Below are positions 1-47,045 of a stretch of DNA of 47,045 nucleotides, piece after piece (position 1 is the stretch's first letter; every line of letters starts with the position of its first letter). The position numbers and the translations under genes were made by a program. This DNA is from an uncultured Pirellula sp. GTDB lineage: Bacteria; Planctomycetota; Planctomycetia; Pirellulales; Pirellulaceae. The notes under the pieces were generated by a model, which searched no databases, was not told the origin of the DNA, and was given only the letters and a program-made list of their open reading frames with translations. The stretch covers positions 1 to 47,045 of the forward strand of contig CAIJIZ010000227.1 in assembly GCA_903820735.1 (NCBI GenBank), written 5' to 3'.

Positions 1-1182
1 CTAGCCGCCAAGAAGCTCGATAAACCCTTGCTCATCGTCCTTCGATGCGTCCCCTGCAAAGCCTGCACTGGGATCGACGAGAGCGTGCTTCGCGCAAAGC
101 AACTACAAGCATTGCTCGACGATTTTGTTTGCGTTCGATTGATCAACGCCAATGCAATCGATTTATCCAAGTTCCAATTCGATTACGACTTATCGTTCTC
201 AACTCTCGTTTTTCATCCCGACGGAACACTCATCGCAAGATTCGGATCCTGGCAACACCAACTCGACGAACTGGAAACAAGCACCGCAAGCTTAGAAGCT
301 ACCCTGAAGCGATCTTTGGACCTGTTTAAAGATTGGGGGACGGTCAAAACCGACATGACTGGTAAACAGGGTGGAGAGACTCCCTTCGCGCTCCCCATCG
401 AAATACCAGGACTGGCCGGTAAGTACGAGCGAGAACTAAAGTGGGACGGAAACGTAGTGCAAAGCTGCGTCCACTGCCATCAGATCGGAGATGCATATCG
501 GGCTTGGTATCGCAAACGGGGTGAGAGAATCCCTGAGGACTTGATCTACCCAATGCCCGATCCACGCGTTGTGGGTTTGCGAATGGATCAACGAAGCGGG
601 ATTCGCATTCAACAAGTAGAGTCCGGGAGCATCGCCGAAACGGCGGGGCTGAAGTCCGGAGATGAAGTGATAAAAATCAATCGAACTCCGATCGTCTCCC
701 TCGCAGATATCGCTTGGGCACTTCATCGTGAGAAGAACGAATCCTCACAAGAATGGACAGTGCACCGCGATGGCAACGAAGTCTCCGTTCGAGTCTTACT
801 ACCCAACGGTTGGCGCAATCAAAGCGACATCTCAGCTCGCGTGGGAACTTGGCAAATGCGCGCTATGGTTTTGGGTGGTATGGTCCTGCGAACTGTAGAT
901 CCGAAGAAACGAAGCGACTTAGGTCTAAAATCAGATGACCTAGGGCTTATCGTCCATGGACTAGGAGAATACGGTGAACATGCAGCAGCCAAAAATGCCG
1001 GATTTCGCAAAGGAGACGTTGTTCTTCGCATCGAAGGAATCGACGATGCGGCAAGCGAGTCTGGGTGGACCGAAAGCGAATTGATTGGGAAACTACTCTC
1101 GGAACATAGTTCCCCAACTAAATTAGCGTGCACCATCCTGCGCGACAATCAACGCATCGATCTTAGCTGGCCTATTCAGTGA
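1..1182 (+). CDS. Trx-like/PDZ domain protein with CxxCH motif (5' partial)
   Basis: The reading frame is open to the first base of the window, so the true start lies upstream; a TTG at 28 is only an internal codon. Numbering from 28, a thioredoxin-like segment carries a CxxCxxC motif (C7, C10, C13). A second motif C-V-H-C-H (C147-H151) has the form of a c-type haem site. Two PDZ-like segments follow (about residues 180-265 and 285-380, with GLRMDQRSGIRI and GLKSGDEVIKI in the first). I recall a planctomycete family named Trx7/PDZ domain-containing (seleno)protein, in which some members have selenocysteine; here the codons at the motif are ordinary TGC. The likely role is an exported redox or scaffold protein, but substrate and partners are unknown. 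The gene converges on lipA with a 32-bp gap. Confidence 0.8.
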   Translation, partial: LAAKKLDKPLLIVLRCVPCKACTGIDESVLRAKQLQALLDDFVCVRLINANAIDLSKFQFDYDLSFSTLVFHPDGTLIARFGSWQHQLDELETSTASLEATLKRSLDLFKDWGTVKTDMTGKQGGETPFALPIEIPGLAGKYERELKWDGNVVQSCVHCHQIGDAYRAWYRKRGERIPEDLIYPMPDPRVVGLRMDQRSGIRIQQVESGSIAETAGLKSGDEVIKINRTPIVSLADIAWALHREKNESSQEWTVHRDGNEVSVRVLLPNGWRNQSDISARVGTWQMRAMVLGGMVLRTVDPKKRSDLGLKSDDLGLIVHGLGEYGEHAAAKNAGFRKGDVVLRIEGIDDAASESGWTESELIGKLLSEHSSPTKLACTILRDNQRIDLSWPIQ

Positions 1183-1200
1183 AGAAACGCTCAAGCAATT

Positions 1201-1216
1201 AACGATCGACATCGTT
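1201..1216. terminator. Small hairpin between convergent genes
   Basis: AACGAT-CGAC-ATCGTT forms a perfect 6-bp stem with a 4-base loop between the end of the Trx/PDZ gene and lipA, touching the lipA stop codon. There is no strong T-run on either side, so termination is only a guess from its position. Confidence 0.3.
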
Positions 1217-2243
1217 AACTGTCGGCCATCTCACGAGCATGATAAGAACTTCGGACAAATGGGCCCGAAGCCACCTTAGCAAACCCCATGGATTTGGCAA
1301 CCGATCGCAACTCGTCGAACTCCTCAGGTGTCACATATCGTTCAACAGGTAGATATCGAGGACCTGGCTGAAGGTACTGACCTAGGGTAAGAAAATCGCA
1401 TCCAGATCGACGTAAATCGGCCAAGCACTCGAGAAGCTCCTCGCGAGTTTCTCCCAAACCAAGCATCAGTCCACTCTTGGTTCGAATGCTTGAATTGCGA
1501 TCCTTGACGTGTTCAAGCAACCCAAGTGTCCAACGATAATCGCTTTTCGGTCCACGAACACGGCGATACAACCGAGGTACCGTTTCCATGTTGTGATTGA
1601 AGACTTCAGGAGCCGAATCAATGACACGATCGAGTCCATGACGGTGCCTGACGAAATCTGGCGTCAGGACTTCGATGCTCGCTCCCGTCCTTTCTCGCAC
1701 TGCAATCACACAACGATAAAAATGATCGCCGCCACCATCCGGCAAATCATCTCGAGTCACCGAAGTTATCACGACGTGTCGAAGCCCCAGCCGCGCAGAG
1801 GCTTCTGCTAGCCGCTCCGGCTCATCCGCTTCCAACGCTTCAGGCTTCCCTCTGGCAACAGCACAAAATCCGCAGGGCCGCGTACAGACATTGCCGAGGA
1901 TCATGAAGGTTGCGGTTTTCTGCGAATAACATTCCATGCGGTTCGGGCACTTCGCATTTTCGCATACCGTCTCAAGCTTCAGTTCACGCAATAGTTCATG
2001 GGTAAACTGATTGCCATTCCCCTTGGGAACCTCTCGTCGCAACCAAGATGGCAACCGTCGACTCGGCTCGAAAAGTTTATTCTGATTCGGGATCGTTCCC
2101 CCCATCGAACCGCAACCACCAAGCCGCTGAGTTTGCGATCCGACCGCTGAATCCACTCCCAAACCGATCGAAGCAGTTACATCCGAATCCGCCTTTAAGA
2201 CCGGTAAAGTCAAGTTGGGTAAAACAGCTTTGTCCTGATTCAT
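1215..2243 (-). CDS. lipA: Lipoyl synthase LipA
   Basis: This radical-SAM enzyme inserts two sulfur atoms into protein-bound octanoyl groups to make the lipoyl cofactor of 2-oxoacid dehydrogenases and the glycine cleavage system. Both cluster motifs are visible: the auxiliary-cluster C-x4-C-x5-C in CENAKCPNRMEC and the SAM-cluster C-x3-C-x2-C in CTRPCGFC. The C-terminal RSSYHA contains the serine that ligates the auxiliary cluster. Family core homology starts near residue 58 (RRLPSWLRR). The first 46 residues look unlike LipA, so the start could instead be the ATG at 2105, which would give 296 residues, close to the usual length. Only a weak GGGA lies upstream of 2243. No lipB is in the window, so lipA appears to stand alone here. 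Confidence 0.95.
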   Translation of the reverse strand: MNQDKAVLPNLTLPVLKADSDVTASIGLGVDSAVGSQTQRLGGCGSMGGTIPNQNKLFEPSRRLPSWLRREVPKGNGNQFTHELLRELKLETVCENAKCPNRMECYSQKTATFMILGNVCTRPCGFCAVARGKPEALEADEPERLAEASARLGLRHVVITSVTRDDLPDGGGDHFYRCVIAVRERTGASIEVLTPDFVRHRHGLDRVIDSAPEVFNHNMETVPRLYRRVRGPKSDYRWTLGLLEHVKDRNSSIRTKSGLMLGLGETREELLECLADLRRSGCDFLTLGQYLQPGPRYLPVERYVTPEEFDELRSVAKSMGFAKVASGPFVRSSYHAREMADS

Positions 2244-2590
2244 TGAATGCTATTCCCGTCTAGGGGCCGGCGTTGGGGACTGCGATCTGATCGATAGCGG
2301 CACTCTATCGCACCGCTTGTGCCTAGAACTGTATCTAGCCTTGGTCGAATTGCCAGTCCATTTACCCTACAGAATAACCCAAGAACAAGTCGATTGATTC
2401 TGTAGGGATCGTACGACCTGTAGGGCCTGATTGCAGGGAAAGCACAGAAAAGGAAAAAAGGAGGAGACGACTGGCCATTTTATCCTCTTTTCCTTTACAT
2501 TAAGGTGGTGCAGCGCGGAATAGTCTGACTTGTTCGTTCAGGAAAGTCTTTCCGTCGCCATCCTCGAATACACGACGAAAGTGGGAAAAA
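2244..2590. other. Divergent intergenic region lipA / secreted protein
   Basis: No convincing gene lies in this 347-bp gap between two divergently read genes. It contains a small perfect hairpin CGATAG-CGGCACT-CTATCG (2292-2310) and a larger purine/pyrimidine hairpin (2449-2496), listed separately. Promoters for both flanking genes are expected here, but I could not pick convincing -35/-10 boxes. Confidence 0.6.
2449..2496 (+). promoter_or_regulatory. Imperfect purine/pyrimidine hairpin in leader of 2591 gene
   Basis: The left arm (2449-2465, AAAGGAAAAAAGGAGGA) pairs with the right arm (2483-2496, TCCTCTTTTCCTTT) with one bulged stretch, across a loop of about 17 bases. It lies about 95 bp before the start of the secreted CCPFC protein. 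It might be a leader structure or a terminator. No family match is known to me. Confidence 0.3.
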
Positions 2591-4219
2591 ATGTTGAAGA
2601 AATGGATCTTTGGTGGGCTGATCGCTTCAGCCTTGGTGATTTTCCCTGCACAGCAAATGTCGGCCATTCGAGGCGAAGAAGCCGCCGAATGCTGCCCGTT
2701 CTGCTCCGCCGCCTCCCAAACACTTCGCCAAGAAAGCCTTTCGATGGATGCTGTCGCGATCGCGACCCTCCAATCCGACGGCCGACTCGATATCGATGGA
2801 AACGCAACTTTCGTTGTCGAACGAGTATTGCGTGGCGAAACCCTTCTGCAAAAAGGACAAAAAGTCGAAGCCAATTACTTCGGCCCCGGCAAAACCGAGA
2901 AGAAGTTCTTGCTCTTAGGCGTCGACCCAAGAAACCTAGTCTGGTCCTCCCCGTTACCTCTATCTGCAGACGCCGAAAAATACATCGACGCCATTCAAAA
3001 GCTGCCGGAAGATCCTATCGAGCGATTGGATTTCTACCAAAAGCATTTCGAACACCCCGATTCGCTCCTTGCAAGAGATAGCTACGATGAATTCGCGTTA
3101 GCTCCCTACGAAGACGTTAAAAAACTCAAGTCTAAAATGGACCGCGAGCGCTTGATGGACTGGGTTCGTGATCCAGCTATCGCTCCAGATCGCAAACGCC
3201 TCTACTACACAATGCTCGGAATTTGTGGCACCGAAGCTGACGCAGTTGAATTCGAATCGATGATTCGAAGCACCGATCCCGAAAAACGTGCAGGCTTAGA
3301 TGCACTTATCGCCTCCTACCTCATGCTTCGAGGCGAAGAAGGACTCCCCTTGATCAACGAGCAGTTCCTAGCCAACCGAAAAGCAACCTACCCTGATGTG
3401 TACTCCTCAGTTATGGCCCTGCGTTTTCATGGAACCGAAGCCGATCGCTTACCCAAAGAAGCCATCCTCGTTTCGATGCGCCATCTGCTCGAAGCCCCCG
3501 ATCTGGCTGATCTGGTTATCCCGGACCTGGCTCGTTGGGGTGACTGGAGTCAAATCGACCGACTCACAGAACTCTTCAAAAAGGCCAACGACGATAACTC
3601 CTGGGTACGCGTCCCAGTCGTGAACTATCTAAGAGCCTGCCCACTCCCAGAAGCAAAAGAACGATTGACCGAACTCGAAAAGATCGATCCAAAAGCTGTG
3701 AAACGAGCTGCGACTTTCTTTCCAATCCCTGCCCCCAGCGCCCCGAAAGACGGCAACTCAAACAACGATGCCGACAAATCCAAAAAAGAAGCGAAACCAG
3801 GGCAACCTAACGAAAACTCCTCGTCAAACTGGTCTCCAATCAATCGAAACAGCCTAATCGCGGAAAGCAACGACAATCCCTCCCGACCGGCTTCAAGCAC
3901 CGCCGGCTCGAATCGTATCGCTCGCGCCGAACGATTCTCCAGCCGCAAATTGGTTGCTGGCTGGCGTCTACAAGACAATAAATTAATGGCTTTTGATTCC
4001 ATCGAAGCCCCACGCAACGCCGCATTCGTCCCTTCAAACGTCTCCTTCGCGGATCATCCGCAAGCCAAAACGACCGAATTCGGGATGAACTCTTGGATCG
4101 TCTTGACCGTAATGCTCCTCAACGGGCTTGCCCTAGGAATCCTCCTCTGGATGATGCTCACCGGCATGTTCTCCAGAGAACATTGGGTCCTGCGCCGTTT
4201 GTTGCTTTCGAAGTCCTAA
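2591..4219 (+). CDS. Secreted CCPFC-motif protein with C-terminal membrane anchor
   Basis: Function unknown. The 542-residue product begins with a signal peptide (residues 1 to about 25), followed at once by a cysteine cluster E-C-C-P-F-C (C34, C35, C38). A helical, HEAT-like middle region spans roughly residues 140-370. A Lys/Asn/Ser-rich linker (about 375-440) comes next, and a hydrophobic segment near 502-525 is followed by a basic tail, which suggests a periplasmic body tethered to the membrane. A GGGA lies about six bases before the ATG. I recall similar proteins from other planctomycetes but no experimental function. The next gene (DUF3299-like) starts 20 bp after the stop, and both carry cysteine motifs of the type seen in metal or redox proteins, so joint function in the envelope is plausible. 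Confidence 0.8.
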   Translation: MLKKWIFGGLIASALVIFPAQQMSAIRGEEAAECCPFCSAASQTLRQESLSMDAVAIATLQSDGRLDIDGNATFVVERVLRGETLLQKGQKVEANYFGPGKTEKKFLLLGVDPRNLVWSSPLPLSADAEKYIDAIQKLPEDPIERLDFYQKHFEHPDSLLARDSYDEFALAPYEDVKKLKSKMDRERLMDWVRDPAIAPDRKRLYYTMLGICGTEADAVEFESMIRSTDPEKRAGLDALIASYLMLRGEEGLPLINEQFLANRKATYPDVYSSVMALRFHGTEADRLPKEAILVSMRHLLEAPDLADLVIPDLARWGDWSQIDRLTELFKKANDDNSWVRVPVVNYLRACPLPEAKERLTELEKIDPKAVKRAATFFPIPAPSAPKDGNSNNDADKSKKEAKPGQPNENSSSNWSPINRNSLIAESNDNPSRPASSTAGSNRIARAERFSSRKLVAGWRLQDNKLMAFDSIEAPRNAAFVPSNVSFADHPQAKTTEFGMNSWIVLTVMLLNGLALGILLWMMLTGMFSREHWVLRRLLLSKS

Positions 4220-4239
4220 AAAAAATCCCTACTTCGGGA

Positions 4240-4965
4240 ATGGATATGAGTCAGATGAGTGAACCCTCAACCGAATTGGTAGGTTTACAACAAGATAAAA
4301 CCAATCGATCGTTTGAAGCCTACAGCGAAGAACTCGAGTATGGCTATCGCTCGGTCTCACGAGCAGCCGTGCTAAGCCTAGTCTTTGGCTTGCTCGGACT
4401 CCTGAGCTGGTATTCGCCCCTCCTGCTATTCCTCTGCGCAATCGGAGCGGTATTCGCACTGGTCGCGTTTCGAAACCTCCGAAAATACCCAAACGAACTC
4501 AGCGGTAAATCTGTCGCTTGGATGGGAGGCGCCCTAAGCTTCTTCGCACTCATCGGTAGCCCTATCAAACATACTGTTGAATACTACACCGAACTTCCCG
4601 ACGGCTACGAACGAATCTCTTTTGCCGCTCTGAAGAGTCCTCTGGGTGCCCCAGACTACCCACCACAAACCGCGATGGAACTCGATGGGAAAAAGGTATT
4701 CGTCAAAGGCTACATTCACCCAACATCGTTGTCGAGCAATGCGTCGAAGTCCTTCATTCTTGTCCCTGACTGGGCCACTTGCTGCTTCGGCGAACAACCC
4801 CCATTGACGCACATGATCGAAGTCCGTCTCACAGGAGATGAGTTCGCTTCAAAGTCCCTTCGGCGTCATTCACTCGCAGGCAAACTCTCCGTGCGTCCGT
4901 TCCTCAAACCAGTAGACGGTTTAAACGGGGTTTTCTACGAACTCGAAGCCGACCACTTTCAATAA
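4240..4965 (+). CDS. DUF4190-like/DUF3299-like membrane protein
   Basis: This is a 241-residue membrane protein. Two or three hydrophobic segments (about residues 42-80 and 93-108) form an N-terminal DUF4190-like anchor. They are followed by a soluble domain (about 145-240) with the DUF3299 hallmarks: LDGKKVFVKGYIHP, then FILVPDWATCCFG with the double cysteine C181-C182, then PPLTHMIEV. The DUF3299 function is not established; the paired cysteines suggest metal or redox handling (inference). An open frame extends upstream to 4093 but overlaps the previous gene and reads as a shadow of it. The start could be ATG 4240 or ATG 4246; GGGA at 4236-4239 sits better for 4246. It is probably co-transcribed with the preceding secreted protein. 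Confidence 0.8.
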   Translation: MDMSQMSEPSTELVGLQQDKTNRSFEAYSEELEYGYRSVSRAAVLSLVFGLLGLLSWYSPLLLFLCAIGAVFALVAFRNLRKYPNELSGKSVAWMGGALSFFALIGSPIKHTVEYYTELPDGYERISFAALKSPLGAPDYPPQTAMELDGKKVFVKGYIHPTSLSSNASKSFILVPDWATCCFGEQPPLTHMIEVRLTGDEFASKSLRRHSLAGKLSVRPFLKPVDGLNGVFYELEADHFQ

Positions 4966-5019
4966 GTCGGAATCGAACATTCGCCCCGCAATGCCTCAGT
5001 CATTAGACAGTAATCTGAA

Positions 5020-7467
5020 TTACTCTCCTTCTGTTACCGCGCGGTCGTAGTACTCTTTTGCCACGCGATAAGCCACCTCGGCTGCATCCCGTTCCTCGGG
5101 TCTGATCATCGGGAACTTCTTGTTCCAACACACATCAACTGCCTCGCGACACCATTGCGCACTTCGCTTACTCGCTCGAATCTCCTTGCCTCCTACATGC
5201 ACAAATATCGGATTCGAATGCATGCTAGGGAAAACCCGTAATGCAACCCAGCTAGACTTCTCTATCTTTATGTCCCAAACCAAGTCTCTCCACTGGCCAT
5301 CTGCCTCGATCTCCTGACTTGCCACCGCTTTTCCATTGACGATTAACTCCACAGGGACGCGTCGAGAGAGACCAATGCGACTACGCTCAATGTGCCAATA
5401 TGGCTTCTCATCAAGCCTTCTTCCAGCAATCCCCTTCCCTAGCTCCGTTTGCTCAACTGGCAGCAGCGCGCTCATGGTCGTCTCCACCCGAACCATCCCC
5501 GCATCAGCAACCCTCAACTGACTCACCTTGCCTTCTGAATCGGTGCGACCAAGCCCAACACCACCGACCTGAAATCGCCTCAAATGACTCGCGCCATCCC
5601 CAACGTAACTTCGACCATCCAACAAACCTCGAACCCACTGGTCATACGTAAGAGGCAACTTCGAGTCCATCTCGACATACACTCTTCCTAGCCCAACCCG
5701 CTCTCCATAGATGCAAGGAAAATCGGTCTCTCCACTGATTCGCGTTTTCAAACCTGTATTCAAAACGTGATACCAAATATTCAACTCCCATACCGCGGGC
5801 GTATCGACCGTACTGATGAAATCACAAGCGTCGTTCGGAGCAGCGACAATGTATTCGTTGGCTCCGATCCCATCAAAAGGTGGCATCGCATAGTCCGGTA
5901 ACTTGTCCGCCGCTCGGCCTGTATTACCCGGCCGACTTCCACCCCAAGTATTGGGCAACGCTCCTCGCGAACCGTCTGGCATATAGTCGGGCAATGCTAA
6001 TCCCCACCCACTGTGACTATAGCCAACGATCCCCCCCTGCTCTTGCCCCCACTTGAGAATCGGCAGCGTCCAACTCGGCCAATCCTCGATTTTCTTGGTG
6101 TTCGGATAATCATCCTCCACAAGATTTAGCAAACACAAATGCCCAGCATGCGACGAAGGAAACCCACTTACCTCCACGTCGTAGCGCATCAAGTAATCCG
6201 CTCGCGAAAGCTTGGAAACCTTCCCATCAAAAAATTGCTTTTGGTGATACCAACAAGGCCCCCAACTCAGCACGCAACCAACGTTCAAGTCCTCTCCTGT
6301 GATATGTCGCATCATGTCTTCGGGAGTCACTCCCTGTGTCGGGTTTTCATAATGAGCACAACCGGCCGCATGCACATGGTGATCCCCCGAATACCAACCT
6401 AGAGCAGCCATGTGTACCCAACGCTTAAGATCAACATCAATCGACGGTGCCTCGCCCTTTTCAGGAACCTCGATCTCCATCCGACTTTCTAAGTACTCAG
6501 GTCCTCGCGATGCCGTCACGTAATACTTTCCTGCCGGCAAGACAACTGTCTCACCATCCGCACGATAGATCTGTGGATGAAAGAAGAAATCAGGCGCTAA
6601 TCGGCGAGCCGGATTCGGATACACACGCCCTCTGCTATCTTGGATCAGTAAAGCACAAGTCGTCTTCTTGCCATCATGATCGCGAACACGAATTGACACA
6701 GGTTGGCTCGGCAATACTCGAAATAACACAGGTACTTCACTGCGAAAACCCAAGTCCTGCGTCCCCTGCCCTACATCAAATGCCAACGTCGCCTCGCGCA
6801 TCCCTTCATCGCGACTATACAACTGAACAATCCGATACTCCACTTTCAATCCTGAAAGACTCTCTACCATCGGCTCCTGAACCGGGATGGATATCTCCAA
6901 CCAACGTCGCGCTGACTCCGCTTCCGTGATCTTCATCTCCGGAGATGCTGCCGATGTACTCGGAAGAACCATTCGTTGCGATTGAGGACTTGAACATCGT
7001 AATGGAGCGGTCACCCCAGCCTCATTGACGACCTTGATAAGAAACGTCCTCCAACCCTTCTCCACCAACTGCTTGCGAACCTCTCCGACCGCCCCCTTAA
7101 CTCGACTCTCAGGATTGATCGACACTACCGCCAAACACAATGGATCAAGCAACTCTTGCAACCGCTTAACTACAACAGCATCTTCTGGATTGTTGCGCAA
7201 CGAGCGAATTTCAGCATCTAACTCCACGGATAACGGCTCACCGAGAAATCGTAGTGATTCTACCAACCGCTGCACCGATGCTTCAAATGGCTGCCTCGCA
7301 ACCTCGACACTCTTAGGTCGCACTTCGTCCTGGGCATTCAATCGCGCCAAACAAAAATTCGAAACGAACGGGATCGCCAATCCAATTACAAACCATCCGG
7401 CTAACTTCTTCGCAGCTTTCACCCCAGCACTCCCTACCGGTAAATCCTCGAATTGTACTCTTTGCAT
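5020..7467 (-). CDS. CehA/McbA-type metallohydrolase (PHP-like), exported
   Basis: This 815-residue protein has an N-terminal hydrophobic segment (about residues 20-40) consistent with export. The C-terminal half carries the PHP-like metal motif D-H-H-V-H (residues 362-366, WYSGDHHVHAAGC) and a later SHSGWG, matching the CehA/McbA family, which includes carbaryl-type hydrolases. The true substrate is unknown. The N-terminal half has beta-sandwich-like segments of unclear identity. I chose the ATG at 7467 over the longer frame starting at 7512 because a strong AGGGGG lies six bases before it. The gene ends convergently against the DUF3299-like gene, 54 bp away. Downstream of priA on the same strand with a 115-bp gap, it is probably transcribed separately. 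Confidence 0.8.
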   Translation of the reverse strand: MQRVQFEDLPVGSAGVKAAKKLAGWFVIGLAIPFVSNFCLARLNAQDEVRPKSVEVARQPFEASVQRLVESLRFLGEPLSVELDAEIRSLRNNPEDAVVVKRLQELLDPLCLAVVSINPESRVKGAVGEVRKQLVEKGWRTFLIKVVNEAGVTAPLRCSSPQSQRMVLPSTSAASPEMKITEAESARRWLEISIPVQEPMVESLSGLKVEYRIVQLYSRDEGMREATLAFDVGQGTQDLGFRSEVPVLFRVLPSQPVSIRVRDHDGKKTTCALLIQDSRGRVYPNPARRLAPDFFFHPQIYRADGETVVLPAGKYYVTASRGPEYLESRMEIEVPEKGEAPSIDVDLKRWVHMAALGWYSGDHHVHAAGCAHYENPTQGVTPEDMMRHITGEDLNVGCVLSWGPCWYHQKQFFDGKVSKLSRADYLMRYDVEVSGFPSSHAGHLCLLNLVEDDYPNTKKIEDWPSWTLPILKWGQEQGGIVGYSHSGWGLALPDYMPDGSRGALPNTWGGSRPGNTGRAADKLPDYAMPPFDGIGANEYIVAAPNDACDFISTVDTPAVWELNIWYHVLNTGLKTRISGETDFPCIYGERVGLGRVYVEMDSKLPLTYDQWVRGLLDGRSYVGDGASHLRRFQVGGVGLGRTDSEGKVSQLRVADAGMVRVETTMSALLPVEQTELGKGIAGRRLDEKPYWHIERSRIGLSRRVPVELIVNGKAVASQEIEADGQWRDLVWDIKIEKSSWVALRVFPSMHSNPIFVHVGGKEIRASKRSAQWCREAVDVCWNKKFPMIRPEERDAAEVAYRVAKEYYDRAVTEGE

Positions 7468-7473
7468 AACAAG

Positions 7474-7479
7474 CCCCCT
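7474..7479 (-). promoter_or_regulatory. Shine-Dalgarno site deciding the start of the CehA-like gene
   Basis: On the minus strand AGGGGG precedes ATG 7467 by six bases. No comparable site precedes the upstream candidate at 7512. Confidence 0.6.
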
Positions 7480-7582
7480 GCGAACGCGGGTTATCGATTC
7501 ATAAGCTAACAATCAGATGCATTCTACCATCTCAACCAACTCAACCATCAAGCTAGACCGGGAAGAACGTATCGCACAAGAA

Positions 7583-9877
7583 TCAAAGCATATCGATCGG
7601 GTCGATATCGATCAGATACAATACGCCCTCGGGTAACTTGGTATTCGCTTGCAGTTGTTGCAATATGGAATGCAACGCTCCGGGTTGATCGGACAAAAAC
7701 ATCGCATGATACCGATAACTACCCCGCAACTTCGGTATCGGCGGCAAAGAAGGCCCCAGCACTCTAGCTTTGCAACCAAGCTTCTGCACCAATCCGCGTG
7801 CACGTGTAACGAAACTTTCCGCAAATTGCTCGACGTCTTGCTGCTGCTCACCACGAAAAATCACTCTGGCCAAGTACCCAAATGGAGGGTAACCAAAAGG
7901 CTTGCGATTCTCCAATTCCACCGCTGCATATCCCAGAAAATCATGCTGGCACGCCGCAATAATCGCTGGGTGCTCCGGGGAAAACGTCTGCACTAACACT
8001 TCCCCTGCCCGCTCGCCTCTCCCCGTCCTTCCCGCTACCTGCGTTACTAACTGAAATGTCTTCTCACCCGCACGGAAATCCGGAAAGTGCAACGTAGTAT
8101 CGGCTTGGATTACCCCCACCAACAATACGTTGGGGAAATCTAAACCCTTGGCAATCATCTGAGTACCAAGCAATATCTTCGTCCGCCCCGCACGAAAATC
8201 CGCTAGCGTCCGCTCGTGACTCCCGGGCTTGCGCATCGTGTCGGAATCCATTCGCGATAAGGTCGCATCAGGAAACATCGCTTGAACCTCTAATTCCAAA
8301 CGCTGCGTTCCTAATCCTGAATAACGAATCCCACTATGCGTGCACTTCGGACATTGCTGCGGAGCCGATATCGTGTAGTCGCAGTAATGACACATCGCCT
8401 TGTTACCGTCTCGATGAAACGTCAAAGGCAAATCGCAATCAGGACACTCCAAAACCAATCCGCAAGAAGGACACTGAACTCTCGTCGAAAACCCCCGTCG
8501 GTTTAACAACAAAATGATCTGCCCATCCTCCTCGCTGAGAACCTTCTTCATCGCTTGTACCAACGGTTGCGACAAACTGCTTCGATTGACATCGATCCGA
8601 TTGACTCTCAAATCAATCGTCCGCACCTCTGGCATCGGACGATTCAAAATTCGACGCGGCAACGATACCAATTTGTACTTACCAGTCTTCGCTCGATAAT
8701 AAGTCTCCAGCGAAGGAGTAGCAGACCCAAGCACCAGCGGTACTTTCTCCAAAAACGTCCGATGTATCGCTACATCGCGAGCATGATACCGAGGAATCTT
8801 GTCCTGCTTAAACGACCCTTCATGCTCTTCATCAAGAATCACTAAACCCAACTGCGGAACCGGCGCGAAAATCGCACTCCGAGGACCGACCACCACTTGA
8901 ACATCGCCACTTGCAATCCGCCTCCATTGAAAGTTACGCTCCGGCCCACTCATGTTCGAATGCAAAACCGCTACTGAGCGAAACCGATTCTCGAATCGAC
9001 TGCGAGTCTGCGGCGTCAAACTAATCTCTGGCACCAAGACGATCGTCTGTTTGCCAAACTGAATCGTTCGCTCAATTGCCTGCATGTAGACTTCCGTCTT
9101 ACCACTGCCGGTGACGCCATGTAAAAGAATTGTCGAATGCTCGGACGAATCCAGTGCTGAGAAAATCGTCTGCAACGCTACTCGCTGATCCGTAGTCAAC
9201 GCAGGAGGCATCCCCCCCTCAACCTCACCCTTCTTCCCATCTCCTTCATACGCCATCACTCGCTCTGTGAAAGCCTCTATGAACCCCGTCTCTCGCAACT
9301 TCTTGATAACACCATCAGAGCACTGTGCCAAATTCCTTAACTGCTCGCCCGATAAAGGCTCATCTGCAAGGATCAACTGCTGAAGCGTCTGTCGCTGCTT
9401 CGGTGGTAACGTCGCTAAAAACGCGTCGTCACTGGCGATCTCCGTCGGCCTTAGCAACAACTGATTGCGTGTCCCAGCACCCGCACGCACCCCAGCCGGT
9501 ATCACCGCTTCCATCACTTGGCCCGCCGGAACCAAATAGTATTGGCTCATCCAACGCACGAGTTCTATCAATTGAGCGCTGCACAAAGCCTCCTCATCGC
9601 AACATCGCAAAATCGACTTCAAAGCCTGCGGCCGATGCTCGGCGGTCTCCACGCCAAAAACATATCCTGTGATCTCGCGATCCCCTTTGCCCAACGGCAC
9701 TACCACCCTCATCGAAGGCATTAGCTTGCCGGCAAGCTCCTCTGGAATCCTATATGAGTAAGGACCAAAAGGGGCTTCGGGAAATACCACATGCGCGACA
9801 GGGGTTATCGACTGCGCATCGAGTTCCCAAGGTGTCTCATCGCTCGGAAACAACTCCCCCTGCCGATGCTCTCCCAT
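7583..9877 (-). CDS. priA: Primosomal helicase PriA (replication restart)
   Basis: PriA is a superfamily-2 3'-5' DNA helicase that recognises stalled forks and reloads the replicative helicase. The 764-residue protein shows a Walker A GVTGSGKTEVY (around residue 255), Walker B ILDEEHEGSFK, motif III GSATPSLET and a Zn-binding insertion with four CxxC-type pairs (CPSCGLVLECPDC, then CHYC and CPKC). The N-terminal part contains the 3'-binding domain region (VVFPEAPFGPYSYRIPEEL). The helicase C-terminal motifs GTQMIAKGLDFPNV and QVAGRTGRG are intact. It starts five bases after the stop of glyS, so the two are almost certainly co-transcribed. Length and motifs are normal for the family. Confidence 0.96.
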   Translation of the reverse strand: MGEHRQGELFPSDETPWELDAQSITPVAHVVFPEAPFGPYSYRIPEELAGKLMPSMRVVVPLGKGDREITGYVFGVETAEHRPQALKSILRCCDEEALCSAQLIELVRWMSQYYLVPAGQVMEAVIPAGVRAGAGTRNQLLLRPTEIASDDAFLATLPPKQRQTLQQLILADEPLSGEQLRNLAQCSDGVIKKLRETGFIEAFTERVMAYEGDGKKGEVEGGMPPALTTDQRVALQTIFSALDSSEHSTILLHGVTGSGKTEVYMQAIERTIQFGKQTIVLVPEISLTPQTRSRFENRFRSVAVLHSNMSGPERNFQWRRIASGDVQVVVGPRSAIFAPVPQLGLVILDEEHEGSFKQDKIPRYHARDVAIHRTFLEKVPLVLGSATPSLETYYRAKTGKYKLVSLPRRILNRPMPEVRTIDLRVNRIDVNRSSLSQPLVQAMKKVLSEEDGQIILLLNRRGFSTRVQCPSCGLVLECPDCDLPLTFHRDGNKAMCHYCDYTISAPQQCPKCTHSGIRYSGLGTQRLELEVQAMFPDATLSRMDSDTMRKPGSHERTLADFRAGRTKILLGTQMIAKGLDFPNVLLVGVIQADTTLHFPDFRAGEKTFQLVTQVAGRTGRGERAGEVLVQTFSPEHPAIIAACQHDFLGYAAVELENRKPFGYPPFGYLARVIFRGEQQQDVEQFAESFVTRARGLVQKLGCKARVLGPSLPPIPKLRGSYRYHAMFLSDQPGALHSILQQLQANTKLPEGVLYLIDIDPIDML

Positions 9878-9882
9878 CTCTA

Positions 9883-11511
9883 TTATGTACCTATTCGCTT
9901 CTCGATCTCTGCGACCACCTCATCGATACTGATGCGCCACTGCTCCATCGAATCACGCTCGCGAATGGTTACCGTGCGATCCACCAATGTCTGAGAATCG
10001 ACCGTAATGCAATAAGGCGTACCGATCTTGTCTTGTCGCCAATACCGCTTGCCGATCGCTGATTTCTCATCATAAAAAACGTTGAATTTCTTCTTCAACG
10101 CACCATAAATCTCCGCAGCAATTTCCGGCATCCCGTCTTTCTTGACCAACGGCAAAACCGCTGCTTTGTAAGGTGCAATCCGCGGATGAAAACGCATCAC
10201 AACACGTGACTCAAACTTACCTCCGGACTCCGAAGACTGAACTTCGTGATAAGCCTGACACAGAAAGGCCAACGTCGCGCGATCTGCCCCCGCCGATGGC
10301 TCAATCACATGCGGTATAAACCGCTCGTTGGTCAAGTCATCTCGATACGACAAATCCTTGCCACTCCCACGGTGACGAGGCTGCCCCTCCTCCGTCATCT
10401 CCACTTCCAACGGTCGCTTCTTCGGATCTAACTTCCCTTCGGAGTGCGACCGAAGATCGAAATCTCCACGATGCGCAATTCCCTCTAACTCACCGTATTC
10501 CCCAGGTGGCAAAAAAGGGAACGCATACTCAATGTCAGCCGTACCACACGAATAATGACTCAACTCGTCTTGCTCATGCTCTCGCAGCTTCAGCCGTTCT
10601 CCATCAAGTCCCAAATCTTTGTACCACTGCAGACGACGATTTCTCCAATACTGATACCAGTCTGACGACTGACCAGGATGACAGAAAAACTCGATCTCCA
10701 TCTGCTCAAACTCGCGAGACCTAAAAGTAAAATTCCGAGGAGTGATCTCGTTGCGAAAACTCTTCCCAACCTGCGCTACTCCAAACGGGACACGTATCCG
10801 CGTCGAGTCGACGACATTCTTAAAGTTAACGAATATACCTTGCGCTGTCTCCGGACGCAGAAAAGCTGCACCCTCCTCGCCGCTCAATGCACCGACATAC
10901 GTCTTGAACATCAAATTGAACTCGCGTGGGTCCGTCAATGTTCCTAACTCGTCGGTATCCGGCCCCAATACCACCCCACGGTCCTCAGCAGTCAACTTAT
11001 CGAACGTCAACACTCGATCTTCAAACTGTAATTTCTCCAAATCTTTCGAACGCAAATTGAAAAACTTCAACGCCCGTCGTGATATATCCTCACGCTCATG
11101 CTCCGGCTCGGCCATCGTGGTAACGAAAATCCGCTGCGCATCACGCGCAACCCACTGCCCACGAAGTTGATCAAATCGATATCGCTTCTTGGACTTGCGA
11201 CAATCGACCATGTAATCGTGAAACAAATCGTAATGCCCAGAACACTTCCAAACCTGCGGATGCATGATGATCGTGCAGTCCAAACCAACCATGTCGTAGG
11301 TGCTCGGCGCTTGTGCCGGCTGAACCAACTCATTGTGGTTCTGACACATATCCTTCCACCAAGCCTCCTTGATGTTTCGCTTCAACTCCACTCCCAATGG
11401 CCCGTAATCCCAAAAACCATTAAGCCCACCGTAGATCTCACTGGACTGAAACAAAAATCCATTCGCTTTGCAATGCGCAACAAGCTTGTCCATCAAGTTT
11501 TCAACTGCCAT
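9883..11511 (-). CDS. glyS: Glycyl-tRNA synthetase, dimeric (alpha2) type
   Basis: This enzyme charges tRNA-Gly. The 542-residue protein is the single-chain class II type found in many bacteria and in eukaryotes, not the alpha/beta heterotetramer. Visible signatures are GFWDYGPLGVELKRNI near the N-terminus, motif 2 region KSFRNEITPRNFTFRSREFEQMEIEFF, and the C-terminal anticodon-binding domain (RIAPYKAAVLPLVKK). The start ATG at 11511 matches the family N-terminus (MAVENLMDKLVAHCK); the frame extends 20 codons further upstream without homology. No clear Shine-Dalgarno sequence precedes it. priA follows with a 5-bp gap. Confidence 0.96.
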   Translation of the reverse strand: MAVENLMDKLVAHCKANGFLFQSSEIYGGLNGFWDYGPLGVELKRNIKEAWWKDMCQNHNELVQPAQAPSTYDMVGLDCTIIMHPQVWKCSGHYDLFHDYMVDCRKSKKRYRFDQLRGQWVARDAQRIFVTTMAEPEHEREDISRRALKFFNLRSKDLEKLQFEDRVLTFDKLTAEDRGVVLGPDTDELGTLTDPREFNLMFKTYVGALSGEEGAAFLRPETAQGIFVNFKNVVDSTRIRVPFGVAQVGKSFRNEITPRNFTFRSREFEQMEIEFFCHPGQSSDWYQYWRNRRLQWYKDLGLDGERLKLREHEQDELSHYSCGTADIEYAFPFLPPGEYGELEGIAHRGDFDLRSHSEGKLDPKKRPLEVEMTEEGQPRHRGSGKDLSYRDDLTNERFIPHVIEPSAGADRATLAFLCQAYHEVQSSESGGKFESRVVMRFHPRIAPYKAAVLPLVKKDGMPEIAAEIYGALKKKFNVFYDEKSAIGKRYWRQDKIGTPYCITVDSQTLVDRTVTIRERDSMEQWRISIDEVVAEIEKRIGT

Positions 11512-11637
11512 GGTGTTTATGCGATGTGCCACTCTAAATGGCACCAATAGTGAAACGAATGAAAACAACAATCCAAGGAAACCAACACTAGCTGTTCTCT
11601 ATCCAGTATAGCAACAGCAATGATCTTCGCCGAACTC

Positions 11638-12537
11638 TTATGACGGCTTTTGTGCCACCAAGACCCTCGGCAAACCAGCCAAATCCTTCACCTGACGAAT
11701 CTCTCGCCATCGACCAGTCACTTCCAATAACTTCTGACAAGCAGCCGCGATCATCGGCGAATGCTCGAAAATAATCCACCCGCCAGGCTTCAACCGATCC
11801 CACCCCTGATCGATCAACCGCTCGATAATCTCCGTCCCCAACTCTCCCGATACCAACGCTAACTTCGGCTCAAAATCTCGAACGCTTTTTTCAAGCTTCT
11901 GAAACTCAGACTCCGAAACATAAGGCGGATTGCTCAAAACAAAATCGCACGAGCTCGGTTCAATCGGCCCCAACAAATCACCCTCAATGCACTCGACTAT
12001 CCCGCTGAGTTGATGCCGCTGAGCATTGAGCTTCGCCACACCTAAAGCCTCTGGTGAAATGTCCACAGCTGCGACAGATAGCTCTTTACCCAATCGCAAA
12101 CCTTCCTTCGCTATCGTCACCGCGATACACCCTGACCCCGTGCACACATCCACCACCCGAACTAAACCCACTCGCTTCTTCAAACGATCTAAACACTCAA
12201 TAACAATGTGCTCGGTCTCTCCTCGCGGTATCAAACAATTCTTGTTGACCTCAAACGTTAAGGAGTAAAACTCCTTCTGACCAACCAAATAAGCTACCGG
12301 CTCGCCCGCAGCTCGACGCTTGACCATCTCCCGAAACACCGCTTTTACTTCCTCCGGTGGCTCTTCGCTAAACGCTGCGTAGAGATCAATCCGCTTGCAC
12401 TTCCTCGCATGCGCGAATAACACCTCGGCATCAAGCCTCGGAGAACTCGATCCGTGCTTCTTCAAATGCTCGGTTGTCCACTGAAGCATCCGAAGAATCG
12501 TCCAAGGCTCGTTCGGGGTCGTACTTGTCTCACTCAT
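11638..12537 (-). CDS. prmC: Release-factor glutamine methyltransferase PrmC
   Basis: PrmC methylates the glutamine of the GGQ motif of release factors RF1 and RF2, using SAM. The 299-residue protein has the catalytic NPPY (VLSNPPYVSESE), a SAM-binding VVDVCTGSGCIAV, and an N-terminal helical domain (WTILRMLQWTTEHLKKHGSSSPRLDAEVL). Start ATG 12537 fits the family; the upstream open frame encodes a repeat-derived peptide. A GGGA lies about 12 bases and AAGG about 1-4 bases upstream, so the ribosome site is not ideal. prfA, whose product is its substrate, lies just upstream on the same strand, a conserved arrangement. Confidence 0.95.
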   Translation of the reverse strand: MSETSTTPNEPWTILRMLQWTTEHLKKHGSSSPRLDAEVLFAHARKCKRIDLYAAFSEEPPEEVKAVFREMVKRRAAGEPVAYLVGQKEFYSLTFEVNKNCLIPRGETEHIVIECLDRLKKRVGLVRVVDVCTGSGCIAVTIAKEGLRLGKELSVAAVDISPEALGVAKLNAQRHQLSGIVECIEGDLLGPIEPSSCDFVLSNPPYVSESEFQKLEKSVRDFEPKLALVSGELGTEIIERLIDQGWDRLKPGGWIIFEHSPMIAAACQKLLEVTGRWREIRQVKDLAGLPRVLVAQKPS

Positions 12538-12582
12538 GCCTTGCCACTTCCCTGCTCGATATCCATGACTCTCGGTATTCAC

Positions 12583-12655
12583 CACACCCGATATTCGCCA
12601 CACCGGCCACGCAGCACACCGGCCACGCAGCACACCGGCCACGCAGCACACCGGC
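12583..12655. repeat. 16-bp tandem repeat between prfA and prmC
   Basis: Three perfect copies of CACACCGGCCACGCAG (12599-12614, 12615-12630, 12631-12646) are followed by a 9-bp partial copy (12647-12655) and preceded by one degenerate copy (12583-12598). The array lies in the 138-bp gap between prfA and prmC. It lacks spacers, so it is not a CRISPR. Confidence 0.95.
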
Positions 12656-12675
12656 AACTCTGTGCACCAGCTACC

Positions 12676-13752
12676 TTACGCCGCTTCGTCGTCTCGCAAC
12701 ATCGAGCGCTCATACTCAAGCAACGCTGCTGCGACAGGCGCTAAATCACCTGTCATGACATGGTCTAGTTTATAAAGGGTCAAATTGATGCGGTGATCGG
12801 TAAGACGGTTCTGCGGGAAATTATAAGTCCTAATCCGCTCCGATCGATCCCCAGACCCAATCAGCGACATCCGCTCCTTCGAACGCTCCTTCCGCTCTGT
12901 CTCTCGCTTCGCTTCATATAATCGCGTCTTCAACACCCGTATCGCCTTCGCCAAATTCTTGTGCTGACTCTTCTCGTCCTGACACTGCACTACAATTCCA
13001 GTCTCCAAGTGCGTCAGTCGAATCGCTGACTCAGTCTTGTTAACGTGCTGTCCACCAGGCCCCGACGCACAGAACTTATCCAATCGATAATCCTCAGGCT
13101 TCAAGTCGATCTCGATGTCCTCCGGTTCAGGCATCACAGCAACTGTAGCCGCCGATGTATGCACTCGACCCTGCGCCTCAGTCTCAGGTACCCGCTGGAC
13201 GCGATGCCCACCACTCTCAAACTGCAACTCGCGATACGCACCATCCCCCTCAATCGAAAGGATCACTTCCTTAAATCCACCCCGCTCTGAAATGCTCGAG
13301 TCCATCACCTCGAACTTCCAACCCCTGATTTCTGCGTATCGACGATACATCTCAAACAAATCACGTGCGAATAATGCAGCCTCCTCACCACCTGTACCCG
13401 CTCGGACTTCCATCACACATCGTGTCCGATTCGCATCATCCCCACCAACCGATAACTCTAACAACTCATCCCAGATCCTCTCGCGCTCCTCGCGTATCCC
13501 CTTCGTTTCCTCCTCTGCCATCTGCCGCTCATCCGGATCTGCCGAAGCCAACATCGGGGCTAAATCACGCAAATCCTCCGAGAGTTTCTTGTAACGGCGA
13601 TACTTCAACGCTGTCTTCGACAAACCACCATGCTCACGCAAGATATTCGCCATATTGCCGGTCTCTCCCGACAATACCGACGGATCAGACATCATCTGCT
13701 CAAGCTCTGTAAATCGCCCTAGCGTCTGCTCAAGTTGATCTCGGATTTTCAT
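12676..13752 (-). CDS. prfA: Peptide chain release factor 1
   Basis: RF1 terminates translation at UAA and UAG. The 358-residue protein carries the catalytic GGQ loop ([17 protein letters not shown]), the codon-recognition P-x-T motif in the form PET ([14 protein letters not shown]; many family members have PAT), and an N-terminal coiled domain. The start ATG 13752 is preceded by GGAGTAGGG. The longer open frame starting at 13842 would read through a strong terminator hairpin, so I reject it. It is followed by prmC on the same strand, and rpmE lies upstream. Confidence 0.96.
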
Positions 13753-13799
13753 TTCGACCCTACTCCCAATCTCTTCAGTCGCCCCACAACCACAGAAGC

Positions 13800-13839
13800 A
13801 AAAAAAAACGCTGCAAGTTGCTTCGGCAATCTCGCAGCG
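13800..13839 (-). terminator. Intrinsic terminator downstream of rpmE
   Basis: On the minus strand an outer stem CGCTGC/GCAGCG encloses TTGC-CGAA-GCAA (a TTCG-type loop read on the plus strand), immediately followed by nine T residues (plus-strand A-run 13800-13808). This is a textbook rho-independent terminator, placed between rpmE and prfA. Confidence 0.85.
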
Positions 13840-13900
13840 CACTGAATTTTAGATTGCCATCGACGCTGGGCTATCACACCAGCCTAACGCGATGGAACAG

Positions 13901-14146
13901 CTACTTCTTCTTCGGAGCAGGCTTCTTCGACGAGAGACTCGCATAAGTCCCAGCAGCAAACTTGTTCTGGAACTTCTCAATCCGCCCCGCCGTGTCGACG
14001 AACTTCAACTTGCCCGTGTAAAAAGGATGGCAAACATTGCAAATGTCAACCTTCAACTCTTTACGCGTGCTTCGAGTCGAAAAACTGTTACCGCAACCGC
14101 AGGTTACTTTGGTCTCGAAGTACTTTGGATGAATGCCGTCTTTCAT
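13901..14146 (-). CDS. rpmE: 50S ribosomal protein L31 (type C+)
   Basis: This large-subunit protein bridges the subunits. The 81-residue protein has the zinc-binding cysteines of the C+ form (TCGCGNSF and [11 protein letters not shown]) and the family start MKDGIHPKY. The ATG at 14146 is chosen over a TTG two codons earlier; GGGA lies about eight bases upstream. The Lys-rich tail ([10 protein letters not shown]) is longer than in many homologues. rpmE-prfA-prmC order is common in bacteria, but here a terminator follows rpmE directly. Confidence 0.95.
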
Positions 14147-14526
14147 GATCAATTCCCACGGTTGTGGCGATGTTCAAAATGTAATGTTGGTCGCAGAGCC
14201 CAAGCTCTCGAAATTGCAACCGCAGAAGCACAACAACGTAATTCCTCGCGATTCACAATTCAAGCCGGAAAGTTATAGTCGATTCGGCTTTCAAGGCAAC
14301 TTCAATTCACCGGAAACCCAAAAAGTCTCGCTCTACCCACCCTGACCACTTACACACAATCGAATAACCAACGGACGAAACCAAGGCCTAAAAAGCCATA
14401 AACCTCTTGGAAATAGGGACTTAGATAAAACCTCCGCAAGCTACCCCGAATCCACTGATCCCCCCAACCCTAGCGATTGATCGCCCACCAGAAGGACCAA
14501 CTGGACTCAGTACGAACCAGCACGAC
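14147..14526. other. Intergenic region upstream of rpmE
   Basis: No credible gene lies in this 380-bp gap. It contains a candidate minus-strand promoter for rpmE (14272-14299). The rest, up to the end of the toroid protein gene, shows no feature I recognise. Confidence 0.5.
14272..14299 (-). promoter_or_regulatory. Candidate sigma-70-type promoter for rpmE
   Basis: On the minus strand TTGCCT (14294-14299) and TATAAC (14272-14277) are separated by 16 bases. Transcription would start about 120 bp before rpmE, leaving room for a leader. This is based on consensus likeness only. Confidence 0.35.
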
Positions 14527-16206
14527 TCAGTAAGACAACGGTGAATACTGCCCCCGCCAAGCATTCAACAACGCCGCACTCGCCCAAGCCGTCCCCATCA
14601 TCGAAATGAACTGATCGCTCTCATAGGGATCTCCATTGTCAAAATACTCCTGCACCGGCGTCGCTCGACTCGATACATGCCACGACCCATCCACCCCCTG
14701 AGTCCCCTTCAAATACCTCAACCCCCGAAGATGATACTTGAAGAACACGAAAGCAGGACGGTTATCCCCAAGCCCAACCCGTCCCCCAAGCCCAGGCGGT
14801 CCCCCAGGCCCAACGCCTCCCACAGGCCCAGCACCTCCCTCAAGCCCAGCACCTCCTCCAGGCCCAGCACCTCCTCCAGGCCCAGCACCTCCTCCAGGCC
14901 CAGCACCTCCTCCAGGCCCAGCACCCCATCGAGGACGCCCCCCCAACACAAAGCGCTGACTTCCAACTCCCCCACTAGCCATACCGACATCTCTTTCACT
15001 ATACACCTCCCCCAACACGATCAACGACATCCCGGTGGAATAAGCTTCACTCTCTAGCCCCGCTCCCTGGCCCCATCCACCATCAGAATTTTGGGCCTCA
15101 ATCAATCTACGCCCCATGTCATTCAATCCCCGCTTGCGGTCAGCTCGAAAGATCTCCACAACCTCTTGCCGAGAATAATTCTTCTTCAACCACGCTCTCC
15201 ATGCATCACTCATCGCAAGCTGAACCATCCCTGTATCCGTCATCACGTATTTATTGAAAACCCAGTCATAGTCGTAGTCGGAAAATCCGAAAAAGTTACC
15301 GAGCGTTTTCGCCCCCCCCGGGCGTGCCCCCTTCGGATCTACTGGGGTTTCCTCAAGCCGTGATTCGACAAACAAATCCTTGTCTAATTCCAAATTGGCG
15401 TTCAGCTTCGGATTCGGAGGGCCGCCAATTAGCCAAGCCCCACTCGCGACCAACTCCGACGCCACAAAACGACGAAGAACACTCCCGAGCCACAACAAAC
15501 CACAACTATCCTCCGTCGACTTTGGCGATTCATGTCGGACATACCAAACCATCGCGCGAAAAATCGACTCCCGCATCGCAACCCGATCCAACTCGGTTAA
15601 GTCGGGATCCTCAATATGATTTACTAAACTAGAAACCACCAAGGCCGTTGCAATCAAGTCGCTTGATGAGGCCGGCGGACGATGCGAATGAATCCTCCAA
15701 AATCCACCCGGCTGCTGGGTCGCAATCCCCTTGCGCAACAAACCCTGCTTCAGAGATCCCATCTCTCCATTCCCCAAATCCATCGTCCACATGGCATACC
15801 CAAGCGTTAGGCCGCGCCCATCGAAATCCTCCGAATCCGACACCGCGGCCAAATCCCGCCCAAGACTAGCCTTGCTAAACTGCTCAATCCTCTCCATCGA
15901 CTCGCGGTTCTCGCTCTGCCCCTGAACCGCATCCCCCATCCTTATGGCAAACAACGGCAATGCCTGATGATGACAAGAAAAACAATCCCGATGCTTCGGG
16001 TAATTCGCCACTCCCCGCTTCAATATCTCCAATCCCCGACGCCCCGACTCACCAAACTCGGCAAAATCCTTCCGCGATCTTTGCTCCGCAAGCGACTCCC
16101 TAGCCTCGCCTCCGATGCCTACCTCACCCTCCTGCGGGAACCCCTGTGCCTTCCCAATGATGCCCGACATTGCCCATAAAAGTACCAACAGTGCAAGCTT
16201 GTTCAT
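14527..16206 (-). CDS. Exported prenyltransferase/terpene-cyclase-like toroid protein with CxxCH motif
   Basis: Function unknown. The 559-residue protein has a signal peptide (MNKLALLVLLWAMSGIIGKAQG), then a C-F-S-C-H motif (DCFSCHHQALPLFAIRMGDA) of c-type haem form, followed by repeats typical of alpha-alpha toroid proteins, including QW-like segments (QQPGGFWRIHS, AQNSDGGWGQG, TQGVDGSWHVS). Between residues of about 430 and 475 a glycine/proline-rich low-complexity stretch (GAGPGG units) interrupts the domain. The DxDD-type acid motif of squalene-hopene cyclases was not found, so catalysis of cyclisation is doubtful. The start at 16206 is fixed by a strong GAGGAG eight bases upstream. I recall similar CxxCH toroid proteins in planctomycetes. 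The gene is divergent from yajC. Confidence 0.7.
   Translation of the reverse strand: MNKLALLVLLWAMSGIIGKAQGFPQEGEVGIGGEARESLAEQRSRKDFAEFGESGRRGLEILKRGVANYPKHRDCFSCHHQALPLFAIRMGDAVQGQSENRESMERIEQFSKASLGRDLAAVSDSEDFDGRGLTLGYAMWTMDLGNGEMGSLKQGLLRKGIATQQPGGFWRIHSHRPPASSSDLIATALVVSSLVNHIEDPDLTELDRVAMRESIFRAMVWYVRHESPKSTEDSCGLLWLGSVLRRFVASELVASGAWLIGGPPNPKLNANLELDKDLFVESRLEETPVDPKGARPGGAKTLGNFFGFSDYDYDWVFNKYVMTDTGMVQLAMSDAWRAWLKKNYSRQEVVEIFRADRKRGLNDMGRRLIEAQNSDGGWGQGAGLESEAYSTGMSLIVLGEVYSERDVGMASGGVGSQRFVLGGRPRWGAGPGGGAGPGGGAGPGGGAGPGGGAGLEGGAGPVGGVGPGGPPGLGGRVGLGDNRPAFVFFKYHLRGLRYLKGTQGVDGSWHVSSRATPVQEYFDNGDPYESDQFISMMGTAWASAALLNAWRGQYSPLSY
14795..14920. repeat. 18-bp coding tandem repeat (Gly/Pro-rich)
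   Basis: Four perfect copies of GCACCTCCTCCAGGCCCA (plus strand, 14849-14920) are preceded by three degenerate copies (14795-14848). Read on the coding minus strand they encode GAGPGG-like units in the toroid protein. All frames stay open across the repeat, which explains spurious ORFs here. Confidence 0.9.
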
Positions 16207-16209
16207 GAT

Positions 16210-16220
16210 CCCCCCTCCTC
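16210..16220 (-). promoter_or_regulatory. Strong Shine-Dalgarno site of the toroid protein gene
   Basis: The minus strand reads GAGGAGGGGGG just before ATG 16206. It decides this start over one 13 codons upstream. Confidence 0.6.
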
Positions 16221-16494
16221 GGAACAACCCACGCCCAGTAACCATACTAATAATACGCCAAGAGTATTAAAAAATCAAAACCTGCCGACAGCCTAAATCC
16301 TCGCTTGCAGCTCGCTCCAATCCCCCCAAAAATGCCCCCCAACGAGCCATTGGGACATTTGCACTTAGATCCCCGGTTGGACTTGTGACCTTTTTTCAAT
16401 CCCCGTAAACTGCTTCGTTCTTGTAAATTACTCGATTCCTGAGACTTACATCCCACACGTAACACCCACCTACCCAATCAGACACTCGCCTCCT

Positions 16495-17088
16495 ATGGCA
16501 CCCCGGAAAGCTAGAACTTGGATCTCGCTGTGCCTCTGCGCTTGCTTTGCGCTCGGGGCCATCGTTGGGCCTTTGTCCCATTCAAACGCTTTAGCTTCCA
16601 CGTTTAATTCTTCCAGTACACAAACTTCGATCGCTCAAGATCCGGCAACTGCTAGCCCGGTGGGATCTGCAACTTCAGGTGAGAATCCGGTCCAAACACC
16701 CGCTTCCACCGCTAACTCAACACTGCCAGGGGCTAACGAAACTGCTGCAGGTCTTCCGGATCCGGAGCGGATTACAACCAAACCCAAGCCGACTTTGTTT
16801 GAAGAAATCCTTGCTAACCCATTGCTTGTTGCTTCGATCATGTTTGCGGTTCTGTACTTGGGTGTATTGTTGCCTGCGCAGCGATCCACCAAGCGGGCGC
16901 AGCGTGAACAAGAAGAACAAGTAGCGAACCTGAAAAAAAACGACCGTGTGGTCACATCGTTTGGCGTTCACGGTGTCGTGGTCAGCACACAGCCTGACGC
17001 GAAAACTGTTACCATTCGAATCGACGAAAGCTCAAACGCTAAATTGACTGTCAATCGCGATACTATCCGTGTCGTTAAAAAGGACTAA
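16495..17088 (+). CDS. yajC: YajC-family preprotein translocase subunit with long N-terminal extension
   Basis: YajC is a small membrane protein that associates with SecDF at the translocon. The YajC core is clear: one membrane helix (ANPLLVASIMFAVLYLGVLLP) followed by the basic stretch QRSTKRAQREQEEQ and the KKNDRVVTSFGVHGVVVS domain. The protein is 197 residues, whereas the family is usually about 90-120. The extra N-terminus holds a signal-like hydrophobic segment (about residues 8-34) and a Ser/Thr/Ala-rich linker of about 70 residues. The ATG at 16495 has no Shine-Dalgarno sequence; CCTCCT directly precedes it. secDF follows with a start 7 bp after the stop, so the two form an operon. 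Confidence 0.93.
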   Translation: MAPRKARTWISLCLCACFALGAIVGPLSHSNALASTFNSSSTQTSIAQDPATASPVGSATSGENPVQTPASTANSTLPGANETAAGLPDPERITTKPKPTLFEEILANPLLVASIMFAVLYLGVLLPAQRSTKRAQREQEEQVANLKKNDRVVTSFGVHGVVVSTQPDAKTVTIRIDESSNAKLTVNRDTIRVVKKD

Positions 17089-17095
17089 ATCTCCT

Positions 17096-20000
17096 ATGTT
17101 GGATTGTATGCTCTCCACCTCCGTCCTAACCCTAGCCCAAACCTCCTTAGGTTCCGGGGACTCCACCGTCAGCGATTGGCGAGGACTTTACAACGTTGGC
17201 TTGTTTGTACTCGCCGTTATCGTCCCGTTCATTCTAGGGAAGTTCTTCGCGAACCGCCTTCGCATGCCGAGCCACGCGATGGCCTTTAGCTGGATTTTGT
17301 TGGCGATCATTGCTACTGGAATCGTCCTTGCTACCGGACAAATCAAGCTCGGTCCGGACCTCAAGGGTGGAACGAACCTTATTTATCAAATCGATCAGTC
17401 CACAGTAGGCAATAGCGGAACACGCGTCTCCTCACGCGATTTTATTGCCCCACTTCAAAACCGAATTAATCCATCCGGTATGAACGAGTCGGTCGTGCGC
17501 CCCGCCGGTGACGACAAAATCGAAATCATTATCGCGGACGTTGATCCTACCGAAATCGAAGAAATCAAACGCAAAATTACTAATGCAGGGATTCTTCAGT
17601 TCCGCATCGTAGCGAACCTCAATGACCATGAGGAGTTGATCAAGACAGCGCGGACCCAAGCCGAGAATCTAAGCTCGGACATTCGCCTGCGTCGCGAAGT
17701 CACGTTGCCCAACAAAACCACCGGTGAACCAGAAGTCTCCGGTGTTTGGCGAACACTTGGCCGATCAGCAGAACAATCCGGTGCTATGGAAATCCAAGGG
17801 TATGTGCCCGGCGATACGATTCGAAATGCAAGAACAGGCGAGATCCTAAATCCAGTCCTTACGGGACGTCCTAATGATTTCGAATTATGGCTCGAAAGCC
17901 AGAAAATCCAGGATGTAGACGTACTTTTGGCGCTTCAAAAGAACGGCACACCGTACATCGAAGTTAACGGCGCCGATCTCTCGCGAGCAAAAGTTGAAAT
18001 CTCGAAAAACGGAGGTTATTTGGTATCCTTCGTCATGACCACTGGTGGTGCAGAAAAGATGCTCAAGATGACCATCGCCAACCAGCCTGATACGAACACT
18101 GGTTTCAAACGCCGAATGGCGATTCTGCTCGATGGTATCGTATTGTCTGCGCCGAGTCTCAATAGTCCGATTCGCGGTGAAGGCCAGATCGAAGGCAACT
18201 TCACCCTCAAGGATGTTGAATTCCTTGTTCAGATCTTGAATTCGGGTTCGTTGCCGGGCGCGATTAGCAAGCAGCCAATCAGCGAGAACGTTGTGGGGGC
18301 GACCATGGGTGCTGACGCGATTGCCAAAGGCAAATACGCTAGTTGGCTCGGTTTGGGCACCACCGTTTTCTGCGTATTAGCATATTATCGCTTTGCAGGA
18401 TTTGTAGCCACGATTTCTTTAGTTCTTAACCTCGCCATGATCATGGCGTGCATGATGCTCTTCCGCCAACCGCTGACCCTCGCAGGTCTCGCAGGTCTCG
18501 TCCTCTCCGTCGGGATGAGCGTCGACGCAAACGTTCTCGTGTTCGAACGTATCCGCGAAGAACGCGAAAAGAACGCTACAACTCGTATGGCGATTCGAAA
18601 CGGATTCGATCGTGCATGGACCACCATTTTCGACTCCAACCTCACGACTCTTATCAGTGCTCTTGTACTCTATTACGTCGGCACGGAGCAGATTAAAGGC
18701 TTCGCAATCACGCTGATCATCGGTCTTGCGATCAGCATGTTCACCGCAGTGTTCTTCGCCCACAATCTCTTCGAAATCGCCGAACGATGGGGATTGGCGA
18801 AACTCAACATGGCCGACTATGTCAACCAAGCCAAACGATCCTTGTTTGGTCCAAAAGACATCGACTTCTTAAGCTACAGAAACCTGGCTTACGTGATCTC
18901 CGGGGCGTTGATCGCTATCGGGCTGATCGCAACATTCCTGCGTGGTACGGAGTTCCTAGATATCGATTTCAACGGAGGGACATCCGTCGTCTTCACACTT
19001 GATAAGACCATGGAACCCGATGAAGTCCGAAATATTGCACAAGCTGCTTTCAAAGAAGACGAGCGAGGTTTGCCAATTCAAACAACCCTCACCAACGTGG
19101 AAATGAAAGACTTCGCGAAGAACTCTGTCTATAAACTAGACGTTTCCCTCAAAGACGATGCCCAAGTCCGCGACAGACTCCTCAAAGGCTTCAACGGAGA
19201 CAACGGCGCATCCCTTGTAACCTACGACATGGAATCCAACATCGCTGGAAAAACTCAATCGAGCCTCCCGCGAGATCGTCGATCGATCATGGTTGCTTAT
19301 CAGGACCCGGCGGCAGAGCCAACCGCACCGACCCAAACGCCATCTGCGGAATCCACACCAGCGGAAGCTTCTGCGGCACAAACAAGTCCTGCAACTGCAC
19401 CCGAATCGGTGAAACCTAGTTTTGCACCGGAGTTTACTACCGAAGCCAACTTGGTTTTCCGCGATACACTAGGCTCCAATTCAGCCAAGCTGAATGCCGC
19501 GCAAGTTATTGAGGGGCTTGTTGCAGCAACAAGTGCAGCGGGCCGAAATTTAGTTGACTCCCAAGTCGAGCTTGAGCCAAGCGGCGGATCGAATTGGACC
19601 CGGAATTCGGAGGTGGGATTCAGTGAATGGAAAGTAAAATTACCGTTCGATGAATCAACAACTGGTACCATTCTCGACAAGATGAAAGAAGCGGTACGAA
19701 CCAAACCCGTATTCCAGTCTTTCAGCAAAATCGAAGGTCGGGTTGCAGGCGAAATGCAACAGCGAGCGATCGCAGGGTTATTGCTAAGCTTACTGTTTAT
19801 CACCATCTACATTTGGTTTCGATTTAATAGTGTTTCCTATGGCGTCGCTGCGGTAATTGCACTTATCCACGACGTTGCCATTACCGTTGGTTTGCTTGCT
19901 GTGAGCCACTGGTTGTTCAAACCATTCGGATTCCTGTTGATCGAAGACTTCAAGATATCATTGACGATCGTTGCAGCGATTCTGACCATCATCGGTTATT

Positions 20001-20311
20001 CGCTCAACGACACGATCGTCGTATTTGACCGGATTCGAGAAGTGAAGGGCAAGAGCCCGAACTTGACTGAGAAAATGATTAATGCGTCAGTAACGCAGAC
20101 CCTAAGCCGAACACTTTTGACATCCTCAACGACGATCATTGCGATTCTGTTGATGTACATTTGGGGAGGAGAAGGTATCCACGGCTTCGCATTCTGCCTT
20201 TTGATTGGAATTCTAGTTGGTACTTACAGTTCCATCTTCGTCGCAGCACCTATCTTGCTGTGGCTCAGTAAACGAGAACAAGCCGCCCGCGCCGCCTCGA
20301 AAGTCTCCTAA
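17096..20311 (+). CDS. secDF: Fused protein-export membrane protein SecDF
   Basis: SecD and SecF use the proton gradient to help pull exported proteins through the SecYEG channel. Here they are one chain of 1071 residues. The SecD half has two N-terminal hydrophobic segments (usually one), the [15 protein letters not shown] motif, the P1 domain and a membrane block with [15 protein letters not shown]. The SecF half begins near the segment [22 protein letters not shown], contains [15 protein letters not shown], and ends with [17 protein letters not shown]. The SecF periplasmic part is much longer than usual and includes a Pro/Thr/Ala/Ser-rich linker. ATG 17096 is preferred over GTG 17069, which would overlap yajC. 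aspS begins 2 bp after the stop. Confidence 0.95.
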
Positions 20312-20313
20312 CG

Positions 20314-22095
20314 ATGCACGCATATCGCACGCACAATTGTGGTCAACTACGGTCCAACCATGCCGGTCAGAGCGTAAAGCTATCTGGTTGGGTCTTTAGA
20401 AAACGAGATCATGGCAACTTACTTTTTGTTGACCTAAGAGATCATTACGGGGTAACCCAAGTCGTTGTAGATCGCGATAGTTCAGCTTTCGCTTTGATCG
20501 AAGGCCTGAAGCTCGAGTCGGTAGTTGCCGTCGACGGCCAAGTTCTCTCTCGGGGGTCGGACAAGATTAATCCGGAGCTTCCCACAGGGGAGATCGAAGT
20601 CAAAGCGAGTAAAGTTGAGTTGTTATCCGAAGCTGCGGAGTTGCCGTTTCCGATCTTTGGAAACGCAGAGTATCCAGAGGATATCCGACTTAGAAATCGC
20701 TTTCTTGATCTTCGCCGAGAGAAACTCCACGAGAACATCGTCTTGAGAAGCCAAGTCATTGCGAGCCTACGACGCCGCATGATAGATGAAGGATTTACAG
20801 AATTTCAGACTCCGATTCTGACCGCATCAAGTCCTGAGGGGGCTCGGGATTTCTTAGTACCCTCTCGGGTTCATCACGGCAAGTTTTATGCGTTGCCACA
20901 AGCCCCGCAGATGTTCAAGCAGCTTTTGATGGTTGCCGGCTTTGACAGGTACTTCCAAATTGCTCCGTGTTTCCGAGACGAGGATGCCAGAGCTGACCGA
21001 TCGCCCGGTGAGTTTTATCAGCTCGACTTCGAAATGAGTTTCGTCACGCAAGACGATGTTTTTGCGGCCATTGAACCAGTTTTACATGGTGTTTTTGACG
21101 AGTTCTCGAAGGGTAGAGCGGTAACACCTCCTCCGTTTCCAAGGATCACCTATAAAGACTCGATGCTCAAATATGGGTCGGACAAGCCCGACTTGCGTAA
21201 TCCGATTGAGATTTCAGATGTGACGGAGATATTCCGTGGTGGTCCGTTTGCCGTGTTTGCGAAAAGCATTGAAAACGGGGCAGTGGTTAGAGCGATACCT
21301 GCACCTGCGGCTGGGACCAGGGCGCGTAGCTTTTTTGATTCCGCGAATCAATGGGCCAAAGATGAAGGATTCGCCGGTTTGGCGTATATCAACTTCAAGG
21401 GTGGAGAGGGAGGGGGTATTGCGAAGAATATCGGAGCGGAACGAGTTGCGCAGCTTGTATCCCAGATGAATTTAGGCCCGAACGATGGGGTGTTTTTTGC
21501 TTGCGACAAACCCTTGAATGCGGCAAAGCTAGCTGGGTTAGTTCGAACTCGGGTAGGAACTGAGTTGGATTTGATTGAGAAGAACACCTTTAAGTTCTGT
21601 TGGATCGTTGACTTCCCCATGTACGAGTGGGATGAAATCGACCAGCGCGTCATCTTCAGCCATAACCCTTTCTCAATGCCACAAGGAGAGATGGAAGCTT
21701 TAGAGACGATGAATCCGTTGGATATTCTTGCGTATCAGTACGACATTGTTTGCAATGGCATCGAGTTATCCTCGGGGGCGATTCGCAATCACAAACCGGA
21801 GATCATGTACAAAGCGTTTGAGATTGCGGGCTATGATCGCTCGGTGGTAGACGAGAAGTTCAAAGGCATGATTAATGCCTTCAAGTATGGAGCGCCACCG
21901 CATGGTGGTTCAGCGCCTGGGGTCGACCGAATCGTCATGCTTCTAGCGGACGAGCCTAATATTCGGGAAGTTATTTTGTTCCCGATGAATCAGAAGGCGG
22001 AAGACTTGATGATGGGCGCGCCCTCATATGTATCCGAGAAGCAGTTACGGGAGCTTCGAATCGCGATTGTGGGTGATCCACATAAGTCCAATTAA
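20314..22095 (+). CDS. aspS: Aspartyl-tRNA synthetase, bacterial type
   Basis: This class II enzyme charges tRNA-Asp (or tRNA-Asn too, if the organism uses the transamidation route; this cannot be decided here). The 593-residue protein has an N-terminal OB anticodon-binding domain, class II motif 2 ([26 protein letters not shown]), the bacterial GAD insertion domain (about residues 310-420), and motif 3 ([27 protein letters not shown]). Its length is typical of bacterial AspS. It starts 2 bp after secDF and is probably co-transcribed with yajC-secDF. Confidence 0.96.
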
Positions 22096-22125
22096 GGAAC
22101 TGTCTGCTCGCAGTTAGATGTTAAG

Positions 22126-22151
22126 CCAACCAACTTTGGTTCGCTGGTTGG
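22126..22151 (+). terminator. Hairpin after aspS
   Basis: CCAACCA (22126-22132) pairs with TGGTTGG (22145-22151) around a 12-base loop, 30 bp after the aspS stop. There is no T-run, so if it terminates the yajC-secDF-aspS transcript it is not a classical intrinsic terminator. Confidence 0.35.
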
Positions 22152-22240
22152 AGTAGTTGGTAACATCGCATTGAAATTTGATAGCGAGTAAATTTCATTT
22201 CGTGGGCTGATGGTACGATTTCCCGACCGCTCCTTCCAAA

Positions 22241-22285
22241 TTGCTAGCATTTGGCGCTGCGCCGAGTGGGGACAGTCCCTGAACC
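22241..22285 (+). repeat. REP-like palindromic repeat, copy A
   Basis: This 45-bp element starts TTGCTAGCAT, contains the palindrome GGCGCTGCGCC and the hairpin GGGACAGTCCC, and ends CTGAACC. It matches copy B closely. Confidence 0.85.
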
Positions 22286-22304
22286 GCCCCCCGGAGCGAT
22301 CAGT

Positions 22305-22349
22305 TTGCTAGCATTCGCCGCTGCGCCGACCGGGGACAGTCCCTGAACC
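22305..22349 (+). repeat. REP-like palindromic repeat, copy B
   Basis: This 45-bp element has the same orientation as copy A, 19 bp downstream of it, with the same TTGCTAGCAT start, the GGGGACAGTCCC hairpin and the CTGAACC end. The two differ at a few positions in the middle. Confidence 0.85.
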
Positions 22350-22785
22350 TGCGTCGATTTTAAAAAGAATGCTTGTATTCATAATCGGGGCTCAGAGTGA
22401 CTCGCTTCGCCTAAAATCCCCCTCCCGATCAGCTCATTTGTGCCTGTTCGTCCCTTTATCTTCTAGCCCCCCCACACTCCGCGCGCAACCATTGCGCCAC
22501 GACCGCCTCTTGCGCCCGCTTCACTCGCCTCTCACTCAAACCTCACTCGCAATGACAAACCGGATGCGAATGCCGCGTCCGATTCGGCCTTGGCTTTCTC
22601 TCAATGACTCACCCGACAACCGGGCGAATACCAGCACTCCCACTATCCTCTGCAATTACCAAAATAATCCACTCTTGTCGGCAGCGATTCCCTCATTAGA
22701 CGCAAAGACCAAGTGCCATCCCAAGACGCAACTCTGTCCGCAAATGCGAACGTCGCTGTTTCCTAGTATCGCGATGCCCGCCTCC

Positions 22786-24171
22786 CTAGGCGCTACTTGA
22801 GGTCGCCTGCACGCCATTTATGCTCACATAATCCATTCCACCGTGCACCTCTTCGACAACCTGTTCGATATCTTCGGCGCCCATGCCGCGCGCTTGCGAT
22901 GGCACTTCTACGTCCCACGGAATGCGAAGCGAAGATGGATCATAGGACTTCTCCGTCCCAATATCTCCTCGACCCGCTTCGCGAGGACAACAACGACTGA
23001 ACTCTCTGAGCAATTCAAGAAATTGCTCCACCTTGATTTCTAATCGACGAAGTGCCTCCGGCACTTCCTCCGGCTTGGGACCTCCTCGCTTTGCGACTTC
23101 ATTCGATATACTCCACTGCAGCAATCCAAAGTACTCTGTCGCGGAAATCGGCAAAAACCCTTTATCGCTACAACGCGTTCCAAGCGTACTGATCTGTGGA
23201 TCCGTCGATAAAGTATCGAGAAGTATTGGACTTAAAAACTCTCCCCTCGCAGCACGTTGCTCCGCTGTTAACTTCTTGGTCTGATCGCCCTTCTGAACCT
23301 CAACCTTACTATTCCCCTCAACTCTCGATGCTTCTTGCGAAACGGACTTGCTACCGTAAAGTAATTGAGCACATAGACTCTCCAACTCGCTATCGCTGAA
23401 CTCATCTCGCTTCGCATCACCCAATGCTCCAAGCAGTTTCTTCGCACGTTTCACTTGTGCCTTCGAGGCCTTGTCATTCTCCATCCCTAACGCCATCCTA
23501 AGCAAATCCAACCGCTTCTTCGCTGAGGTGTCTTCGTAACCATAAAGCGTATCGCTCATCATCGCGCGGAAGGGATTCAAGTCGATGTACATCGCACATG
23601 CCAAAAGATGCGCTTTCGTACGCACTCTTACCGCATGAAATCTCGCCTGGAAAAAATGACCTAACGTCTGCCCTGCCCCGTCCTCCCGATTCGCTTTCTG
23701 CGCTATAACCTGAGCCAACAATCGCATCCACCAACTGATGTCGCTCAATCGCAATCGAAGCTCTTTTACCAGCTTGGAATCCTGCACCTGAGCTGTGATC
23801 TCAGCATCGGTCGGAGGTAATGGTTCGTAGGTCACCACCCCGTTGACCTTCAACTTCTTGCGTCGCTTCGGACACATCGTCAACCATCGCTCAACTACTG
23901 TTCTGTCGTCCCAACTAGCTACTACATCAGGTCGAGAGCGGAGCAAGAAATGAGTGTGATTATCCATCAAGGAATAACCAAGAAGGTCGATTGCCATATA
24001 GCTACACAAATGCTCAATTCGCTGATAGAACCACTGCCGACGGTGCAAAAGCTTTCTGCGTTTCTTTCGATCCATCCCCAGCAAAAACAAATTACGACAC
24101 ACCTTGAGCATCGTGTGCACATAAGCAATCTCAGAAGGATGGAACACACTCGAACGACAAGCACGCGACAT
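22786..24171 (-). CDS. Y1 (HUH) transposase, REP-associated type
   Basis: This protein belongs to the IS200-like single-strand transposase superfamily in the form often linked to REP elements (RAYT). Visible are the HUH-type motif N-H-T-H (H72, H74 in GYSLMDNHTHFLLRSRPD) and the typical family segment FQARFHAVRV...AMYIDLNPFRAMM, where Y195 lies near the conserved tyrosine region (I cannot be sure that it is the nucleophile). At 461 residues it is longer than the usual 150-330; the C-terminal 230 residues are Lys/Glu-rich and match nothing I know. An AAGGAG site precedes ATG 24171. Copies of a palindromic repeat flank it on both sides, which fits the RAYT-REP relation. Confidence 0.8.
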   Translation of the reverse strand: MSRACRSSVFHPSEIAYVHTMLKVCRNLFLLGMDRKKRRKLLHRRQWFYQRIEHLCSYMAIDLLGYSLMDNHTHFLLRSRPDVVASWDDRTVVERWLTMCPKRRKKLKVNGVVTYEPLPPTDAEITAQVQDSKLVKELRLRLSDISWWMRLLAQVIAQKANREDGAGQTLGHFFQARFHAVRVRTKAHLLACAMYIDLNPFRAMMSDTLYGYEDTSAKKRLDLLRMALGMENDKASKAQVKRAKKLLGALGDAKRDEFSDSELESLCAQLLYGSKSVSQEASRVEGNSKVEVQKGDQTKKLTAEQRAARGEFLSPILLDTLSTDPQISTLGTRCSDKGFLPISATEYFGLLQWSISNEVAKRGGPKPEEVPEALRRLEIKVEQFLELLREFSRCCPREAGRGDIGTEKSYDPSSLRIPWDVEVPSQARGMGAEDIEQVVEEVHGGMDYVSINGVQATSSSA

Positions 24172-24366
24172 GATGCAGTCTCCTTATCCACTGACAAAAC
24201 ATTCAAGGACTCCGAGTATGTCGCTCGGCCCTCGAGCCATTGCAAGGGAACCATCGGCGAGAATACTCGGACACAACTATGAGAAACGAAAGCCGGGGTT
24301 TGGATCTGCGCGCAAGGCAACCCAACACGGAGGGAAGAAGTAGAAGTCAAAGACGGGGAGTCCCTC

Positions 24367-24402
24367 CCGTTGCCACCTACAAGGTGGCTCGCTCTGCAAC
24401 GG
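24367..24402. repeat. Nested hairpin upstream of the Y1 transposase gene
   Basis: An outer stem CCGTTG/CAACGG encloses an inner stem CCACC/GGTGG with a 5-base loop. It lies about 200 bp upstream of the transposase start. It may be an end or recognition structure of the element, which is untested. Confidence 0.4.
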
Positions 24403-24675
24403 TTGTGTGTGCCGTGAACGTTGTGTGTGCGAGAAACAAAGCGATTTAAGCCGAGTCATTCTGCCAAAACCAATGTGCCATAATTCAAATTCCATGTCAA
24501 CAATTTGGGCTAAAAAATCTTCAATAATTGCTTAACCAACTAAATCAATAATAGGTGTTGCATACTCTTGATGGTAATCCCAACTCTCGCTGATGATTGT
24601 ATTAAATAGCTATCAATACCGCTTAACGTTCATCCAGCCGTTTCGGGGACTGTTCCTCATGAGATCCTGATCGAA

Positions 24676-24721
24676 TTGCTAGCATTACGATTTGGCTGAG
24701 TTTGGGGACAGACCCCGAACC
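24676..24721 (+). repeat. REP-like palindromic repeat, copy C
   Basis: This element has the same TTGCTAGCAT start and GAACC end as copies A and B, but the hairpin reads GGGGACAGACCCC, keeping a GGGG/CCCC stem despite base changes. It lies on the other side of the transposase. Confidence 0.75.
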
Positions 24722-24740
24722 GCACCGGCGCGAGACCGGA

Positions 24741-24765
24741 TTGCTAGTATTTGCCACAGTGTTGG
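24741..24765 (+). repeat. Partial REP-like repeat, copy D
   Basis: It starts TTGCTAGTATTTGCC and keeps similarity only through GTTGG, with the hairpin part lost. It ends 35 bp before the truncated ISL3 transposase frame. Confidence 0.5.
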
Positions 24766-24799
24766 CTATCGGGCCCTCGGAACATGCATGCCAAGAGCT

Positions 24800-25837
24800 T
24801 TAACGCTTAGTCGGCGCCATCATGGTACGAATGACCCGCTGATACCAATCTCTGAAGTAGCTCTTTGCCTTACCCTCCGTCTCCTGGGCCCAGAGATCGC
24901 GTAAGAGCTCTTTGTAGGACCAAGCTCGCCCGGTAGCGAGCGATAGATTGCAAATGGACTGAAACCTAGCGTGTTGTTTTTCGCTGTGGTTCTCAAGCGA
25001 AGTTAACCAGAAGTATTTACTCCCCGTGAGTCGATCATCCCCATCCTTGAGCAGTCGCTTATGCTCTCCACGGCGAACTTTGTCGACAGCTTCGTTGGCC
25101 ATCTTCATGATGTGAAACTTGTCGTGTACGATCTTGCTTTCGGCGAATGGAATCATCTCCTTGGCAGCCCGGACAAAGGCAGGGCTCATATCCATGGCGA
25201 TCGCCTCGACTGACTGCAATTGCTCTTGACTTAGCTGGGAAAAACAGGATTTTGCGGCCTGTGTGTCGTGTCCTTCCTCGATCGCTTCAACGGTACTGTT
25301 GTCCAGGTTGTACAAGATCGAAACAAACTTCCTCCCCTTGGCGAACGCTTTCTCGTCGATGCCGATCCGTGGAAGTAGCGACGGTTCCTTCCGAGCTTTT
25401 CCACGAGCAACTGCACGTTCAATGATATGCCAAGTTGCATCCCATTGGAGTCGCAGAATTGTCATGGCACCTTTGACCGTTTGAGTCATCAGTAGGACTT
25501 CGATAGCAAACCGCTCAAACATGATCGTGAATCGACTGTGCGGCAGAGCCCATGGTACAGTCACGGTCTTGACTCCATGCTCGGGACAGTCCACTCGGGG
25601 AACACGGCCAATGAGGATTGTCTTGTATTGGCACGAGTCCAGATGCCGCCATCGACGCTCCTCTGCATGATCGTAGCAAGCAAGCTCTTTCTGGCACTCA
25701 GGACAGCAGAACTTTGTACCAGATGGGTGCTCGACCCTCACTTGGATCTCTTCGGCTGGAATGTCCAATTTGACACCGGAGACAGTCCAAGGGGAGGTCA
25801 GTCCTAGGATATGTTGATAGAGCTCTTTGTCTTGCAT
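24800..25837 (-). pseudogene. ISL3-family transposase, C-terminally truncated
   Basis: The N-terminus has the zinc-finger-like CCPECQKE and the DCPEHGVK segment typical of ISL3. The DDE region shows IGIDEKAFAKGRKFVSIL, AMDMSPAFVRA and VHDKFHIMK. The frame stops after MMAPTKR, about 60-80 residues before the usual end, so the C-terminal TNA/ARGFR-type block and probably the catalytic glutamate region are missing. Immediately after the stop another frame stays open for 12 codons only. I chose ATG 25837 (MQDKELYQHILGL) because it matches the family start; another ATG lies five codons earlier. This is an insertion sequence remnant. Confidence 0.8.
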
Positions 25838-25892
25838 TGCTGGGGGTTCCATTCCCCTGCAATTGTACCATCACCCACGATAATGCCGGATG
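24800..25892 (-). mobile_element. ISL3-family insertion sequence remnant
   Basis: This span covers the truncated transposase gene plus about 55 bp upstream of it. The upstream end probably lies near 25892, where the glycosyltransferase-like reading frame loses its family likeness. No inverted repeat partner was found at the other end, so the element is likely incomplete and immobile. Confidence 0.6.
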
Positions 25893-26019
25893 GACCCCAA
25901 AGATGCACCTGATGACCGTGAGATTGCAGAAACTTGATCGTCAATTGCTCCATTAAGCTTAATTGGCCACCAATCCAGAGGGTATGGACGATGGAATTCT
26001 CTTTAAGTAGCGGAGACAC
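25893..26019 (-). pseudogene. Glycosyltransferase-like gene stub cut by the IS
   Basis: From a GTG at 26019, with AAGGGA upstream, the frame encodes about 42 residues resembling the start of capsule-type/GT32-like glycosyltransferases (IVHTLWIGGQLSLMEQL, then SHGHQVHLW). After HLW the likeness ends and the sequence runs into the ISL3 remnant. No remainder of the gene is seen on the other side of the IS, so this is a broken 5' end. The family assignment rests on pattern memory of this short segment. Confidence 0.55.
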
Positions 26020-26324
26020 TATGTTCCCTTAAGACAAGTAGCATAAAAAACGCAAACTATCCAACTGCGGGCCTAGGGTTCGTTCACCATACAAGATACG
26101 CCGACTAAACCACTTGATGACAGTTGCTGGGGCGGGATTAATGGCATCCGGAGCCGAATCGTCATACGCCCCATCGCAATCGAGAGGTACACCTTCGGTT
26201 CACCGACGAAGCATGATAACAGAAAACCAGGGAGTGTCAGTGTTCGTTTTAAAAGGGGCCACTGAAAGAACGGTAACAGAAAATCATTTGCAATACATCG
26301 GAGGGTGTTTTCAAAATCGTAAAC
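26020..26324. other. Intergenic region with degenerate repeats
   Basis: No gene is supported in these 305 bp. A near-exact 13-bp direct repeat TAACAGAAAAYCA is present at 26217-26229 and 26273-26285, together with a CGGTTCACCGACG segment. This resembles GATAACAGAA-type intergenic repeats I recall from Rhodopirellula-like genomes, but the match is from memory. Confidence 0.4.
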
Positions 26325-27365
26325 TCAACGAAGCCGATCACAATACTCTTCGATCATGTCCTCTAATCTCTCGCGCCGAGAACCTTGCGATTGACCAAAC
26401 TCCGTCGCTTTCATCGAATACCACATCACGACATATCCAACCTTCAAACTCTCTCCATTACGAACCTCCAGCTGACTCGGTTCCCCCCCAGTCAAACTCT
26501 TGCGTCCAAACATGTTCGCTACCATCAACCCGTAATCTCTGTTGTGAAACCAACTGGCCCGTTTGTTCTCCTTCCTTGGTATTAGTATCACTCCCGCCCT
26601 CTTCCCTCCCTCCTCTTTCGAATAGTCTACCCACCTCGCACTCTTCCCCCATGTCTCCCCCGCCTTCACTAACCCTTCGCTATTTAGAATCTCCCCTCCG
26701 TTTTTTTCTATCAGCGGCGTTGCCATCCGCACCCCTAACCCCATCTCTTCTTGATCGCCAAATACAAGCCCCTTTTCTCCAACTACTTGCACTGGCCGTA
26801 TATCTGCTTCCCAACTCATCCCATACCCACTCCCCATTCTGACCACTTTGTACTGCTCGATAGCCTCTCCTATCTCCCGATCGTCGCTCGTAATAAATCG
26901 ACTTCGTGTCCTAAATCTCAGTACGCCTTCTTTCTCCTTCCCTAACTCCAAAAATTCCTTATGCTCAACCCTCCCTCGGTTGCGCCAAAAATCCTCACCA
27001 CTCACATCGCCAAACGCTAACCAAATCCCTCCATGCATCGACGCATGATCCGTCGCATCAACCCCTTCCACCGGCGGATAACTCCTCGTCAACAACGTTC
27101 CATCTGGTGCTTGTACATTATAGAAAAAAGGTCGCTTGCACTTATCATCCTTAAAGGAGTACTTTGCGAACACATTCTCGCTGTCCCGCAGCTCAAGCTC
27201 GCTGTCCCGCTGCACTAAAGACAATTCCGAGTTCTCTGTTCCTCGATTCGCCTGGCGGATTACTCCACTCTCCTGGCCGATTATTCCACTCTCCTGGCCG
27301 AGCAGTTCACCTGCTACCATAGCCATCACCACAAACCACAAACTACAAACAGTCCGCATCATCAT
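26325..27365 (-). CDS. DUF6807 (PmoA-like) secreted protein
   Basis: This 346-residue protein has an N-terminal signal peptide (MMMRTVCSLWFVVMAMVAGELLG). The body matches the family labelled DUF6807 or methane oxygenase PmoA, despite no link to methane oxidation: KCKRPFFYNVQAPDGTLLTRSYPP, HASMHGGIWLAFGDVSG, and WFHNRDYGLMVANMFGR. The function is unknown; in planctomycetes such genes often sit near sugar-acting enzymes, but none is next to it here. The N-terminal region after the signal peptide contains two internal duplications (IIGQESG/VIRQ and RDSELELRDSE). An AGAAGGG lies nine bases before ATG 27365. It lies 70 bp downstream of the HyuAB fusion gene on the same strand. Confidence 0.75.
   Translation of the reverse strand: MMMRTVCSLWFVVMAMVAGELLGQESGIIGQESGVIRQANRGTENSELSLVQRDSELELRDSENVFAKYSFKDDKCKRPFFYNVQAPDGTLLTRSYPPVEGVDATDHASMHGGIWLAFGDVSGEDFWRNRGRVEHKEFLELGKEKEGVLRFRTRSRFITSDDREIGEAIEQYKVVRMGSGYGMSWEADIRPVQVVGEKGLVFGDQEEMGLGVRMATPLIEKNGGEILNSEGLVKAGETWGKSARWVDYSKEEGGKRAGVILIPRKENKRASWFHNRDYGLMVANMFGRKSLTGGEPSQLEVRNGESLKVGYVVMWYSMKATEFGQSQGSRRERLEDMIEEYCDRLR
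27259..27300. repeat. 21-bp direct duplication inside the DUF6807 gene
   Basis: Two copies, 27259-27279 and 27280-27300, differ at one base (ATTACTCC versus ATTATTCC, then ACTCTCCTGGCCG). They encode the GQESGII/GQESGVI repeat just after the signal peptide. Confidence 0.9.
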
Positions 27366-27435
27366 TTGAAATACCCTTCTTTTTCACTATCTTCGTATTG
27401 TGCTGCTTCTTATCGAGCAGCTTCCCATCTGGCCG

Positions 27436-30400
27436 CTACTTATCAGGCAGGTTCTTAGCGATCGTGTTGTTTTGAGGTATGCCCCAACCTCCCCCTCCTG
27501 GTGTCAAGATCCGTATCCGCTCCCCGACTTCGATACTTTGCTGCACCGAACTCGGTAAGCGATGCGAGTTTCCTTCGCGATCGATCCACCAATTCTCTCC
27601 CGGTTGACCTGCCCCTCCTCCATCCAAACCATACGGTCCTGCGAACTTCCCATCGACTCGCCATCGACGGTTGGTAACTAACGAAACCTCAAGTCGCTCC
27701 AATGCTTCGATCTCTCGAATCATCCCGCAGCCCCCCACATACTTGCCATCCCCTCCACTACCTAGCCGTATCCCAAAATTCACTACCCGAACTGGATATC
27801 GGCTTTCTAATACTTCTACATCGGTCAAACGCGTATTGGTCATGTGACTATGCACTGCATCTGCACCACCCCCCTGCGCACTCGCACCACTCCCTCCTCC
27901 TATGGTCTCGTAATATCCGAACTTAGTGTTGCCAAATAAGAAATTGTTCATCGTACCCTGACTCGCCGCTGCTAACCCCAACGCCCCCCACAACACATCG
28001 ACGATTCGTTGACTTGTCTCCACATTACCACCCGCCACCGCAGGCCACTGCTCCATCGGCCCGATTCCTCGTGGATCGAGAATACCTTTTGGAATTCGCA
28101 GCTCAACGGCTCGCATCACTCCATAATTCAAAGGCATGCTATCGGCAATCGCACACCGGATGGTGTACATCACTGCGGCTGTAACGATCCCAGGATTCGC
28201 ATTGAGGTTCCCGATCGACTCGACTCCACTGCCTGTGAAATCGACGACGAACGTCCACCCTTGCTCTCCAAGTACACGCCGCATGAGAACCTTGATCGCA
28301 CTCCCGTCATCCATGCCATCCTCAAATCGATATTCGTCATGCGAAAGCGAAGCGATCCAATTCCTCGTCTTGGACTCGGCTACATCCAAGATCGCGCCGA
28401 AATACTCCTGCAACGACTCAGCACCAAAGGCTTGCGCAAGCTCCTGCATCGCTATTACACCCCGATGATTTGCCGCGCGCTGGGCCCACAAATCCGCCAT
28501 ATTCTCTGCGACATTCCTCGTTGGATACTCGCCCCCACGCAGCAAAGCTTCGACCTCTCGACTGCGATCCGCTCCACCTGCCGCAAGCCGCATCGGTGGA
28601 ATGATCACCCCCTCCTCTCCTAGCCGCCTTGAAGTTGGCGCCATCGATCCTGGTGCAATCCCGCCAATCTCGGCATGGTGTGCTCTGGATGCTACGAAAA
28701 ACGCTGGTTTAGATTCTCCTACACGATCATTTTTTCCTTCCACACCTCGAACACCACCAATATCTTCGACGAAACCAGGTGTTACGACTGTAACGTCAGG
28801 CAAATGCGAACCACCCCGATACGGGTCGTTGGTCACGAAACAATCTCCGGGAACCATCTGAGGAAAAGCTTCCATCATGGACTGTACCGTCCTCCCCATC
28901 GCTCCCAAATGCACCGGAACATGCGGCGCATTGGCGATTAACTCACCCCTTGAATTGAACACCGCACAACTAAAGTCACGCCGCTGCTTGACATTCACAC
29001 TCAATGCGGTCTGCTCTAAGACGATCCCCATCTGCTGAGCAATCGCAGCAACCCGCTGTGCGATGACCTCTCTCAAAATCGGATCGATCGTGAAACTTGC
29101 CCCAAGCGATCCCGGATGCTTCAATCCACTCTCCGTCAGTCGAAGTCTTATCTCTTTCGATTCAACGGACGCTTGTTCGCTCCGACGTCGGATAAACAAT
29201 ACTCCGTCTTGGCCGACTTCTCCCTCCCAACCTCGATCGATCATCGTGGTGCTTCCCACCGATCGAATCAAGGTCGGACCAACGAGACGGTCACCACTTT
29301 GCATCGTTGCACGGTCGACGCTCGGTGCAAAAGTCCATGCTCCTTGGTCAAACACTTGAACGTTTCTTAAGTCGCTCTCCACCACCTCGAGAACGTTAAC
29401 TTGCTTTTGAGTCTCACCTTCTACGATCGATCGCATCGGCGAGGAAATCTCCAACCACATCCCGACCAATTCTAAAGGCCGATCTGCTAACATCCCTCCG
29501 CTTCGATCAACTCCGTACCGCTCCCTATACCGAACTTCAAACTCCGCGGACCAACCTCTCACCTGACCTTCACCCCAGGGAATCCTTATCGATCCTTCAG
29601 TACCCGAGACCCGCAACTCTATATCACAATAGATTGCATGATCGCTCGCAGCCACTCCTTCCGCTTGCATCTGCTTCGCAAGTGATTCATAGAGCACCTG
29701 ACGAGTTGCCAGTAACTCTTCGCGAGAAACGGCTTCAAACGCCTTATAGAACGCATGAGTCTGCGAGCGACTGATTTGCGCAACGCCAATTCCCAATGCA
29801 CTTAACAATCCGGCATCAGGATGATCGATGATCGTATCCATCTCCAGCAATTCAGCGATCTGACACAAATGCTGTCCGGCTGCCCCGCCAAAGCCAGCTA
29901 AAACGTGATCGCGTGGATCAGCCCCCTGCTCTATGCTGATCGATCGGACAGCCGCAGCCATCTGCTCGTTCGCAATTCGCCTCAATCCAGCAACTAATTG
30001 CATGGGCTCCATCGATGCAAACATGGCGTTCGCACGAACTCGTTCAAGCAATTCCGCTAACCGGTCTCTCGACGCTTGAATTTCTAGTTCAAATGGAAAA
30101 CCGATCGGATCAATACGTCCTTCAAGTAGATTTAAGTCGGTGAGTGTTAAAGGCCCCCCGCGACCATAACACGCCGGCCCCGGTGCCGAACCCGCACTCT
30201 GAGGACCGACCCTCAATTGCTCTCCATCAAAGCCACAAATACTTCCACCACCAGCCGCCACGGTATGGATAGCAAGGGTCGGAACCATCATCCGGATACC
30301 AGCTTTGACTGTCTCATGCTCTAACTGTAGCCTTCCATCTATGCGACACACATCGGTCGATGTTCCACCCATGTCGAGCCCGATAAGTCTCTTCACTCCG

Positions 30401-31557
30401 ATCCTATCTGCAATGGCTTGCAAGGCTACCGCTCCCCCTGCGGGCCCAGATAAAACCAATTGCCTTCCCCATGCGTCTTGAGCGGACACCAACCCACCAC
30501 TGCTGGTCATGACTCGTAAACGGGAGCGAGCACCACTCGAAAACTGCTCTGATACCATTTCTAAGTAACGGCGTACAACCGGAGTCAAATAAGCGTCGAC
30601 AACCGTGGTCTCACCACGCGCTACGGCTTGATTAACCGGGGCGACGCGATGACTGCAGCGTACCGAACTAAAACCCATTTCGATCGCAATACGTTCCACC
30701 CGCTCTTCATGCGCAGCATTTCGCGTCGCATGCAGAAGACAAATAGCCAACGACCGAATTCCCTCCGCCGCGATTCCCCCTAACGCACGTCGCACTTGCG
30801 CTTCATCAAGCTCCCGTAGCACGTTCCCACTAGCATCCAAACGCTCAGTGATACCCACGACCTTGGACACCAAACTCGGCCGCTTGATCACCCTAGTCAC
30901 AAACAATTCCGGTCGCTCTTGATATCCGATCGCAAGCAGATCTTCGAAACCTTGTGTAACCACTAATGCGGTAGGCTCTCCATTTCGAGTTAGCAGAGCA
31001 TTCGTCGCTCTCGTCGTCCCCAACCGGACTTCCAGCGCAGGTAATGATTCATCGAGCCTGACTCCTAACATCAACCTCGCTGCCAACACAGGAGCTTCCA
31101 TACGCGGATCCCACTCGATGGAGTCGACTTGTGCCCATATAAAATCGCGGGAGAGTACTTCTGGAGAATCCCAACCAGTTTCCTTGTGTAAATCCACAGC
31201 CAAGCCATCAGCGAATTCTCTATCTAAGCGAACTGCTTGAAACTCCCCCGTACCACTCGTAAACCCAATACAACGAACAGCCCCCAGCAGATTCATCTGG
31301 CGATCAAACGCTTTACCTATACATCCCTCCCAAAATCGATCGGGATCCTCGCATCTGGTTCGATCCCGCCACCGAAATTCCTCGAAGGAATCTCTTACGA
31401 AACTTGGCACCCGACCATGCGATAGAACTTTGCGACGAAGCCGCTTACCATCTGGAAAAACGACGAAGCAATCCGTGAACGTCCCACCTACGTCACACCA
31501 TACTTCAACTAATTTACTCTCGCTGGATTGTTCGGTAATCGTACCACTCATCATCAT
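27436..31557 (-). CDS. Fused HyuA-HyuB hydantoinase/5-oxoprolinase-type protein
   Basis: These ATP-dependent enzymes open cyclic amides such as 5-oxoproline or hydantoins. Residues 1 to about 700 are HyuA-like ([45 protein letters not shown] with T rather than V first, [33 protein letters not shown]). Residues from about 810 to 1360 are HyuB-like ([59 protein letters not shown]). The fused order and the 1373-residue length resemble 5-oxoprolinase (OPLAH), but the substrate cannot be read from the sequence. Three consecutive ATGs start the frame, with AAGG about eight bases upstream. A 17-bp palindrome lies 58 bp upstream. Confidence 0.9.
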   Translation of the reverse strand: [1373 protein letters not shown]

Positions 31558-31615
31558 TTGCTTTGCCTTCTAAACTTCCAATCACTCGTCTGGAAAACAT
31601 GTCGCTGGCAAACTC

Positions 31616-31632
31616 AACACTTGCCAAGTGTT
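31616..31632. promoter_or_regulatory. 17-bp palindrome upstream of the HyuAB fusion gene
   Basis: AACACTT-GCC-AAGTGTT is a perfect inverted repeat with a 3-base centre, between hemW and the HyuAB gene. It could be an operator or a short hairpin. No regulator gene is adjacent. Confidence 0.4.
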
Positions 31633-31691
31633 AAACACAACGTTGGCACTGGTAAACGCGAACGGGTCAAACATCTAGCTAACTCACAACA

Positions 31692-32858
31692 TTATGATGC
31701 GTCAAAATAAGAGGACCACAATCCGTCGCTTACGACCAAGCCTGCTCGACTTAACCGAACGTACTCCCCGTGCACTTCTAGATACCCCATATCAATGTGC
31801 TCTTGCAAAGCCGTGTCGATATCCGATCGAGTTTTCTCAGGTACTGAAGAACGCCACTGAGACCAAGGCACACCTCGCATTTGCCGCATACCAAAAACAA
31901 ACCGCTCGCGCCATTGCTGATCGATCGATAGTTCTTCGCACTCGATAAGAGCCGTCTCCCCGGCTTCTAGCCGTCGCAGGTAGTTCAACGTGCCGTGATG
32001 GTTGACGCTGCGATGCTTTCCTAGATAACTCGCTGCACTCGGGCCAAACGCCCACCACCTGTCTCCATTCCAGTATGCTTGATTGTGCTGACAAGCTTGA
32101 CCTGGCCTCGCAAAATTCGAAACTTCGTAATGCTCCAGCCCTCCTTGCGTCAAAACATCGATCGCTTGGGTGTACATCTCCAACTCAAGGTCTTCATCGG
32201 CTCGTTTTAATTCTTTGCGTTGCAGTCGCCCCCAAAACGACGAACCCTTTTCGAAGGTCAAACCGTAAGTCGAGACGTGCTCCAAACCAAGCTTCAGAAC
32301 ATGGTCTAAATCGGAAAGCCAATCCTTCAGCGTTTCGCCCGGCGCTGCGAAAATCAAATCAAGCGAAACGCGAGGTATGTGAGCAATTGCTCGCTCAACC
32401 GAGTCAATCAGTTCGTTTGGATTATGGTCCCGTTCAAGCACCTTGAGCTTGGTCTCTTGAAACGATTGCCCACCGATGCTCAATCGATTGATGCCTTGGC
32501 TCTTCCAAAACCTCAGCATCTTTTCAGATATATCTCGCGGGTTCGCCTCCAGCGAACACTCTCCTCCGTTATCCAAAGGAAGCCAATACCGGATCAATTC
32601 AAATAATCTCGCTGCAATTTGTTCGGGAAGAATCGACGGCGTACCACCACCATAGAAGATCGTCTTCACCGGACGGGGCACTTCTAATCGAGACAACTCG
32701 CGTTCCATCGCATCGACATAACGCTCGTATAAGTCCGGGCGATTTGCAAGCAGACTGAAGTTACAGTATCCGCAGCGTTGGCTACAAAAGGGAACATGGA
32801 TGTAAGCCGCAATCGGCTTCGGTCCATTTTCTACCAACCGTGCTGGAGAAGGAATCAT
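31692..32858 (-). CDS. hemW: HemW-like radical SAM protein
   Basis: HemW proteins are relatives of the oxygen-independent coproporphyrinogen oxidase and are thought to act as haem chaperones. The 388-residue protein has the radical-SAM motif C-x3-C-x2-C in YIHVPFCSQRCGYCNF and family signatures FYGGGTPSILP, SIGGQSFQETKLKVLERDHNP and YEVSNFARPGQACQHNQAYW. The fourth cysteine of HemN (CxxxCxxCxC) is absent, which fits HemW. The ATG at 32858 is chosen; a GTG lies two codons upstream. It starts 22 bp after the gspF-like gene and may be co-transcribed with it. Confidence 0.9.
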   Translation of the reverse strand: MIPSPARLVENGPKPIAAYIHVPFCSQRCGYCNFSLLANRPDLYERYVDAMERELSRLEVPRPVKTIFYGGGTPSILPEQIAARLFELIRYWLPLDNGGECSLEANPRDISEKMLRFWKSQGINRLSIGGQSFQETKLKVLERDHNPNELIDSVERAIAHIPRVSLDLIFAAPGETLKDWLSDLDHVLKLGLEHVSTYGLTFEKGSSFWGRLQRKELKRADEDLELEMYTQAIDVLTQGGLEHYEVSNFARPGQACQHNQAYWNGDRWWAFGPSAASYLGKHRSVNHHGTLNYLRRLEAGETALIECEELSIDQQWRERFVFGMRQMRGVPWSQWRSSVPEKTRSDIDTALQEHIDMGYLEVHGEYVRLSRAGLVVSDGLWSSYFDAS

Positions 32859-32880
32859 GCTCACTTGAACCGATCATTTG

Positions 32881-33975
32881 CTACTTGGGAAGATTGCTTG
32901 TTATCATCGAAAGATACTGCAAGAACACCATAAAAATCACGGCGATGATCATACCCGATATGATCATCCAAATCAGAAAACCGGCCGCGACCGCTAACTG
33001 CTTGAGTGCCAATTGCGCTTTCTCACGATACTCCATAGCAAGTCGCTCTAACGACTCGCTGTCACTACCGCTCAGTTCGCCAACTTCAAGCGTTTGAATG
33101 AACTCATCCGGAAGTCGCTTGGGAACATCCAACGCTTCTGAGAACGACTTGCCCTTGCCGACAGCTTGCTCAATCTCAGGTAATCCAGCGATGTAATAAA
33201 AGTTCCCTGTACTGAGCACCGCGTCGCGCACGCTACGTTTCGCATCGACGCCAGCTCCAAGCATCATCGACATGGTCATCGATAGACGCGATAGCGCCGT
33301 CATGGTGAAAACAGGACCGAGTACCGGGATTTTGCGAACCATCGGTACCAAAGTCTGATGACACCCGTACCAATTCTTCCAAATACCAAAAGCGATCGTA
33401 CCGAGCACCAGCGCAATCGCGGAGATGATACTCAAGAAAATCAGAACGCCCGAGCCTCCTCGCAGTCCAACGCCTGTTATGTCAAATGGCTTCTCCCCCG
33501 GGCCAGCACTCTGGAAGAACCCATTGATGAAAATCATCCCGCACAGGATCGCAATCGCTAACAACAATTGAATCACCGGCTTGGTGATCTGCGAAATGAA
33601 CTCTTGCTTGGTCCGCTTCAAATCCAGATAGTAGTCCGACATGTACTTGAGCACCCGCTCGACTTGTCCGGATTCTTCCCCTGCACTGATCATCTTTACC
33701 AACAACGGCGGAAAGAACGGGGCTTGCATCTGCATCGCTTCTGAAAAGCTATTTCCGCTTCGAATCAAACTCGACATCGAAGCAACACTCGTGCGGTAAC
33801 GCGCAGGTCCCGTCTTCGCTTCCGTGTCGAGCAAGCGCAGCAAGTCGACACCGGCATGCATGCCGGTTCCCATCCGGCTACAAAACTGATGCAATTGACC
33901 AGCTGATGCGCCGCCGAAAAGAGAGTCTAAAAAACTCGCCGAGCGACTTTGTTCTCCCGTTTGTTTCGATCCCAT
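32881..33975 (-). CDS. Type II secretion/type IV pilus inner-membrane protein, GspF/PilC family
   Basis: Two repeated T2SSF domains are visible (LHQFCSRMGTGMHAGVDLLRLL... and LSRLSMTMSMMLGAGVDAKRSV), with three hydrophobic segments near residues 138-156, 175-195 and 328-352. This is the platform protein of a type II secretion or pilus machine. No other pilus or secretion genes are in the window. The 364-residue length is somewhat short for GspF (about 400) because the N-terminal region is reduced. An AGGCAGGC site precedes ATG 33975. Confidence 0.85.
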   Translation of the reverse strand: MGSKQTGEQSRSASFLDSLFGGASAGQLHQFCSRMGTGMHAGVDLLRLLDTEAKTGPARYRTSVASMSSLIRSGNSFSEAMQMQAPFFPPLLVKMISAGEESGQVERVLKYMSDYYLDLKRTKQEFISQITKPVIQLLLAIAILCGMIFINGFFQSAGPGEKPFDITGVGLRGGSGVLIFLSIISAIALVLGTIAFGIWKNWYGCHQTLVPMVRKIPVLGPVFTMTALSRLSMTMSMMLGAGVDAKRSVRDAVLSTGNFYYIAGLPEIEQAVGKGKSFSEALDVPKRLPDEFIQTLEVGELSGSDSESLERLAMEYREKAQLALKQLAVAAGFLIWMIISGMIIAVIFMVFLQYLSMITSNLPK

Positions 33976-34214
33976 TGCCTGCCTGTCTCGCTATCTATTC
34001 TGGGGGCTATTTCGTTTGGGGTCTATCTGTTCCCGTGCTCTATCAAGTCCGGAGGCTCGCAACTCATGAGACTCGCTGTTTTCGAGAGCTCTCCATTGCT
34101 CGAGCTTTTAAAACCTACTTCCAGAGTCTTTTGCGGGTTCGCTCAAGCCTTCGGCGATGGAATGCCGAGTGGAAAGATACTGGGATTGTATCGATTGTAC
34201 GCGAGGAGAGGATT
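33976..34214. other. Divergent promoter region
   Basis: These 239 bp separate the divergent gspF-like and TPR lipoprotein genes. An open plus-strand frame crosses it but has no homology. Promoters are expected here, but no clear boxes were picked. Confidence 0.4.
34203..34208 (+). promoter_or_regulatory. Shine-Dalgarno site deciding the start of the TPR lipoprotein
   Basis: GAGGAG ends six bases before ATG 34215 and marks the start within a much longer open frame. Confidence 0.7.
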
Positions 34215-35459
34215 ATGCACGACAGACGAAATGCATGCAAAACACATTGCCCCACACGCTGCAGGGCTGCCGCCAAGGGGGCTCGCAAGCAGATTTTGGG
34301 TGGACTGGTCGTTTTGGGGATCGGCCTCAGTGGCTGCGCATCTTCGTCGGCATGGAAGCCTTTGAGCGGTCTGGGTTCGCAAGCTTCTAGTGGAGCGGCG
34401 GTGGGTAGTTCCATGGGAACTTCCTTTGCGAATACAGGCAAGGCGGTCAAGAATCAGTTTTCTTCGGTCTCCTCAGCGGTAACTTCAGCCGTGAGCAAGA
34501 CGAAAACGGCGATCTCGGCACCTTTTTCGCCCGCGTCGGCAACCACGACGGCCACGGCTGAGGGGGAAGAGAAATCAGCAAATAATCCGCTGAACATTGC
34601 TCCGGAGATTCTAGTTGCCCAAGGCAATTACTTCGAGTCTCAAGGAAACTACACCAAGGCCCTCGACAGCTACTCTCGGGCATTGCAGACCGAACCGAAG
34701 AATGCGGTAGCTTTGTTGAGCATGGCTCGACTTTACGACCGTCAACAAGATACAGCCAAAGCGACGGAGTTCTACCAACGAGTCATCGAAGCATCGCCGA
34801 ACAACGCGGACGCTTATCATGAACTCGGCAATCTTGCTGCCAGGTCGGGGGATTTGAAGGGTGCGCAAGAGAACTTGAGCAAAGCAGCTACGCTGCAGCC
34901 TTCGAACAAGACTTACCGACACGCGCTTTCAGGAGTCCTTCTAGATTCCGGTGATCCAACTGCAGCACTTTCGCAGATGTCGCAATGCGAAACCCCTGCG
35001 ATGGCCCAGTATCAAATGGCTTACATGCACTTTCAACGCAAAAACATTCCGGCAACCCAACAGCATCTTGCTGATGCGTTGAAGATCGATCCAAACCTTA
35101 AACCCGCCCGCGATCTGCTTGCAAGCATCGGTGGTGCTCAAGGGGTCAATGGGATGATTCAGCAAGGCCAACAAGTTGGCCAGCAAGCTATGGGGATCTA
35201 TCAACAAGCTGGTGCGGTGCTTGGAGGAATCACGAATTCCGTACAAGGAGTATCGGGTTTAGAGACTTCGGCAGCACCGAGTGCCGGTTTGCCAGCAAGC
35301 GGAACGAATCTCTTGGGTATTCCAGTACAACCATTGCAAGTCGCACCGGCGATCAACCCAGTTCCGCCAGTTCCTAGCCAACTGGTGTCGGGTCAGCCAG
35401 CGTCTGAGGTTCCAATTGGAACTCAAGAGCCCGGCGTCAGGGTACGTCTTGGGCAATAG
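34215..35459 (+). CDS. TPR-repeat lipoprotein
   Basis: This 414-residue protein has a basic N-terminus and hydrophobic stretch (ILGGLVVLGIGLSGC) ending in a lipobox with C41, so it is a lipoprotein. A Ser/Thr/Ala-rich linker follows (about residues 42-130). At least three to four tetratricopeptide repeats lie in about 140-310 (GNYFESQGNYTKALDSYSRAL, ARLYDRQQDTAKATEFYQRVI, GNLAARSGDLKGAQENLSKAA). A Gln/Gly/Pro-rich tail ends the protein. TPRs mediate protein contacts; partners are unknown. Its last 23 bases overlap the end of the convergent membrane protein gene. Confidence 0.85.
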   Translation: MHDRRNACKTHCPTRCRAAAKGARKQILGGLVVLGIGLSGCASSSAWKPLSGLGSQASSGAAVGSSMGTSFANTGKAVKNQFSSVSSAVTSAVSKTKTAISAPFSPASATTTATAEGEEKSANNPLNIAPEILVAQGNYFESQGNYTKALDSYSRALQTEPKNAVALLSMARLYDRQQDTAKATEFYQRVIEASPNNADAYHELGNLAARSGDLKGAQENLSKAATLQPSNKTYRHALSGVLLDSGDPTAALSQMSQCETPAMAQYQMAYMHFQRKNIPATQQHLADALKIDPNLKPARDLLASIGGAQGVNGMIQQGQQVGQQAMGIYQQAGAVLGGITNSVQGVSGLETSAAPSAGLPASGTNLLGIPVQPLQVAPAINPVPPVPSQLVSGQPASEVPIGTQEPGVRVRLGQ

Positions 35460-36621
35460 GTGGTAGTTGCGGCAAAGGCTTTGGATTCTCGTCGTTTGGC
35501 ATGGAGATTGAATCGTACTCTGCGTGATCGATCTCTTTTCTTAGGATCAAATACAAAGCGGTCGATGCGGTCCAGAAGAAGCTGAATCCATAGGCGGTAA
35601 GTAGCAACGGACCGATCCCTTGGAGGACGGGTGCAAGCCATGCCTCTGGGCTGCCGAGCGGAAGCCGGCTGCTTGCACCAAACGCTTTTGCTACCAATGT
35701 CGTTCCGGTGTACAGGACGATCGAGACGATCGAACCGGCGAAGTACCCGAGCCATTGTGCGACGAGGACTCCTACGATCAAGGTAGCGGGACGTTGAAAG
35801 GTATAGGCCGACGCTCGCGACATGCCATCGAATGCATCGGCTTGATTCTCGGTAACGATAGCTACTGTTGAAAACGAGAAGCCAAAGAGGGAGATCGCGC
35901 AGACCCAGCCGAGTCCGATTCCGAGCAGTACGATTGGAATCATCAAGAGGGTGGCGAGTCCGCTGCCGATCCAAGTCAAGTTTGCGATCCAGCCGATACA
36001 CCAAGGGATCAAGCATAAGGCCAGGACGAGGGATAAAGGCATTAGGACAGCCCAGGCGATCGAAGCCCATCGAGTTCGCACCCAGCGAACCGAATCGACC
36101 CATGGGGCGGTGATTCGCAGTCCGAGTTCTTGAACGCTACGTCGAGCTAACAAGCCCCCAACAATAGCCCAAATGGCAACGATCCAAAGGGTATCGGCCA
36201 CCGCCGTGGCGAGTCGGCGAAGCGATAGGTCTTGAAGGAGTGAATAGCTCGGTGTTGCATACTTTTGCCACACATCGAGGAATCCATCAGGGGCAGGAGC
36301 AACCCAAGTGTTCAAGCTGTTTTGAGATCGCTCGACCAGAGGGGTCAGAGCGGGCTTGAACGATGCAGGTTGCAGCCATTGGACTGCGAAGGCCTGAGTA
36401 TCGGAGGCGAAGAGCCAATGCGAGAAATTGATCCCGAGTTGGGTTAGGAGGAGTGCGGCGGCGCATAGCAGAATATGGGACGTTCGCCATGAGATAGCGA
36501 TCGACTGAGAGATCAGTCGCCACCAAGGTGTTGCCCGGTACCAGTCGATCGAAACGCGTGGTACTAATACGGGGCTCTTTGCTGCCGATGGATCAGGGGT
36601 CGCTTGGGATGGTTCAGTCAT
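35437..36621 (-). CDS. Multi-spanning membrane protein, unknown function
   Basis: This 394-residue protein has about six hydrophobic segments (for example SHILLCAAALLLTQLGINF, TLWIVAIWAIVGGLLA, AWAVLMPLSLVLALCLIPW, IPIVLLGIGLGWVCAISLFG, TLIVGVLVAQWLGYFAGSIV, GPLLLTAYGFSFFWTASTALYL). It has no motif I can name. The ATG at 36621 is preferred over the one at 36657, which lies inside yacG. yacG ends 20 bp upstream, so the two are probably co-transcribed. Its 3' end overlaps that of the TPR lipoprotein by 23 bp. Confidence 0.75.
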   Translation of the reverse strand: MTEPSQATPDPSAAKSPVLVPRVSIDWYRATPWWRLISQSIAISWRTSHILLCAAALLLTQLGINFSHWLFASDTQAFAVQWLQPASFKPALTPLVERSQNSLNTWVAPAPDGFLDVWQKYATPSYSLLQDLSLRRLATAVADTLWIVAIWAIVGGLLARRSVQELGLRITAPWVDSVRWVRTRWASIAWAVLMPLSLVLALCLIPWCIGWIANLTWIGSGLATLLMIPIVLLGIGLGWVCAISLFGFSFSTVAIVTENQADAFDGMSRASAYTFQRPATLIVGVLVAQWLGYFAGSIVSIVLYTGTTLVAKAFGASSRLPLGSPEAWLAPVLQGIGPLLLTAYGFSFFWTASTALYLILRKEIDHAEYDSISMPNDENPKPLPQLPPIAQDVP

Positions 36622-36641
36622 GATGAGATCAAGTCGGTTAT

Positions 36642-36863
36642 TTAATCGAAATGCCATTCCCTCGGAGCCGAGGGTGGTGGTTCGGGTTCAGGTTCTTCGT
36701 CGTCGAGCGACGGGAGTACCGGCAAGCCGATATCTTCCGTAAACCATCGGTTCAAATCAGCCATTTTGCATCGCATCGAGCAAAAAGGCATTTCCGGAGC
36801 ACGCAGTTCCGGAACAAAAAACTTTAAACACGTCGGGCACTGAATTTCCGAGGTTTGAGCCAT
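36642..36863 (-). CDS. yacG: DNA gyrase inhibitor YacG-like zinc protein
   Basis: YacG is a small zinc protein that inhibits DNA gyrase in Escherichia coli. The 73-residue product has the four zinc ligands C9, C12, C28, C32 (IQCPTCLKF and PFCSMRCKMADLNRW) and the family segment ADLNRWFTEDIGLPV. An acidic/proline tail follows. The ATG at 36863 is chosen; the open frame extends 79 codons upstream without homology. No clear Shine-Dalgarno site precedes it. Confidence 0.88.
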   Translation of the reverse strand: MAQTSEIQCPTCLKFFVPELRAPEMPFCSMRCKMADLNRWFTEDIGLPVLPSLDDEEPEPEPPPSAPREWHFD

Positions 36864-37261
36864 AGAACAGACCGCGTTGTCGAACGTGAGGGACGAGGAA
36901 GTAAAACGAGCATCACAGGAAAACCAATAGGATACCGGATTCTTCAAAGTCGAGTAAGCGACCTGCGGCAGAGAGTTCATGGGTCGAGAAGGATTGGGGC
37001 GTTCAGCGATGAAAATTCTAGGTTGGATGAGTAAATTTAGGGTTAGGCAATTAGAATTCAGCAGTGGGGATAAGCAGTAATTATCCGATCGAATAGCCAT
37101 TTCTGGTGCGAGCGATAGGCTTAACCCTGGAGCGACCGGAAGCGATTTCCCAGCAGCATTTGGCTTTTTATCAGAGGTTGTTTTCCAGCAAGTCGCGGCT
37201 TTTCAAAAAGTCGGATCATTTTCACAGCAACTGGCATTTCACGGCAACAGGCGAGAAGGCA
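36864..37261. other. Divergent intergenic region yacG / DinB-like gene
   Basis: The 398-bp gap has open frames on both strands, but none with family likeness. It contains AT-rich sequence (about 37010-37090) that could hold promoters. No other feature is recognised. Confidence 0.45.
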
Positions 37262-37810
37262 ATGACAACGAACAACACGACTAGCATTACAACTAGTAAC
37301 ACAACAGCGAGCGATACGGAAATGCGGGGGACGAATTCCGGATTGGTTCGCAAGCGGATCGATGAGTACTTGGCAGGTGGTCCGAGGTTGTCGCAAAGTA
37401 TATGGGGGCTAAGTCGAGAGGAGTTGCATAAGCGTCCGCCGGACGGTTCATGGACGATCCACCAGATTGTGACACACTTGCTGGATTCTGATTTGATTGG
37501 CTCGGATCGCATGAAGCGAGTAGCGTGCATGGATCGGCCGTTATTGGTCGCGTTTGACGAGACTGCTTTTGCGAACTTGCCTGGTACAGATCGAATCGAT
37601 ACGTTTATGGCATCGGAGATGCTTCATCGCAACCGCCAGATGACAGCCGTCCACTTGCAAGCACTGCCTGAGCTGGCTTGGGAGCGTCAGGGGATTCATA
37701 CCGAGGTAGGGGCGGTTAGTTTACTGACGCTCGTTGAGAAGTTCATCAAGCACATCGATCACCATGTAGAGTTCATATCCAGGAAGCGGTTATGGTTGCG
37801 AGGGGAATAG
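37262..37810 (+). CDS. DinB-like putative metal-dependent protein
   Basis: This 182-residue protein has the four-helix DinB/YfiT-like pattern. Histidines in SWTIHQIVTHLLDSDLIGSDRM and FIKHIDHHVEFI are at the spacing of the DinB metal site (one His in helix 2, two in the last helix). Members are thiol transferases or of unknown role. The first 20 residues are Thr/Asn/Ser-rich. The start could be 37262 or the ATG (MRGTNSG) 20 codons later. An unusual run AACACGACTAG... codes the N-terminal Thr/Asn stretch. An AGAAGG lies close before 37262. Confidence 0.75.
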   Translation: MTTNNTTSITTSNTTASDTEMRGTNSGLVRKRIDEYLAGGPRLSQSIWGLSREELHKRPPDGSWTIHQIVTHLLDSDLIGSDRMKRVACMDRPLLVAFDETAFANLPGTDRIDTFMASEMLHRNRQMTAVHLQALPELAWERQGIHTEVGAVSLLTLVEKFIKHIDHHVEFISRKRLWLRGE

Positions 37811-37915
37811 AGGTCGGGGTTAGTCGTATTGGCGAGGATTTGATACACTCTCCAAGATAGTTTGTCGGTAGGTGTGGAGGGGGTACGATACACGCAGAAT
37901 GAAAGTGAAGTAAAC

Positions 37916-38335
37916 ATGGCGATTGAGCCGGCTTGGAAGCGAGAGAATCGGGTGCCGCGGATTTTGATAATCGACGACGACATCGAGATTGCCGGCCCCG
38001 TGAAGTTCGCGATGACGGGGTTGGGCTATGAAGTGGTGCACATGCCCGACGGGGGGGCTGGGGTAGCGAAGTTAGAGACCTACGAGCCCGACTTGATGGT
38101 GCTTGACATGATGATGCCCAAGCAGAGTGGTTTTTTGGTCTTGGAGCATTTGCGTCGAACGAGTCGCAATCGGATTCGAGTGATCATGGTCACGGGTAAC
38201 GAGGGAGAGCGTCATCAAGCGTATGCAAGGATACTTGGAGTGGATGAGTACTTGCACAAGCCGTTTTCGATGGATGAGTTAGTCGGCCATGTTCAGCGAT
38301 TGCTTGAGGAGCCGTTTCCGGAGGCGGGAAGCTAA
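37916..38335 (+). CDS. Stand-alone response-regulator receiver protein
   Basis: This 139-residue protein consists of a single receiver domain. The phosphoacceptor is D64 (LMVLDMMMP), with the acidic pair D20-D22 (LIIDDD), T93 and K115 (EYLHKPF). No output domain is present, so it must act through protein contacts, like CheY or Spo0F types. No sensor kinase is next to it. The ATG at 37916 is chosen over a TTG at 37862; the Shine-Dalgarno region (GTGAAG) is weak. Confidence 0.9.
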   Translation: MAIEPAWKRENRVPRILIIDDDIEIAGPVKFAMTGLGYEVVHMPDGGAGVAKLETYEPDLMVLDMMMPKQSGFLVLEHLRRTSRNRIRVIMVTGNEGERHQAYARILGVDEYLHKPFSMDELVGHVQRLLEEPFPEAGS

Positions 38336-38407
38336 CGAGTGGAGTCGTTTGCAGGAACCGAATCGAAGTTTTCACTTCTAACCCCCTTTGAAAAACAGAG
38401 ACGCCCG

Positions 38408-38433
38408 TTGAAACACAGAGACACAGAGAGCAC
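38408..38433 (+). repeat. Dispersed ACACAGAG repeat, copy 1
   Basis: A 26-bp segment starting TTGAAACACAGAGACACA is an exact inverse of 47019-47044 at the right edge of the window. Confidence 0.85.
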
Positions 38434-38538
38434 GGAGTCGTTGGGAAAGCATGCCAGTTAACACGAATTCGGATTTGCATCAATCGGCCTTAGGTAGCTC
38501 GTTCGGGCCTGCCAATATTCATGGAAACTTGCGCGGTC

Positions 38539-38558
38539 TGCGGGCCGGGAGACCCGCA
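38539..38558. terminator. GC-rich hairpin near the end of the DUF5990 gene
   Basis: TGCGGG pairs with CCCGCA around an 8-base loop; an alternative stem GGTCT/AGACC overlaps it. It lies between two convergent genes and may terminate one of them, but there is no T-run. Confidence 0.3.
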
Positions 38559-38560
38559 CC

Positions 38561-38599
38561 ACTAACTCCCGCACAACTAACTCCCGCACAACTAACGCC
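38561..38599. repeat. 15-bp tandem repeat
   Basis: ACTAACTCCCGCACA occurs twice in tandem (38561-38575, 38576-38590), followed by a partial copy ACTAACGCC. Confidence 0.8.
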
Positions 38600-38637
38600 A
38601 GTACTGCTGGCTCCCTATCCATTGGTTTCCTAACAAT

Positions 38638-39099
38638 TTATCCCTTTACAACCTTCCATCCATCTATCGGTCTGACCGTCGCACAAATCGGACCACCATC
38701 TTTCCCAGTTCCAGGAATCGTGGCTTCTATGGTGCGATTTGGTTTCTCCAATACCGAGTCAATCATCTCCCAAGTAATTCCTTCCAAAGGGATTTTAATT
38801 CGTCGCTGCCAACAACTATCGAATTGACCAGCCGACTTCCCGATGTCGATGTAAATGAATCGTCCAGATGGTGGCCCTTGAGCCACGGCACCTGCGAAGA
38901 TAGGGGGGCCATCCGGCCTATCGCCTTTGAGATTGATGGTGCATTCGAGAGCGAGATTACCCACCTTTGATCGTTGCACTGAAATGGTCGTGTAGTCGTT
39001 GCCTTTCCCTTCTTGTATGCCGAAGTCTACTCCGGGAGGTGGCGATACAAGGATAATCCTTAAGGGAACAACGCTCTGAGACTTGGGTTCTTTTGGCAT
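38638..39099 (-). CDS. DUF5990 family protein
   Basis: This 153-residue protein matches DUF5990 by the pattern PPPGVDFGIQEGKGN near the N-terminus, GPPSGRFIYIDIGKSAGQ in the middle, RRIKIPLEGITW and IPGTGKDGGPICATV at the end. Function is unknown. The ATG at 39099 is chosen, since the 30 codons further upstream overlap the cupin gene and lack homology. The cupin gene ends 13 bp upstream, and arsA ends 59 bp before the cupin, so these genes may be one transcript with arsD-arsA (inference). Confidence 0.8.
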   Translation of the reverse strand: MPKEPKSQSVVPLRIILVSPPPGVDFGIQEGKGNDYTTISVQRSKVGNLALECTINLKGDRPDGPPIFAGAVAQGPPSGRFIYIDIGKSAGQFDSCWQRRIKIPLEGITWEMIDSVLEKPNRTIEATIPGTGKDGGPICATVRPIDGWKVVKG

Positions 39100-39112
39100 C
39101 TTACTTGCTCGA

Positions 39113-39427
39113 CTATTCGTAAAAAACAGCCAGCCAAATAGTTGGCTCTTCTGGTGTGGTCCACTCAACCCGATGCTTCTGATGCGCACCGATGTTGATG
39201 GAATCCCCTGGCTTCAACTCTTTGATTTCTCCTTCAATCGACAGTCGTGCCGCTCCTTGTAGCACAAGCACCCATTCGTGTTGGTCTTGGTCGTACCAGT
39301 ATCCTTCAGGCGAAGTATGGCCATGGGAGACGATGCGTTCGATGCGCAAGTTGCTTGCAGCGAGCAATGTGGTGAAAAGCTCCTGTGGCAGGTTGGTCGG
39401 AATATCGGTAAAGAGGTTGGAGTTCAT
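39113..39427 (-). CDS. Small cupin-domain protein
   Basis: This 104-residue single cupin has the core pattern WYDQDQHEWVLVLQGAARLSIEG...LKPGDSINIGAHQKHRVEW. Histidines H50, H82 and H85 could bind a metal, but the classical H-x-H-x4-E motif is reduced to H-E. Substrate unknown. It lies between arsA and the DUF5990 gene on the same strand with short gaps. Confidence 0.8.
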   Translation of the reverse strand: MNSNLFTDIPTNLPQELFTTLLAASNLRIERIVSHGHTSPEGYWYDQDQHEWVLVLQGAARLSIEGEIKELKPGDSINIGAHQKHRVEWTTPEEPTIWLAVFYE

Positions 39428-39486
39428 GATTGACTGGAAGCCTTATTGTATACCGCTACCCACTTCCCGCAGGGAGTTTGGGCTAA

Positions 39487-41253
39487 TCATCCGATTCCGT
39501 GACGTGCAAGTTTCTGCAGGCGCTCTACGCCGATGGGTTCTTCTGCCTGAAGCGGCACGACAGCCCACCGCTTGGCATACTGCGTCGTAACCGCTTCAAT
39601 TTGAGTAAGTTCGTTGGATGCACGTTGACGCATGAGGGGCGAGGTGGGATTCGCGATCGCCAAACTGTTGTTAATAACCCATGCCCACGGCTCGATATCG
39701 GCACGGCGCAAATCGTTTTGCAGTCCCGCGGCCTCAAGGACCGGAGTGTTTTCAGCCAAGGTAACAATTAGGACTTTGGTTTGATTTGCATCCTGTAGCT
39801 GCATCATAGGGGTGGAGAAATGAAGGCCGCTTTGACCCATTTGGCGCGCTGTTTCACGATGATACGCGCCGGTCGCGTCAAGCAATAGAAGTGTATGGCC
39901 TGTCGGTGCGGTATCCATCACGACGAATTTCTTTCCTGCCTCTCGGATGATTCGCGAAAAAGCTTGGAATACAGCAATCTCCTCGGTACAAGGAGAACGC
40001 AAATCTTCTTCTAAGAGAGCTTTGCCTTGTGCATCTAGATCTTTTCCTTTGGTATCCATAACATGCTGGCGGTATCGCTCCGTCTCGACGTGTGGCTCAA
40101 TTCGACTCACACTCAGGTGCTCAACAGAACCTTCTAACGTTTCGGCGAGATGTGCAGCGGGATCGGAAGTCGTAAGATGGACTGGGTATCCTCGGTTTGC
40201 CAATTCGACCGCGACTGCCGCGGCAATCGTAGTTTTACCGACTCCTCCTTTGCCCATCAACATGATTAGACCGTGTCCATCACCAACGAGGCTATCGACC
40301 AGCGTAGCGAGATCGGGTGCTTGCAGTTTCGGTAAATCGATAACAGCTTCGGTGGCATTTACCACTCCCTCAACGAGAAGTTCGCGGAGAGATGTTAGCC
40401 CGACAAGATTGAATGACTTTAGCGAAACAAAGTCGATCGGCAGCAATCGTAAGGCTTCGGGCATCGCGGCAAGCGCGGCTTGCTCCCGTCGCCAAACGGC
40501 CAACGCCAACGGATCTCCTTTGGTATCTGCTTGAGCAAGCACTCCGTTGACCACGAGATACTGCTGTTTGAAACCGATTGCGGTTAATTCATCGTGGGTA
40601 CGGTTGGCCTCTCGCAGTGAAGAAGCTTGTGCACGGGTTACGAGTATCAATCGAGTGCGTTTAGGATCGGATAGTGCATCTACAGCAGACTTGTATTTCT
40701 CCCGTTGTTTCTCCAATCCAGCGAGTGGCCCGAGGCAAGAGGCATCCCCTTTACCTTGATCCAGAAATCCGGTCCATGCCCCCGGTAATTGCAACAGCCG
40801 AATTGTGTGGCCTGTCGGTGCGGTATCGAAGATGACGTGGTCGTATTGTCCAAGTATCGCCGGATCGGTCAGCAGTGCGGTGAATTCATCAAATGCTGCG
40901 ATTTCCGTTGTGCAAGCACCCGAGAGTTGCTCTTCGATACCCTTGACAACATTCTCAGGTAGAACACCACGAACGGGTCCGACAATCTTGTCCCTATAAC
41001 TCTGCGCGGCGGCTTGCGGGTCGATTTCCAAGCCGGACAATCTTGGCACCGAGTGAAAAGGCGTGACCTTATTGCCGATAGCGATACCGAATACCTGACC
41101 GACGTTTGAGGCGAGGTCGGTGCTGACCAGCAGCACTCTTTTTCCTGCATCAGCAAGTTCAACCGCGGTAGCGCATGCCAATGACGTCTTACCAACCCCC
41201 CCTTTCCCGGTAAAGAATAGGAAGACTGGGAGTTGGTCGAGAAATTTCATCAT
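39487..41253 (-). CDS. arsA: Arsenical pump-driving ATPase ArsA
   Basis: ArsA hydrolyses ATP to drive arsenite (or antimonite) export through ArsB. The 588-residue protein has the two-half architecture, each half with a deviant Walker A GKGGVGKT(S/T) (near residues 16 and 334) and the signature DTAPTGHT. Cysteines of the metalloid site are present in GACTTEIAAFDEF and SPCTEEIAVFQAF (two of the three usual cysteines; the position of the third was not checked). Switch I reads STDLASN, where many members have STDPASN. The arsD gene ends 27 bp upstream. No arsB, acr3, arsC or arsR is in the window. The start is one of two adjacent ATGs (41253 or 41250). Confidence 0.93.
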   Translation of the reverse strand: MMKFLDQLPVFLFFTGKGGVGKTSLACATAVELADAGKRVLLVSTDLASNVGQVFGIAIGNKVTPFHSVPRLSGLEIDPQAAAQSYRDKIVGPVRGVLPENVVKGIEEQLSGACTTEIAAFDEFTALLTDPAILGQYDHVIFDTAPTGHTIRLLQLPGAWTGFLDQGKGDASCLGPLAGLEKQREKYKSAVDALSDPKRTRLILVTRAQASSLREANRTHDELTAIGFKQQYLVVNGVLAQADTKGDPLALAVWRREQAALAAMPEALRLLPIDFVSLKSFNLVGLTSLRELLVEGVVNATEAVIDLPKLQAPDLATLVDSLVGDGHGLIMLMGKGGVGKTTIAAAVAVELANRGYPVHLTTSDPAAHLAETLEGSVEHLSVSRIEPHVETERYRQHVMDTKGKDLDAQGKALLEEDLRSPCTEEIAVFQAFSRIIREAGKKFVVMDTAPTGHTLLLLDATGAYHRETARQMGQSGLHFSTPMMQLQDANQTKVLIVTLAENTPVLEAAGLQNDLRRADIEPWAWVINNSLAIANPTSPLMRQRASNELTQIEAVTTQYAKRWAVVPLQAEEPIGVERLQKLARHGIG

Positions 41254-41280
41254 GTCAAAACTTTTTTATGGCAATAGGGA

Positions 41281-41643
41281 TTAGCAACAGCGATTTCCAC
41301 CGCAGCAACTATCGGTTGTTTTTGCGTCCAGAACTGGCATACTGACTTTCGCCCACTTCGCCAATTCCGTTCGATTCGGATAGCGGCCAGCAAGCGCCAT
41401 TTCGCCTTCCACCAAAACCAATGGTAACGCTTCGGCACCCGAGAGCTCCAAAAAACCTTTTACAATCGGGTTTTCAGCGAAAGCCATCGGTTGTTGAGCT
41501 AGATTGAAACGCTCGATCTGCGTCCCTTGGGTTTTGAGCCATTCCACATCGGCGGCAAAGGTGACTTTAGCCTGGTCCACATCGACACCACAGATGCCTG
41601 TGCTGCAACATAGGGCGGGGTCATAAACTTCAATCTTGGTCAT
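41281..41643 (-). CDS. arsD: Arsenite metallochaperone ArsD
   Basis: ArsD delivers arsenite to ArsA and was first described as a weak repressor. The 120-residue protein has the three cysteines of the arsenite site, C12, C13 and C18 (DPALCCSTGICG), and two C-terminal cysteine pairs, C113-C114 and C119-C120 (SCCGGNRCC), as in the plasmid R773 protein. The ATG at 41643 is preceded by AAGGAG. It lies directly upstream of arsA, with which it surely functions. Confidence 0.94.
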   Translation of the reverse strand: MTKIEVYDPALCCSTGICGVDVDQAKVTFAADVEWLKTQGTQIERFNLAQQPMAFAENPIVKGFLELSGAEALPLVLVEGEMALAGRYPNRTELAKWAKVSMPVLDAKTTDSCCGGNRCC

Positions 41644-42225
41644 CTTGATCTCCTTCTTGCTCGGCAAGGACGAATGGGCTTGCAGTTGCGAAGCGCTGCT
41701 ACCCATAGAGTCGTGGCAACCATTTGAACGTTCGAACTACTGAAGCCCCATCATTTTGCCCTTGCAAGGTGATTTTATGGGTCACAATCCGCTTGGGTGA
41801 GTTTCTAATCCGAAAGAAATAGGGGAAAAGAAGACTTCTAGGGGTGGGAAGGGAGTTGGATGGGGCAATGTGATGGGCGAAGCGTTGCCCTTACCATTTG
41901 GCAGTGGGTATGGCTACGAAGTTTAGTGTGTTGGGCGACAGTACTAGGAAAGATGCCATACCAAATCACTTACCCGATCACGATTGGTAGGGTTCCTCAA
42001 GTCCATAGATTTGAGGAACGCAATCAATTCAGCCAGAAAATAGAGAGGTCTTTGCGAGTATGAATACTGCTGCGCGGGGTACGAGTATGAAAGTACCGAA
42101 GGGGAGGAGGATAAGGAGTACCGAGCATGAGGTGTAGTGATCGGAATTCCAGTCGGTTAGACTACGACGTGTCCTGAATAGCTTTTGCTGACAACACAAC
42201 GAACTATCCAAACTTGGGAGAAAGT
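41644..42225. other. Divergent intergenic region arsD / esterase gene
   Basis: These 582 bp hold no credible gene; small open frames (for example 41860-42063) show no homology or codon signal. Two palindromes, TTGAACGTTCGAA (41724-41736) and CCTTGCAAGG (41760-41769), lie near the arsD side. Confidence 0.55.
41724..41769 (-). promoter_or_regulatory. Candidate arsD operator/promoter region
   Basis: Two short palindromes lie 80-125 bp upstream of arsD: TTGAACGTTCGAA (perfect core GAACGTTC) and CCTTGCAAGG. They may be a regulator site for arsDA; no ArsR gene is nearby, so the assignment is a guess. Confidence 0.25.
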
Positions 42226-43296
42226 ATGAAGAAATACTTCAGTCGATTCGCAGTGATCGCCGTTGCGACATTTTCATTCACGACAACGTTGCCCGCGCTC
42301 GCTCAGAACAACTCCCAAATTCCTAGACCGGACGGCAAGCCGGCAGATATGTCGAAGCCGGTGCAGGTGTTCATTCTGCTGGGTCAGTCGAACATGGTCG
42401 GGCTTGGCAAGGTCAAGGGCGGGGACATCTCGCTCGAACATGCGGTCAAGGAGAAGAAGAAGTATCCTTATCTCGTCGACGAAGCTGGGGCTTGGACGGT
42501 CCGAAATGATGTCCGCTTCGTTCGTTATGGTGGCAATGGTCAGGGTAAACTCCTCAACAACGACTGGATGACGGTCAAAGGTGGGAATCTCGGTCCGGAA
42601 TACGGAATAGGGCATCCGCTGGGGAATGCCATTGAGGCGCCGGTGATGATTCTCAAGTGCTGCATTGGCAATCGGGCATTGGGCTGGGATCTCTTACCCC
42701 CGGGATCTGAGGGGTTCGAGTTCACCGACAGCGCGGGGGTCGACTGGGTACATCCCGGCTACAAGGGCTCACCCGAGCGATGGAAGAAGGGCGAAGAACC
42801 TAAGCCGATTGGTTGGTATGCCGGCAAGCAATACGACGATGACACGTCGGATGCAAAGCGAGCTTTGGTTGATCTTGGGCAGCACTATCCAAATGCTACG
42901 CAGTACGAAGTTACAGGATTCTTTTTTTGGCAAGGCGAGCGCGACGCGGGTAGCGAAGCGTTGTCGAGTCGATACGAACAGAATCTGGTTCATTTCATCA
43001 AGCGGCTTCGCGAGGACTTCCATGCGCCGAACGCCAAGTTTGTGCTTGGCACACTTGGCGAAGCCGTCAAAGGGAGCAAGGGCAACACCGGCAAGGTGCT
43101 TGAAGCTCATCTTGCGGTGCATGGGGCAACTGGAAAGTACCCGGAATTCAGGGGAAACGTAGCGACCGTTTACACCAACCCAATGGCTCAAGGTGGCAGC
43201 GGAAATGGTCATTATGGAGGCAAGGCGGAAGTCTACATGGACGTTGGCGAAGCGATGGGTAAAGCGATGCTCGAGCTACTCAATGACAAGCAGTGA
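42226..43296 (+). CDS. Secreted sialate O-acetylesterase-like (SASA) carbohydrate esterase
   Basis: This 356-residue protein has a signal peptide (residues 1-27, ending ALA-Q) and the SGNH-like SASA-domain motif GQSNM with the likely nucleophile S55 (FILLGQSNMVGLG). Later blocks WQGERDAG and GNGHYGGKAEVYMDVGEAM match the family, the HYGG segment being where a catalytic histidine is expected. It probably removes acetyl groups from complex sugars, outside the cytoplasm. An ATG at 42226 with GGGAG six bases upstream fixes the start; the frame also has a TTG four codons earlier. No glycosidase or sulfatase is adjacent. Confidence 0.85.
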   Translation: MKKYFSRFAVIAVATFSFTTTLPALAQNNSQIPRPDGKPADMSKPVQVFILLGQSNMVGLGKVKGGDISLEHAVKEKKKYPYLVDEAGAWTVRNDVRFVRYGGNGQGKLLNNDWMTVKGGNLGPEYGIGHPLGNAIEAPVMILKCCIGNRALGWDLLPPGSEGFEFTDSAGVDWVHPGYKGSPERWKKGEEPKPIGWYAGKQYDDDTSDAKRALVDLGQHYPNATQYEVTGFFFWQGERDAGSEALSSRYEQNLVHFIKRLREDFHAPNAKFVLGTLGEAVKGSKGNTGKVLEAHLAVHGATGKYPEFRGNVATVYTNPMAQGGSGNGHYGGKAEVYMDVGEAMGKAMLELLNDKQ

Positions 43297-43395
43297 TACT
43301 CGATGCCAAAAGCTAGCTCCACCAGCCACGTATCGAGAGACGGGGGAGGATGGCTGCAGATGTGGATGGTTGCGGGGGAAGCACGACGCGGAATT

Positions 43396-44205
43396 CTACG
43401 ACTCGGACTCGTTTTCTCGCAGGAGCCTTTTCAAGTGTAATCGCATGCTTTTTGAAACTGCTCGGTCGGTTACACTCGCAACTCGAGTTTCGAACATATT
43501 ACTCTTGAGCTTGCAAATCAAATCGTAAACGAAGTAGTGATCGTAAGTCCTGCCCTTGCTTCCGTAGGTCGTGTGGGAGTATTCGGCATTTCCTAAGAGT
43601 GGGGAATTTGTGACCGTGCGGCACTGAATTTGGGCATATTCAATTGCATCGATAGGAATGTGCCTCCCCCAGCAGGGCCAAGGCAACTTATTGTGGCATT
43701 GAACGGTGATACCTTCGTTATTTATCTTGATGAGCCTGTGGTTGACCAACAGGGCGCGGCTCGGGTAGAAGACAGCAATGCCCGTCGTCACCAGAATTGG
43801 GAGCAATATGAACGACAATGCATTGACGCCAAATACAAAGAACCCTAAGAGTAACCATACTCCTATAAATAATATCCCGATTAGAGCACAGAGAACTCCG
43901 TAGATTTTCACACCGCTGACGGGATCCATTGAAAGAGTCGCTTCAAAATTCGCTTTCGGCTCGTCATCCCTCGCCTCGAACTTTGTTGCTATCGCGGGCG
44001 ATTGTACTTCATCTTCAATCCCATCGAATTGCTTGTACCAGAAGTCTTGCGGAACATCGACACTTCCCAATTGCTCGGCCGATTCGGCAACCGGCTGTGT
44101 CAGGGTAAAAACCTTGCCGCATTTGCATTTAAGTTTCTTACCTAGCAAATTGTTTTTGACGGCATATCGTGTGCTACAAGCGGGACATTGAGTTTGAATT
44201 TTCAT
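43396..44205 (-). CDS. Zinc-ribbon membrane protein, unknown function
   Basis: This 269-residue protein starts with a zinc-ribbon (CPACSTRYAV...KLKCKCGKVF). An acidic linker follows. Two adjacent hydrophobic segments (GVLCALIGILFIGVWLLLGFFVFGV and FILLPILVTTGIAVFY) make a membrane hairpin, and a C-terminal domain follows with PWPCWGRHIPIDAIEYAQIQ, possibly cytoplasmic. No motif reveals a function. The start ATG 44205 fits the zinc-ribbon start; the open frame reaches 44295. No clear ribosome site was seen. Confidence 0.7.
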   Translation of the reverse strand: MKIQTQCPACSTRYAVKNNLLGKKLKCKCGKVFTLTQPVAESAEQLGSVDVPQDFWYKQFDGIEDEVQSPAIATKFEARDDEPKANFEATLSMDPVSGVKIYGVLCALIGILFIGVWLLLGFFVFGVNALSFILLPILVTTGIAVFYPSRALLVNHRLIKINNEGITVQCHNKLPWPCWGRHIPIDAIEYAQIQCRTVTNSPLLGNAEYSHTTYGSKGRTYDHYFVYDLICKLKSNMFETRVASVTDRAVSKSMRLHLKRLLRENESES

Positions 44206-44383
44206 CGAACGAGTCCGGCTTGGGTGGATCGAATAATGCAAGCTTGAAGGTAGGTGAAAGCATGTGGGCTTTTTCTTTGGGCTGCTTTTTGCCAAGAACT
44301 AGTCGGAAATTACTGCCTTAATTGCAGATTTTTTGTCGGTCGAGGGGGCATCGCAACTAAGCGAGTGTTGGGAAGCAGGTGTT

Positions 44384-46024
44384 TTATGGTATCGGCCAAG
44401 AAGTGCGGACGAGACAGCCTCCGAGCTCACCGCGATGGATGCTTACGGTCCCTGAATGCTGCTTGAGAGAACGATCGACGATCGCAAGACCTAACCCTAG
44501 GCCTGTCGTGGTGACTGTCGACCGCACTTCTCGCCGCGGATCGGGCTCGATCCGCACAAACGGAGCAAGAACTTCGCTGCGATTCTCTTTAGGAATCCCT
44601 GGCCCGTCGTCTTCGACTTCAACACATACTGCTGGCTGCTCCCCCGCAGATCGATAGACATGAATGCGAACGGTCGTCTTCGCGTACCGTACCGCATTCG
44701 AGAGCAAGTTTCTCACCACGCGATGGAAGGGGATTCGATCCGCATAAACATCGGTACAAATCGGTGACCCCGTAAAGACCCATTCAAACTTTAAATGTGG
44801 ATGCTCCAATTCAAATACTTTGATCATCGGCACAAGCCCCAGTCGGATTTCAATCCATTCCCGAGACGTCACCGGCATCTGACCTAAGCTCTGCACAGAC
44901 TCGTTCTGAACATAATCGAGGACTTCTCCGACGATATCATCGAGGTTATCAATCGATTGGCGAACAACCATCATTCGGGATTGCTTAACCTCCGGCTCGG
45001 TGGATACATCCAACAACTCCACAGCAAAACGAAGGCGAGATAAGGGGGTTCTCAGTTCGTGCGAAATCGCTTGCAATAACTCCTTCTTAGATCTAATAGA
45101 CTGTTCGGTATTCGTAGCCATCACATTGAAAGCACTGGCAAGCACTTTGGACTCCCCCGCAATCGATTCATCGACGCGGGAATCGAAGTCACCTTCCGAG
45201 ATCTTTCTCGCCGCCAGCTCGATCCTCCGAAACTTGCTTGAAACATTGTAGACCAACCAAGCCGCAGACCCCATAACGATCGAAAACCAGATCAACATCG
45301 CTCTGGTAAGTGTTCGCTCGGCCACCACCTTGACCTTGGTCAACGGCCCGAGACTGATCCAATCGTCGCGTCCCTTTAAGGGCATCGCGACATAGTAATC
45401 GTTCCCTAAGCGATAAAACGCTGCTCGTTTTCCACTTGCGATTTGCTGCATGGGATCCGATGGGAGCGATCCTTGAGCGATCAATCGAACCGGCACTCGG
45501 GAATCGGACGAGATGCGTGAGAGTAGAGCTTCTATATCACTTGTAGATTGGATATCGCTCGACGAAGTGATTTTTCTTTCAAGGACTCGAAGCCATTCGA
45601 AAACCTTGTCTTCGATTCCTTCACTGGTCTTGTCGGCGATAGGGCCCAGACGCAGATAGTGTTCGGTATCGAGTTGCACTCCTAGATAATCAATGAACTC
45701 ATTGCGATATGTGTAAATGAACCCGTTCGGTTGCGAAAGTTGCGTACGCTCCTTACTGGATAGTTCTTCTAAAAGCCGAATCTCTATGGGTGAATCAAGT
45801 TCTTCTTTAGCTATCTCCCAACGGCGTTCTCTCTGCTTTTCATTCTCGATTGCGAGTTCCTGGGCGACGATTCTCAATCCACTTAAATAGACATCGGTCA
45901 ACCCTGCGACGACGCGTTGCCGATCGCTGAACACTTGACCTTCAAGCAGTCGATAGAACGTCCAACGGCCAGCAATAAAGACCAGCGCCATCATTAATGA
46001 GAATTTGATGAACAGCCTTATCAC
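44384..46024 (-). CDS. Sensor histidine kinase, RstB/EnvZ-like
   Basis: This 546-residue membrane kinase has a first hydrophobic segment (about residues 4-22), a periplasmic sensor region of about 210 residues, and a second hydrophobic segment near 238-260 (MLIWFSIVMGSAAWLVYNV). A HAMP linker follows. The HisKA box AISHELRTPLSRLRF has H322 as phosphorylation site. The ATPase domain has N, G1 and G2 boxes (NLLSNAVRYAKT, DDGPGIP, GLGLGLAIVDRS). It overlaps the response regulator gene upstream by 4 bp, so they are one operon. The signal is unknown. Confidence 0.92.
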   Translation of the reverse strand: MIRLFIKFSLMMALVFIAGRWTFYRLLEGQVFSDRQRVVAGLTDVYLSGLRIVAQELAIENEKQRERRWEIAKEELDSPIEIRLLEELSSKERTQLSQPNGFIYTYRNEFIDYLGVQLDTEHYLRLGPIADKTSEGIEDKVFEWLRVLERKITSSSDIQSTSDIEALLSRISSDSRVPVRLIAQGSLPSDPMQQIASGKRAAFYRLGNDYYVAMPLKGRDDWISLGPLTKVKVVAERTLTRAMLIWFSIVMGSAAWLVYNVSSKFRRIELAARKISEGDFDSRVDESIAGESKVLASAFNVMATNTEQSIRSKKELLQAISHELRTPLSRLRFAVELLDVSTEPEVKQSRMMVVRQSIDNLDDIVGEVLDYVQNESVQSLGQMPVTSREWIEIRLGLVPMIKVFELEHPHLKFEWVFTGSPICTDVYADRIPFHRVVRNLLSNAVRYAKTTVRIHVYRSAGEQPAVCVEVEDDGPGIPKENRSEVLAPFVRIEPDPRREVRSTVTTTGLGLGLAIVDRSLKQHSGTVSIHRGELGGCLVRTSWPIP

Positions 46025-46710
46025 GGTTCAAAGACCAGCATGTAACCATTCCCTCGAATCGATAAAATACGGCAATTGCAATCCGGGATCTCGCTTAGCC
46101 TGCGTCTCAAGCGTGAAATCCGTAGATCGATGGAGCGATCGAAGTAACTATATTCTTCCGTGGGATGGAGCAGTTGAAACAAATCCGCTCGCGTGATGGT
46201 TTCCTCAGGCTTTTTTGCAAGAATCAAAAGTAAATCGAAGTCCGCAGGTTTAAATGAGCACAAATCCCCACTGCACTTGACTAACCTCGCTCGAGGGTGA
46301 ATTTCTAAATTACCCCCTCGGATTATCAATTCGTCTTGATTTGCGGACGAAGTCTTTCGGCGAAGATGGATCCCCAAACGAGCGAGGAGGATAGTGGGTC
46401 GGACTGGTTTCGAGAGATAGTCATCCGCCCCAAGCTCTAATCCGAGGACTTCGTCGACATCGTCCATACGGGCAGTCAGAATGATAATGGCACCTTGATA
46501 ATCCTGCCGGACTTTTCTGCAGATATCGAAGCCATTGATTCCGGGCAGGTTGATATCAAGAACCACCACATCAGGGTTTTCACTGAGTATTCGCCCCGGT
46601 GCTAGATCCCCATCCATCTCCACTTCGACAGTGTATCCGTTTTCTTGCAAGTAGTCTCTTACGACTTGGGCGAGCTTTAAATCATCTTCCACCAATAGCA
46701 CAGTATTCAT
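46021..46710 (-). CDS. OmpR-family DNA-binding response regulator, RstA-like
   Basis: This 229-residue protein has a receiver domain with phosphoacceptor D52 (VVVLDINLPG), acidic residues in VEDD and the lysine in YLSKPVRP, and a C-terminal winged-helix domain (ETITRADLFQLL...RSIDLRISRLRRRL). It resembles RstA along the receiver domain. The ATG at 46710 (MNTVLLVEDD) is preferred; another ATG lies eight codons earlier. It overlaps the kinase gene by 4 bp, a typical arrangement for a cognate pair. Confidence 0.92.
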   Translation of the reverse strand: MNTVLLVEDDLKLAQVVRDYLQENGYTVEVEMDGDLAPGRILSENPDVVVLDINLPGINGFDICRKVRQDYQGAIIILTARMDDVDEVLGLELGADDYLSKPVRPTILLARLGIHLRRKTSSANQDELIIRGGNLEIHPRARLVKCSGDLCSFKPADFDLLLILAKKPEETITRADLFQLLHPTEEYSYFDRSIDLRISRLRRRLSEIPDCNCRILSIRGNGYMLVFEP

Positions 46711-46868
46711 CAGCAATTGACCTTGAGGTTGCATCCGATTGCATTTTCTCTATCGAGTTCGCTGCTTTGCTTCGGATCAGGGCGGAATCCGTGCAGGGCA
46801 TAGTTTTACACTATCCGAGTCGATACCCAAGGGTTCGACACAAACGGATACAAAATTCTTCAGTTCGG

Positions 46869-46936
46869 TCTCTGTGTTTCAAATTCCGTACGGGGATGCG
46901 CGGACAGGGGAAACACAGAGGCACAGAGGTCACAGA
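46869..46936. repeat. Inverted pair of ACACAGAG repeat fragments
   Basis: TCTCTGTGTTTCAAA (46869-46883) faces GAAACACAGAGGCACAGAG (from 46910), forming an inverted pair with a GC-rich spacer. The left fragment is identical to 47031-47045. Confidence 0.8.
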
Positions 46937-47018
46937 TCGGGAAGGGAATGGGTGGGTGGGAAAAGTGTGAAACAGAAAAAAGTGCAGTGGAGACGCAGTC
47001 TCTACTCAACCAAACTTT

Positions 47019-47044
47019 GTGCTCTCTGTGTCTCTGTGTTTCAA
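47019..47044 (-). repeat. Dispersed ACACAGAG repeat, copy 2 (inverted)
   Basis: This is an exact reverse complement of 38408-38433, and runs to the window edge. Confidence 0.85.
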
Positions 47045-47045
47045 A

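Follow-up and report, generated by a model that had tools for sequence, protein, structure and literature searches.

A TIRYT-like Y1 transposase of an uncultured Pirellula and the multiplied, dispersed repeats that are probably its ends

The window analyzed here, a stretch of 47,045 nucleotides from an uncultured Pirellula sp. (contig CAIJIZ010000227.1 of assembly GCA_903820735.1), carries on its minus strand at 22786–24171 an intact gene for a 461-aa protein. With 24.5 bits against Pfam Y1_Tnp (cut-off 23) and the catalytic His and Tyr positions retained (NHTH at residues 71–74, YIDLNP with Tyr195), the product is a Y1 HUH transposase, as the original prediction had it. N71, H72, H74 and Y195 are invariant across 39 aligned sequences. 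The predicted structure reached a mean pLDDT of 76.9, and its top PDB fold match was 4er8, the E. coli REP-associated transposase, at a weak E of 0.017; the fold search of solved structures with this model returned nothing at E 0.001, and a profile search of solved structures nothing at E 0.01.

Three repeat units of about 45 bp and a partial fourth lie on both sides of the gene, confirming what had been proposed, and all four have the same plus-strand orientation, making them direct repeats. Unit 1 (22241–22285) opens with TTGCTAGCATT (22241–22251) and closes with the core GGGGACAGTCCCTGAACC (22268–22285); unit 2 (22305–22349, core 22332–22349) follows 64 bp downstream in the same orientation; and unit 3 (24676–24721) comprises TTGCTAGCATT (24676–24686) and the core GGGGACAGACCCCGAACC (24704–24721). 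Partial unit 4 (24741–24785) begins with TTGCTAGTATT (24741–24751) and has no core matching the pattern, its end being a guess. The layout of a full unit is TTGCTAGCATT, 16–17 bases and the core GGGGACAG[TA]CCC[TC]GAACC, with a unit length of 45–46 bp. In the window, the 18-bp core was matched three times at up to 3 mismatches (0.03 expected; three or more in 0 of 100 shuffles) and TTGCTAGCATT four times at up to 1 mismatch (0.76 expected; four or more in 0 of 100 shuffles); the repeats are real and above chance. Tandem Repeats Finder reported no repeat in 21500–26000, and, with regard to a reading as terminators, no T runs follow the window cores. The proposed palindromic nature holds for the sequence itself (TGCTAGCA and GGGGACxGTCCC), but single-strand folding of the three units gave z-scores of −0.78, +0.26 and −2.65 on the plus strand, two of them unremarkable, and of −0.01, −0.13 and −0.80 on the minus strand. 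A gene for an ISL3-family transposase (24800–25852, minus strand; 241.9 bits, cut-off 180) adjoins partial unit 4 and may have truncated the array.

The suggested dispersal of the repeat in the host genome was borne out in the draft assembly (5.9 Mb, 842 contigs), where the core pattern, with up to 2 mismatches allowed, matched 33 times and in 24 of these exactly, against 7 and 0 for the reversed-pattern control. The 24 exact cores form 10 clusters, of which six (C108, C170, C227, which is the window, C607, C686 and C744) have a period of 63–65 bp, two (C266 and C568) a period of 98 bp and one (C503) a period of 276–277 bp, the tenth (C647) being a lone core. TTGCTAGCATT occurs 29 times in the genome versus 5 times for its control, and most cores keep a fixed distance to TTGCTAGCATT-like motifs. 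GCTAGC starts 25–26 bases 5′ of the core in 19 of the 24 and 20–22 bases 3′ of it in 16, and is absent within 45 bases of the core in C170, C607 and C647. Judged by open frames of at least 100 codons rather than gene calls, frames of 100–155 codons overlap the cluster span at C108, C170, C607 and C686 among the nine non-window clusters, the C647 core lies inside a 714-codon frame, and no such frame overlaps C266, C503, C568 or C744. Several clusters are near contig ends; C108 breaks off inside a copy of the element, and C266 and C568 end at the array.

The association of the repeat with the transposase element, also part of the original prediction, recurs at a second place. Window positions 22263–22721 on the plus strand match C108 9397–9855 with 93% identity over 459 bp, cut by the contig end; in that copy unit 2 is well preserved and unit 1 decayed, and the sequence beyond is unrelated to the window. 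C108 thus holds a second copy of the 3′ end of the element together with the double unit. On the other side, 129 bp (24394–24522) are identical to the end of C217, where the homology stops, which reflects either a second copy of the region or an assembly overlap, and no exact core was present in the 2.7 kb of C217 examined. C744 (end of L054) and C217 (start of L288) show by eye an apparent overlap of about 380 bp beside the array, so that a single stretch may have been divided between them at the repeat.

No transposase gene was detected in the stretches examined at the nine non-window clusters, in which the one weak match (E 0.007) was at C503. This could be understood if the arrays were a host element, namely sites for protein binding or nucleoid organization whose 63–65 bp approximate six helical turns, beside which the transposase merely landed. 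The constant spacing, kept although the spacers appear by eye to be unrelated between clusters, also speaks for such an element, as does the lack of TTGCTAGCATT among the enriched 7-mers listed for the relatives of the transposase. We nevertheless consider this explanation unlikely, given that C108 carries the double unit and element body in a different setting, that GGGGACA is found again in the flanks across the transposase family, and that the exact core is missing from all 13 other genomes of the same genus surveyed.

Whether other planctomycetes with this transposase have matching repeats had been proposed as a check, with an element found only here as a refutation; the exact core is hardly shared, and only its GGGGACA part is. 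Of 199 genomes drawn from the family, 121 including the host (120 of the 198 others) have a transposase relative at E ≤ 1e-10, whereas 197 of the 198 others lack the exact core; the exact element is therefore nearly confined to the host genome. The sole exception, G179, contains the exact core three times, once singly and twice in or near 22-bp arrays, with no transposase nearby in the 9.9 and 6.0 kb examined. Its 22-bp tandem arrays are built around GGGGACAGACCCC (L141 2886–3320 and 6859–7060), again with no Y1 gene in 9.9 kb. The host genome itself has one full copy of the transposase gene and one 40% relative. Its second Y1 relative, on C494, is accompanied by an array of its own, TGTCAAGTANGTGGGTGGCAC, in four copies (L020 1120–1290), beyond which no further copies were found in the host genome at up to 2 mismatches; another genome, G074, has 17 matches to TGTCAAGTANGTGGGTGGCAC, including four copies spaced as at C494.

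We then compared the relatives of the window protein. Among the best 80 of 236 relatives, those named are nearly all planctomycetes, and per-genome copy numbers from the family survey are lower bounds, as scoring covered 8 candidates in most genomes. The main copy sets of five genomes (G105, G013, G037, G198 and G138) are 92–99% identical and share the gene and about 65–270 bp on each side, more where arrays are present, before they diverge; copies in G183 are 83–86% identical, and further copies in all six genomes are more diverged. By these sets, the relatives are multicopy mobile elements.

For the element ends, we started from 151 loci, in which named and unnamed records overlap; 149 records had a gene of 250 codons or more, and they fell into 49 clusters at 75% identity. 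Flanks reached 300 bases in 45 clusters, counting the window, and distant control flanks were available for 37. A blind ranking of all 7-mers placed GGGGACA first: 34 of 45 relatives have it close to the gene, versus 2 of 37 distant flanks. It was found on both sides of the gene in 19 of the 45, purely inverted in 11 of these and mixed or direct in the remainder, and several copies per side are common. The 11 relatives without GGGGACA within the flank limits of 400/450 bases include the window, which is scored as a miss because its cores (437–518 and 533 bp out) exceed those limits. TTGCTAGCATT was not among the enriched 7-mers listed. Upstream, the common form of the end reads GGGGACA[CG]A[GC]C, in 29 flanks. 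A GGGGACA core is usual at element ends in the clade, often as a terminal inverted repeat. In G198 the two ends read TGGGGACATAGC and GTGTCCCCA[AG]GCTC (five copies read on both sides), and [GA]A[CT]C stands one base outside TGGGGACA in all 16 left ends scored, at 14 places; 8 of the 24 left-end matches, those with two mismatches, were left out, and the reversed control also gave 8. This [GA]A[CT]C could itself belong to the element. One G198 locus, L267, has its two ends about 627 bp apart, as against 1421–1456 bp in other copies, and looks like an internal-deletion derivative.

The interpretation originally offered was a classical REP/RAYT pair, in which a low-copy, domesticated Y1 protein processes dispersed palindromes of the host. 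The window system resembles such pairs of the E. coli type (TnpAREP) in its HUH-Y1 protein with a single catalytic Tyr and its dispersed palindromic cores (24 copies), and the nearest fold, 4er8, and the single full gene with one 40% relative point the same way. The conserved GT[AG]G guide of these systems is missing, however, as GT[AG]G stands directly at the core foot in only 1 of 24 copies; the units are direct rather than alternating in orientation; the protein scores 32 bits against the NCBI REP-transposase model NF047646 (REP_Tyr_transpos), whose curated cut-off is 80; and the relatives are not domesticated and low-copy but mobile, with GGGGACA ends and sets of near-identical copies sharing common ends in G105, G013, G037, G198 and G138. 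We therefore rejected the REP/RAYT assignment, which we regard as quite improbable.

A closer parallel is offered by TIRYTs (TIRtrons), described as Y1 transposases with flanking repeats of a GGGGWSAS motif that can form dimers or clusters (Di Nocera et al. 2013, PMC3733652). GGGGACAG, present in 24 of 24 host cores, fits this motif. The window repeats differ in being direct and near-palindromic, the TIRYT arrangement of inverted repeats on the two sides being that of the 11 purely inverted relatives among the 45; the relatives differ in their near-identical mobile copies and in arrays of ends that reach about 52 units, neither of which is described in the section of PMC3733652 concerned. By its Y motif, length and gammaproteobacterial relatives the window protein also appears to resemble TnpA-Y1 subclass 2.3, for which no REP-like sequences were found according to the relevant part of Quentin et al. 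(2018, PMC6006769). YVDLNP in most relatives, NHxH, a long protein, multicopy occurrence and gammaproteobacterial members are shared with the subclass, as the same part describes it; its motifs are NHYH and YVDLNP, compared with NHTH and YIDLNP in the window, and its insertion between HUH and Tyr compares with 123 positions from H72 to Y195 here. The planctomycete relatives, unlike the subclass, carry GGGGACA ends, which ten gammaproteobacterial relatives lack. YIDLNP conforms to the Y---NP motif of TnpA-Y1 class 2 and differs in this from the Y...Q of IS200/IS605 elements, which moreover do not share the GGGGACA inverted repeats; likenesses to IS200/IS605 are the Y1 chemistry, presumed from the family, and the fixed short flank at the G198 left end. 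Elements of the IS200/IS605 type insert 3′ of a short target, which is not duplicated.

Multiplied ends were seen in G105, a single-contig genome of the same genus. All 96 matches of a 19-bp repeat pattern adjoin transposase copies, at five loci, and no array of this pattern lies apart from a transposase. Six copies about 96–99% identical have 0, 4, 14, 22, 27 and 34 upstream TGTCCC motifs (a few strays included), and the largest array comprises 52 units of 19 bp by Tandem Repeats Finder. Junctions in G037, G138 and G198 contain, by eye, tandem pieces of end plus flank, with a common start a few bases beyond the end and stops at differing depths within it. In a comparison whose pairs are not independent, the 10 nucleotides outside the core on the 5′ side were 0.67 identical within loci (26) versus 0.54 between loci (64 pairs; p ~0.01), with identities of at least 0.8 in 13 of 26 loci and 10 of 64 between-locus pairs; on the 3′ side the values for the first 10 nucleotides were 0.60 and 0.57, a difference that was not significant (p 0.27). 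In the next 10 nucleotides, both sides showed somewhat greater similarity within loci than between them (p ~0.01), at low identities, and the third block showed no within-locus excess. An unfiltered first test had given 0.63 versus 0.51 (5′) and 0.67 versus 0.55 (3′). Duplication of the outer 10 bases is supported on the 5′ side only.

Taken together, the repeats are probably the ends of a mobile element of the TIRYT-like Y1 type, multiplied in tandem and dispersed, with the gene-less arrays as end-only derivatives. We favor this reading because the element body occurs with the double unit at a second place, because GGGGACA is characteristic of the family's flanks and because copies within one genome, G105, carry from 0 to about 52 end units; the [GA]A[CT]C flanking the G198 left ends, the junction pieces and the 5′ outer-flank duplication argue in the same direction. 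Y1 enzymes are established to cut and join single strands (PMC6006769, in the part concerned). The core GGGGACaGTCCC, with its near-palindrome GGGGAC-A-GTCCC, could represent a left end and a right end joined directly to each other. The transposase would nick one strand at its own end beside GGGGACA and then transfer or re-extend that strand; failed or one-ended events, repeated at one junction, would stack end units into arrays, and arrays without the gene would be end-only derivatives or relics. Several observations count against the mobile-end reading: the nine other clusters have no transposase in the stretch examined, 11 of 45 relatives, the window among them, lack GGGGACA within the flank limits, G105 has no transposase-free arrays, the C217 copy is coreless in 2.7 kb, the 3′ outer-flank duplication is not significant, TTGCTAGCATT is not accounted for, and ten gammaproteobacterial relatives are devoid of GGGGACA ends. 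As a more tentative and doubtful proposal, a mobile Y1 transposase may turn its own ends into satellite DNA by one-ended nick-and-extend at a fixed outer nick with ragged inner ends, the fused left/right end-only arrays persisting and spreading gene-free.

The units of 63–65 bp might instead be self-mobile in the manner of tiny MITEs, each GAACC being the target for the next insertion. All cores end in GAACC, an ending imposed by the search pattern, and are preceded by A at −3 in 20 of 24 and G at −4 in 19 of 24; [GA]A[CT]C lies outside 16 of 16 G198 left ends; and pairs with a 63–65 bp period occur in six clusters. Since tandem duplication by slippage would look identical, and arrays with periods of 98 and 276–277 bp also occur, we think this explanation rather unlikely.

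The mobile-end reading bears on the origin of bacterial dispersed palindromes and tandem repeats. According to the part concerned of a survey of prokaryotic satellites, only two species have families of long-repeat satellites that were transposed, and the authors suppose a mechanism that is specific but unknown (PMC6749651). As related bacteria show, this kind of Y1 transposase often carries multiplied ends; the G105 copies with 0 to about 52 end units in a single-contig genome would allow a direct test, which cultured relatives, e.g. Neorhodopirellula, make practical. A literature search, with subscription papers mostly outside it, revealed no account of planctomycete Y1 elements with arrays of GGGGACA ends. 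The system is best described as a known kind, the TIRYT-like Y1 element, in a new variant with multiplied, dispersed ends.

Relatives also occur in proteobacteria, in which 14 plasmid records had a match; 10 were read (H3, H10, H12 and H14 left out). All ten gammaproteobacterial relatives, of 321–365 aa, have YVDLNP. No enrichment of GGGGWSA was seen in them (2 matches near, 2 far), and extension of the GGGGACA ends to proteobacteria was dropped on that ground. In a Pseudoalteromonas relative (L296, gene 2450–3424), the downstream flank is tandemly duplicated and a GACAGACACCCACT / AGTGGCTGTC pair lies near the gene, perhaps a different end signature in proteobacteria.
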